Assembly: GCA_022835595.1 (NCBI GenBank)
Contig: BQUP01000006.1
Location: forward strand, 943,307-1,007,306
Source of the DNA: Cystobasidium ongulense
Lineage: Eukaryota; Basidiomycota; Cystobasidiomycetes; Cystobasidiales; Cystobasidiaceae
Direction: 5' to 3'
DNA: 64,000 bases
Shown piece after piece: positions 1-64,000 of this stretch; position 1 is the first letter of the stretch, and each line of letters opens with the position of its first letter. The translations under genes were made by a program, and so were the position numbers. The notes beneath the pieces were generated by a model. That model saw only the letters and a program-made list of their open reading frames with translations. It had not been told where the DNA came from and ran no database searches.

Positions 1-957
1 AGAGACGCCTTCTTCCGAAGTACTACCGCCATTCGAAGTTCTCTTCATTCGTGAGGCAGCTGAGTGCCTATGGATTCAAGCGTGTAAGAGCTGCGAGAGA
101 TGAAAGTCATTCAATTCGAAGAGAAGAACTGATTATAACGTGATTCGAAACAGGCCTACTTGACCGAGCTTGGCAATCTCAGTCCAGCTGATATCAAAAG
201 ACCTCGAAAGAAAGGAAAGGAACCGTCCCGAAGGAGTGAATACTTTCACCCAAATTTCCGGCGAAATCGTAAAGATTTGCTTCCTCTTATCGTCAGAAAG
301 TTGCACCGCTATGAGGAGGAATACGAGCCGCCCATCGAGGATCGGTCGTTGGGTGCTGATCAGGCAGAAGATGATGTACAAGGTCCGGCTCCGGGCGAGG
401 ATCAAGAAGAAGATAATGTGCAAAGACTCTCTCCGGTACAAGCTGAAGACAGGACAGTGGACGATACCTGGAAGGCAATTCTCGGACCTGTCGTTTCCAA
501 CGAAAGGGGAGACGCTTCGGCCGCACCTCACGGAGACGTGCCTCTGTATGCTACCAGTGAACCCTCAACTCAGACCAATTCTCCTGAAGACAGCATTTTC
601 GGAGATTATACAAAGAACCGCATGACTGAGAGTTTCAACAAAGCTCCATTTCATGAGCCTGTTTCCCTTGTCGATAATCTGGATCGTGTCATACAAGAAC
701 TACCACAGGACCCGCAGACTTTAATCGTTTTGCTACAGAAGAGTCAGCTTCTGACTTCCCACATTCAAGAGCGCTTGGGCATGATGATTCCGAATTGGCG
801 CGTGATGACTCCAGGACCCAGTCTACCCAGTTGGCCCGGGGCGAACACTGGCTGGAATGCTACACAGCAGCATCCCTTCACCCTAGCCTTCAGCTCAGCA
901 GGCCCGTGTGTGGAAGATCACCGAGTTCTGTCGCCTTTTACGTCCGCGCCATTCTAA
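1..957 (+). CDS. HSF-type DNA-binding transcription factor, C-terminal part (5' end outside window)
   Basis: The window opens inside a heat-shock-factor-type DNA-binding domain. The frame from base 3 reads the recognition-helix signature [16 protein letters not shown], and after a phase-0 intron (about 84..153) continues with [20 protein letters not shown], the conserved 'HP-F-R...DLL--I-RK' end of the domain. The family binds inverted nGAAn repeats in the nucleus. The roughly 25 residues between the two parts are longer and more basic than usual. The tail is acidic and Pro/Ser-rich, with one helical stretch near bases 660-770 that could be a short coiled coil. No response-regulator receiver domain (as in Skn7) is visible in the portion present. 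The gene ends at TAA 955-957, convergent with MDV1. Which HSF-domain paralogue it is cannot be decided from this fragment. Confidence 0.85.
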
Positions 958-1331
958 GGAGCCGGGATGATGTTGGGTACTCGATAAGCTTGTTGAATGT
1001 CTATACCCCTTTTTCGGTTTCTGTCAAGGCGTGCCATTACAAACCTACCCTGCTCTCTATCTCATTACAATCTGACCTGTAACGGAAAATGCAACGTCGT
1101 TCTCCTCTTCGCGAAGACCCTGCTATCATCTGTATACTTACTTCTGTAAACTAGCTCGTGAAAGGAGGACAATGCAAAGAATGATGAAGCTGAAAATCAG
1201 CGATGACACGTTTAGATAGCCACTTTCGAATCGGCTTGGTCGTTTGTATGCGAAACGCTTGCATTAAACAGAAATGATAACTGAAAATACAGATGCTACA
1301 CTGCTAATCGAGCTTAAAAAGTAACCAATGC
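958..1331. other. Convergent intergenic space, HSF-type gene / MDV1
   Basis: 374 bp between two converging stop codons, presumably 3' UTRs of both genes. I see no ORF, repeat or RNA gene in it. Confidence 0.6.
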
Positions 1332-4288
1332 TCAACTCAAGCTCCAAATCTTAACGGTACTATCCCTAGCACCAGTTGCTAGATATCTATCCATGAATCT
1401 CAACCTCTCCACTGGTGAGGTGTGACCATTAATGACTAATTCAGTCTGTTGAAGAGTTGTCCTATTGAAAACTTGAACGTTATTAGTTCCACCAGCAACT
1501 AGAATTCTTCTTGAATCAAATTGTAAGGAAGTAACGGGACCATCATATCGTAAAGATTCAATAGTTCTACCAGTTCTTAAATCCCAAACTCTAACAGTTT
1601 TATCAATTGAACCTGAAACTAAATGTAAATTATCGAATTGTAAGCAAGTAACAGCGGAAGTATGACCAATTAAACTTCTAACACTTTGTCCAGTTCTTGT
1701 ATCCCACATTCTAACACACCCATCCGCTGAACCTGAAGCTAACGCATATGACCATAATTGTAATCCTCCTACAAAATCAGAATACATTTCCCATGATCCA
1801 TCAGCATATGGTGGTGTAGCTTGAGTGAAATTGAAATTTGATAAAGTTGCACTGGGAGTTGAAGGCGAATTTGGTAAACTTCCAGCTAAAGTAGATAGAC
1901 CATAGGCCTGAGAAGAAAGTCTTCTTAGACCGGATAGTGAAGTTTTCTTGGTTCGAGGTGTCATGTACGCTGGTGAGGAAGCTGCGTTCCAAGGGTAATC
2001 AACTGGATCTTGAGCGTATTGAGCTGGACTTTGAGGCAGATTATTCAATGATTTTGACATGTCTGTTTTGACTGCTCCTGGGACACTTGCTTCTTCCATA
2101 TCCGCATCTGCAGGTAAAGGATTCGAGATTGCCCATAGTATATCCATAGTAACTACGCATTGACCTGTATTCAGATCCCAGAGACGAAGAGTCTTGTCAC
2201 TAGATCCAGATACGAGTGATGTATTTTCATAAGAAAGACAAGTGACAGCTTTACTATGGCCTTCTAACAGTCGCATTCGGGCAGCAGAAGGTGCAGGATC
2301 ATTATCGATGTCGCCAGTTCTACCAGACGAAGAAGAGAATGGTACATTCATAGGTTTAGGAGAAGGTAAAAGTGGGAAATCTTCTTCTTCTTTATCCTCA
2401 TTATCGGGTGTCGGTACTCCATTTAAAGTACTTGAATTATTTCGACCTGATACAGAAGAAGGTTTAGAAGAAGAAAAGAAAACATCTTCTTCTGCTTCTA
2501 ATCTTGAACCAGCTCCTACGAAATTCTTCTTTGAACCTCCTCTTCCTCCTGTATTATCATCATCATCGTTATCATCATTTCGAGAAGACGATTGTTCTTC
2601 TTCAGGTAAACCTTGTTCGATCGCAGTTGTTAGATCCCATAAAGCTATTTTACCATCTTCACCACCTGAAATTGCCATATCACCTTCTACTAATAATGCT
2701 TTAACAATACCTTTATGACCATTCAATCTAGCTAATTCTTCACCATCTGTAAGATCAAAGACCGAGACTTGACCATTTCCTCCATTTCCGTTGTGAGAGG
2801 AATGTGAAGATTGAGAATAAGCTGATGTATGAGGTAATGAATAGGAAGCTACTAATAGCCCATAAGGTTCACTAAAATCTAATGAAGTAACTGAAGAAGA
2901 CGAAATTGATGGATTGCGTGATGTGAGAGTCATGAATGCGACATTGGGTGGTAATTGATCGTGTTCGCTTGGTAAGAAAGCAGGCCCTTTACGACGTCTT
3001 GAAGATGTTGACGAGATTTGTTTTCCAGATTGACGTGCTTCAAGTTGTGCTAGTCGATCTGTTACTCCTTCGACTGCATGTCCACAGGAACGAAGGAAAC
3101 ACACAGATGTACGATGGAAGTGTGTCAGCGCGTCAAGCCTAAAAGGATTTTTACTGAAATGAAGGATCAGTGTGGTGAGAAGAACTCACGCTCATCATCC
3201 AATTCCAATTCTTCCTCTTTCAATTCCAACAATCTCTGACCTAATTCATCTTTCATGAACTCCAATTTCCTTATTTTTTCTTCAAGTACTTCTAAATCTT
3301 TCATAGTTAATTTCCTTCTCGTATTCAAAGATTTTTTATCCAGATTGATTTCCTTTATCTCTAACTCTAATTCTGGTTTTGTCAATAATTCTTCTTCCTC
3401 CTCTTCTACTGCTACTTCTCTAGCCGTACCTCCTTCAACTGCCGCCAAAGTTTCATTTCCTTCAGGTATTGTAAGATTTAAATTTGATTTTGGTTTTGAT
3501 GATGTTGAATTTGAAGTTGAACGTAGAGGAGTAGGCATAAAAGAAGATCTTCTTTTAGATTTGATAATTCTTTTCTTTGGAGTAGATTCTATGCTTTCGA
3601 TAGTATAAGAATCACTTGACAAAATACCTCTAGCTCTTTCACCTCTTTCTTTTAATCCTAATTCATTCACTCCAGCTGTTATTCCTAATTGTCTTTCAGA
3701 TAAAACAGCTCTACGTCTACGTCTTGCTAATTTTCGTGAACGTTCGGAAGGGATAGTAGCGTTGAATCCTTCTAGTAAATTTACTGCATTATCATCATCT
3801 TCTTCATTTTCGGATGCTTCTTCCTGTAATGTTGGTAGACCACCGTTGGATCGGGAAATAGATGTAGAAGAAGAAGGAATAGGCAAGCCTAACAAACGAT
3901 CTACATCTTCAATAATTCTTAAATCTGTGCTAGTGACAAGCTTTTTCTGTCCAGAAGCTGCTTTTCTCCCTCTAGCATTCGATGGAACGGCGAGCGCGGT
4001 GCTGTTTGATCTACTAGAGGACGAGGACGAAGCAGCTCTAGAAGCCAGAGTAAAAGTATTGGAAGAAGAAGAAACACCACTCAATCTAGCTAGTGCTATG
4101 AATGCATTTCTAGGGTTTGATAGGTTCAATAAATCGGTTGCACTGCTTCGTGCTGAATGACCGCCGTTTCCGGTAATTGAGGAAGAAGGACCATTTAGGA
4201 AAGCTGGAGAGCTGAGTATGCGGGGATGGAGTAGTTGAGGTGCCTGTATACGCAGAAAGCGGGTAGAACGAGAAATGTTGTATTCCAT
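1332..4288 (-). CDS. MDV1: Mitochondrial division protein 1 (WD40 fission adaptor)
   Basis: Model: complement(1332..3073, 3190..4288), 946 aa. The protein is the cytosolic adaptor that links Fis1 on the outer mitochondrial membrane to the dynamin Dnm1 during fission (family knowledge for Mdv1/Caf4). Visible parts: a Ser-rich N-terminus, a strong coiled coil at about residues 328-366 (LEEKIRKLEFMKDELGQRLL) that runs into the second exon, and a C-terminal WD40 propeller of about seven repeats with WDL/WDT ends. The propeller is interrupted by acidic Ser-rich inserts and by a 140-residue linker after MDILWAISNP, an arrangement typical of fungal Mdv1. The single intron (3074..3189) has a GTGAGT donor. 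The nearer acceptors give a stop or the wrong phase, so I chose TGCAG at 3074-3077, which keeps frame. Codons are notably A/T-ending compared with the MFS genes downstream. Caf4 is the alternative name. Confidence 0.88.
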
Positions 4289-4775
4289 TCAGGCCAGTTG
4301 TAGTCCATTTCAAGCGATTTCCCAGCGAGAACCAATCCAGAAGGTCAAGAGCGAGCGAGCGAGCGTCATCAGCAAATCGCACACTGCAGCACCGGCGAGC
4401 CTGGCTCAAGCGACAAGGGATACACGCACCAGCTCTTTGAGGATCCGCGTGGACTGGCTCGCTGCTCCGCTTGTGGTTATGGGCTGCAAGGCCTGGCTGT
4501 AGTCTGGCCGTGAATAATGTCCAGCTGCTGCTGCTTGATGCTGATGCTGCTCTCGCTCGCCTCGCTCGATGGGCGGCATGCTGAGGTCGAGGCGGCGTAG
4601 TCCCTAGTCTATCGTGCCCTACCCTACTCGACTGCCCTACTATTACTTGTGAGTGGTGTATGTGAAAGAGGTGCGACTCTGTATTGATGCTGGATGATCG
4701 AAGAAGACATCCATCAGAAAGAGTGCACTGCTCATCCTCGCTTTATCCCATCCAACACACACCACACAATACACC
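4289..4775. promoter_or_regulatory. Divergent promoter between MDV1 and the mitoribosomal gene
   Basis: 487 bp between two divergent start codons, so it should hold both promoters. It contains a short GCGA microsatellite near 4350 and CTG/GCT-rich tracts near 4530. No recognised operator. Two mitochondrial genes sharing this space could be co-regulated, which is inference. Confidence 0.5.
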
Positions 4776-5448
4776 ATGCAAGCAGTCAAGCGCGTCAGCA
4801 AGAAGACCCAGTCGCTCACTCAGCGCCTCACGCGGTTGCGACAAGGGCCAGCCAGCATTGCCTTGCCTGCTGGGGTGAAAGAGGTCGAAATGAGCTTTGC
4901 AATGCGGAACAGAGACTACGGCGCGAGGTGCGTGAAAAGCGTCAGGCTTTTCAGTAGTTGTTGGATAGCATTGCTGACTGCATCGCCATGACCTGCTTGG
5001 ATGGCATTGTAGACGATTCCTCAAACTCGACGTCCCTTCTATCCTGTACAAGAATCCTACATTATCATTCAAGCAGAACAGGCCAGAGAGAATTCCTGAT
5101 CCATCGTTGGTGGTTAGATATGGTGGGTTGTTCCTCTTACTCTGCATGCATGAATGAACAGTGTGTGGTGACTGACTGAGGTGTGCTCGGTGATACATAG
5201 ACAATGGACAATCTGCGAGTATTTCACTAAAGGACAAGTCGCATGAGGATATATTGGACGAGTTCAGGACGATAATGAGCTCGTCAGCGTCGTCATCATC
5301 ATCATCGGATAGTCCGTCCACCTTCACGCCCCATCCAGACTCTTCCACCTCGACCTCGTCAAGTCCACCATCGAATACATCGACTAGCACACCACCGCCG
5401 AAGGGAGAGATAGAGTCGGGTGTGGATGTGGGCACGGCGAGGGAGTAG
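4776..5448 (+). CDS. Mitochondrial large-subunit ribosomal protein, L51/S25/CI-B8 fold (MRP49/mL61-like)
   Basis: Model: 4776..4927, 5013..5122, 5201..5448; 169 aa. After splicing, the N-terminal half reads a basic mitochondrial leader-like stretch (QAVKRVSKKTQSLTQRLTRL), then YGARRFLKLDVPSILYKNPT. This matches the L51/S25/CI-B8 pattern 'G-R-F----P-L-Y-NP', a thioredoxin-like fold found in mL43, mS25, mL61 and complex I subunit NDUFA2. The basic leader and the NP motif favour a mitoribosomal protein. The third exon carries a conserved-looking segment ending in DEFRTIMSSS, then a low-complexity Ser/Thr/Pro tail of about 55 residues that is probably not part of the fold. Both introns are GT-AG and keep frame (phases 2 and 1). 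It shares the upstream promoter region with MDV1. The exact paralogue remains uncertain. Confidence 0.72.
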
Positions 5449-6340
5449 ACGCATATCATGTTGGCTTTAATGGTGTTGTTTGTCGCATATCGTATCCGTT
5501 ACTTATTTTCCTTCTCTCTCTCTCGTATACCCTGTCGTTAAGCACTCAGCAGCAGCATTAGAGTGACCAGAGCTGGACCAACGACCCGGCAAGCGAACAA
5601 CGATAGCTGACTACTGCTCACTAACGAGGAATGCAGCACTCAAGACACACGACGGCCACTCTTACTCTTTCCGCCTCTTTGTCGCCACTCTGCATTGACC
5701 TTGGGCGACACAGTGTTGACCTTTTTCACTTCCATCCGTCTTCCTCGACTCGACTCGAATCCAGTCGACACTGTCAGCAGGTCTATCGCATTCCAGACTG
5801 TATCCCGCAGAGAAGGGTGGAGTCCACAAGACACTGGCTGTCGTCCTTCTTCTCCTCCTCCTCCTTGTTCCTGGCGGTCAGACCCTCCCACTCACATCGA
5901 CGACAAGCATCCGAGTCGAGTACAAGTCGCTCGAACAGCAGCCGTAGGACCCCACCCAGATACTATTGCTACCCGGTCTAGATCAAGCGCAACCAACGGA
6001 CTGTATCCTTGTATCTTCACGGGTCGACACACACCTGTGCGCTTTGTTCTCGAGGGACAAAGGCCACCCTTCGCAGGACGGAGGGACATCAAGCTCACCT
6101 CACTTGAGACTCGACTCTACTCTTTCGACTCCAACTCGCTTTCTGCGTCACTCGGCTGCCTCTCATCCTATAGAGACACCGCCTGAGCTGGGGGAGGCAC
6201 ACTCGTTCAATTCATCGCACACCTCACGCTGGCCTTTGAACACCTAGCAACCAGCCCGCATACACGTCGTCAACAACACACACGTCTCGTATATCCCATA
6301 CCCGTAACCACCTGGTACCACTCTCATACAGTCAGCAAAC
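5449..6340. promoter_or_regulatory. Intergenic/5' leader region before CFEM-like gene 1
   Basis: About 890 bp. The + strand is strikingly C+T-rich with repeated ACTCGACTC-like motifs (about 5660-6170) and few purine runs, which looks like a fungal promoter followed by a long 5' leader. The short ORFs inside have no recognisable domain. An upstream exon encoding a signal peptide for the next gene could hide here, but I could not identify one. Confidence 0.45.
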
Positions 6341-8754
6341 ATGGAAAGAGCTTCATCAGCACAAAGACATCGTCAACTACTCCGTCGTCAGAGGGGCGTT
6401 CCCCCATCGTTCGAACCAGAAGAAGCTTTGTCAAGCATAGTAGATTCAGTAGCTTCGGCAGTAGCTTCAGTTACTGCCAAGGGGGGCAGAGTAGCTGTCG
6501 CTGCCGCTGACGATGAAGAAGAGACCAGTCAACCTTTAAGCGCTTGGTGAGTTTGTTGACATTATCGAAATAGAAATGTTTCAGAAACCCTTTCAAAGGG
6601 AATCTGTTTTTTGCCAGATGTCCTGTACTGATGATAAACATGCTCATGCTTGGTATCACTCTAGCTCCGTGTCTTGCTTGACTGTCCACCTCGGGAACGA
6701 CTGCAGGACAGTAGTAAGTCGCTTTCCTACTCGCTGCGTTTTCGATTCACGCCCTCATCCTTCTTTGCTGACATTGCACCTTACGACTTCCCCAATCGAC
6801 CTTAGTCCTGCATGTGCAGTAATCCTGAACTCGCTACTGCGAATACTTGTATCGCTGCTGCTTGTCCTAGGAAAGATAGGGGCGAGTTCTTGAACAATAT
6901 TCAAGCAGTAGGTTTTGAATCCTTTTTCTACTTTTTCCAGTATTCTACTCTCCATTTTTCTGCCCGTACTTGGAGTGACTGAGATTTCTCGGGCCTATTT
7001 TTCCTTTCATCTCGCAGTGGTGTGGAAACGCTCAAGCTGCTGCTTTGATCAATCCCGGCCCTGTTGACGCTATTTCAAGCTCTACTGCACTCTCTCGAGC
7101 TCGTTCTTCGGCTACTGAACTTTCATCGTCCGCAATCAGCGCTAGTACCGTTGCAACTGTGCTCTCTGCAAGTGGTTCACTCATCCTGTCTAGTGCAATC
7201 TCTTCTGTGGCTACTTCTACTACTCGACGTGCTGCAACTATCACGCCCGCCGCATCCACTACTTTAAATACTGAAGATGAATCACTACAGACAAGTCGGA
7301 CCAATCCAAGTATAAACAATGCAGAAGTGACGTCAAATTCATCACCAGACGATAGCAGCAACAGCGCAGTACAAAGTTCAGAAAAGAAAGGAGTTTCAAC
7401 AGGAACTGTAGTTGGTATTGTAGTTGGAATGATAATAGCTTTTGTTATTATTGGATTATGCGTTTGGTTAGTTAGAAGATCTTTATTAGGTAGACATAAA
7501 AAAGGAAAAGAATTCTTAAGAAGTTCGGATCCTGGTGATTGGGTCAACAATGATATCATTAATAAAGATGGTCATGGTCGTTCTACTGGTGTGGGAGGAG
7601 GTGCTGGTGTTGCTGACCTTGATGAAAAATTCGATACAATGAGCGAGAATGATAGAATTGATAGAACTATGCAAGAAAGAAGTGGTAGTATGATATCTGG
7701 TCAAATTATTCAACCTGGTGTAGGAGCTTATGCTCGACATCTCTCTCAAACACCACGATCTTCATCAAATCCTGCTGGGTATGGAAGTTTATATCCTACG
7801 GAGAATGGCAATAATATCGGACATAGGCAAAGTCAAAAACAATATGAAGATATGCATGCTTCCTTAGCTTATCCTTCTCATATGGGTATTTCACCTACTT
7901 CCCCTTATAACACTCATCCTCAATTCTACGCACACCAACAACAAGTTCAACCACAATTTGATCCACAGCAGCATCAATATGTTCAACCGATATTTGCAGC
8001 TACTCCTCATACCTCAATGCAAACTATGATGATGAATGATAATAATGTAACGATGACTCCTCATTCTGCTGGATTAGATTCTACAATGGCGAATCTATCT
8101 CATCGTGATGGATCGATACAGGGTAGTCCATACCCTGAATCTATAACTATGACACCTGAAATTTCACATGTGGTGGATGGAGGAGTTGGAGGAGGTCATC
8201 TCCCCAGTGGGCTGAGCGCTTCTCAATTAGGTAGACATGAATCTATTCCATTTGTTATACCTACTGCTCTTCAACACTCTTCTCCTGGCATTGCTACTAT
8301 CGGTGATGCTGCTGGACATTCTCAAAATTCGCATTCATACTCTGGTAGTATGAGTGGCGTACCACGTTCTCTGACGGCGGGAGGGATTGGCGATAGACTA
8401 TCAACCTCTACTTCGAGCAGCCTAATCTGTATCCCTTCTACAATCCCTCAACGTAGAATGACTCAACAATTGGCTCAGAATGTTCCTCTACCACCTTCGA
8501 CTCCACCTGGGAATGGAAATGCCCCACTACCTCCTATGCCATTACCAGGAATGACAGATAAAATGACAGACATTGGTATGAACAATGGGGCTGAAGGTAA
8601 TGACTCCTCGAAAACGCCAAAGGGATTACCAACAGTTCCAGAGGTGAAATCTTCTGAAAATCCATTCTTGGATATGAATGAAGATGAGGCAGATGATGGC
8701 GGAAAGGACAAGAAAAGGGAATCTTTTACGGGTTTAGCTTATCTTGCTAAATAA
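6341..8754 (+). CDS. CFEM-like eight-cysteine single-pass membrane protein 1
   Basis: Model: 6341..6546, 6665..6713, 6806..6907, 7018..8754; 697 aa. Splicing reveals eight cysteines at residues 69, 73, 82, 87, 89, 100, 105 and 121 (...ACSVSC...DC...SCMC...TC...AC...WCGN), close to the fungal CFEM pattern, which in other proteins binds haem or acts at the cell surface. A Ser/Thr-rich stalk follows, then one transmembrane segment at about residues 249-271 (GIVVGMIIAFVIIGLCVWLV). A basic stop-transfer run and a long Gln/Pro/Met-rich cytosolic tail complete it. Odd: the N-terminus (MERASSAQRHRQLLRRQRG) is basic and is not a signal peptide, so either translation starts in a missed upstream exon or the protein uses the transmembrane segment for insertion. 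Intron phases 2,0,0 and the 49-nt second exon are shared with the gene at 54774-56529. Function unknown; a cell-surface sensor or haem-binding role is speculation. Confidence 0.75.
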
Positions 8755-9279
8755 ACGAACCTTGTCATATCGAAGTGGCCTGCGTGAGTGCACCGCCGGA
8801 GGTAGTGGTTTTTTTTCTTCTTTTTTTTTCGTGGCCACGCTATACAAGTGACTGAGTGATAAGTTGAAGAAATGGGTTATGGAGTTGCAAGATATCCGTC
8901 AGAATGAGTGATACCACGACCTGGGTAGTTGGGATTGTTCTCTTTCTCTTTCTCTTTCACTTTTCCTCTCACACATTCATTCTTTTTCTTTTTCTAGGCT
9001 TTTGCTGTCCACCTTTGTTCGAGTTAGATTTGGTTACGCTTCTTTGAAAGCAGCATGCAAGGCTATCTCTACTCTGTGTCTTTGTACCGTATTGAATTGG
9101 TATGAACCAAATCAGTCTCGCACCTTCGCGAATGTGCTGGCCGACTTTAGCCTCTTTGCCACATCGGCCTCGATCGCCTTTGCTGCAATTTCGCATGTAG
9201 ACAATGTGTTTGATACAATCCAATTCTACATTTGATTACTACTACCACTACTACTACCCTAGTAATCTGAACACTCACC
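8755..9279. promoter_or_regulatory. Intergenic region and ZPR1 promoter
   Basis: 525 bp. It contains T-rich and CTTT-repeat tracts (about 8808-8830 and 8940-8990), then a TACTAC-type repeat just before the ZPR1 start. This pyrimidine-rich layout is usual for fungal promoters. A weak antisense spliced ORF is discussed under rejected items. Confidence 0.5.
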
Positions 9280-11185
9280 ATGAGCAAGAGAGACCACCAT
9301 ACCGCCTTCAGGCCAATTGGCGACGCTGCAGCCGCGACGGACGCTTTGAAAGCTGAAGATGAACAGATGCAAGTCGACAATGCAGCTGGACAGAAGCAGC
9401 AGCAGCAAGAGAAGCAAGATGGTGAAGAGGACGACGGAGAACCGCTTGAGCATCCTGTTGAAGAAATTGAAAGTCTGTGCATGCAGTGCGGTGAGAATGT
9501 AGGTTGCTCATGAATCAGGCTTCTGCAGATGGATGCTGATGCTGATGCTTGAACGGCCTTGCTCTCGTATTCTCCGTGTTGACTGAATGTCACTGTAATG
9601 GTCACTGTCACACGCTCTTAGGGCACCACGAGGCTTCTCCTCACCATGATCCCATACTTTAAGGAAGTCATCATCATGAGCTTCCGCTGTCCTCATTGTG
9701 GCAAGTTTCTCATTTCACACACTGCATTCGCAAAGTTCTATAGTTACTAACAACAAACGATTCTATAGGCTGCCACAATAATGAGATTCAGTCTGCTGGT
9801 CAGATGCACGGTAAGTCTTCCCCTAAGAGAAATGGTCGAAGAGGCCTCGATACTAATTCCGAATAAATTCGCAGAACTCGGAAGTGTATATACAGTCAAA
9901 TGCACAACACGCGAAGATCTTAACCGTCAATTAGTCAAATCTGAATTTGCAACATTGCAAATACCAGAATATGAACTTACTCTACCACCTGGTAAAGGAC
10001 AATTAACAACTATCGAATCTATCATCTCACATACAATTGAAGATTTAGAATTCGAACAACCAGTTCGACAGCATACTACTCCTGAACTACATCTAAAAAT
10101 TGAAGAGATGTTGGAAAGGTTACGTGGTATCGTAAACGAAAAGGAAGGTCCTGCACATGAAAAGCTGGAGAAGACATTCACCGTCAAATTGGATGACCCT
10201 TCTGGAAATTCTTTCATTGAAGCTAAAGGTGGTTTCGAAGATCCTAAATGGAGTAAGAGGGAATACAGACGTACAGCCGAACAGAATGAATTCCTAGGAT
10301 TATCTGGTGGAAAGGCTGAAACAGGCGAAAAGGCGGCAGCCCAAACTACAGGATCAACTGTCAACGCAGCAAATGAGAAAACTCTAACAGATGATTATAT
10401 CAATAAACCTGAAGATGTTTACTCTTTCCCTGATATCTGCTCGAGTTGTGGTGCACATCTAGAAACTTTTATGAAGACTGTTGATATACCCCATTTCAAG
10501 GAAGTCGTACTTATGAGTACCAACTGCCATTCATGCGGATATAGAGATAACGAGATCAAGAGTGGTGGTGCTATTGCCCCACAGGGTAGAAAGATCACTT
10601 TGAAAGTCGAGGATACTGAAGATTTAAGTCGAGATATCTTGAAGGTACGTCTGAAAATCTCATACAGCCACACTCATACTTTGAAGACCAGCTGAACTTT
10701 CTATCCAAACCTTACAGAGTGAGACTGCGGGGCTATCTATCCCTGAAATAGATCTTCACCTTCAGCCGGGTACATTAGGAGGACGTTTCACAACACTGGA
10801 AGGTCTATTAAATCAAGTTTACGAAGAATTAGATGAGCGTGCTTTTGCAAGAGGTGATGCAGCAGTTGGTGAAACGAGTGAAATTGAAGTTTTCTTGGAA
10901 AAACTTAAAAAAGTTCGTCAAGTATTAGTTCCATATACTATTATTTTAGATGATCCTCTCAATAACTCTTATATTCAAAATTTATATGCACCTGATGATG
11001 ATCCCAATATGACTGTTGAAATATATGATAGATCATATGAACAGAATGAAGATTTAGGGTTAAATGATATCAAAGTTGAAGGATATGAGGGCGAAGAAGA
11101 AGCTAAAAAAGCCAGAGAAGAGGCAGACAGGAAAGAAGCGGAAGCTGCTGCCGCTGCTACTTCCGGAGGTGTGCAAAGTAGCTAA
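9280..11185 (+). CDS. ZPR1: Zinc finger protein ZPR1
   Basis: Model: 9280..9498, 9622..9700, 9769..9810, 9875..10644, 10718..11185; 525 aa. ZPR1 is an essential eukaryotic protein that binds eEF1A and assists its folding. The sequence shows the duplicated ZPR1 module: zinc finger 1 (LCMQCGEN ... CPHCG) followed by GSVYTVKC and the first beta domain ([17 protein letters not shown]). Zinc finger 2 ([12 protein letters not shown] ... [15 protein letters not shown]) follows, with the second domain ([21 protein letters not shown]) and the [13 protein letters not shown] motif, which mirrors [18 protein letters not shown] of the first half. The length is normal. The second intron starts with GCAAGT instead of GTAAGT, is preceded by the finger-1 CPHC, and contains a perfect TACTAAC branch site (9745-9751): a GC-AG intron. 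The acidic/Lys-rich C-terminus is ordinary. Confidence 0.96.
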
Positions 11186-11346
11186 GTTGCGCGATGAGAA
11201 AATTGAAAGTGAAACTTTGCTTGGAAGAATTGTACCTTGTAGCATTTCAGAATAAACACAAATGAGAAAAGATGCTAGATGCGAGTACAACAACAAATCT
11301 ACTTGAGACTTTCAATATGCTAACCTCATTAACGAGAAACTGCTCC

Positions 11347-12264
11347 TCAGCTGTGCATACGACGTGAGTTTTGAACTCTGATCAAAAGCCAGTTGACTGC
11401 TTGCGCTACTCCCTCTCTGCAAATTTGTCGATGTCAGCTAGTCCTCCTGTAATGATAGTGACTTGACTACTCACCCTGTCAATGCTGATATAGGCATTAC
11501 TGCCGCTTCTGACACATTATACTGAGCAACATGCTTATTAAAAGATTCTTTTATACTCTCAATAGGCATAGCATCTTTATCATCCATTTTATTCGCTAAA
11601 ACTAGAACAGGAACACCTTCTATTCTTCTATCAGATATGATTTGATCAAAGTTGTTCCAACAATCTGATATTCTTTCGCTGTTTCTATCTGTACTGTCGA
11701 TGACGAAACAGACAGCGTGACAATCGGAATAATATTTGCTCCATAAACTACGGAGATCTCGTTGCCCCCCTAGATCCCAGAATTGAAGTATTGATGAGGA
11801 AAGGACGACTCGACCGACTGCAATGCAATGCAATGGGTTAGATGGAGGCCGAGTCAGTATGTTATCACGTGGGTTTCGTATGGACAGTGCGCAAAGCTAG
11901 CTTCAGAGAAACGTGGAATCAGACGCACTATTCTGACCTATTGTCGGTGTGATCTTATCTGCTGGTAGTCCAGGCTGGTCGCTGAAGGTGGACTTGACCT
12001 TTTCCAAGAATGTCTGAAAGGGTACATGGGTACATTAGAAGTCTATATTCAGCTGGACTGCCGTCAAAGCTGCTGTATTCGACGTATATCCGACGAACCG
12101 TCTTTCCAGCTGCATCTAGACCCAATATGACTATGGAGAACTGGAGCGAGATGATCCTTTAGCATCGTCATCATGCCTGCATATTGCATAAATACGAAGG
12201 GTGTCCGACTCACCTCGTCCTTGCGCACAAGCTCGGACACAAGACCGGAGAGCAGATGAAACAT
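11347..12264 (-). CDS. ARL3: ARFRP1/Arl3-type Golgi small GTPase
   Basis: Model: complement(11347..11416, 11475..11817, 11929..12013, 12099..12140, 12214..12264); 196 aa. It begins MFHLLSGL, as yeast Arl3 begins MFHLV. In that family the N-terminal Met is acetylated (NatC) and recruits the protein to the trans-Golgi via Sys1, replacing the Gly-2 myristoylation of ordinary ARFs; Gly-2 is absent here. G1 is GLDAAGKT, G2 contains TPTIGQN, G3 is WDLGGQ, G4 is NKMD and G5 is SALTG. The order and length fit ARFRP1. The protein acts upstream of Arl1 and golgin recruitment. The G1 loop is split by an intron directly after the invariant Thr. The start is divergent from LEO1 across 145 bp. Confidence 0.93.
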
Positions 12265-12409
12265 AGCATGGGCAGCTGCGCCAGTCTCGAACGTCTTCAG
12301 GTGCTCGATGTCGTCGTAGCCGTGATACTTGGAGCTCGTGTTCAGGCGTGGTTGATCGCCTGCCTGGCTCTACTCTGCTCTACACGATAGCCAACAACAG
12401 CAGAACACG
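12265..12409. promoter_or_regulatory. Compact divergent promoter ARL3-LEO1
   Basis: Only 145 bp separate the two ATGs, so both genes must share promoter sequence here. I see no clear TATA box. Confidence 0.6.
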
Positions 12410-14175
12410 ATGGACGTCGACCAGGACGAGCGCGTGATGCCCAACGCTGGCGACACCGAGGGCAATGCTGCAGGCGTGATTGTGCCTCGAGGCGACGGCG
12501 AGGCTTCGAGTGTGAAGGAAAGAGAAGGCCTCGCTGCTCTGCCAGTTGCGCCCGTCGACGGCGCCGCTGAGAGAGATGCGCTCATGGAGCAGGTCGAAGA
12601 CGTCAAAGAGCACGCCAATGGTGCCGCTAAGGATGAGGAGGAAGATGAAGAAGCTGGAGACGACGACGACCTCTTTGGGTGCGGTGGCTTCTTGACTCTG
12701 CAAACAGCCACCTCTGAAGTCTAGAAAGCTGATTGCAGTGAATTACAATTGGCAGCGACGAGGGTGAAGACGAAGAGGGCGAAGACACAAAAGCTGAAAG
12801 CACTGCAGAAGACGCTGGTCCTGCTGCTGAGGATGACGGCGACCTCTCGGAGGCAGAGCTCGAACGGCGGAGGCGACTCGAATATGAAGAAGAGGATGCT
12901 CCGCCCATTGAAGAGAAAGTGCAATATGCAGAAGCGCACCTGCCAAACATTCCTATGGCTTCACAGTCACAAAAGGTAGTTCTCCCAGACATTGCGATGA
13001 TCTTACTATCCAGAGCTGACACTTGTGCTTCATCCAGCTACACCATGCCAAGGTTAGACCACTTCTATTCCATACCAGCTGAATACAGAAGAAGATACTG
13101 ATACGTATATTACTCGCTCTCTTCCCGTTAGCTCCCCAACTTCCTACATCTCGAATCAGCAGCCTTTGATCCGTCCACATACAATAGCGCTGAAGAACCC
13201 ACGAATCTACCAGCCGAGAACATTATTCGTTGGCGCTGGAAGCCACAAGACTCTTCAAATGTATCAACGCCTCCTAAGAAACAGACAAATGCTCGGATAA
13301 TCCGCTGGAACGACGGATCAATGTCACTTCAACTCGGCAGCGAGATCTTCGATATCGCAACGGACCGAACAGTCACTGGCAAGTCAGTACCTCCCTCTGC
13401 AGCGCCAGGTACAAGCAATCAAGAGAGTGCAGACTCGTCTACATATCTCGTCGCTCAACATCCATACGCGGGTCTACTTGAAACGCAAGCCCTTGTCACG
13501 GGCAATCTTACCTTCCGTCCCACAACAATTCAATCCACATCTCATCGTAAGATCGTCTCATCTTTCGCAGCTCAGCAGCAACGCAAAGGAAAGACAGTCA
13601 TGATTCAAGCGGCGGACGATCCAGAAGCCGCCAAGGCGGCATTGGAACGTAAAGCAAAAGCAGCAAAGAAGCCGCGTGCAGCTAAAGGAGAAGGAAGTGG
13701 TGCTGCAAAGAAAGGTGGTCGAAGAAGTATACGATCCTCAAATCTTGCAGACTGGAGTGATAACGATGCTCTCACGGACGAAGAAATGGATGCTGCAACT
13801 GATAAAGCACGTACTGCAGATCGTCGTGCAAGACTGGATCGTGAAAAGGCAGAGATGGGAGACTTCCTTGCTTCTGAGAGTGATGAAGATGCTGAAGGAG
13901 GAGATGACGACGAAGATGATGTAGAAGGTGACTCACGGAAGGAGAGACGTAAGAATAGAGATGGCGAGATGGATTTGACAGATGATCTAGATGAGATGGA
14001 AGCACAAGCAGAACAAGTGGCTCGCGCCGAGCGAAGCAAGAAAAAGAAGACTAAAAACGGCGGCGGCCAAACGTCAGTCGCGGCTCCTCAAGATATAGAT
14101 TCAGATGATGTTGACAAATCTGAAGACGAAGGCTTTGTACGGAAGAAGCTAGTCATCGAAAGTGACGATGAGTAG
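12410..14175 (+). CDS. LEO1: Paf1 complex subunit LEO1
   Basis: Model: 12410..12678, 12756..12975, 13038..13052, 13132..14175; 515 aa. LEO1 is a nuclear subunit of the Paf1 elongation complex that travels with RNA polymerase II. The acidic N-terminus is typical. The core reads AKLPNFLHLESAAFDP, ENIIRWRWKPQD, NARIIRWNDGSMSLQLGSEIFDI and LTFRP...SHRKI, all hallmark LEO1 blocks known to pair with Paf1. The tail is highly charged (Lys-rich, then Asp/Glu-rich with RRARLDREK-like helices). The third coding exon is only 15 nt (LHHAK). It is needed to reach the conserved LPNFL block in frame and is flanked by good splice sites. Shares a promoter with the ARL3 gene. Confidence 0.93.
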
Positions 14176-14872
14176 TTTGGGCTTACTGCCATTGTTGTAT
14201 CTTGCAAGGAGAAATCCCACGAGCAGTAGACCCTTGCGCCTTTGACATCGATACTACAAAGGCTGGGGAGAGCTGCTACCTTGCACCGCACATAGGGTGC
14301 CGCCTCTTGAGAACACGGGGCATATGCGGCGAGATCTGAGGTGATATCACGTTCCTTAGACAGGGTGACGACCCTTCGTGCATGCTGTACATACGATGGA
14401 AGACGAAAGCTTATAGGTATAACGACACCGAAGAATAAAAGAGTGAGACTCATTTGCAGTTGGTATCAGAAAAGTTCTCCAACACAACGTAGAACTACAA
14501 TAAACGTAGAAGATCTCTAGAAACTGTTTGCTGCTAATTAATTTTGGTCAACCATTTCTCCTTTAGAGAATGACCAATTTTGTTGGCTTGTATTTTGATG
14601 CCCTTGTTCCCACCATGCGTTTCCTGGCTCTACAGTAGCGGCCTTCGTAAAGTGACGACTACTGAAACCCGGTCGAAAGAAAAGTGGAATATGAAAGAAA
14701 TGCCACTTTGAAATCGTTTATTATACAATGAATATCTGCTCGTGTGGAATCCAAATCGACGAAACAATAACTTATAAGGTTGCTAGAGGAAGCTCCGAAA
14801 ATAGAAAAGACCAGTTCAGACAGCTACGACACGTGATCACAAACGGTCTCAATCCGAGGGTAAGATAACATT
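14176..14872. other. Convergent intergenic space LEO1 / importin alpha
   Basis: About 700 bp between converging stop codons. AT-richer than its surroundings, no convincing ORF, RNA gene or repeat seen; presumably 3' UTRs and terminators. Confidence 0.5.
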
Positions 14873-17124
14873 CTACTGCATGTCAAAGTTGAATCCGCCA
14901 TTTGGCGCTCTGACATCCGAGTTGAATGCGAACTGAAAAAGTTTTGAGAGATGATCCCAGAGTCAGCCTCCTTGCCCGTGGTCGTTACGTAAGAATCATG
15001 GCTAAGAAAGGACGAAAAACTCACGCCACCTGCCTCGTTGACCTGAGCAGTATCAACTTCGGCCTCGTCGTCTTCAGGGAAGTATTTGTCCATAATATAG
15101 AAGCACTTCTTGTAAATCTCGAGGTTCTCATGGTGCTGCAGGTTGTGAATTGTGATCATACCACCAGCTTCCTCGACATACTGAGCATAAAGATTTGTTC
15201 CACCATTGGCTTCTTTATCCGATTCGCCGACTTTGAGGATGTTCTCCAGTCCATCCAATGCGACTTGAATGATCTTGTTGTCCATAGCCTTTAGTAAATC
15301 ACAGAGAGGTTTAATGCAGCCTTGTGATACTAGGTAGCGGATTTGCGATGGCTCTTGCAGACCACCTGAAGTGGCATTAGAGATAGCCCAGCAAGCTTCC
15401 TTCTTGGTCTTGAAGTCGGCATTCTGGAGTACGTTGATTAGAGGTGGAATAATATTGGCGTCAATGACAGCTTGGATTTGATGGGGTGAACCAGCAGTGA
15501 CGTTCGAGATAGTCCAGCATGCCTCCTTGCGGATACCTTCCTTGGGCGATGACAACAAAGCTAGAAGAGCAGGCAGAGCACCGGAAGCGATAACCACTTG
15601 GGTCTGTAGATCGTCACCGGTCACAATGTTGCCGACTGAACGGAGAGCTGGAGTCTGGACGGCAGTGGAATTGTGCCTGCACAAAGAAAGCACCTAGTCA
15701 GAACAATAGATCCGTGACGCAGTACGTAGCTGCTATCCGCGCAAGTACTCACATGAGCAGTTCAACCAGTCTTCGTACAACACCAGACTCAATGACAGCT
15801 TGGATCTTGTCGTTCGAGCCGTCAGATAAGTAGGATAGAGCCCAGCATGCATCGATAAGGACTTCATCGTCGAGGGAGAAGACCAACTTGGTGAGAACGC
15901 TCAAAGCAGGTGAGATCTAAACAAATTAGGTCAGGATAATTTATACAAGTAATGGTCCGATAGAGGACTCGGCCTACAAGCTCCCAGCTTGGCTGAGGGT
16001 TCTTGCCCCTGCAAAAGTTACTGAGTGTCCAGGTAGCGTTTCTGACCATTGAGATCTTGTGGTGCTCGTTGAGAAGGGCTAATAGCGGACGAAGGGCGCC
16101 TTGTTGCAGAACATAGTCTCTGCATTTGGGACTGTCTCCTGCGATGTTACCGAGCGCCCAGACTGCTTGCTCGCGAACGTCTAGGACTGGCGATGAGAGG
16201 AGCTCGATGAAGATAGGAACCGCACCAGCGTTGATGACGACTTGTGTGTGCTCGGAGGTACCAGAAGCGATGTTGGTGAGAGCCCAAGCTGCCTCAAACT
16301 GTCAAATAAAAGACAAGATGCCAGGGTCGTAAGCAAAGAGGTGCGATAGACACACGCAGAGAAATAGGATGAACGAACCTGAATCATAGAGTGAGGGCTC
16401 TTGAGGAACTCGACGAATCTATCAACGACACCACACTCGATGACCTTTTCAATCGGAGGATTGCGCTCCTTTGAAAGTAGTTTTCTGAACTTTGTCGTGC
16501 AGTCGAGCTGAGCGTCGACCTGATCTGAATACACGCCAGCGACCATCTGGGGCAGCTGCTCTTGGAGCTACAGGGGAGGGTGTAGGCCAGCATGGTGGGC
16601 ATTCGGATGGAGGAGAGTGGTTGTGTAGTGCACACAGTCGGGGTTGGAGCAGGGTATTCAGGGCAGACATGATTGATTGATTGACCATGAAAAGTTGGGT
16701 GCAAATGAGCGACGGGCAAGCGAGTGGATGTCAGCATCGACGAGGTGGAACAGCAAGAGCGATGCCACTAACCTGGCTGTCTAGCTGCGTAGCAACTGCC
16801 TCATCCTCATCGCTGTCACCCCCATTGCCTGAAGGGACTTGTAGATTTCTCCTCTTTGCAATGCTCTCTTCGCGCTTCTGTTTTCTGATTTCGACCTGCT
16901 GTTCCTCGCGCTTCTTCTTGAGCTCGTCCTGTCTAAACTGGCCTTTGTTCTTGTAGTTCAATCTGCGCGACTCCCTGTGGTATAGCAATGTTTTGAACAA
17001 ATTCAGCACCTCGTCGTTTCTATCGCGCCTGGTCTGCTGTTTTGGCTGCTTCCGAGAACACGACGCCTGCGGTTGAACAGGCACACAGAACACAGCGCAT
17101 GGAACGAGTCAGAGTGACTCACAT
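14873..17124 (-). CDS. SRP1: Importin alpha (karyopherin alpha, Srp1/Cut15 family)
   Basis: Model: complement(14873..14932, 15025..15676, 15753..15916, 15978..16298, 16379..16567, 16773..16974, 17123..17124); 529 aa, normal for the family. The importin-beta-binding domain ([12 protein letters not shown], then [18 protein letters not shown] and AKRRN) is followed by about ten ARM repeats with the NLS-pocket signature pairs W---N, for example [39 protein letters not shown] and [13 protein letters not shown]. The C-terminus ends GGFNFDM. It binds nuclear localisation signals in the cytoplasm and delivers cargo with importin beta. The start codon appears to be split by an intron: AT before a GTGAGT donor, G after the acceptor at 16975. 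No other in-frame ATG precedes the IBB domain in the model. The alternative is initiation in an unseen upstream exon. Confidence 0.93.
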
Positions 17125-18767
17125 GTTGGCGGTGCGATGAGATGCTCGCTGTTGCCGGGTCGGGGGACTGTAAGTGACTGTCGAGCAATTGCAACTGGCT
17201 GCCCGTTGGTGCTCTTCCAAAACGGCCAACTTGCAACTTCGAAAAGCTGGTGGGCGCGGTTTTTGACTCGGATCGTCAGACTGCTCAGCAAGCTGCAAGC
17301 CAGCAAGTGCTGTGTTCACTGGGATACAACGAACTCTCGCTATCATATGCGTGAATATCGCCAGACCGAATGGCTCAGTATGCAAAAGAGCAGTACTGGT
17401 GGCGTTCACTAGGTCGGGTGCAACCATCGTAAAAGCTGAATTGAAAGAGGCAGCATCTTAAACAAGCAAGCTCATGTAGAAATGTAAATATAGGCTCAAA
17501 AATTTACAACGCTGTCTACCCTGGGTTTACTACACAAGATCCACCTTGTGGCTATTTTGCTGGACTCATTCAGGACTGACCTGCAGGCGATAGCAGCCCC
17601 GATGCACGAGAGCCATGAGATCCAGAGTACTACTATATTCCTCCCCAAGAAATGTGGGAATATGAGGGTATCTTCGATACACGAATAATATTCAAATGTT
17701 AGTGTGCTGACTCGGCTGAACAGAATGGAGAACTACCTTACTATTCTCATTAACACTCTCTTGAACGATTCTCTTGCAGTTTTTACTAATATTGTACGCC
17801 CTATTGAAACGAATCCACCCTCTACCCAGCGGAATTCCTTCAATTGCGTTGGTCTTTCGGTCCGGTCACAGGTTCAAGCCCTTTCTGGCAGAGCTGCACC
17901 CGCCTTCGAAAACATCGAGATTTCCAAACGACATTGGACCGGCTTAGAATGGTTATGCAGCACTGCTAAGATACGGAATCATTGATTGTTCTGCTTTGTG
18001 CGCCGTCAGCATCTTCGCTTCAGTGATAACGTGCAGATCTAGACTATAAGTTCAAATAATAACACCCCAATGACACACGACGAGATATTTGAAAAACTTA
18101 ACATTGCAGAAGTGACCTATAGCTGACTACTAACAACCTCAAATGACTTTCAAAGCTGCATTGGACACTTCGGAAAATTATGGCTGAGTTCTTCGGGGGT
18201 GCATCCTAACCAGCTATGCACCCGACAAGTGCGAGTCAAAAGAAGTAATGGTAGATCTTAAAAACCTCTTTCCCCTCAATGAAGCTTTACGAAGGTTACA
18301 CTTGATGTCCCAATGCCATTCGAGCTTTTCAGTGTCTATTCGCCAATGTTACTAGTTTATGAAATCTGGCCGAACCCTTTGGTTGTCCTTTCCTGGCAGC
18401 GACTGCCGAACAGTGGGCGGGGTGTAGATTGCAAGAGTGGAACGTCCTGAATGAACACTGTAAAGTGGAGCTGTTGTGGAACGAGCTTTAAAGTGGCAGT
18501 TGATGAGCCAAAGATTGTAAGTGTAAGGCGTTTCGAGGTCGAGGTGAGCATGTAACAGGCTCCATGTGGGAAGTAGCTGTGGCATTACAGCGGCATGTAT
18601 GTATATGTAAGGATGTATATGTATGATACATGGTGATTTTGGAACGAAAAGCAATATATAATGCGTGATCCGAAGATACGAGCATATCACCGGCTAACGA
18701 TAAAGAAACGAACTAAGGCCACGAGAAGAATTTCCAAGGTGACCAAAGTTGCATTAACTTTCAACGT
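17125..18767. other. Gene-poor 1.6 kb region
   Basis: Holds the importin alpha promoter (right of 17125) and the 3' side of the GLTG-repeat gene. The best open frame is 17704..17985 on +, 93 aa, without a recognisable domain or good start context; I do not call it. No tRNA or repeat was confirmed. Confidence 0.4.
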
Positions 18768-20099
18768 TTAGATGCGGTTGCCAGTGAGACCGGAACCGGT
18801 ACCAGTAGCTGAAGAGCCAGTGGTGTTGTTTCCAGTTAGACCTGAGGAATGGTGCTTGTCACCGGTAAGGCCTGAAGAGCGGTCTCCGGTGAGGCCGGAA
18901 GAGCGGTCGCCAGTTAGACCTGAGGACTGGTGGGTCGAGGTGTTGTTGCCGGTTAGGCCTGAAGAGTGGTGACCAGTGGAGCTGGAGTGGTGTCCGTGGG
19001 ATCCAACAGCCTTGTCGGCTAAATCTCCGACCTTTCCAGTGAACTCAGACATCTATTCAGGATAGCATGTTAGCGAGGAAACCGGGAACTCTCAAGGAAA
19101 TCATTCTTACGGTGATAGGAGCGTTGACAACCTTGTCGTGAACAACAGGGGCCTTGACGTGGCTCTCGTTGATCTGCTGAGTGGTGTGGTGGTGCTCGAC
19201 GCGCTGAGTCTGTCGGTCAATGACTGGCTGGATCTCCTCGACGATGTGCTGGGAGCGGGAAAGCTTTAGTTATGGTAACATCTCGATTACGAGCCGCCAG
19301 TAGTACACACCTTGTTAACGTGCTCGCGGACGATAGGAGCGTTGACGGAGGTGGAGTGTGTCTGGTCACCGACGGTTCGGAGGTTTTGCTCCTGACCCTG
19401 AGCTCTGTATCGGTTGGCATGTTCCTCTGGGATATCCTCGCGGACATGTCTGGCAACCTGAGGAGCGACGTGCTGGTGGTGAGAGTGCTCTTCCTGCTTG
19501 TCTCTGTGGATTTATTAAGACTGGTGTAAGTGACCTTCCCCACTTGTATTGAATTGATATGTGCTCACACGACGGGCTGGAGCTTCTGGTGAATCTCGGT
19601 CTCCTCCTTCTGGCGGTCAACAATGGGGGTGACCTCGTGGTGAGCGTGTTGCTGGACATTCTCGTGTACGACAGCGTCCTTGACGTTTCTGCAGAGGAAT
19701 AAGTGTAAGAAAGTGTGGCCGATCGCTTCCCGTCCAAGGTGTCGGGGATGACATCAACGCACCTGGTGTGAGTTCCGCCAATCTTGTCATCAACGATGTA
19801 CTCGGAGGGCTTTCCGAGAGCGAGTGCCTCAGGGCCAGTTCTGTGTGGACTGCATGTCAGACATGTTCTGCTCGCGCTGTCACGTCCTGTCAAATGTCGG
19901 ATCTCGTCCGATGCCCCACTTACTCTTTGCGGCTGCTGTTTTCGTTGTGGATCTGCTCGCGCTCCTCTCGGTTGGAGAGACCTCCCATGACTCTGCAGGT
20001 GGAGAGTAGCCATAGGTGGTCAGCTACAGTGCTTGGTGTGGTGATGATACGATGTTCAAACGCCTTGATGAATTAAACTCACTTGTCGACGATACCCAT
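18768..20099 (-). CDS. Hydrophilic GLTG-repeat protein (LEA-like, function unknown)
   Basis: Model: complement(18768..19052, 19111..19248, 19311..19503, 19569..19688, 19763..19840, 19924..19992, 20083..20099); 299 aa. It starts MGIVDKVMGGLSNREEREQI, an amphipathic, charged segment. A His/Gln/Glu-rich middle carries repeated 'P-V-D-Q' units (TPIVDRQKEETEIHQ, QPVVDKQEEHSHHQ, QPVIDRQTQRVEHH) spaced by VREH/VVHENV motifs. The C-terminal 95 residues contain six copies of (S)GLTG(N/D). No signal peptide or membrane segment. The periodic HEV-P-VDRQ style resembles fungal proteins annotated as putative allergens or stress-induced proteins; that is resemblance from memory, not a demonstrated homology. 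Composition suggests an intrinsically disordered, desiccation- or stress-related protein. Seven exons, with very regular phase-2 introns (first five) in so small a gene, suggest repeat-unit duplication. Confidence 0.75.
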
Positions 20100-21185
20100 T
20101 TTTGTTCGAGGTGGTGAGGGGGTGGTTGGGTTATTAGAAGTGTGCTTTTTGAATCTTCGAGTAGACGAAGATGCTATAAGTGTTTGGATAGTGGAAGAAA
20201 AGCAAGAAGCGAGACAGTCTGAATTAAATCTTATTCTCTTGCTTCATTCCTTCCCTCCTTTTTCAGGAGCGAGGCTGGCGTCATGAGCCTGCCCGCCCGC
20301 ATCATTATTGAGATCATCACATCACCGACCGACTGCATAACATCATGACATGAGCGCATAGAATAATTGACAGGACTCGCACCCGCCGGCTGCTTTTGTG
20401 ATTGGGCTGCGATTGATGCGAGCCTCTTATGCGCGTCACCGTCGGGCGGCGATCAGTCTCCATCATGGCGACGGTTTGAGCATTGCGTGCGTTTGCGCTG
20501 TCCAATCAATGAGCTTGTAGCCAGTCGTGTTGAGAACTGTAATAATAAAACATGCCCCGGCTAGCAACCGTATATCGAATTACTCTGGAAATAATACTGA
20601 AGTATAGCACCAGTCATCTGTGGAACACGCCAGCTAAGTATTCAACGCTGGATCAGCTGGGCCACGCTACAAGGCCATACGTACCATACCTCTACAAGAG
20701 GACAGCAGCAAATACGTCACCATACGAACTACGGTAAACACGAATTTAGTACCCGCATTTAACCTATGCAGTTCTGCGAAACTCAGCAATTAAGTTTGCC
20801 ACCCGAAAGCAGTCTCAACCTGCGTAATGATTCGTTACGCAGACGACTCTGTGGACTCTGTTACCAGACACGCGTCAACAGACAATAGTACACGCGCGCA
20901 TGGACTCGCTTCGTTCATCGATGAATCAGTTGCTGCCTGCCTTCCTACCAACAAATCAATTTGGGAACCTCGTTCGTTTCATAGTGAATTACTACTGACG
21001 GGAGAAGATCTGCGCAACGGGATCGCCTGCCGATCGCCACGACTTGTGCGGAATAACGATACAACTGATATTCGAACGGCCTTTAATAGGGTTGGTGTGG
21101 ATGCTTATACACTCGTGGTCTCACCGTGCCGCATTCTCTTATCGACGTGAGGCGCCTGTTGATTCTCGTTCACATAGGAACCGTA
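20100..21185. promoter_or_regulatory. Intergenic 1.1 kb: GLTG-gene promoter and esterase 1 downstream region
   Basis: The left part (20100-20400) must hold the promoter of the minus-strand GLTG gene. The remainder contains only short ORFs without domains. No repeat or RNA gene recognised. Confidence 0.4.
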
Positions 21186-22211
21186 TCACGCGAAAACGTG
21201 ACTGTAAAGCCAATCCGCAGCAGCCTGGTGCATTTGCTCTGTACTGCTCCGGTTGTGCTTGATCTGCTCTGGATCCTTGGTGACCATCTGATTGAATCCA
21301 TGTTCCACCTTTTCCATATGCATCCACTTGAGATTACCTTTGGTCCATCCTAAGTTATCTTCTACTTTCTCTCCTTTCTCAGACTTGGCTAGATCTTCAG
21401 CCATTATTCTCGCTTCACCACATAACAAATCATATTCGCATCCAACAAGACATAAATTCTTGGGTAATCTGGATCGAGCTGCGTAAGCAGGCGATAGAAG
21501 AGGATCACATCGATCTTGACCATCATTGATATATGCCCAGTTGAACATCGGTCCGAGATCAGCTAAGAGATCCCTCTTCTTCCCAGGTGCCAATTTCGAC
21601 CCCTTCAGCTTTTCTTCCAGTGTTTTGTCATAGTCAACTACGGGATAGTATGCCACAATAGCGTTAATCCTATCGTGAAGACCATCCAGTTGAGCTGCAG
21701 AAAGAGATAGATTCGCTCCGGCCGAATAACCTCCAACTACCACTCTTGTTCTATCCGCGGGTATGTTATCTTCGTCGTTCAAGATGGACTTGATTAATGC
21801 TGCACAATCGTAGGTTGGCGTAGGGAAAGGGTAACCAGGTGCTTTACGGTATGGTATACTGACGACACAGAAGCCATGCTTGCGACTGAGGATAGAATTA
21901 TCGATATCACATATAGAAGGGTTGCAAAGCGTGAAACCGCCTCCATGAATATCGATCCATAGCGGAGGTAGTTTGCCTCCCGCTTTAAAATCGGAAGGCA
22001 AGAACACTCGAACAGGTAGATTCGCTCCAATACCAGGATAGAGTTTTGTAAAAGATGGTGATTGTGATGCAGGTAGTTTACGCATGTATAATCGTAATTC
22101 TACCATTTTTTGTAGAAATTGTGCAAATAGCCAGAATTTGAGTCGGGCAAACCATGATGCTTGTGGGTAGACGCGTTGGCTTGTCGCCCCCATAGGCTGT
22201 TCGAGATTCAT
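21186..22211 (-). CDS. Alpha/beta-hydrolase-3 esterase (tandem copy 1)
   Basis: A single exon of 341 aa from the ATG at 22211, chosen because it aligns exactly with the neighbour's start and is preceded by a non-homologous stretch. HSL-type (alpha/beta hydrolase fold-3) features: oxyanion motif HGGGF at residues 89-93, nucleophile elbow GYSAG with Ser163, likely acid Asp261 (GCEYDLL) and His304 (VEHGF). A hydrophobic amphipathic segment near residues 20-40 (WFARLKFWLFAQFLQKMVEL) could attach it to a membrane or lipid droplet. Substrate is unknown: short-chain acyl esters, lactones or xenobiotics are all possible for this family. It is a tandem duplicate of the gene at 22754-23785, same strand, with catalytic residues at identical positions. 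Confidence 0.88.
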   Translation of the reverse strand: MNLEQPMGATSQRVYPQASWFARLKFWLFAQFLQKMVELRLYMRKLPASQSPSFTKLYPGIGANLPVRVFLPSDFKAGGKLPPLWIDIHGGGFTLCNPSICDIDNSILSRKHGFCVVSIPYRKAPGYPFPTPTYDCAALIKSILNDEDNIPADRTRVVVGGYSAGANLSLSAAQLDGLHDRINAIVAYYPVVDYDKTLEEKLKGSKLAPGKKRDLLADLGPMFNWAYINDGQDRCDPLLSPAYAARSRLPKNLCLVGCEYDLLCGEARIMAEDLAKSEKGEKVEDNLGWTKGNLKWMHMEKVEHGFNQMVTKDPEQIKHNRSSTEQMHQAAADWLYSHVFA

Positions 22212-22753
22212 ACTTGCGAAAAATCTAGAAAATGTGCAAGCGAGAGTCAGACTATTGATACACGGGTGCAGAGACATGCATGCGCACCTAGCACCCAAAA
22301 CTAATTGTCCCCTCCGCGAATCCTACCCGACGAGAGAGTCAACCTTCCGGATACGGCAAGACACCAGGTATAGCACAGCAAGGAAACTCTGGACGTTTTG
22401 ATGCAGTCTCAATTGTCCAGAGGGAACTGGTCGTCGGACTCATCAGGCGTTGTGGACGCGCGTGCAACTTAGATCGATTGCCACCGGCTCTGTAGAAGCC
22501 GGGCAACACGGGACTACTAGTATTGTTAATAGTTTACTGTAAGTAGTGCTCCTTACTGACTTGTACATATCCTATGAAAACAAGAAGCTGATCGTGCCTG
22601 TTCAGATGCTCAGATGAAATTGCATATAGTAACGCACCTTGATACCACTGCACTGCTAAAATCAATACTGCGTCGCCGTCCTGCATACAAAGAGAACAAA
22701 TCTATTCTGAGAGGTTATGATTAATGTATTTCCGCTGTCATGCTAGCACTTTT
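22212..22753. promoter_or_regulatory. Promoter region of esterase copy 1
   Basis: 542 bp between tandem esterases. It should contain the copy 1 promoter and the copy 2 3' end. No conserved element that I can match to the region upstream of copy 2. Confidence 0.4.
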
Positions 22754-23785
22754 TCATTTCCTTGCGAAGACATGACTGTATAGCCATTCAGTAGTAGCCT
22801 GATGCATCCGCTCTGCGGTAACTGTGTTACGCTTGATTTGCTCCGGATCCTGAGTGGGGTTTGTATTGAATCCATGTTCTGTTCTCTGCAGATGTATCCA
22901 TTTGATATTGCCTTTTGTCCACCCCAGATCATCTTCCACTTTCTCTCCCTCCTCAGATTTGGCCAAGCTTTCGGCCATATCCCTTGCTTCTCCACATAGT
23001 AGATCATATTCGCAACCCACAAGACATATATTCTTTGGTAATTTTGAACGAGGGGCATAAGCAGGTGACAACAAGGGATTGCGTCGATCTTGACCATGTG
23101 GAATATATGCCCAGTTAAACAAAGGTCCGAGATCTGCTAGAGCGTCTCTCTTCTTCCCAGGGGCGAGTTTCGAGTCTAGCAACTTCTCTTCCAGTGTCGT
23201 GTCAGTATCGAGTATGGGATAGTATGCCACTATAGCGCTGATGCGATCGTGAAGACCATCCACTTGAGCCGAAGAGAGTGACAGATTTGCTCCAGCCGAG
23301 TAGCCTCCAACCACTACTCTTGTCCTATTCCCCGGTATGTCGCCTTCATCATCCAGAACGGCTTTGATCAACGCTGCGCAGTCGTAGGTTGGCGTGGGAA
23401 ACCGATAATCGGGTGCTTTGCGATATGGAATACTGACGACACAGAAGCCATGCTTACGACTTAGGATAGAGTTATCAATATCATCAATGGAAGGGTTACA
23501 AAGTGTGAAACCACCACCATGGATATCGAACCATAGCGGAGGTAGTTCGTCTCCCGCTTTATAATCGGGAGGCAAGAACACTCGAACAGGTAGATTCGCT
23601 CCAACGCCAGGATAGAGTTTTGTAAAAGATGGTGATTGTGATGTAGGTAATTTGCGCATGCGCAGCTGTACTTCCAAGCCCTTCTGAAGGATCTGTGACA
23701 ACAACCAGAACTTGAGTCGGGTGAACCATGATGCTTGTGGATAAACGCGCTGGCTTGGTGCAGGCATAGGCTGTACAGAGTCCAT
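22754..23785 (-). CDS. Alpha/beta-hydrolase-3 esterase (tandem copy 2)
   Basis: A single exon, 343 aa from the ATG at 23785 (MDSVQPMPAPSQRVYPQ). It aligns without gaps to copy 1 over almost the whole length and is highly similar: HGGGF at 89-93, GYSAG with Ser163, Asp261 and His304 all conserved. Differences cluster in the N-terminal membrane-like segment (LLSQILQKGLEVQLRM) and near the C-terminus, where copy 2 ends ...SHVFARK. The open frame continues upstream for 56 residues, but that part has no counterpart in copy 1, so the downstream Met is preferred. A recent local duplication, both copies apparently intact. Likely a cytosolic or membrane-associated carboxylesterase; substrate unknown. 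Confidence 0.88.
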   Translation of the reverse strand: MDSVQPMPAPSQRVYPQASWFTRLKFWLLSQILQKGLEVQLRMRKLPTSQSPSFTKLYPGVGANLPVRVFLPPDYKAGDELPPLWFDIHGGGFTLCNPSIDDIDNSILSRKHGFCVVSIPYRKAPDYRFPTPTYDCAALIKAVLDDEGDIPGNRTRVVVGGYSAGANLSLSSAQVDGLHDRISAIVAYYPILDTDTTLEEKLLDSKLAPGKKRDALADLGPLFNWAYIPHGQDRRNPLLSPAYAPRSKLPKNICLVGCEYDLLCGEARDMAESLAKSEEGEKVEDDLGWTKGNIKWIHLQRTEHGFNTNPTQDPEQIKRNTVTAERMHQATTEWLYSHVFARK

Positions 23786-24173
23786 GTAAGGGTTAGTGTT
23801 ATCTATACACCTGTTGACGCTGAGGTGAGCTATCGGCTGTGAGAAAGTAGCTCTCCAAAGAGCTTCAAGCGCACAACTCCCAGGCGTGACGCTCCGTCCA
23901 GATGTGGTGAGTTGCGACAGTCGTGTCCTTTGTCGGTCATACAATCGTGTCAAAATCTCGTTGTGTCAGTTGTACGGCAATCGTCGCATTGTCTTTTGTC
24001 AGTGGGAAAGTTGTCCCGTCAAAGTGACCGGATTTGCCACTCTGGGCGGCCCCAGCCTTCCTTTGATTGGGGTATGGTACGTAGGAAAAAAAGCGATAAA
24101 GTGCAGATGATATTGCATACAACAACATGTCGTTACTAACACTGCTTTACTATCTGACTACTACTGCGCCGCC
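23786..24173. promoter_or_regulatory. Promoter region of esterase copy 2
   Basis: 388 bp between the esterase start and the stop of the large minus-strand gene. Nothing distinctive recognised. Confidence 0.4.
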
Positions 24174-27100
24174 TTACATGCTAAATGAGCAAATCTGTTC
24201 TACGATACTGGAACTTGACAAATCGAACTCGTGATGACCGTTCTTCTCTACAAATGCTACATTATTCAGACCATTCTTGAAATTTTTATAAAGACGTGAT
24301 ATGGCGGGATTTCTTGATAGTGTACTAGGATTACCCGTGGCAGGGTCCAGGTATCGGAGGTGGTGCCGATTATCGACTCGAGAGACCACCGAGGGTATAT
24401 CGAAATAGGCCGATAACGCTGTTGCGGAAGTGTCGTATCTTATCGCAGACTCGAACGACTCCGGTGCCGCTGAAAGCTCGGTAGCCTCCTTAGAAAGCAG
24501 CAGAAGTCGCAGGTGCTTCGCGAGCACATCATTCATATTTTTCAACCACTGCCGTTCTTTCGAGTTCAAGACAGTGTCGCTTCCCGACAAGCGTACCAAT
24601 TTCAAGAGGTCCACCAGGCTCGTAACGTCAAATTTGAAGGGATTGTATGGAAGTGTAATATGCTGCGGGGAGTTGAGGAGGTTCGATGGGAGTGAAGGAA
24701 AGGCGTATCCAACGAGAGGCTGGTCAAATTCGAGAAATGTTTCATGTTGAGCTAGTGAAGAAGCGGGAACGAGGTCTACCATCGTCTTGACGGAGGCTCG
24801 GACGAGCTGAGGATTGGAGGTAAGATATCCGATCAAAGCCAGATGCGAAGCTACTTTCACATTGTGTTCGAAAGGTTCCGGATGCTTCCTTTGGGTGCTA
24901 CCAGCCTCAAGCCGGGTCAACGTGGTATTCACAAGCCTTTTAGAGGCCTTATAAAGTTTCGGTAGAGTGCCAGCAACGGCACTTCCATCAGAGATCCCCT
25001 TCCTCAAGGCGAGTATATCTCGGGCATCCCAATTCCAGAGGCGGTCTCGAAGTGGAATTTCTGTTCTGGTGCCAGAAATCTTCCCTCTGAGATCTAGGTT
25101 TTCCAAGTAAGCGACGATACCTCTCATTCGGTTTAGTCTTCGCAATTCGGCTGCCCTCGTAGTGCTGTATTCTTGACTCGTATCTCCGCTAAACAGGCGG
25201 TGGACCCAGCCAGCTTTAGCAAAGTCACCGTTTGCAATACCATCGTCTGTCTGTTTCTGCGAAATGGACGTGTTGACAGCGGAAGCATACGAGTGTGGTG
25301 TAATGTAGAGGTGATCTTGTTTTTCCCAGGGCAAACGTTTGATGTGGAGGCCTCGAGCAAATGGGATCGCTCCCAGCCGCCACAGCAATTCGAGCTTTGA
25401 TCGGCGACCATACCGCATGGAAGATTGATACGAGACTGGCGAGTCCCATCTGAAACCTATTTGCGGCTCTTCGGGTGCATCGGCTGGTTTAATTTCCAGA
25501 TCCTGCAACATCGCATCATCCCCACCCCAGGGTATCACGTTGTCTTCGAAGACGTCTTGATTGTCCAGTAGGCGATTCATGGGGAGTATAACATGTCGCT
25601 TCGATTCTTCACCTTCACCTTCACTTGCCATTGTCTGTATCATCGAAGCCATGGCTGGAGGTGTCAAGAAACAGTTGCCGTCCAATGGTAAGATCCAGCG
25701 AGCATTAGGCAGAGACCGGCCGTGGTGCAAAGCATAATTACGACCACCGTTCTGTGAAGGTCGACATATCAACAACTGGACGACTGCTAGGCGAAATGCT
25801 CACTCACGTTATTTATAGCATAGAGGTTCTTATCGTGCGTAGCATACTCCATTGCCCGTAATTTAGTAAGCAGACTCTTCTTCAGGCGTTTCTCCTTCAT
25901 ATCGAAGGTATCGGATATGTCCTGGTCTGACACCAATTCGACTATGCAACAGTGTCTGTATTAGCTAATCTGGTTTCACGATTGACCCTCGGTCACGACT
26001 CACTTTCTGCCGTAAGATTTCGGACGCCTGGCGCACCTATGCCCCACAAATTCCTACTCGTAGCAACGCCTCCATCCCACCGCATCGCTTGCTGCTCGTA
26101 CTCTTCCATCTCAAAGGGAATATTCAGGATTCTGTTTTGGGGGACACCAAACTCCGTAAACAAAGACATGATCGCTTCAACAGCAGTGTCATTGGTGATT
26201 CGATTGAGTACATAATACTTGTCGATCTTGATGTTATAAGGCGAAAAAGAAGGTGAACTAAACTGATTAAAACCATCCTCATGAGACAGCATAAACCGTA
26301 AATTGCGCAATGTTTGTCCTACTTCATGCCGAGGAGGTAGATCATTGCCTAGTATTCTATAGATGACCATAGTATCACGATGTGGTTCAGGTAATGCAGC
26401 GAGATGTGGTATCTTGAGCGCTCGTCGCCTTGTAGTTGACTCTGGCCTTGCCGATGCGAAGCATAGCTGCCAAATGATGATCGCGCCAATTGCCATAGTA
26501 AGCAGTAAGAGCAGAAGATCTCGTAGTCGCGCTCGAGATTTACGTTGCCAACGCTCAAATTGCTGCCATTGAACTGAGCATGAGCGTTTGTGCGCATGCT
26601 TTGCTGGCTGCATGATTCGCTTCTTCCCACTGGAAGTAGGCTCGCGGAAGCGACTGAGTTTTGCCAAGCCTGGTCGAGCGCGAATCCCTAATGCTGTACT
26701 GTAGGTTTGAGCGTGGTATGCTGTCCGCGATTGTGTTGTTGTTGACGTTGTAGTGGAAGCGATAGAGGGTTGGGATTGAAAATTGAAGGCATTCGTAGGC
26801 AGTCGAGGTGCAGCCATGTGAGACTGCGTTGTAAGGGAGTGGAAGAGGGAAGCAGGTATATGTGGTGCTGCAATGGAGAATCGGGTGTCTACGCTGTCTC
26901 CGGTACTGGATATCGAGCTGTTGGAAGAAGACAGCCAGGACGAAGCTCTACTGACTGAAGCAGACGAGGTCGAGGAAGCTGCTTCCAAGGATGTCGGACC
27001 ATGCTCCAAGCTGATGCTCGGAAGCTTGTTAGTTGTGGCCAAGCGTGACGGGATATTGGGTCTGATAGCCTCCGCTCTTGTAGTACTCGGCTTTTGCCGC

Positions 27101-27447
27101 TTTACGTACAGAGGAGAGGGTGTTTCGGGCGAGGCAGCGCGACACCGTGGGTCGTAGCGCAAAGGTGGGGACGGTGGAGACGAAGGAACTATCCAAGCTG
27201 GGTGTATGTCATTTTGATGGTCCGCTATAGTTGCGGTATGTGAGTGGTCTGCCAGTGACCAGGAGGAGCTCCAGGCGGGAAGAGACTCGGTTTCGGCTTT
27301 CGAAGACGCATCGTTGAAGTCTGAGAAGGTTGTCGAGGGTACTGGCGAGTTCTCGGAATCTGAGCCGCTCTGCTGGCTGTCTGTTGGCTCTGAGGATTGC
27401 TGTTCTCCAAAGCGCCTCTGGCTATGCCTGTCGACATTCCCGGCCAT
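24174..27447 (-). CDS. Large type II membrane protein, glycosyltransferase-like plus helical C-terminal domain
   Basis: Model: complement(24174..25751, 25808..25941, 26004..27447); 1051 aa. Residues 1-300 are Ser/Thr/Pro-rich and disordered, followed by a basic run and one transmembrane helix at about 311-331 (LLLLLLTMAIGAIIIWQLCF), giving a Golgi/ER type II topology. The luminal part starts MVIYRILGNDLPPRHEVGQT, then KYYVLNRI, IPFEMEEY, NNNGGRNYALHHGR and ARWILPLDGNCFLTPPA. This conserved fungal module looks like a GT-A-type glycosyltransferase core, with DGN as a possible metal-site variant. The C-terminal 300 residues are helix-rich (HNVKVASHLALIGYLTSNPQL) and recall an alpha-toroid of the alginate-lyase/heparinase type. 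Both domain assignments are inferences from motif style only. A role in cell-wall or capsule polysaccharide metabolism is plausible but unproven. Confidence 0.7.
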
Positions 27448-28293
27448 TGCAGGTGAACGAGCTCGCAGAGGCGGCCTGTATCGGTTGCAGTATCAGTACA
27501 TCGATTGAGCTTGATTGCGGTGGTCTCGCTGGGCTGCGGCTGAGCCGTGTTCGTGGTACTCAGGCTTTGAACATTGATGAGCTTCGCAAGGCTTGAGAAT
27601 GTGAAGCTATTCTTGGTAGGGGGATGCAGTCACAAGAAGAGAAGCTCGCCTGGCATGAATCTCGACAGAAGCAACAAAGGTCGAGAGTGCTCAGCCTTGT
27701 CCATGCAATACCATGCCATGCCATGCCGTGGTGTGCTGCGCTGCGCTGATGCGAGCGTTGAGCTCCGAGGTGAAGGAAAGTCAGAGGTGCCCGATCGCTC
27801 CATCCAGGCGCGTCTATCCACGACGTGTCGCGCACCATCGCTCGAGTCTGCTCGGACATCACGCATACAGGCTTTGTCCTGCGTGCAAACGAGACGAAGG
27901 CCTGCTGGCTTGCTGGAACACTGCAGCTTCTCCTGTCTTCTTCTAGCTGTTGGCACTTTGCGCCCTCTGCTTCTGCGGTGCAGCGGTGCTCGTCACGCGA
28001 GCATGACTGCGAGAGCGATGCGCGTCTACACCCGCAGCGTCGTACCGTTGCAGATACAAGTCACGGTGTTGACTGGAGGGACAGCTGTCTCGCTTCCATA
28101 CTGCGCTGTCCTGTACCTCTTGCTGCAGGACCTCGATCGTGCTATGCATGCTGCCTTCAACAAAAAGCGAGAACTGAAAGGTTGTGCACGACCCAACCTC
28201 TGGAGATTTATCGAGGCCCATCAAACAAGTTGCTGCTGACGTTCTCTTCCTCTCTTTAGTTCTGGGAACTGCAACGCATCAATACTCTGCGCC
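27448..28293. promoter_or_regulatory. Divergent promoter region
   Basis: 846 bp between two divergent start codons. It contains a short run of CATGC/CCATGC repeats near 27703-27730. The 221-aa + strand ORF across it (27574..28239) has no domain and an unlikely composition, so I treat it as chance. Confidence 0.45.
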
Positions 28294-30418
28294 ATGGAAG
28301 ATCCAGATTGGCTCCTGTTGCAAGATCTAAGCTTCGGCCTTAGCGATGTCGACGGTCTGACGACCGTCCAGCTGTGTCTGGTGCAATTTCATCCAGAAGC
28401 TGACGATGTCGCAAAGTCAAAGGCTGAACTACTGTACTGGCGAAGGTGCGTAGTCCTGCCTGTAGCATGAATGCCCATGCTGACCTCCGATCACCCTCCC
28501 ATCTGCCGTTGAAAGACGATACAAAGCTCAGGCCAGAGCAAAGGCAAAGGCAAAAGCGAAAGAAACACTACAGCCCGTAGCAATTACACCCACCATCAAT
28601 GCACAAGAAGATGCAACCACGCCTGCTGTGACTGAGGTCAATGCAGGCCTCGCCTCCACACAAGCAGAGGGTGTCTCCACAAAAATTAAACAGGAAAACC
28701 AAAGGGACGTTGCTATTCAAAGTAAAGATACGCAAGATGCGGTCGACCTTCTGAAGGTAGATCATGCTCCTCAAGATGTTCCTATTGGGACTCCTGAAGG
28801 CCCTGCCACTGGCAGAGAAGCTCCAATCACGATAATGGGCGACAGCATTCATCCAACCTCCAAAGAGGTGGGCGAGGCCAGCTCAGCGCTCCAAGAGGCT
28901 GTTCATAGCCCGAAGATTACGATAAATGCGCAAGACAGTGTGCACTTAACACCGGCCCATGTTGATCAAGCGCAGATGTCTACAAATACCAACGACATAC
29001 CAATGCATACAGGTACTAGCACAGGCGTCCCTGCTCCTGTGCAGCTGGATGATATGACAGTGCCTACAGGTATGGCAAGACCAGGCCAGACTTCAGCTAC
29101 CCAAGTGCAAAAGGAAGCGTTTCTGGATGCCTGGGAGAAACAGCTTACGGAGGCCGCTCAGCAAACACAGAATGAAACACCTCAATTGGTACAGAGTAAG
29201 GAAAGTCAGGCACTACACAAAGAACACTCTCGAGCTCCAAATCTACTTGATAGATTAGATGGGGCTGTCGAACTGATCAAAGTAGATAATCAAGACAATG
29301 CTAGCTCTCAAAGCGGCAAGCGCAAACGAGGCACTACGCCTCCAATGCTAAAAGCAGCCGGCGAACCGCCAGCAAACCGTCCAAAAGCTTCGGCAAGTAC
29401 GTACGATAAATTTGCAAAACAGCGCCGAAGCCCAACGCCAGTCGACATTGGTACAGAAGATTTCAAAATTGTCGTTACGGGTGATAAACCTGAAAACGAC
29501 CGGAAAGGAAGAAAAAGTGTCGGTCAAGATGAGATACTGCCCAGTGAATGTACAAGAGATCTCGCGTGTGTGTTTGTCGGCAACATTCCACCCTCAGCGA
29601 AGGATGCGGACATCAGACCTTGGCTATTCTCGAAGCGTAATCTACCGCGACCCGTTCTCATCACAAAGTTAGCAACAGCGCGCGGTACGCCAGATGGTCA
29701 TCAATATCTTCGAGTGTTCTTCAAGCTTCCATACGAAGCTGAAAAGGCCGTAGATCTGCTCAAGAAGATACCTTTCGAAACCCCTCCCGCTCAATTAGTC
29801 ATCCGAGCTCTCGACAAGAAGTCCGGCAAGATGAAACTCTACTGGCGGGATGTCGAAAAGTGGGCACAGTCTTACCTAGAAACTTTAGCATCAGCGGGTC
29901 CGTCCTCGGTCAGAAAGGGAGAAGAGCCAAAATCTCGAGAGACACCTCAAACCCAGAAAAAACAGGTTGAGCCCGTCCCAGATCGATTACCGGCCAGACC
30001 AATATCTCGAGCGAGCCTTCCACCTAGGCCTGCTAATCAGGAAGCAGATAGACTCTCAGACCGCTTAGACGCCGACGTAACACGCCGCTCACGTTTTGAA
30101 GACCAGGATCGTCGTGATGCTTTGTTGAATGCGCCGCTCGGGCCCAAACTTTCAGACATAGCGCGTAGGGCGTATTACGAGGACAGGGACCGTGAAGAAA
30201 GTCTTGCTAGACGTGTTCGAGAGCCTGATACGCACTCCATTCCGGAGCGAGATCGGCCTTCTTACCAGTCAGACCGAAGACGAGAAGATAACCACGATTT
30301 GTTTAGACGCTTTGATGCGAGTCCTCCACGCAGGCGCAGAGACTATACTCCACCAAGAGACAGAATGGAAAGCTACTCACAAGAGGACAAAGGTAACCTA
30401 CTTGGTCGCATGAAATGA
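28294..30418 (+). CDS. RRM-like nuclear protein of unknown function
   Basis: Model: 28294..28445, 28516..30418; 684 aa. The N-terminus (MEDPDWLLLQDLSFGLSDVD ... AELLYWRRRYKAQARAKAKA) is a conserved-looking helical segment running into an Ala/Lys repeat. A long disordered region follows, with an NLS-like KRKRG at about residue 319. Then an RRM-like fold spans about residues 400-475: ACVFVGNIPPSAKDADIRPW (beta1-alpha1), LRVFFKLPYEAEKAVDLLKK (beta3-alpha2). The C-terminus is rich in Arg, Asp and Glu with RDRE/RSRF dipeptides, as in RNA-processing factors. I do not recognise a named orthologue. The single intron is GT-AG with a poor AAAG acceptor (28515); the frame through it is open. Likely an RNA-binding regulator. 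Confidence 0.7.
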
Positions 30419-30813
30419 TAGCTCGTGAAGAGCTCGGCAAGAGAAGCGATATGTAGTGGCAGAGATGCGTAGCTGTTTAATGACACTGCTTCTGAGGGAG
30501 CCTCCATTAGAGAACCCAGAGCGACTAGCACGCTGAATGATCTATCCCTCCTTGAAGGCCACCGGCTCATCTGCTTAGGACCTGGGTTTCCTTTGGGGGT
30601 TAAGCCAGATAATTAGTGTCGGAGTGCATTCGATGGGATGGTATTTTAGTAGTGTTATTTACACATGTTGTATTACTCTCAGGAAAAGATTGCTTGATAA
30701 TCGTAGAAATGTAGAGAACATCTGTCTTCGCTGGATTACTACCCCCCACTATGTGGCTCGTAGCAAGCGCGCTGATCGATTGCTTCTTCTCACCTTCAAC
30801 ACAACCATATAAC
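30419..30813. promoter_or_regulatory. Intergenic region and PCH2 promoter
   Basis: 395 bp between tandem + strand genes. An in-frame upstream ATG at 30751 could extend PCH2 by 21 residues. Nothing else stands out. Confidence 0.4.
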
Positions 30814-33196
30814 ATGCGGATAGTCTCGTTTGGCGAAGGTCCCGCGGCCAATACACCACGTAGACGTGTCATCGAGCAGCCCTCGTCGCCTGCTCAAGGG
30901 CTAGGCACGTCCACCAAGTCCACATCGCGAAGGCTCTCTGTTTTGGCAAACAATGTCGCGACAGTATCGTCCACTCAAGGGAGCCACAGGGATGGCAAGC
31001 AGCGCCAAGAGGATATACCAGCTTCTGAGAGCGAATCTATATCATCCAGTAGTAGACCTGGCTCCAGCGAAGGCGATGCGGGTAGTCTGAAGGAGAACGA
31101 GTTTCAAGACGACGGAATTGTCAAAGATATCGCTATGGACCTGGTCACAAGCGCTTCGACAGGTAGCTTGATGCGCCAAGCCATGTCAGATGCTACAACA
31201 CAAAACAGGAGACCAAAGAAGCGGAAAGGCAGTAGGAGAATACCTCTTCATGGTGCGTAAAGATCTGTCTGCATCAGCCGGAGCAGAGTGCTTGTCGATC
31301 ACGTGTTTCTAAACAATGTATTACTCCTCTAAATGTGTACACAGTTGAGGTCGCTCTGAAGTCCGCATCAAACGCAAGAGCGTGTCGTCCTGATACAATC
31401 AAGAAAGCAGTCTTGAAGTTCATCGAGGAGAATTTCGAGTCGCTGCTTCCGGAATCGCAGATAGTGGACTGGGACGATATTCCTATCTTAGTGCAACATG
31501 TCAGCTCAATACAGGTTGCAGAATGCTGTGAGTATTGCCATAAATCTATCCCAACCTTTCTTCTGACTGAAAGATTGCTACAAAATCAGGCGTACCGGAC
31601 GAAGGTATACTGCTCTCGCATGCCAAGCTCCACATACACGTGTATCGCCCTTCGCGGCAATACATTATAGACTCTTTCTCAGCTGCAGCACCGGGAGAGA
31701 ACGGCGAAGAGGGTGATGCAGATGCTGGCGGAGAAGATAGCGACGTCATGGCTGCTACTGTAGCCCAATTACCAGCTGTGGCACTCGAGGGCATCTGGGA
31801 CAATCTAATCTACGAAGACAACGTCAAGCTGCGTCTACTGGACTATATCAACTCGACGCAGCTTTTCGGGGACCGGACCGTCGACTTTAACGTCATAACG
31901 TGGAACAGGTACTTACTTGCCTGCTTCGTGGTAATGTACAGTGAAGGCATTCCAGCTGACTATGCTTTGCGGCCGGTGCCAGAGTCGTGCTGTTGCATGG
32001 CCCTCCAGGTACCGGCAAGACTTCGCTATGTAGAGCACTCGCGCAGAAGATAGCCATTCGACTTTCTGATAGGTAAGTACTCAAAGGGGCGACAGCCAGG
32101 CGAGCCACAGACTGACCATCACGATGGGCAGGTACGCAAGTGGAAGATTGGTGGAGATCAACTCACATTCTATAATGAGCAAGTGGTTCAGCGAATCGGG
32201 AAAGCTCGTACAAAGGCTCTTTACCAGGGTACTCGAGCTGGTGGAGGACGAAAGCCAATTCGTGGTTGTCCTAATTGACGAAGTGGAGAGTCTCACTTCT
32301 GCGCGAGCTGGTGCAATGAGCGGAAAGGAGCCAAGTGATGCTGTCAGAGTGAGTGGTGATTGCTGCACCCAAAGAATTGGTACGCATCACATCTGACTCT
32401 GCATAGGTCGTAAATGCTCTCTTAACTCAGCTGGACAAGCTGAAGAACAGAAAGAACGTACTTGTCTTGACAACATCGAATCTGTCAGGCGCAATAGGTA
32501 AGCTTGCGAGTTAGCATGACTCCAACCAGGCTAAAGTGTTTCAATTAGACCCGGCTTTCATCGATCGGGCCGATATAAAGCAATATATAGGCTTACCGCC
32601 CGTCCAGGCGGTTTACTGGATATTGTTGGGCTGTCTACGGGAACTTATGCGAAGTGGAGTCATGCACGAATCTGTGAGGTCCTTATTTTTTGCAATCTGA
32701 TTAAGAAATACTCACTCGCATGTATACTTGGTAGGAACTGCTGGACTGGAAACGCCTCAAGCTACATCAAAATGGCTTCGATGACCCCGATCTCAGTGCT
32801 AGGTCGCTCAGAAATAGTCAGAGGCTATCTGACCTGGCAGAACTATGTCACGTAAGTTGGTTCGACATACTGAGGCAAACGCCTGCCGCGAGCCATCGCT
32901 TACATGTCAAAATCTAGGGTATGTCAGGGAGGACACTGCGCCGACTCCCGCTGCTTGCTCACGCTCGATATGCCGCGCGAATACGGAGTGACTACATGTC
33001 TGACGAGGAGGAAGACGAGATGTTAGATAGTATGCAGGACTCTTCTTCGGAATATGCATCGAGTACAGTAGGAGAAGAGCTAGATTCGATAGAGACCTGG
33101 CTGGAAGCGATGCAGGCAGCGGTGAAGGCAGAGCAGGATCAGATGGGTAAAGTGGATACAACTCTATCTTCTCCTGATATACAAATCGTAATTTAG
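30814..33196 (+). CDS. PCH2: Pachytene checkpoint AAA+ ATPase Pch2/TRIP13
   Basis: Model: 30814..31252, 31345..31527, 31590..31908, 31983..32072, 32132..32348, 32407..32497, 32549..32673, 32735..32851, 32918..33196; 619 aa. TRIP13/Pch2 forms a hexamer that unfolds HORMA-domain proteins (Hop1, Mad2), controlling meiotic recombination and checkpoint silencing. Seen: a disordered N-terminus, the N-domain ([10 protein letters not shown]...[11 protein letters not shown]), the family signature [20 protein letters not shown], Walker [29 protein letters not shown], Walker [12 protein letters not shown], sensor 1 LTTSNLS, arginine-finger region [17 protein letters not shown] and the C-terminal [11 protein letters not shown]. 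The acidic tail after MSDEEEDEM is extra. An alternative in-frame start is at 30751. Nine exons, all GT-AG, with frames verified through each junction. Confidence 0.93.
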
Positions 33197-33525
33197 GACT
33201 ATGGCAACGGGACTTGATGCAAAGGCGAGCCAGCCTCTTCCTCAATTCAGGCACGAGTATTTGCCACCAGTCAGCTTGGGCCGTGCGATGAAGGGACAGA
33301 CAGAGAGGACTTGTTGTTGCTGGTCTGGACTGCTGCGAGTTCATCTATTACTCGAATTCACTTACTGCGTGTCTACCTCAATCAGGCGAGAGTTGCTCAC
33401 TAGCTCGGCTGCAATACCCTGCGTTACGTTGTAGACGCCAGTCTCAGCCCAGCCAGCGAGTCCGAAGTCACCAGGATATCAAGACAGTCTGCAGACCCTG
33501 ACTGCTGCGCGGAAGATCAGGCAGG
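33197..33525. promoter_or_regulatory. Intergenic region
   Basis: 329 bp between tandem + strand genes; no ORF or repeat of note. Confidence 0.4.
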
Positions 33526-34042
33526 ATGATATCAAATAGACTGTCGAATACAATGACTCTGCTGCTCGCTGCTGTGCTGTTGGTGCCGCACACTTTCGTC
33601 CAGGTGCAAGCTCAGCGTAACATCACAATTCCAACGCCGACCAGCCAGGCCCTTTCTGCAAACAGCTCTACAGCAGCCATTACTGTATCTGGCTCCATTA
33701 TATCACAGAACATCACTGCAGCAAGCGGCAACAACACTTCTACCAACGCCACACGCACCACGTCTAGCACACCGGATCCAACAAAACCTTTTGCCACGGA
33801 CTTCCAGACACAGACGTATCGCGTACCGGCTCCTGCTGCTGCGGGAGGTGGGGATGTTGCTCAATCACCTGATGACTCGGTAAGCATTCGAAGTATTACT
33901 CGAAGGTTTCCCTGCAATTAGTAACTCACCGTACCTCTTGTTACAGTACATCGCAAAGGCTGAACGGACCTTAGCAGCGGGCTTAATATTTGTGATACTG
34001 GCTCTAGCTAGTATAACGTATCTCGTCGGCGTTGACCTATGA
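33526..34042 (+). CDS. Small secreted/type I membrane protein, Ser/Thr/Asn-rich
   Basis: Model: 33526..33879, 33947..34042; 149 aa. It has a clear signal peptide (residues 10-28, MTLLLAAVLLVPHTFVQVQA) and a Ser/Thr/Asn-rich ectodomain with several N-glycosylation sequons (NIT, NSS, NTS, NAT). One C-terminal hydrophobic helix encoded mostly by exon 2 follows (TLAAGLIFVILALASITYLVGV), ending only a few residues later. The in-frame Met at 33553 may be the actual start. With no basic residues after the helix, the C-terminus could be a GPI signal, although no typical small-residue omega site precedes it (YIAKAERT does). No known family; a cell-surface or wall protein is the likely class. Confidence 0.65.
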
Positions 34043-34726
34043 AATCTGCCTTATTGATCAGTTGAGTAAATCCCCGGCACACTTCGAACAGCTTCACAGC
34101 CTTGTTCCGCTAACGATGACTCTTATGACTTTCGCAGGCATATTGTGGAAACTTTTTCGTTGTGGACAGGCGATGCACTTGCAGACACAGCAAAGCTGTT
34201 GCTAGAGACGAATGTCCCTCTGCGCACTCTGTTCCGAATGAGGGCCTCTGCTATGTCGTGGAGCCTGATAACAGTCAGAGCTGGAGAGGCAAATGGAAGC
34301 TGTTGCATCTTTTGCTATTAAAGAAGCGTTGAAGCATGATGGATGTTCAAGCAGCAGACGCCTTGTTACACGCCGTTATCGGCTTTGAGGAGATCGCTGC
34401 CTAGTAGTTTGCATATTGGACGGACATCATAATCGCTGGACAAAGTGGCAGTGGCTGAGGCTCGAGTGACGCCTCTCGCTGGTCCCACTATTCTCTGACT
34501 GTGTATCTTATCGTTTCTCCGCTTGTCCTGACTATCTTATCGTCTCTTTCGCTTGGCCTTTTGAGCATCACACAAGTCTCTCTGGCTCAGGATGCGGCTC
34601 GCCATCGCTTCATCTTGCTAACGAGGTCTTGCTGAATCTTTGATGTTTTGAAATGCAATCTGGTTCATCAGTGAATAACGACTAGTCTAGACCTTCAAGT
34701 AATGGTACCGCTGATATGCAGCAAGT
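34043..34726. other. Intergenic region with near-duplicate TTATCG motifs
   Basis: 684 bp. Two imperfect copies of a motif CTTATCGTtTCTCCGCTTG-like occur at about 34506-34525 and 34542-34558. No gene seen. Confidence 0.35.
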
Positions 34727-35155
34727 TCACACCTTCCTGACTCTCTTGACAGCATCAGATAGCCGCTCTCGGACAACGGTGCCGTCACGGCGGACATACA
34801 AAGTATCTCCATAGTGTCGGAGAAGTAGTTGTTCGAATATCCTGCCTTGCCGCTTGCGAGAATAGTAAGGCTTAAATGGGGGATCGTCTGCGGATTGTCG
34901 TGAAGTAGATGACGAGGATATTGCTTCTGCTAAGTTTCTGTAAGTGAGCCGCGATTCTGTCGGAGACTTGTGCTTCTTGGGCATCTTGTGCATCTTGGTC
35001 ATCTTGGGCATCTTGGGAAAGGTGCCGGGCAGGGCATTAAGTTGGACGGTGGCAGGTAGAGTAGGAGGGTGGCCGATAGGCACTGTACGCGGGTTAACGC
35101 CTTCAAGGTGGTGGTTGAGAAGGCTGGTGCCAGAACGGGTGTCTGTATGGGCCAT
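34727..35155 (-). CDS. Hypothetical basic protein (uncertain)
   Basis: An ORF of 142 aa from an ATG at 35155 in good context (CCAACAATGGCC). A possible 3' splice site (CTACAG) lies just upstream, and a GTAAGC donor near 35275 suggests a 5'-leader intron. The open frame extends to 35242 if no intron is used. The middle has a KMPKMTKMHKMPKKHK imperfect repeat, then basic, structured-looking sequence (SRKRQGRIFEQLLLRHYG, VRRDGTVVRERLSDAVKRV). No domain recognised. Support is only frame length, start context and plausible C-terminal composition. It could be lineage-specific or spurious. Confidence 0.35.
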   Translation of the reverse strand: MAHTDTRSGTSLLNHHLEGVNPRTVPIGHPPTLPATVQLNALPGTFPKMPKMTKMHKMPKKHKSPTESRLTYRNLAEAISSSSTSRQSADDPPFKPYYSRKRQGRIFEQLLLRHYGDTLYVRRDGTVVRERLSDAVKRVRKV

Positions 35156-35472
35156 TGTTGGGATGTTGCTGTAGGAAGGAAAGGTGGAGCGTAGAGTCAG
35201 CGAGAAGGCGACGGCTGCATGCTTCTGCACGGAGGACAGCAAGGTAGCAGGACGACATCTAGGTGGCTTACTGTTGTCGATCCAGCAGTAGTAATACGAT
35301 TGAGCTGCTTGAAGGCTGTAGCTCTTGCTGGCCGGGTGGAGTCTGTTGTTGTTGTTGAAAGCCGTTAGGCTGCAGGAATGCGTGGGCCTGACGCGGAAGG
35401 GAAGAAGCGAGCTGGAGAAAGAGAAGGAGCTGAAGGTGAAGCAAGGTTAGCGAAGAGGAAGCGAACGGAAGA

Positions 35473-35623
35473 AGATGGTATGGTGAATGATAGATGAGTG
35501 GAAGCAGCTGGCAGAGTCCAACGAAGCTGGCCTTATGCGTTAGCATTCGCCGTAAGGTGTTGAGGGCCAGCTGAGTGGACTCGGAGGGCTGCTTCCGCTC
35601 ATCTATCATTCACCATACCATCT
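35473..35623. repeat. Long imperfect inverted repeat (hairpin)
   Basis: Arms 35473-35508 and 35588-35623 are 36 bp each and complementary at 35 of 36 positions. Complementarity resumes inside: GAGTCCA at 35514-35520 with TGGACTC at 35576-35582, and AGCTGGCC at 35525-35532 with GGCCAGCT at 35565-35572, around a short loop. No flanking direct repeat was seen. It could be a foldback (MITE-like) remnant or a transcribed hairpin. Confidence 0.85.
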
Positions 35624-36229
35624 GCTGAGTGAGCTTCGCTCTGAGCTGACCTTGTTTCTCCTCTGCGACCTTCTCTTGCTTCAGCTTGAGGGACCTTGAC
35701 CGTTAGGTGTTCAGCTATCTGGAAGACTGGAGGCTCTTTGACAGAAGTCAGCGCGTGAGCGACAGTCTTGAGGAGCGGACAAGCGTAGCTTGCTGCTGAA
35801 TGACTCACAGTGCAATGCTGAGCTGGCTTGCTGTTAAGCTTGTTGTTTGCGTGAGGAATGCAGTCGGAGCTTCACTTGCCACCTGCTTCGAAAGGCTTGA
35901 AAGCGTCAGCCTGGGAGAACAGACGAAACTAACGACATCAGCGATAGACTCTGGCGCAAATAAGCTCATGGGTGACTCACTGTCAGTATTGCGCTCTTGC
36001 TAGCTATGTGACGATATGCTGGAGCGTCAGCGACGGAGACCGGCCCAATACTCTGACCGTCAGCGAAGTGAGATTCATTGAGAAAGGCCTTATGGCCATC
36101 GGGGAAGCTTTTTTGAAGGACTTCTAACAAAGATGAGCCTCTTTACGGATGCTGCACCGTCTTGCGACAGCTTAACAGCTGCAGGATGGCTTCGGTTGGC
36201 AAAAGCAAAGTGGGCAAAAGATAAGGGCT

Positions 36230-36247
36230 GCCTTGCTGCAGCAAGGC
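36230..36247. repeat. 18-bp perfect palindrome
   Basis: The sequence GCCTTGCTGCAGCAAGGC reads identically on both strands. It lies in the gene-poor region, with no neighbouring gene start within 1 kb. Confidence 0.8.
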
Positions 36248-37320
36248 CTTTTCGAGAAGAAAGGCAATTATTCCTTTGCCGAAGGTATGATCGGAATGGA
36301 ATATTTTCTTTCTATTAAGTTATAGGAGATTGAGGTAGCTCACATCGTCCACACGACTCCACAGGGTTGATTCACTTGCTAGATTGGCATATATGAGCCA
36401 AACAGCTGCTAGGCTTTCATATGCATGCTTGGGAGATCAAGTTCTCGCGCGTAGCTGATGAGTATCATAAATTACCTATCTATCCACATCGTGCACGCTG
36501 CAGTACCGTTTTATGGGTTGAGGCTGGGGCTAACTTACGGGATCTACGGGATCCACGGTGTGGACATCATCTCTTTTGTTGGGCGTGGAGCTACCGCAAA
36601 ATTGCCTGTGTGGCTCCGGACCTCGACGGATTGCCCATCATGTGATACAGAGTAGTAGACGACACTTTTCGGTAAGCAAGAGACTCCTTTCGGTGAATAT
36701 GGCCTGGTTAACTGACCCTCCGCCAATCATCAATTGTGTTTGTACGTTCTGGAAGCCAACCCGGAACCGCATCCTGGGAAAAGTGCCAGATTCTGAGGAA
36801 ACCCCGGCGGAGCGGAGCCCCGCGGCCGTGCAAGGTACCTGAAACATGCTTGTGACTTACTGTGTCTCTTGTTTCTGGCACAAACAGGTTGTGCGAAAAT
36901 TGCAGTAGCGTATACCACTCGCTCTTTGATAGATAATACCGTACTGCAAGTACTGTAGGCTGGGGTATCGCCTACCGCGTTTTGCTGTTGTAGGTACCGG
37001 TGTTTAACCTGAGTGTGACCTTTTCCATTCAATTGCCTTTTGGGAGGCTGGCTCAGGCGAGTTTAATTTCAGGCCTATTTACCTTTGCTATCTCACGCGC
37101 TCCAATTGATGCCAACTTGGCAACTTTCAATTTGGGGAGGGCCCCCGGCGGTCTCTGGGGACCGCCTGGAATTGTGAATCTTCTTTTGAGGCGCTCCATT
37201 GGGGCATCTGGCTTCATCTCGCGATTTGTTCTGCCAACAAAAGCATCTGCAGCTCTCTTTCCTTCTTATCAGTCACCTCGACCTCCCCCGACTTACCTGA
37301 CCCAGCGAGATACGCCCACT

Positions 37321-39579
37321 ATGGCGGCCATCCACAAGCATGAAAGTGCCATTCCCTCGCTCGAAGGCGGCGAAGAGAAGCCCATGGCGATCCCCCTAGA
37401 AGACGGCGATGATCTTCATGCTCTTGCTGCTCGCGGCCATGTAGCTACTGATCAATATGTGCGTTGAGCATTGTCACATGCCATCGCAGCTGCTCTGCCA
37501 TCCGTCTCTAGCTGACACAACGTTGCGTTTCGTCCTTCTTGTCATGCAGGGCCGACCGCTCGTCACATTCGACCCAAAGGCTGAAGCCAAATTGCGCATG
37601 AAGATTGATCTTTACATCATTCCGACTGTCGCCATCCTCTACCTCTTCTGCTTCATTGATGTGAGTGTCTCGTAGCTCTGGGTCGTCTCCCAGACCAGTG
37701 CTGATGCTTGCATTGCCCATCGTGCACCTACCGTTTCTCAGCGAGCAAACATTGGAAATGCCAAACTTGCGGGTCTCGAGAAGGATCTTGGACTCAAGGG
37801 CTACGACTATAACATCCTGCTCACCAGTTTCTACATTTCTTATGTCATCTTTGAAATCCCCTCCAAGTGAGCTGCAAACCGCGTCACGCGCTGCGTATTT
37901 GACTGTCGGACTGACTTGAATCTCATTCTAGTCTTCTCTGCAAAGTCGTTGGACCAGGCAGATGGATTCCATTCATCACTTTTGGCTTCGGAGTGAGCCG
38001 TTCTCATCTCGAGCCGGATCGTCACTTCTTATGCTGACCTTGTTGTTCGCAGCTCATGTCCCTATGCACAGCATTCGTCCACAATAGAGCTCAGGCTGCA
38101 GCAGTCCGTTTCCTTCTCGGAATCTTCGAAGCTGGTATGCTTCCCGGTATCGCATACTACCTCTCTCGGTGGTACAGGAAGTCCGAATTGGCTTTCCGTC
38201 TCGCTCTCTACCTCGTCACCGCACCTCTGTAAGCCAAGTCAAGAATCGCAGACCAGCATGACCAGATACTAATGTTCTACTCCTCAACAGAGCCGGTGCC
38301 TTTGGAGGCCTCTTAGCTTCGGTTATTCTAAAGATCGAGAATGGCATTGGTAGTGTGCACACATGGCAAATGATCTTCCTCATTGAAGGAATCATCACCT
38401 GCGTTCTAGCCCTTATCAGTTACTTTACGCTCACCGACCGACCTGCTACTGCCAGATGGCTCAACGAAGAGGAGAAGCGTAAGTGTTGCACTTGTCGACA
38501 GCGCTATCTAAGCCAACAAGCTAACTGGCGGTCTTCCATTGTATAGTCTTGGCTATTGCCCGAGTAAAATCCGAGAACGTCGGTTCCACAACAGTATTGG
38601 ATAAGATGGACAAGACCAAGGTTTATCGCGGTCTTTTCAGTCCCTCTACCATGGCTATTGCCTTCATTTTCTTGCTCGACAACATCACCGTCCAAGGTCT
38701 TGCTTTCTTCCTCCCTACGTATGTCCATGCTCCCGTCAATGTCGACCTTTGTACAGTTGCTGACAGTACTTTGGCTTCATATACCTTCTTCGCACTACAG
38801 TATCGTCCGTACTATCTATCCTGGAAGAACCGTCATCTACCAGCAGTTACGCACAGTGCCACCTTATTTGGTCGCCATTTTCACCAATTTGCTATTCCCC
38901 TACTTGTCGTGGAAGTTGGACAAGCGTCTAATCTTCATGATTGCATCAGCTCCCATGATGATGGTGGGTCCCTTGTCGTAATAGCGCGGGTTTTGCCAAA
39001 TACTGACACGCATTCGTGGGGAAACAGGCTGGTTATATTATGTTCCTTGGTACCACAAATGGCACAGTTAGATACGGAGTAAGCTTCTATGCCCTAGCAG
39101 TAGTTTCTAAACACAACGCTAAAGGCTTTTGCATCAGGCAACCTTCCTGATCACCTCCGGTGCTTTCCCCTTCGGAGCAATGTCCAACGCACAAGTCGCT
39201 GCCAACTTGCTCTCCGATACTTCACGATCTGCTGGTATTGGTGCCAATGTCATGATGGGTAACATTGGTGGTCTGATTTCAACTTGGGCTTGTAAGTCGG
39301 CCTCCTGCATCTAGGAGCAATGTAGACCTATGTAATGTCTAATTCTGGTGGTCTTGTACAGTCCTCCCGTTCGATGGCCCCAATTATCCTATCGGTAATG
39401 GTCTCAACTTGGCTACATCAACCACAATCTTCGCTCTCTGTATCGGCTTGTGGTTCTGGCAGAAGTTCGATAACAAGAAACGTGACAAGCGCGATGTTAA
39501 CGCTGAATTGGCCGGCTTGACCGAGTATCAAATTGAAGACCTCGACTGGAAGCATCCTGCTCACAGATGGAGAATGTAA
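37321..39579 (+). CDS. MFS anion:cation symporter, Dal5 (allantoate permease)-type, copy 1
   Basis: Model: 37321..37458, 37550..37660, 37742..37866, 37932..37992, 38053..38228, 38291..38478, 38547..38718, 38801..38963, 39028..39078, 39138..39291, 39362..39579; 518 aa. About 12 transmembrane helices. Signatures of the fungal ACS/Dal5 family: RMKIDLYIIPTVAILYLFCF (TM1), RANIGNAKLAGLEKDLGL, YNILLTSFYISYVIFEIPSN, RFLLGIFEAGMLPGIAYYLS, and LTDRPATARWLNEEEK before the central loop. The cytosolic N-terminus carries DDLHALAARGHVATDQY. Dal5-family members import allantoate, ureidosuccinate, nicotinate, vitamins or dipeptides; the substrate here is not determined. Codons are strongly C/G-ending, suggesting high expression. 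It is one of a tandem pair; ten intron positions are shared with copy 2. Confidence 0.9.
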
Positions 39580-40493
39580 AGAGGGATGCAAGACCATAAG
39601 GAGATGTCAATCCGTTTCGGGCTAGATCTGGTGCGAAGAAGCCTGGAAGATCACTCACTCAGTCGACTGTATCACAATGTTTTTAGGGTCTTGGGCGCGA
39701 TTAGCGCGTTTATAAGTTCCTGCATCTGGCGCATATTCATGTCTGCATATCGATATGCAATGGTAATTCTTTCGACACTTTTTCACGCTTCGGACTCCGC
39801 GACATACTTAGCTGACTAGGATGCCAGCGAGAAGCCACTGATTGGAGGCCAAGCTAAGGCTTTATTCTCGTAGAATCGCGGCCATCTATCTGGACCAGCT
39901 TCAACAAGTACGACTGTCATGTCACTACTGGTTAGAAGCATCGAACAGGTTTGCAGCTCCGGAGAAAATTGGACCCAGCCGGAACCGCTTTTACGCAAGA
40001 ATCTGCAAGTTTACGGATGTCCTTCCCTACCGCAGCCGGCCACTTCGTGTGGCGGAGTCTCTTCCGGAGTCGCTGTTCTTTTACAGTAGGCAATCAAGTT
40101 GTTCCAGTTCGGCTAAGCGGGTGCCGGTCAACGCGGAGTCTTAGCCAAGCACCAGTCTGGGCAAAGTGGGGCCTGAAAGACCTGGATCTCTGATTGGAAG
40201 GATGCGGCTCCAAAAACCGATCGAGCGGGGCCTCTTGCCCTGGATCAGGAGCTTTCTGGCGGGCCTCGGGTGGAGCCCAGCTACTGAAACTCTGCTCAAA
40301 CTGCTCAAACCGGGGGTTGCGTTTTCTGGGGAAACATTGTTCCAGCCCAGCGAATCCTGCTCTTCTCCAAACGCGATCTTCCCACAATTCGACTCCACAA
40401 AGTAATTCAGCTCACACTCTGCGTCGTGTCCTGCTTTCCCTTCTCCCTACGCTCACAACCCAAATAAACTGAATAGGCGGAAACTTCAGCAGC
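39580..40493. promoter_or_regulatory. Promoter region of MFS transporter copy 2
   Basis: 914 bp. GC-rich near 40140-40340. The word CCGGAACCGC (39979-39988) is also present upstream of copy 1 at a similar distance from the ATG (about 515 versus 560 bp). No gene seen. Confidence 0.45.
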
Positions 40494-42870
40494 ATGGCTA
40501 CCAATGGCCACTACAATCACGACATTGCGGACGCAGAGACTGGGGCTATAAACAAGGAGAAGCCTACAACCTTTGCACTCGAAGATAACGAAGACATCCA
40601 CGCTCTAGCCGAGCGTGGTCACGTCGCTACAGACCAATATGTCAGTAGATCTTCAGCACACGATGTCATTCGGAGTGTTCTGCTGACCGGTGAAAGCTTG
40701 TTTGGAACAGGGAAGACCGCTTATAACCTTTGACCCCAAGCTTGAGGCAAAGCTACGGATGAAAATCGATCTCATGATTGTTCCAACAGTCTCAATCCTG
40801 TACCTCTTCTGCTTTATCGATGTGAGCTTGCACTTTTGCGCACACCTGCATAGTACCCGCAACGGTACTTGTACGGTGATCGGAGATTTTCCTCTCAGTC
40901 TTTGACCGCAATGTTCGGATAGCTGACTCGTTCCGTTTCCTGATCCCTGCCCTATCTATTACTCTTGTAGCGAGCAAACATCGGAAATGCCAGATTGGCA
41001 GGCTTAGAGCGTGATTTGGGCCTCACAGGCTACGATTATAACATCCTCCTCACCTGCTTCTATATCTCGTATATCCTCTTCGAAATCCCATCCAAGTAAG
41101 CACTTGCATAATTCTCCGCAGGTGATTCGAGCTGAGTCAGTCGCAACAGCCTGCTATGCAAGATTGTTGGTCCTGGCAAATGGATTCCCTTCATTTCGTT
41201 CTGCTTCGGCGTAAGTCAGAATTACACCACTTTGTTGAAGGCTACATCCTTTTAATGCCCTCGTTCTTCTGCAGCTACTCTCCCTATGTACAGCTTTCGT
41301 CAAGACATTCGGCCAAGCCTGCGCCGTTCGATTCCTTCTTGGTATTTTCGAAGCAGGCATGCTGCCAGGAATCGCGTACTACATGTCGAGATGGTATAGG
41401 AAGAGCGAACTTGCTTTCCGATTGGCCCTTTACATTGTCATGGCTCCCCTGTATGCGCCCCCGACTTTTACCATTATTGAGAACCGCCACTGACTGAACA
41501 TTTGAAATATCTCTCTTTTTCAGAGCCGGTGCCTTCGGAGGACTGCTTGCTTCGGGTATTCTGAAGCTCTCTGGCATTGGTTCGGTTGAACGATGGGAAA
41601 TGATTTTCCTCGTTGAGGGTATCATTACTTGCGGACTTTCCATCATTGGATATTTCACCTTGACGGATCGACCTGCCACTGCGCGCTGGTTGAATGAGGA
41701 GGAGAAACGTAAGTGCTGCGGTCTAGTTCGTCTACACGCGATACTCGATCTGACCCCCACTCGCTCCATAGTCCTGGCTATTGCCCGAGTCAAGTCCGAA
41801 AATGTCGGTGCCACAACCGTTCTAGACAAGATCGACAAGCCAAAGATCATGCGCGGTATCTTCTGCCCTACTACCATTGGAATCTCACTCATTTTCCTCT
41901 TGAACAACGTCACTGTCCAAGGTCTCGCTTTCTTCTTGCCTACGTATGTAGACGTTGTGTTACACACTCGACCTCAAAAAATTAGCTTACATTTGGTTCT
42001 ATCTTCTACAGCATCGTTCGCTCAATCTACCCTGGTACCACCACTATCTCTCAGCAACTCCGAACTGTACCACCTTATGTAGTCGGCGCTTTCTTCGTAA
42101 TTCTCTTCCCCTTCCTATCGTGGAAGACAGACCGTCGCTTGATCTACATGATTATATCCGCACCCATGATTATGGTCAGTAACGAACTTCACGCTGAGGT
42201 GGGAGTAAGCTAATCGGTTCATGTATGGCATGCAGGTTGGGTATATCATGTTCTTGGCATCAAAGAATCAGCAAGTCCGATACGGGGTGCGTCGAATTAC
42301 TTGCATGGTCAGAACTGAATTGAACTGAACTGACACCTTCACCTTATTTCATCGCAGGCCACGTTCCTTATCACTTCAGGTGCTTTCCCCTTCGGTTCTC
42401 TCACCAATGCACACGTCTCGGCCAATCTCTTGTCGGATACATCGCGATCAGCTGGAATCGGTACCAATGTCATGTTCGGAAACGTTGGTGGTCTTATCTC
42501 AACCTGGGCCTGTAAGTTCTGCCCGCCACCTTCGGTGATGCTATAGTTCAGCACAGCAACTGAGCCTCTCGTGTGTGCCTTGTACAGTCTTGCCATTCGA
42601 TGGACCTAACTATCCCATCGGTAAGCATCCTGTTTTTCTCGTCTCGTCCGCTGGGAAGCAAGAGTAATTTTCCCATCTTCTCCAGGCAACGGACTCAATT
42701 TGGCGACTTCCTCGACTATCCTGCTCCTATCTGTTGCACTCTATCTCTGGCAAATCGCCGATAACAAACGACGGGATAAGCGAGATGTTACGGCCGAGCT
42801 TGCTGGTCTCACGACTGCTCAAGTCGAAGACCTTGACTGGAAGCACCCTGCTCACAGGTGGAGGATGTAA
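40494..42870 (+). CDS. MFS anion:cation symporter, Dal5-type, copy 2
   Basis: Model: 40494..40640, 40711..40821, 40971..41095, 41150..41210, 41275..41450, 41524..41708, 41772..41943, 42012..42174, 42236..42286, 42358..42511, 42588..42620, 42686..42870; 520 aa. It is closely related to copy 1: TM1 RMKIDLMIVPTVSILYLFCF, RANIGNARLAGLERDLGLTG, FGQACAVRFLLGIFEAGMLP, and a C-terminus ending KHPAHRWRM as in copy 1. Exon lengths are identical to copy 1 in exons 2-5 and 7-10. Copy 2 has one additional phase-1 intron (42621..42685) in the sequence NYPIG that copy 1 lacks. Both copies look functional. Differences in helices (for example LLSLCTAFVKTFGQ versus LMSLCTAFVHNRAQ) may reflect different substrates. 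Confidence 0.9.
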
Positions 42871-43414
42871 AGCAGGAGAGATGCGCTTGTTTCAGGCATT
42901 TAATCACATTCCCCTGCTCTATGCGGCGTAGCTTTTACAGGTTCCGAACGCCTTTTGTATGATGTAGCTCTCTCTGTACAGGGAAAAGGTCCGGTGTCGG
43001 TATAATCTCATGGACGTGCATTCCATGAAAGTGGAAACACGAATGTTAAGATTCGTAACGTGGGAGGCAAGGCCTGACAAGCATAAAGTATTGTCTGAAA
43101 CTTCACTTGCATTGGACCTTTGGAACACTTGCCTGCAATCGCACCTGTCACCTTGTAACTGTGGTGGCGTGAGTCAACCTGGGCCACAGAGTAGGCAGTC
43201 ACAGCCTGCCGAGGTCTGTTTGCAATTTGCAGCTGTGGTTCAGGCTTGCCATACCTAAGGATGTATGCATCTCACTCTCTGAGTCGCACGAAATGTCCCC
43301 GATCACGCTCTGTATCGGGCGACCGAGCTGGCGGATGCGTCTCATCGTCGTTCACACACCTCACTCTCACTCTCATTCACCTAGGCACACCACCTCCGCT
43401 CTAGATAGTACACC
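42871..43414. promoter_or_regulatory. Intergenic region and NPC2-like promoter
   Basis: 544 bp between tandem + strand genes. ACTCTC/CACAC-rich near 43360-43385, just before the start codon. Nothing else distinctive. Confidence 0.4.
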
Positions 43415-44264
43415 ATGAAGTCAGCAAGCATTCTTGTCGCAGTGGCAGCTGCTATGCTGCCGTCCAGCATGGCCAGTCCGGCCGTCAACGTTGTAGACTG
43501 GACAGCACAGCAAGTCGCCCGGTTTGGCGAGGCCGACACGCCATCGAGCAACGGCCAACTCCATGCTGCATCTGGCTGGCAGTTCATAGACTGCGGTGTG
43601 TACCATTCACTTATCTATTGAATGGCGAAACACAGCTGATGACGCTTGCGGAACACCTAGGCGAACCTGAGGATGCGCTCGAGATCAAGAGCCTTCGAGT
43701 CGAGCCAGATCCGCCTCAACCAGGCAAGAAGATGACAATTTACGCAGAGGGAACTGCTCACCAGCGCATCGAGGTATGTGCTCTTGCATCTGAGATCGCC
43801 TTAGCGCATCCCGCTTGGACGAGCGCCACTGACGTCCCGGGTATCTTACAGAAAGGCGCATATGCCGACGTTATCGTCAAGCTGGGCCTCATCAAGCTTC
43901 TCACCAAGAGATTTGATATCTGCGAAGAGCTGTGTGTTTTTGTTATTAGCTGAAAGAGCAAGAGTCGTAACTGATACTTCGGCTTTTGCGTATATAGCCA
44001 GAATGCCAATGCATCCATGAAATGCCCCATCGAGAAGGGTGAACATACGATAGTACAGTCTGTCGACTTGCCAGCAGAAATACCGAAGGGTAAGTTCGTT
44101 AGTATCGTGTTGCTGTGCGGAAAGGAAGTTGACTCGTGGTGGACTCGTCTTCTACTTTGGCGGTGACAGCCAAGTTCACAGTCAACGCTCAAGCATGGAC
44201 ACAACCTCCTGAATACCCAATGGGTTGCGCTACCATTGTCATCGACTTTATGGACCGAAACTAG
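43415..44264 (+). CDS. NPC2: NPC2/ML-domain phosphatidylglycerol/phosphatidylinositol transfer protein
   Basis: Model: 43415..43595, 43661..43773, 43852..43931, 43998..44089, 44170..44264; 186 aa. Signal peptide residues 1-20 (MKSASILVAVAAAMLPSSMA), a short pro-region, then the ML (MD-2-related lipid-recognition) domain: WQFIDCG-EPEDALEIKSLRVEPDPPQPG, GTAHQRIE, ADVIVKLGLIKLL, FDICEEL, MKCPIEKGEHTIVQSVDLP, KFTVNAQAWT and GCATIVIDFMD. Cysteines at the expected positions form the ML disulfides. Fungal Npc2 carries sterols or phospholipids in the vacuole lumen. For intron 1, the acceptor at 43660 (CCTAG) rather than the nearer CACAG keeps the frame and restores the conserved DCG motif. Length is normal. 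Confidence 0.93.
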
Positions 44265-44797
44265 TTCACCGGCAGTCTAGTAGTGTTTCACCCGGGTCCG
44301 GTTTCTATCTCTTATCCAGTGTTTCCACCTTTCGCCTTCTGTAGACCAGTTCGAGTTTGTCCCATCTACTACTGCGTTGTAGTATTGTGCAAGTACGCAT
44401 CAGTATAGCAATTCACGCCTTGTATAATTATCTACTTGAATGTGCAGGGCGTGGAAAATAGGTTGCTGGTGGCCTACCTTTCTTCAACCCTCAGTGGAGG
44501 TCTTACTGTAGCACTGAATCCAAGTTACACCGCCGCGCAGACATGCAAATGGTGGCCCGTTGTCATCTTCCTTGCAGCTTGCGCTTGCGCTTGCCGACCG
44601 CCGGCTGCCTTTCTTTCTGCTTCGCCACAACTCGACAGCGACAACGAGATTGAAGATAACCTCAATAGCGAGGACAGAGTGGTGTGCTCTTCGAAAAGCC
44701 CTCTGTAGTCATTCAACTACTATACCTATCTTAAACACGCGAAAAGCAGAATAAGCCTGCCTGCCTGCTTTTCGACAGACGGAAATCAAACAAGCGA
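44265..44797. promoter_or_regulatory. Intergenic region and N-acetylglutamate synthase promoter
   Basis: 533 bp. The 90-aa ORF 44436..44708 has no start support or domain. No upstream ORF of attenuator-peptide type was recognised. Confidence 0.4.
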
Positions 44798-47004
44798 ATG
44801 CAGAATGTCCTTCAGAAAACCAGCCATAGACTTCATGCGTATATCTCCAGGCCCGGAGAGCTGTACAACCTGCGAGCTAACCCTCGTACTCCGGTGACAG
44901 CAGCTCGGTATCGCCATGTACGTGTTCTTTGAATGCCTGACAGGGCTCTTGTTGGACAGATCAATCTGACAAGTGTGCCTTTTCGCATGCAACAGGACCG
45001 GACGACAGCGGGCCAGCAGGTACGATGGCAGCACATGAGTTCTCGAGATAACAAGAACAATATAGACAAAGTGAGTCGTTCTACCAAGGCTTTGGCCGCC
45101 TTGGCTGTTCGCATTTGACAATTCTAATTAACGAGTCATTGCTTTTATAATTACAACAGGAGTTCATCCTTTCAATCCTTCAAGCACAGCCATCAGCTCG
45201 TGATTCACGCTCTTATCTCAAAGCATTTGCGTCAGAAGACCTACAAAAAGCACAAAATAAACTTCCTTTGCTTGATTTGAAACGTTCACAGCTATCTGCT
45301 GCTGGACTCGTCGACCATAATGGGGTAGTAAACGAAGCTCGTAACAAGGCAACCACGTCTGATATGAATGACACAAAGACGGCAAAAGAAACTCAAAGAG
45401 GAAAAGCAAAAGACGCAGGAATTGTAGAAGCGTTGTTGAATCCAATTACAAAACACACAGCTCTTGTCAAAATACAAGGACCTTTTACAAAACGTCAAAT
45501 TGCAAGTATTGCAGCAGGATTATTCTATCTTGAAAGATTGGGATTGATATCAATTGTCGTCATTGACGATGAATCTTGGTCCCATAATGGTTTCATGGGT
45601 GCTTCTTCAAGTCAATTAAAAAAAGAAATGTTGGATTTCACACTGTCCCTCTCGGAAGCTCTGGAAAAGGTCGGTGGAACATCTGTTCCTATTATGAACA
45701 ATATCTTCAAATTAGGCAACGCTAGAAATCAATCACAAGATGGCAGTAGGTCGCCAGATTCGAATGGAGAAGAAGATGATGCAGCAATGTTCGATACAGC
45801 TACTTGCGTTCAGTCGCTTGTACCTATCCGAGCTGCAATCGCACGAGGAGAAATGCCAATCATCGCTCCTATAGCGTATGACTCTGCGCTTTCCTCGGTA
45901 GCTGTACCCGCGAATGATGCCATTAAGGCATTGGTAGCTTGTTTAGCACGTGAAGGAAAACCGGCGAATCCACAATCAAAGGATGATATTGATCTTACAC
46001 CATTACGAATGATGGTCATAAACAGAGAAGGTGGTATACCATCACCTGCAAGAGGAGGCAATCCACATCTCAGTATCAACCTCCAATCTGAATTTGATTA
46101 CATTAAAGATACTTTCGTATGGAAGAATTCACATCCTACCTCTTTGAGCAACTTGAGCCTGTTAAGATCATGCTTGTTTCAGTTACCTAGAGAATCTTCA
46201 GCAGTTATACTTTCACATCGATCTCCTAGTAGTTTGATTGCTAATTTAATCAATAATAGACCCTCTATATCACCTTCTTTACATTATTCCCTGCTGCCTT
46301 CTGGCAAGAACTCTTCGCTTCAACACATGCCTACTATAGTCCGACGTGGTCTACCTATCAGGGTTATTCGAGATGTCAAATCTATAGACAAGGAGAAGTG
46401 CACGAAGGTATTGCAGGCGAGCTTCAGACAGGTGTTGGATCAAGAATCATATTACGCTAGATTAGAGAGAGATATGGATTTCATTATCGTCGCTGGTGAG
46501 GGCGAGACGGATTATCAAGCTGTGGCTATTGTCACCCGCGAAAGAGATTGGGAACATCCAAATTCAACTCCTATTTCCTACCTGGACAAGTTTGCAGTCC
46601 TGCCGTCTCTGCAAGGGGACGGAACAGTCGATTTCATGTGGACTGCTCTGCGAGACGAGACGTTTGGTCTAGGTTTGTTAGACGCTCTCAATCCAAATGG
46701 AGGTAAAGAGGGTATAGGTCTAGGGGTAGATCTAGTATGGAGGAGTCGAGCTGATAATCCAGTCAACAAATGGTACTTTGAACGAAGTAATGGATTTGTC
46801 CATATTCCCGAGATGGGAAATGGGGGAGCCAAAGGTACTTTATTCTGGTGTGATGCAGAGGATAGATTGATTAGACATATGGAGAATGATGATAGTCATC
46901 AGAGCGAGAGGAAGAGTGTTAGCTTTTTGCTCAAGGAAGAACAAGGGAGATTGAGTAGATGGGCTAGAGTGATTGGAGCCATCAAGAGCTGTTGGGTGCA
47001 TTGA
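44798..47004 (+). CDS. ARG2: Mitochondrial N-acetylglutamate synthase (ARG2 type)
   Basis: Model: 44798..44917, 44996..45070, 45160..47004; 679 aa. It catalyses acetyl-CoA + L-glutamate to N-acetylglutamate, the first step of arginine/ornithine synthesis, in mitochondria. Exon 1 encodes a basic presequence (MQNVLQKTSHRLHAYISRPG). The EFILSILQAQPSARDSRSYL block that opens the fungal enzyme follows, then the amino-acid-kinase-like domain (ALVKIQGPFTKRQIASIAAG, LGLISIVVIDDE) and the C-terminal GNAT domain (DFIIVAGEGETDYQAVAIVT, YLDKFAVLPSLQGDGTVDFMW, DLVWRSRADNPVNKWYFERS, FWCD). The pattern 'VWRSR--NP-N-WYF-RS' is diagnostic for NAGS. An acidic insert at about residues 218-228 (NGEEDDA) is not conserved. 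Regulation by arginine feedback is expected from the family, not seen. Confidence 0.93.
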
Positions 47005-47549
47005 CTCCGACGCATAAGACTGGAGTGTATCATCAACTAGAGTCTCAGTAGCAGTACCAGCAGTATATATCCGTAGTCGGTCGTTATGCAATACCATACA
47101 GTATTTTTTTCCCATCAAGTCGTCTATGCCGCGGTCCACTGACCTCGCCACTAGCTGTCGCGGTGTCTTTTTCTCTTCTCCCACAAGCAGAAGCGGGCAA
47201 CGGGGTCGAGTTGAGAACTGTACAAGCAAGCAAGCATGCCGCATGCACCGTCCACGCTATGCATGCAGTGAGCTAGTCCAGCTCGCACGGCCCCTAACGC
47301 AAGCAAGCAGACGACGGTTGCGATCAAGGCAAGGCGGTGGACATGGCAACGTCGCCGGCTGGATGGGCGCGTGGCAGTCGAGACTGATGTCCAGATGGCG
47401 TTGGAGTGGCCTGCTCTCATTCACGACGACTGCTGCTGTCTCTCTGTCTTTGTCATTCTACTCGACTCCAAGCTACAGCCGCCCGACTCGCTCGCCCATC
47501 GGACAGGTCAAAACAGACTTGCAGTGTGGACAGTGGGCGACCACTCATC
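47005..47549. promoter_or_regulatory. Intergenic region and promoter of Ser-rich protein
   Basis: 545 bp. The longer open frame upstream of 47550 continues the next gene's frame but has no conserved look. I place the start at 47550, with the remainder as promoter/leader. Confidence 0.4.
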
Positions 47550-49765
47550 ATGGCTGCAATCTCGCCGTCACCAGCAACGAGGATATCAACATCAGCAACA
47601 GCAGCTGTCCTCGCTGCCTTGTCCGATGAAGATGGGGGGGATGGTGCATTCGATGACAGCGTCAGTGTAGCATCATCTTCATCACTCGACGAACCAGACA
47701 GCGAACGCGCAGAAAGCCCCTCGTATACAACAAGCAAGAGTAGAAGAGTGCAATATGCTCTGTTCCCGCTGCCTCCCTCGTCGTATGCATTTACTTCTCC
47801 GAACTACCGCCACCATCCATCATCATCTACGAAGACAACACGCGCTTCAACTCCAGTCTCGACTGCTTTCTCACCCAATGAACCACCTAGGATCCCTCTT
47901 CCAAAACTGCCAGATACACTCTCCCCTATCCTCTTGCTATCTCGTCACCATTCTCGACAAGGCAGCAATACTAGTTCGCAATTCTCACGCTTCCGCAGTG
48001 CGAGTGCGACCTCGAATAAAAGCTGGGGAGACCAGAACAAGTCACCCAGGAGCAGTGTAGATACTCTATCACATCTTCCATACCTTTCAGAGACAAATTT
48101 TACAGAAAAACACACCAGAGACTCTACGATAAGACCGTTCGAGGAAAGACTATCATTACCCCCCTCTCCAATCCATTTGCACGAATTCAGAGATGTCGCA
48201 TACACACTTTCTAGCGAACAGTTCCCCACGAATTCACCTTCTCTTACATTAGAGCCTCCCTTACCTATACAAACTCGTTCCGTCTCACCTGCCTCTATGC
48301 TTCCGAAGAGTCCATCTGTAACGTCGTTACAGCACTTCGATGAGATGCTTTCGATAGCACTAGAAGCTACCGCTGCGGATAAGTCGACCTCATCTGCAAG
48401 TAGCGGACCTGTGTTCTCCCATCCTACGTCTGGATATACAAGTAGAGCAGCGTCTATTCACTCCTCTTCTGAAATTTACGCATTATCCTGTACTTCAAGC
48501 AACGAGGAACATGATACGAATGTTTGGGAGACGAAAGAAACTTGGTCGAGAAGCTCATGTGAGATGTCGCTTGATATGAGACATCTTCACAATCAAGATC
48601 AAAAATTACCTAGCTCAAGGAAGCAGAGCAAGATTGTTTTCGATGATTGTTCTTCATCAGATGAAGAGTGAGTCCGATGACTCATTTGACCTCTCTTCAA
48701 GAGGTATACCTGCTTTAGATGCAGCGCTGATTCTCTCCTGCTTTCGTCTGTTGCCACAGAGCCTTTGACCTTTCTCTTGATGTAAATACTCGACACCTCG
48801 GAATAAAAGCATGTCACGATATAAAAGAAGAAGAAGAAGAAGAAGAAGAGCATGTGATCCTTCGTGATATTGATCTTCATCAGCTAAATTCCTGCCATCT
48901 ACGCGATGATTCCTCACTATCTTCGACTTCGGGATGGGCAAGTCGACGTGATAGCTCAGCTACGAATACATCACAAGCTTCTTCAGCTGGCACTAGCGCT
49001 GTCTGTCCTTCGCCATCACTGGTTGAAAAAGACGCCTTAAATGCTACTCTTAAACAAGGTTTGGGCATACTTTCACCGGGTCTTGTGGATGATTTATCGT
49101 CTGTCAAGACTACGACCGGTACGAGCGACCTTGTTCCTAGTACACCTTGGGCATCTTCACTAGTCATAATTCGACCTCCGCGAGAATCCTCTTTACCGAG
49201 ACGTGTGGTAGAACTCGACGAAGAAGCTTCGTCTGCTACATATCAGAACAGCGTGCTACCGGCGTACTCAACAACTACAAAACAGAATACTACAAGATCT
49301 AACTTCCCCTCGTTTGGATTTAACAATCTAAGACGTCCATCAGAAACACCATCCTATGCATCATCTCAACATTCTTCTACTTGTTCGGATCATCAAGCTT
49401 CGAAACAATTCAGTACTGCGTCAATTCTTCACGCTAAACCCGTTTCTTCTTCTTCTTCTTCTTCTTTGACAGATTATACTATGAACAAATTGAGAAATGT
49501 TAGATCTACTCCTCTATTAAGGAGGAAATTATCAAGTCAATTACCTGTGCTGCTCGCAACTAATATCGAAGGTAGTATGCAAGGATCAAATGGCGGAAAC
49601 GATACTACTGGCGGACCGATACCTCCGCCTAATCTTACGATGGGGCAGAGAAAAGGGTCATTGCCCGATGTGCCACTGAAGAGAGTCGATAATGGTATCA
49701 GAAGGAGAGCTTCTTTCTTGCCTATTTCAATGAGAAGGGGAAGCCAGAAAGAATCAGGGTTTTGA
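47550..49765 (+). CDS. Large disordered Ser/Thr-rich protein, function unknown
   Basis: Model: 47550..48667, 48760..49765; 707 aa. No catalytic domain recognised. The N-terminus has an acidic Ser-rich patch (ALSDEDGGDGAFDDSVSV). Further on are many SP/TP sites (RAESPSY, SLPPSPIHL, SVSPASMLPKSP), which are candidate kinase targets, and SRKQSKIVFDDCSSSDEE at the exon junction. An eight-residue Glu run (KEEEEEEEE, encoded by a GAA microsatellite near 48828-48851) and a basic C-terminus (RSTPLLRRKLSS, RKGSLPDVPLKR, RRRASFLPISMRRGS) with RxxS-type sites complete it. The composition suggests a phosphoregulated scaffold. The intron donor GTGAGT after GAAGA and the CACAG acceptor keep frame. The start at 47550 is chosen for its ATG context (ATCATGGCTGC). 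Confidence 0.72.
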
Positions 49766-51746
49766 TCAAAGCAGATTTTTTTACATAATACGGATATGTC
49801 TTGCAAGAGAAAGTGTGAGGATAGCCAATCTTTTGTTCACCGAACCAAGGAAAGCTCTGAAGCCAACCCAGAAGAGAGCAAGCTCTTCTCGGCTCTGTTC
49901 ATGTTCTCCATGTCGTATTGCATAAATCGCTTATTTGAGCACAGGACCTCGACGGCAAGCGATAGCAAGTGAAGACTATCATTGCACAGCCTTGCTTGCA
50001 TGCACTCTCTTGATCTTGGGAATATCAAATGCATACCATCGTATATTCACAACTTAGCTTGACTGTCTCGGAGAGATAGCACAGCTGTTCTTGGGTGTCT
50101 TGGGATCCTTGTTTCGACGCAGGGTGCACCATCTTAGAGTTTTGTACCATATATTCAAGACCCAGAGCAGTCTTGTGCCCAAGCGTGCTCATTTACGTTC
50201 TGGTGCACAGTATAGTACCTACCGTTTAGTTGTTGCCTGCAACGTACTAGTTCGACAGATGCAACCGTTTACCAGCATCAGTTGGGCACTGTTGGCAAAA
50301 CATTTCGTTAATTATAATAAGCCCGATCAGCTCATCTGACACGTTCTTTCTCGAGTGTGCATGTAGTTTTATGCAGTACCGGTAGACGGTATTCGTATCG
50401 CCCAAATAAATGCATGGTCAACAGGGCAAAGTTGTCTTCGGCTCGAAGAACACCAAGGTGTCTCGAGTGCAAGAAAGCATGTCAGGGCAGGATGGGGGTG
50501 AGGTTATCATACAATCAAGATCCATTATTCTGGATTGTTGTCTTTCAACCTTTGCTCAGCATCGTGTTTTGAAAGCATGCATAAGTTACGTGATCGGGCG
50601 AAAGCACCTTTGTTTGTGGAATGCCAACTATGCTATGCTGACGGCACATGTGCACCTGAGCCTCGGTCATAGAACGTGTGCGAGGACACCATGCATAGCT
50701 CATCATGGTCCAGGAGCTCGCTCGAGAAGAGCTGTGAGAGTACTGTAGTGCGATGCTGTGAAGTACCGTACTTGAAAGGCAACCCTACTAGTAACGACTC
50801 TACGTGTCTGAGATCATCACCCGTAGCACAAGAGAGTCAGCATGATCTACAGATTCTACACGCCAAATTGAGTAAGTTAGTTCCGCAAGACAGGTTGCCG
50901 GCAAGCTTTAGAGTCCTGACAGGTGGGTGATCGAGAAGAACCGACCGAGCGCGGGAGTTTGACAAGCAAAAGCAGGCGACGCCGAGGTGGCTGGCTGACG
51001 AGAGCTAAGATAGGCAGGGAAGGACAGAAGATAGCTTCGATGGGATGGTGTAAATACAGATCTGTGCCTGTCTAGGTAACCATACCATATCATACCTTCG
51101 GGTGGTCGTCGTTGAAGGGGTGTGTGTCCTGCTTTGCTTCCCATTTATTATTCATTCAGATCAGGCAAACACGTGAAGACCCGACGCATCAGCTGGGAAT
51201 CAGGCAGCAGCCTGTCGGACAAGCAGACGGTGAGTACGGCATGGAACACAGCATGCAGACCATACCAGCACTACTGACGTTACGGCTTGCTTCTGTCCTC
51301 CAGCTTTTACATACGCTTCTTCCATCCACTTTGCTGCCCTCTTCACATTCTTCCTCGGCCGACAACACGCCTCAGGAACTGCAAATAGCGTATTGCCTGC
51401 TTTCCTAACGGGGAAGGAAGCAGGACAAGTACTGTACTACAGGACGAGTAGCAGAGCATCATCACTGGATACCTAGACTATTCTGAATACCCCACCCCAC
51501 CGCACCGCATTCGGGCTTCTAATTCATTACTACTACTGGCACGCGGTTACAAAGTACGGGCAGGCAGTGCAAAGCAATCGGTCACTACAGCAAAAGTCTG
51601 ACACAAGCAAGGCCATATACCGCACTGCACAATTATTCTCAACTCGTGAGCTTTCGTTCGCTTCTCTTGTGTCTTGGTTCGCTTCTGACTTTGCTTGTTT
51701 TCGTGTTCCTCAATCTTTCATAGTTCTTGCACATTCATTTCTCGCC
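49766..51746. other. Gene-poor 2 kb region upstream of chitin deacetylase
   Basis: No convincing ORF. The part from about 51400 to 51746 is C+T-rich with ACTACTACTG tracts and looks like promoter/leader of the chitin deacetylase gene. A non-coding RNA gene here cannot be excluded. Confidence 0.4.
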
Positions 51747-53026
51747 ATGAAGCTCCTCCAAACGTCGGCTGCCGCCACCACTTCTCTCGCCCTGTCAATC
51801 CTATCTGGAGCAGCTTTTCGGTCCGCACAGGCCAGCCCGTTGTTTTATGAAGGCGCATTGGCTTTCATCTCAAATGCTATAGACACACCGTCCACGTCGG
51901 CTTCTTCATCAACTGCTGCACCTTCCGCCTCTGGCATCCCGCCCACTCCTGTCAACAACAACTACAGCTTCTCGGGGCATACTGTGAGTCGGCCTGATCG
52001 GAAGGAGCAAGTGCGCAACAGGAGCGGAAGGAACACATACTGATACAGTGAAAACCTTCTTGTCTATCATCATCTTCCTCCTCTTGCATGTTCGAACATG
52101 CATCCGAAATTTACATTTTAAATACCTCACTCGCTCGGGTATGGACTCTATTTCCGTATACAGCAAGTGTATAGAAACTGCGTGACCCCGAACACATTCG
52201 CGATTACATTCGATGACGGTCCACAAGAAAACCAACCTGCTTTTGTATCTCTTCTGAACGCTGCAAATGCTAAAGGGACATTCTTCGTCAATGGCAACAA
52301 CTGGAGATGTATCTATGATCCTGATATGGTTCAGGAATTGAGGAATACATACAATGCTGGACATCAAATTGGCAATCATGGATGGTGAGTTGTTCATGCA
52401 CTCCCCCTCTTTCATCTGAAAGTAATGGCATGCTAACTTTTGCGCCTTTTCCTGCCACCAGGGGCCACGACCACTCTTCGCAACTCACAGATGAGCAGTT
52501 CAACAACCAAGTGGCTTGGGTCGAAGAAGCTTTAATCAAGATTCTCGGTGTCGTTCCAAATCATTTCCGTCCACCTTATGGTGATTTCGATGACGCAAAC
52601 ATTGCGGTTTTATCAGCAAGAAATTATTCAGCTGCTGTCATTTGGGATCAAATTTCAGGACCAGCCACAGGGACGACAGTAGATGCTTCAAATCAAATGT
52701 ATCGAACTGTAGCTGCCACTTTCCCACAAAATCACATCGTTCTACAGCACGAACAAGATACCGTTGCTATTACTCAAATTATCCCAGCCGCGATTCGTGA
52801 ACTACAAAGTGCAGGTTACAGATTAGTCACTACTTCGGAATGTTTAGGTGTACCGGCTTACCAATGGGTCGGTGAACCTCTGGAACGCGATGTGAGTGAT
52901 CTTACTGTATTCGACCTTTGTAAAGTATTCTCTGAAGCTGACGGTTATTAACTTGTTCTGAAGGCTTCTTGGACGTGCGCGGGTCGACCAGGACCAGGCG
53001 AAGCAGGCCTCAGACACAAGCACTAG
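51747..53026 (+). CDS. Secreted polysaccharide (chitin) deacetylase, NodB domain
   Basis: Model: 51747..51983, 52164..52384, 52462..52891, 52964..53026; 316 aa. Signal peptide about residues 1-29, a short Ser/Thr linker, then a carbohydrate-esterase-4 domain: motif 1 TFDDGP (Asp96-Asp97), motif 2 HGWGH (His151, His155), motif 3 RPPYGD, motif 4 VIWDQ and motif 5 IVLQHE. The enzyme removes acetyl groups from chitin to give chitosan, a wall polymer important in basidiomycete yeasts. Motif 2 normally reads H(T/S)xxH; here the second position is Gly. The metal-binding histidines themselves are present. After ASWTCAGRPGPG the protein ends quickly in a charged tail without the Ser-rich GPI signal seen in several Cryptococcus Cda proteins, so it is likely soluble, or a further 3' exon is missed. 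The specific paralogue is undetermined. Confidence 0.88.
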
Positions 53027-54773
53027 ACGCATGCTTACATGCACCCGAACGAAATTCTGAACTATCTCTGAATATCTCATCATCCTCAAAACCTGACATC
53101 TCAAGGATTCTTATCAAACATGATAAAACGGACACTTTCACCACACGTACAATCAACACGGACAATATGAACTTCGATGAACATCGCAAGATCACAACAA
53201 AATTAACGGACAATCATTGTTTCTTTACCAACTATTAATAATCTATACTCAATATATGTACAAACAGCAACCACGACAATCATTAATACAGCAAACTACA
53301 CCTGGCGTCCCAGTACTCAAAGTCGAACAAAACATTCGTTACATCCGCGAAAATTCCACGTGAGATTTCCCGTACTCACACACCCCTACAGACTCTTTTT
53401 CGTAATTTTCTATATATCACCACGCGACTTTCAACCTTTAGCTTGCCAAATAGGAACACTTAGAGGGGTATCACCTATTGACTGGCAAGGCTCAGGCGTT
53501 TTACGATCCTTTAATACGTGCTTAATAATATACATTTCTCTCTAGGGTCAAAAGTAATATTTCTTTCGGTGGTTTCCGTATGGGAAATACCACTTAGATC
53601 ACGGTCTTTCTATGCAACTCATGTACATAATTTTTTGGGGGCAGCCTGATGAAAGGAAAGGGCTTCAGTGGCAATCTACCAACGTGGACACAGTGCTATA
53701 TCTACTCTCTTCTTGTCTGTTGTTGCTGTCCGCCAGTGAAATTCACATAACACTCTACCCACTGGCCTTGCCTGCGGCACGCTTCGGCACACGTGACCGC
53801 TAAAAGTACCAAAACTACTTTCGAGCACTGAGTCGAGCGTAATGAAGAAACTGAGTGTTTAATCACGGGGTCTTGCACTGAGTTGAACAAAAGTTCGTGT
53901 CCTCACCTGATGTTGACATGCACAAACAGGTGCCAAAATTAGGCAAAAATCCAGCAAAAGATCTACGGCACCTCGGATTCCCATGTGGTCCCCCACCATA
54001 GTACTGACGAGGCCCTAAGCAGCTTAACTTTGCAGATCGGACGGGATGCAGTGCTTTTTGCTTGGTATGGCCGTAGATATTAGTTTGTTTGGACAGGTAA
54101 ATATATTGCACATCAGCAGGTGAGCTTCCGTTCTGGGTGGATTACTTGCAGCGAAACCTTGGAAGAAATCCACTGGCACGTCTGCAGGCTGCCTTTACAC
54201 CAGCAGCATGGCGGACACCGACAATCAAGCCAGAATATACAGAGCTGTGGTAATAGACTTGAGGATATGACCTGAAGTAGCTGACATGGGCTGCGATACT
54301 CCCTTTCACGGTCCAGCCCACAGATCAGATTTTGTCCGGCTGCGATGCCACTTCGCACTCGAAAACGACACTCATCCGACGTCCTCCACGCCAACATTCA
54401 AAGGCTAGCAAACCTGCCTGAACATCGTCGAACAAGCGTCAGTATGTACTTTGTAAACCTTCCTTTGGTAATGCAGGAAGCTCGGTCGAACTCCGCCCGC
54501 CTTCCTGTATGTGTATTTCTATATCCTGGCAATTGACCCAATCATTCAGCTTCAATGGGATCCTCCGTCGCGCTTTCCACTGTTCCAAACTTACTTCCTA
54601 AGTCACTAATCTCACACGATACCTGATTGCCTCCCACTGCGTCCTGGCGGGCCTGCCCATCGAGCTCACATTCAACAGGTATCCTGGTTACATAGTCAAT
54701 CATAGTCGGTGCCCCGCTTGTGAGAACGCCTTTCCTTTCAAACGGTGGTGCGGTGCACCTTCTGGATTAAAAA
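53027..54773. other. Gene-poor 1.7 kb region before CFEM-like gene 2
   Basis: No convincing coding sequence, repeat or RNA gene. The right end should hold the promoter of CFEM-like gene 2. I looked for an upstream signal-peptide exon with a phase-2 donor and found none I could support. Confidence 0.4.
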
Positions 54774-56529
54774 ATGGCCTGGTAAGTTCACGCTGTATCG
54801 AAGTCGTGGTGCGGAATCAGGTGCTGATATCGCTCATTATTTCCCAGCATCCGCACTTGTGGTTTGCAATATCTAACCTCGGATTGTCTTGAAATTGTAC
54901 GGACTCTACAGGCGATTGTCTGGCGCCTACTCGGTCAATGCTGTTAATTGGCTCCCCTGACATTGTATGGCTTTATTCCCACAGCCCGACTGTGCGTGTG
55001 CGAACATATACACTCTGCGCCTCGTGCGGACCTGTATCGAAGTCACATGTCCGGCTACTAGTCTTGACAGCTTTGGGGAGACAATCTCAGAGGTAAGTTG
55101 GTTATATCCAGAATGGGTTATACAGAATCATCACTCACGCAATAACGGTCATTCGTAGGCTTGCGGAAATGACGTCGCAAATTTTGTGATGCCACCCATA
55201 CCTGCATTGCCCTCAATACCTACACCTACTCCGCCTAAAGTCTCGTCCCAGTCAAGGAAGGTACTTCCTTCTACTACCTTTTTAACGACGACAAGATTCC
55301 CAGCAACGCCAAGCGTCCTTCCGACCCCTACATCCGCCCAAGAAGCATATCCTAGCTTACCTGGGACTAGTCGTACATCTGGTCTTCTACCAGGAGAGCT
55401 GAACCAGACTGCTACAATCGACATGCCCGGCAACGCATTACCTCAAACTCCGACAATCAACAGCAAAGGAAACGACCCAGTAGATTGGAACACTCAGACA
55501 GCCGACACCTTCGGAGGCGCCCTAGACGAGAAACAGGGGGAGAGGGAAGATACGGCTACTCTTGTCGGCGCGTCGCTGGCGCAGAGCACGGTAAATGGGT
55601 CACCAATGGACATACAAGAAGGCCAAACTACGAACAGCGCTGGTCTGTCAGGCTCTGATGATAGTGCAGCTCAAACAACTGCATTGTATGGCGGAAAATC
55701 AATACCGACTTCCGGGCCTGAAGGCGCAACGCAGCAAACTGAAACCTCACCGAACAGGACATTCGTAATAGGAGGGGCAATAAGCGGAGTGATCGCAGCT
55801 GTAGTTCTGCTTGGGTTGATAGTTCTCTGCTTGCGAAGACGTCGGAAGCGATCAGAGATGGAGCAAGGCGGTGCGACCAGAAGTACAATACAGTCTTTTG
55901 ACCCTATAACGCACGAAGACTGGTCACGATTTCATACGGCCTCACCTACACAAGAGAAGCACGAACTTCAGGAAAAGCATGAACTCTCAGCTGAAGAGGT
56001 ATTAGAGAAGGTCAAATCGAAGAATACTGCAGATATAGCAGACGCTCTTGTCGCTATGATGGCAGCAGGTGCATCCAATACAAGCGACGAAACAAAGCAC
56101 AAACTGCATTCGCACTTCCAAGATGTTATGCCGCCCCCATCTATGCGAAGCAAGCGATACTCCAAAACCACAACGCATACCTCTCAATCGGAAAGTGAAT
56201 ATGCTTCTATTGGCGGATTCGGGACTTTCCATCCGTTAGATAGCCAAACACAACTATCGTATCCCTTTGAGCGTTCTCCTTCCTCGGCTTCTGCCTTCTC
56301 CACAGGGACCGCCCTACCGACACACGGGTTCGGAAGCTCACTAAGGGACCCAGCTCAATTGTTGTCCCCAAATGCGCCCAGGCAAGGTGCAAAACTGATG
56401 CCGGTGGACCTGGACTTTGGATCAGCAGAACACTCTCGCCAGTCCAGCACCATTTCGATACTGCCATTCAGTCAGACTAGCACAATGGCAAGCATTAATC
56501 TTGGTCCGAACGTTGGTCGGGCTCTATAA
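54774..56529 (+). CDS. CFEM-like eight-cysteine single-pass membrane protein 2
   Basis: Model: 54774..54781, 54848..54896, 54985..55092, 55159..56529; 511 aa. The coding start is an 8-nt exon (ATG GCC TG) with an in-frame stop two codons upstream. Splicing gives cysteines at residues 3, 7, 16, 22, 24, 36, 41 and 57 (MACIRTCGLQYLTSDCLEIP, DCACAN, TCIEVTCP, ACGN). The gaps, 4-9-6-2-12-5-16, nearly equal those of the gene at 6341 (4-9-5-2-11-5-16). An Asp precedes the C-x-C pair, as in CFEM domains. A Thr/Pro/Ser stalk, one transmembrane helix at about 257-280 (GVIAAVVLLGLIVLCLRRRR) and a cytosolic tail with SFDPITHEDW follow. No signal peptide is present in this model. Introns have phases 2,0,0 and exon 2 is 49 nt, as in the paralogue. 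Function unknown. Converges on the allantoicase fusion, with 62 bp between the stop codons. Confidence 0.75.
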
Positions 56530-56591
56530 ATTTCGATTTGTATTATTGAGGGTAAAATAGACGCATGCTCGCGACAACTCTTGTCTTGTAT

Positions 56592-58739
56592 CTATACCCT
56601 AGCTTCCTCTACCAAGACAACTGTCTTTCCGTATTCAAGTATCTCACAGTCCACCTTAGCATCTCCCGTTTCGTTTGTGATGCAAGCGAAGTCTGTTGTT
56701 CTGTCCAAAGCGATCATGGGGTGATGCCAGACCTACGTGAGGAGTGAACGACAAGTTAGTACTGTATAAAAAAATTGAATGCAAAGGATAGCAGAGGATT
56801 ACATACGTTGGGATGATATGTAAAGCCTTGACTTGATGTTGCAATGAAAGCCCGTAAAGTCTGGAGATCTGGCTTGCCGTCCTGTCCGGGCAGAGCAACT
56901 ATAATGAGATATCGATCCGAGCCTCCGCCTAAAGGAAGGAAGGATTGGCTTGTATACTCGTGTCGTTCCAAGACTTTGACTTCGAATTTGGAATTGCTGG
57001 GGCCACCGAGTTCTTGTGTAGGCGTGCAGTGATAAACCGAAAAGTTAGGAGACTGCACCGCGCTCGAATCACTGGGATGCGGCAGAGCAATTATAGGCGA
57101 AAGATGATTGAATTTGAGGGCAGAGCCGAAGTTGGCGGTCACAACTTTCGTACCCTTGGGAACGTGATTTGGGTTCGGGTAAGCTTGAATGACATGACCG
57201 TATGGAGCAAAGGCTTCCGGTGTTAAAAGGAGAGCGGGTATGCTAGGAAATTCTACGTTTGGCAAAGGCTTGTCTGAAGTAGCTGTTGTTGATAAGGAGC
57301 CATTTGTAGCCGCTGCTGACGCGTCTTGAGTGAAGGTAGATGGTTCCGACGAAATTCCATCGATAGCTCGTCTGCCTATCAAGCGAAGGCGCTTTACACC
57401 TCCATCCGGATAAATCGTCATTTTTACGTGTGTGACAGGATGCGAGAGCTGCTCTAGCTGGAGACAGTGCTGTCTATGTGGGCCAGTCTTGATCCTCGGT
57501 AGGATGAGTTCCCAATTTGCGTCGCTTGGCGGCATTTCCTGCAAGCGCAATGTTAGCTTTGTGGGATGGTCTGGACAGTTTAATCGCTCGGATGAGCCTC
57601 ACTCCATCGTATTGAGTCGCATACAAGTCGACACTTTCTGGGAAGTTACCCAAGAAGTGGGCGGTATCAATTTCTGTCCAGTCGAGATAACCCGGCGCTC
57701 CTCTAAAGAGGGTGGGAATAGATCAGCAGTATTCTCTGGTTGAGATTCTGTCTTCCAAACGCACAATTTGACGATGACCCAATCGGTATGGCCCGGTTTC
57801 CGGCTTCTCTTGGTCTCCCAGCCGTCGCCCATGTCTTTTCCTCTACCAGAAAGCAAAAGATTGGCGCCGACACCGTAATGCTGGTCACTGACTGCCACGC
57901 ATCTGCCTCCATTGAAGCTGTGGGCCAAGTCAAATGCGACACGAGGTTCAGGAAACAATGGAACGACGTTGCCGTATACCCTGAATCGTCCTATGCCACC
58001 ATCTGGATGCATGAGTAATTTGACGTGCGTGAAGGGCGTTTGTAGGTGCTCGTCTGCAAGCAGGAATAGGTGTCGTGATGCGGGGCCAAGAGGGGAAACA
58101 GGCAGTATTTCCTTCCACTTAAGTCAAGAAATGGAATGCGTCAGCTTTAGTCGTGGAAGTCTTGTTCTGCCCTGTACTGTTTGAGACGCTCACGTGCTCT
58201 CCCACAGCCGATGGCACGCCGTCTGGCATGAAGCAAGCCATCACAGAAGCTGCAGGACCTTCATTGCCGCTGAAATGACCTGTGTCGATATCTAGACCGA
58301 TTATTGTACCAGACGGGGGGCCTAGGCGAATTGTGACCCTATCGTAACACACGCGTTGTGGTTGAAGTTAGCTCTTATCCTTGTCTTTCTGCTTGTTTAC
58401 GAATGCTATGACTCGGCGAAGCGTAGAGCGGACGAATCTCACCAATCATGGTTTGGATTGTGTCTTCGGGTCTCCCATCCATCGAACAGCGCTCCATTTG
58501 GTCCAAACTGGCCTTTCTTTGATACCGCAGCTGGAACCTTGAGCAGGTCGCTTGCCGGGCTGAAGAACTCGTCGGAGAAGTCGAGTATGTGCCCTCCCAG
58601 AGCTTCGGAGGAGAGTTCTGCGGGTCCGAGTCACAGATAAGAAGGGTGTCGAGCAGCCATTACACCTGTGTCAGGTCTACTTGCCTACGAGGTTTCCGAA
58701 GTGCTCTTGAAAGCTGTCGAGCGGTATACTGCGGGCCAT
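56592..58739 (-). CDS. DAL2,3,3: Bifunctional allantoicase-ureidoglycolate lyase fusion
   Basis: Model: complement(56592..56732, 56807..57538, 57603..57702, 57765..58117, 58194..58338, 58443..58617, 58685..58739); 566 aa. Residues 1-350 are allantoicase (allantoate to ureidoglycolate + urea), built from two jelly-roll repeats: [67 protein letters not shown], then [15 protein letters not shown]-like [14 protein letters not shown] and [20 protein letters not shown]. Residues 365-566 are ureidoglycolate lyase (to glyoxylate + urea): [38 protein letters not shown] and [10 protein letters not shown]. The fusion couples consecutive steps of purine breakdown and matches the arrangement reported as DAL2,3,3 in Cryptococcus. 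Intron 1 begins GCAAGT (GC-AG), required to join LV to ELSSEALGG. Intron 3 ends in a weak TTAAG. It shares a 273-bp promoter region with RIO2. Nitrogen-catabolite regulation is expected. Confidence 0.93.
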
Positions 58740-59012
58740 ACTGAAAGCGGTGGTGCGTAACGTGGAGGTGGCTTTGCTAGCTGAATCCAATCCAATCTAC
58801 ACGAAGAGTGTCTTGCTTGGTGTCTATCCTTGTTGTCAGCTTCCAAAGCTTCTAGCTATCTCTATCCACTTCTCTTATCGCCTGCGAGCACGCCTCGTCG
58901 AAAAGGCAATCGAGAAATTGGATGGCGGCGAAAAGTCATCGTGGCGGCACCGGCTTTGCAGTGCACGACAAGCAATCTACACAACAGCAGCAGCCCGCCT
59001 GCCAGTGTCAAC
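58740..59012. promoter_or_regulatory. Divergent promoter between the allantoicase fusion and RIO2
   Basis: 273 bp between divergent ATGs. Contains TATC/GATA words (TCTATC near 58825 and 58859; CTTATC near 58873) that could serve GATA-type nitrogen regulators. Such short words are common by chance. Confidence 0.45.
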
Positions 59013-60879
<1,867 letters not shown>

Positions 60880-61363
60880 GTTTCCGCCCAGTCCTAGACA
60901 GCAAGTGAGGCGTACTGTATACGTAGTGTCGTTGTTTTATCTTATTAGCATCATCGCGAGGGATCGCATCTGCCAGCAACAGGGAATTCAAAATGTGTTT
61001 TCCTGCATTGCATCAGAGAAAAAGAGAAATGTCAACATTGGGAATGAAGCTAAAGTATACATGTCGGAAGTGTGAGTGTCCGAAAAGAGCTGCGGAGCGC
61101 GGCGACTCCTTGCGGGTTCATTCCAGACGGCCAAGGTCATCCTGGCTTGGCCAAGGCCAGGGTGCGTCGCTAAGCCTAACTACAGAGAGAGAAGATAGTT
61201 ATATAAGTCCTAAAAAGAAGAGGCATAGCCATGTCGTGTACTTGCTGTCTGACCCTGCTGTCGTCCAGCTTTGATTAAGCGCACTATAATAGAAAAAGGT
61301 CCGCAATAAAGCTAGGAGGCCAATGCAGACACTTCAGAAATACTATACTGAGCAACATCCTTT
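60880..61363. other. Convergent intergenic space RIO2 / CAPER
   Basis: 484 bp between converging stops; no ORF, RNA gene or repeat recognised. Confidence 0.5.
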
Positions 61364-63723
61364 CTACTTGCGGTGCGCGTCGAATAGAGCATCCGATATA
61401 TACTGTGCCGAAATTTGCTGTCCGCCACTGTCGCAGAGTTCAGCCCAAGCTTTCGGTGTGCAAAGCAATACGACAGCGACTTACAAGAATCGTCCGTTAA
61501 GACCCTGTATAGCCTTGGCAGCAGTCTCCAGCGTATCGAAGCGGACATAGATCTCGCCGTCCTGTAGGAAAGATACCAGGGAAGGTTCAACTCGCCTGCT
61601 TGTATGAATGAGAATAAAGGTGGTCGTACAGATGAATCTTTGTCGACGCGAATTTCGGCAACTGGTCCGTACTTGGTCTCACATTCAGACTTGACATCGT
61701 CCCTGAGATCAGTGTCCCAATCTTTTTCGGTTTCTTCTGCGGCATTGAACATGTGTTTAAGCAGCACGCTCTTCGATGTAGCGGTAGGTACATTAACTCG
61801 GAACCTAAGTGGGACAAGCGAATCAGGAAAGAAGATTGCACCGAATGTCTCGCTCCACTTACATTGGTTTGGATGGTGCAGCTAAGGTGTTGACCGGCTC
61901 GGTTCTGGAAAGCTTTTGCATAAGCTCGATACGCGAGATATTGTTGAGACTCGCTCCCTCTTCCAGGCTGTCGGGACGCTGCATGCCACCGCCCTGTCTC
62001 ATGGTCGTCGCAACAGTGCTGGCGTTTTGTGTAGTCGAACCCTTCTCTGTGACCAAGCCGACGCGGATCTGTGCAAATTTGAGAAAAGGAAGACAATCAG
62101 CAATCTAGCAGGAAGATAATAGCCATAATATCGACACGCACAGGTCTCCCAGCAATCTCGAAGCCATTCATACGTTCCAAGGCTTGTTGAGCATCGGTAA
62201 GCTTGCTATATCTGACCGCAAAACAGGGTCAGCGCCAGCTCAGATGTACACGCAGAAGCCATACTCACTGGACAAAGCAGTAACCCTTCGACTTCTGCGT
62301 CAAATTGTCGAAGTGAAGATCAATGGAGTCAATGGCTCCGAAAGGTTCAAAGATCTGACGAATGTCATTTTCTCGCAAGGAGAAGGGTAGCGAGCCGACG
62401 TAAATACGATTCCAGGGTACTGGCGAGTCGCCACGCGCATCGGAACCAGGTGGACTACACAGACACTCATAAGCCAAGTTAGGACAAGGGTCAAAACATA
62501 GGGTACTTACATTTGGATGTGTTCAGGCACGCTCTGTCGCTGCTGCACTAGTCCAGCCTGTCGATTTCGCTCAGCTTCGGTGTATTGCACAACTATGGGT
62601 AGACCCAGCAGCTTTGTTCCTGTGAGATTGATAGCTTTTCGGACGTCGTCGATATCGATAAATTCAACATAGGCGACACTGCAGAGACGGAATGTTAGTT
62701 GACTCACGCGGGCCAGCTTTTTTAGGTTATTACTCACCCCTTAGATCTTCTCGACACTCTGTCCAGAATGACACGAGCGTCTCGGACCTTGCCCACGTTT
62801 TGTTCAAAGAACTGGAAAAGCTCGCGGTCTCCAATACGGGCAGAAAGCTGAGTAACGAAAACAGACCTTGCTTCGCGATCTTCTTCGGTCATCCTATATG
62901 TGCAAAGGAATGTAATCCGTGAATATGCTGGCACACAGGAACAGCCGAGAGAGCTGCGCTTTACCTTTCGCCGGAAGGTGGACTGGCACCTCTTGCGTCG
63001 CCCCTGTCTCTTTCTCTATCGTCTCTTCTTCTTGTATCTCGTCGGTCTCGGTTGTCGCGTCCATAGGGTCGTCGTTCTCGGTCGTCTCTCCTCCTGTCGG
63101 GGCGGTCGTTGCGTCGTTCCCTGCTGTCATCACGCCTAGAAGAACGGTGAGAAGATCGTCTGTCATCTCTATCATCACGGTGTTCAGACCTGGAAGGAGA
63201 ACTTCTGCGTCTCTTGCGATCATCATCCCGGTCGTCCCCCGCTCTGTCTCGCTTGCTTGAGGAGCTGTGTACAGAGCGTCGGTCGTCTTCATCGTCGCGG
63301 TTTCTTCGAGAGCTCTTTCGACTGTCACCGTCTTCTGCTCGGTCGACTCGAGGCGTTACCGACCGGTCTCTTCTTCGTCTGTGGCTGCGGTGGGAGGATG
63401 TGTGAGATCGTGCAGAAGGCGAGGCAGCATCTCTGGTGAAAGCGGAAAACATCAAGAGAATGAAGGCATTAGATTGTTACCCAAAGTCTCTTCACATTCA
63501 ACAGTTCTCACCTTTTACGTTCCGACTTGCCCTGACATCGAAGAAGGTCAAATTTGCAAATGAGATCAGCATGGCAAGGATAGACGGGCAAAAGAGCAGC
63601 GTAGCTACTTACCTCGTCGCTAGAAACATCCTTGTGACCATTTGATGGAGACTGTGCAGTTGTTGCCTTCAATGCAGCGGCTTCGGCCTTGCCTCCTTCG
63701 AGAAGCTGTTCAATCTCGTCCAT
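61364..63723 (-). CDS. CAPER/RBM39-type RS-RRM splicing factor (Rsd1-like)
   Basis: Model: complement(61364..61427, 61485..61561, 61630..61804, 61863..62068, 62142..62211, 62269..62454, 62511..62678, 62738..62893, 62965..63432, 63512..63531, 63613..63723); 566 aa. The order is: acidic start MDEIEQLLEGGKAEA; an Arg/Ser/Asp-rich RS domain; RRM1 (SVFVTQLSARIGDRELFQFF ... VAYVEFIDIDDVRKAI); RRM2 (NRIYVGSLPFSLRENDIRQI ... GYCFVQ); the linker GRPIRVGLVTEKG; and a C-terminal U2AF-homology motif RRM3 (VLLKHMFNAAEETEKDWDTD, YGPVAEIRVDKDS, EIYVRFDTLETAAKAIQGLN). It is a nuclear splicing coactivator that binds ULM peptides of SF3B1/U2AF. Exon 2 is only 20 nt, encoding GKSERK plus part of Arg. Eleven exons, with frames checked at each junction. 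Intron 6 to 7 splicing at CCT/GTGCGT restores the conserved GRP-(I)RVG. Confidence 0.93.
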
Positions 63724-63927
63724 CGCGTCTGAGGAGTGTTGAGCGGTGTGAGAGGTGCACAGGTACGAAGCTTGAGAGTGTGTGGTGTATACCTTGCGAT
63801 GATGCGCAGTGGCTATCTGCGTCTGTTTTCAGGTGGTTGGTCGTCGGAAAGAAGATGGCAGCGGCTTGACCACCTCGACTTTTATGAGATCCAGCTCTGT
63901 CTTTAAGCAATTCCAACTAAAGCAAAA
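63724..63927. promoter_or_regulatory. Promoter region at window end
   Basis: 204 bp between the CAPER start and a possible + strand ATG; probably a divergent promoter. Confidence 0.35.
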
Positions 63928-64000
63928 ATGGCAACATACGCACGGCCAGAGTCGAGATCCGACGAGGTGTAAGCTGCCTATATCCATCTTTAAGCTGGTG
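63928..64000 (+). CDS. Possible first exon of a further gene (truncated by window end)
   Basis: An ATG in strong context (GCAAAAATGGCA) opens MATYARPESRSDE, followed by a GAG/GTGTAAG donor-like site near 63967. Its frame stops immediately after, as expected for a first exon. Too short to identify. It would be divergent from CAPER. Confidence 0.3.

Follow-up and report, generated by a model that had tools for sequence, protein, structure and literature searches.

Two genes of similar build in the analysed window

The window, that is, the whole analysed stretch of 64,000 nucleotides from contig BQUP01000006.1 of Cystobasidium ongulense, carries on its forward strand two genes for membrane proteins with a cysteine-rich N-terminal domain: gene 1 (6341–8754), with a spliced product of 697 amino acids, and gene 2 (54774–56529), with a product of 511. 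Each consists of four coding exons separated by GT-AG introns in phases 2, 0 and 0, and five of the six introns contain a CTNAY branch-like site. Exon 1 of gene 1 (6341–6546) comprises 68 codons and the first two bases of the codon for the first cysteine (Cys1), and in the spliced model it contains no hydrophobic signal segment. Exon 2 (6665–6713; 49 nt), flanked by introns of 118 and 92 nt, encodes Cys1 to Cys3, exon 3 (6806–6907) encodes Cys4 to Cys7, and exon 4 (7018–8754) encodes Cys8, a stalk, a transmembrane helix and a tail, up to the stop codon. Gene 2 begins with an exon of only 8 nt (54774–54781; ATGGCCTG), which specifies Met, Ala and the first two bases of the Cys1 codon, followed by exon 2 (54848–54896), again of 49 nt, exon 3 (54985–55092), and exon 4 (55159–56529), which holds Cys8, stalk, helix, tail and stop.

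The eight cysteines are spaced by gaps of 4-9-5-2-11-5-16 in gene 1 and 4-9-6-2-12-5-16 in gene 2; as the first-pass annotation had it, splicing assembles this module in both rebuilt models, and the first cysteine of gene 2 is indeed residue 3. Serine and threonine make up 27.7% of the sequence before the helix in gene 1 and 24.6% in gene 2. A 19-residue Kyte–Doolittle scan finds one strong hydrophobic segment in each protein (3.12 and 2.93; next-best segments elsewhere 1.59 and 0.88), corresponding to residues 250–271 in gene 1 (7408–7473), followed by a basic stretch, and to residues 257–280 in gene 2 (55762–55833), followed by RRRRKR. The 15 residues on the C-terminal flank of the helix include six basic and one acidic residue in gene 1, and six and two, respectively, in gene 2, so that the Ser/Thr stalk, single helix and basic C-terminal flank described earlier are recovered in both. 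Codon use in gene 1 exon 1 is coding-like in the true frame alone, which scores 0.24 where the other two give −0.16 and −0.14; among 18,228 segments taken from both strands, genuine coding sequence among them, 2,605 were open and 250 of these scored as high as this exon.

As to the neighbourhood, a WD40-repeat protein is encoded on the opposite strand upstream of gene 1 (1332–3182), and a frame with a polysaccharide deacetylase match (52325–52948, forward strand; 34.3 bits) ends roughly 1.8 kb before gene 2. On the reverse strand, one open reading frame at 56759–57598 matches both an allantoicase repeat (residues 22–77) and ureidoglycolate lyase (residues 120–265), and may possibly encode a fused purine-degradation enzyme.

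Both genes are CFEM genes with the exon plan of a classic member

The Pfam CFEM family (PF05730) is the sole family matched at E values up to 1 by either isolated domain. Taken alone, the domains score 25.3 bits (gene 1) and 19.9 bits (gene 2) at a gathering cut-off of 22, whereas the whole proteins, at 19.9 and 14.2 bits, both fall under it. The profile check thus bears out the proposed CFEM identity, with gene 1 above the cut-off and gene 2 slightly below, and the cysteine spacing of both fits the consensus C-x3-C-x8-12-C ... C-x-C-x9-14-C-x3-4-C-x15-16-C as printed in PMC4530338. In a search of PDB sequences, gene 1 alone retrieved nothing relevant, and a three-sequence profile (genes 1 and 2 and the related gene L001), in whose alignment the eighth cysteine of L001 is misplaced, gave a weak match (E = 1) to the solved structure of Csa2 (4y7s). 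Gene 1 also scores above the cut-off of the Pfam Podoplanin family (35.7 bits against 30), a match that was attributed to mucin-like composition plus a helix and discarded. Neither protein matches a WSC or Opy2 profile at E values up to 1.

The strongest additional evidence for CFEM identity comes from gene architecture. Elsewhere in the genome we found a classic CFEM gene, L001 (G000:C2; 39.7 bits), whose product starts with a signal-like segment, contains a Ser-rich region and is hydrophobic at its C-terminus. The signal peptide is encoded by exon 1, which breaks off in phase 2 within the Cys1 codon; exon 2 is 49 nt long. Between Cys3 and Cys4, L001 and genes 1 and 2 all have a phase-0 second intron, its exact position varying among the three (by one codon as counted from Cys3, by up to three from Cys4), and the third lies one codon ahead of Cys8 in all of them. 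The shared introns and 49-nt exon had been put forward as properties of the pair; they are present in both, but they are not private to it, since a signal-peptide-bearing gene has a closely matching plan. The three-intron plan is therefore a mark of CFEM genes and defines no signal-less subfamily. Two further CFEM genes, L011 and L012, have signal-like N-termini and different first introns. Genes 1 and 2 are, in sum, an unusual variant of the known CFEM family, not a new kind of protein.

One residue of the CFEM consensus, an aspartate that is the heme ligand in Csa2, is missing from both proteins. In the printed consensus it stands before the fourth cysteine, as D-x(2-5) (PMC4530338); the corresponding sequence reads RTVS in gene 1 and LEIPD in gene 2, without the consensus Asp, which is present in L001 (STSDAS) and L012 (SGPADYG). 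Given this absence, a non-heme role of the two CFEM heads appears likely. The loss is not limited to the pair, as L011, which bears a signal peptide, has Asn in place of the Asp.

Relationship of the two genes

We compared four of the five CFEM domains (all except that of L011) under a null model in which cysteine positions were kept fixed and the other residues shuffled 2000 times. The alignment of genes 1 and 2 scores 76 versus 25.5 ± 11.5 for the null, a value reached in none of the 2000 shuffles. Comparisons of gene 1 with L001 (330/2000), gene 2 with L001 (602) and gene 2 with L012 (771) stay within the null, and those of gene 1 with L012 (3/2000) and L001 with L012 (0/2000) go beyond it. 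When the two heads are compared by BLASTP, 21 of 61 residues are identical (E = 3e-7, for a single comparison). To judge from this likeness past the cysteines, genes 1 and 2 are sisters, far diverged from each other.

Searches of the genome with the family, the whole genes, their domains and their juxtamembrane stretches yielded the two genes, L001, L011, L012 and two other loci, L008 and L010, the last (E = 0.98) being discarded as a chance match; genes 1 and 2, whole or in pieces, did not retrieve each other. The idea of a two-member family thus stands as regards sisterhood, and the number two holds for one genome searched exon by exon, a procedure that may miss further members. L008 (G000:C5:878104–881517; E = 2.6e-4) is a stalk-and-helix relative: its frame of 620 codons encodes a Ser/Thr-rich stalk and a single helix like those of gene 1; no DP..DW motif (see below) was seen within this frame.

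Signal peptides and the search for a hidden first exon

A hydrophobicity scan and visual inspection of the two spliced models, built on genomic sequence only, detect no signal peptide in either, in keeping with the first-pass annotation, and on this genomic evidence genes 1 and 2 appear to lack one. The sequence upstream of gene 1 is peculiar in its own right. A stretch of 707 bases (5634–6340) contains no ATG on the forward strand, compared with 11 on the other and 7.1 expected, and the 710-base run without ATG between 5631 and 6341 is the longest in the window on either strand; it is probably a long 5' leader, which would share the stretch with the promoter. In gene 2, an in-frame TAA stands at 54768, no AG occurs between it and the donor at 54781, and this donor restores Cys1 at the intron position common to gene 1 and L001. 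With the frame closed and no acceptor available, the ATG at 54774 is forced if that donor is used. An indel error in the A-run before this ATG was considered and rejected, as shifting the frame by one or two bases reveals no signal-like frame.

The same annotation had allowed for a hidden first exon, for which a systematic enumeration offers no credible candidate. It covered ATG starts from position 5100 (gene 1) or 53000–53300 (gene 2) on, about 1.2 to 1.8 kb upstream, with at most one extra exon and a first intron of at most 1000–1200 nt, and was run with strict donors (GT[AG]NG, hydrophobicity threshold 1.0) and with lax donors (any GT[AGC], threshold 1.9). For the control L001 the strict run returned a single model, the true exon with its 74-nt intron, and the lax run five, only the true one keeping Cys1. 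Under strict settings, the 11 models obtained for gene 1 share a single, weakly hydrophobic first exon of 104 residues and have introns of 392–551 nt, and gene 2 gave six, each with an intron of 559–728 nt; under lax settings the numbers rose to 32, all with an intron of at least 802 nt, and 35, all with at least one intron of at least 559 nt. By comparison, introns in the five CFEM gene models, 16 in all, measure 65–170 nt. The two genes are a real CFEM pair with an unusual first exon.

Membrane topology

A reverse signal-anchor, i.e. a helix that translocates the N-terminal part of the protein, results in type III topology, and both proteins display the sequence features associated with it: no signal peptide, a single helix, and a more positive C-terminal side. 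Because the flanking charges favour an N-out, C-in orientation, the simplest route for both would be that the helix inserts the protein, acting as a reverse signal-anchor. This route had been suggested before; the charges and the missing signal fit it, and it stays a prediction from sequence. Signal-peptide-free translocation of about 250 N-terminal residues is, nevertheless, uncommon. Against N-out export speak the size of the segment to be translocated (249 and 256 residues), the strongly basic N-terminus of gene 1, which disfavours its translocation, and the scarcity of N-glycosylation sites: with Pro excluded, there are none before the helix in gene 1 and one in gene 2 (leaving out an NRT that touches the helix), with three and one, respectively, in the tails.

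Motifs in the tail

Just inside the helix, both tails contain a DP..DW motif, beginning at tail residue 19 in gene 1 (DPGDW, spacer 1; 7528–7542) and at tail residue 23 in gene 2 (DPITHEDW, spacer 4; 55900–55923), where it had been placed by the first-pass annotation. The pattern DP.{0,4}DW, picked after the motif had been seen, occurs within the first 45 tail residues in one (gene 1) and two (gene 2) of 20,000 tail shuffles. Genome-wide, DPxDW matches 39 times versus 13 for the reversed pattern, being three times commoner; of 30 matches read, 19 have a preceding open frame long enough to be scored for a helix, and among these, within the limits that introns set to the test, a clear helix precedes the motif in gene 1 alone (3.12; the next are L033 with 1.93, L032 with 1.87 and L027 with 1.78). 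The tail motif of gene 2, with its longer spacer, falls outside this set. Its stalk has a second copy, DPVDW (residues 161–165), on the opposite side of the helix from the first and among the nine matches left unread. The juxtamembrane stretches of the two genes failed to find each other in the genome searches. The notion of a common cytosolic partner is weakened, as the short motif on which it depends was picked post hoc.

NPFxD is an endocytosis signal. The tail of gene 1 contains a sequence that fits it, NPFLD (8659–8673); a motif of this type arises in 0.4% of shuffles of this tail, and gene 2 has none. The reference list of PMC6685044 includes a paper whose title links NPFXD with a yeast wall stress sensor.

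Comparison with known proteins

Genes 1 and 2 match the CFEM family (PF05730; e.g. Csa2, Rbt5, ACI1) in the eight-cysteine spacing near the N-terminus and have the exon plan of L001, a classic family member encoded in the same genome. They differ in that no signal peptide was found and the consensus Asp is absent, and in ending not in a secreted or GPI-anchored form but in a transmembrane helix followed by a long tail.

As a functional precedent, the most relevant may be Cfs1 (CNJ01390) of the basidiomycete yeasts Cryptococcus deneoformans and C. neoformans, likewise a CFEM protein with a transmembrane segment, likened here by description. According to PMC9241590, it is required for cell fusion in mating, localizes to vesicles, around the surface and to vacuoles, and its loss is not rescued for fusion by hemin. 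CFEM proteins with no predicted signal peptide, one of them with a single transmembrane segment, are already in print: PMC8540330 reports FgCFEM21 of Fusarium graminearum, with CFEM at residues 9–83 of 312, no predicted signal peptide and one transmembrane segment, as one of three out of 23 CFEM proteins of that species without a predicted signal, and notes that SecretomeP flags it as possibly non-classical; PMC8721227 likewise gives no predicted signal peptide for LtCFEM9. Compared by description, FgCFEM21 is like genes 1 and 2 in pairing a CFEM domain with a single transmembrane segment and no predicted signal peptide, and differs in being an ascomycete gene model. Among the listed titles and abstract openings of open-licence papers, none dealt with single-helix CFEM proteins that lack a signal peptide in basidiomycete yeasts.

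Genes 1 and 2, which lack any WSC or Opy2 profile match, also resemble WSC-type wall sensors and Opy2 in layout. A stalk and a tail are found in both WSC sensors and Opy2, and Wsc1 carries an NPFxD signal. WSC sensors are described as having a Cys-rich head (PMC6685044) and OpyA as a HOG-branch protein with a single transmembrane segment (PMC7494837).

Competing explanations

The chief rival account is that the two are ordinary type I CFEM proteins with a transmembrane helix, whose signal exon lies upstream behind an unusually long intron or whose translation begins at a non-ATG start, the apparent first exons being alternative starts or artefacts. We regard this as rather unlikely, yet it deserves serious weight: the other three CFEM genes (L001, L011 and L012) each start with a signal-like hydrophobic segment, as judged by eye, a Ser/Thr-rich stalk is normal in exported proteins, and hydrophobic ATG-initiated peptides do exist upstream, namely at 54046–54119 before gene 2 (2.14, with a consensus donor) and before gene 1 at 5458 (2.68, more hydrophobic but without a consensus donor) and 5631 (weak, 1.62, donor GTAGGA). 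What tells against it is that every hidden-exon model needs introns (392–728 nt in the strict run, at least 802 or at least 559 nt in the lax one) outside the 65–170 nt range of the CFEM genes seen here, that direct signal-exon models of gene 2 lose Cys1, that no ATG occurs from 5631 to the start of gene 1 at 6341, and that the shifted frames before gene 2 exon 1 are not signal-like.

That the CFEM head instead stays in the cytosol (N-in), or that the proteins sit in an inner membrane, with the eight cysteines in a redox or scaffold role, would agree with the missing signal peptide, the basic N-terminus of gene 1 and the few glycosylation sites before the helix. We nevertheless consider it improbable, as the helix-flanking charges favour N-out in both proteins, the conserved eight-cysteine spacing suggests disulphides, and Cfs1, akin by description only, is placed in vesicles, around the surface and in vacuoles (PMC9241590). 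Least probable of all, and very unlikely in our judgement, is decay of gene 2 (or of both genes) after loss of the signal exon. The 8-nt first exon, the CFEM score below cut-off and the weaker codon bias of gene 2 exon 4 (0.025 versus 0.215 in gene 1) might suggest it, but the eight cysteines, the splice sites and the 456-codon open exon 4 are all intact, and the true frame of that exon still scores best of the three.

Proposed mechanism and implications

The explanation we consider best, and to which we give about an even chance, is that genes 1 and 2 encode sister CFEM proteins in which the signal exon was replaced, the helix inserts the protein N-out, the head is of a non-heme type and the tail is coupled to a cytosolic partner. 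The signal-bearing exon 1 of an ordinary CFEM gene would have given way to a signal-less one, of 68 codons in gene 1 and two codons in gene 2. The helix would then serve as a reverse signal-anchor, translocating the CFEM head together with the mucin-like stalk (249 and 256 residues) and leaving the C-terminal tail in the cytosol. Without the consensus Asp, the head may bind something other than heme, for example a wall polymer, another protein as its partner, or a cue related to mating or stress; the tail might couple it to a cytosolic partner via DP..DW, in gene 1 also via the NPFxD-type endocytosis signal. A more specific version, which we offer tentatively and with somewhat less than even confidence, sees here a CFEM receptor subfamily that replaced exon 1, lost both signal peptide and heme binding, exports a head and stalk of ~250 residues by a reverse signal-anchor, and docks a shared cytosolic partner by DP..DW. 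As to role, the two would be best understood as N-out surface proteins with a non-heme sensor or adhesion function.

Export of CFEM proteins is usually ascribed to a cleavable signal peptide, whose presence serves surveys of the family as the criterion for choosing candidates (e.g. PMC8540330). If genes 1 and 2 are exported without a signal, they would be test cases for the signal-free export of a long, disulphide-rich N-terminal domain, and signal-based filters would overlook a class of fungal surface proteins that may include receptors for mating or for sensing the wall.
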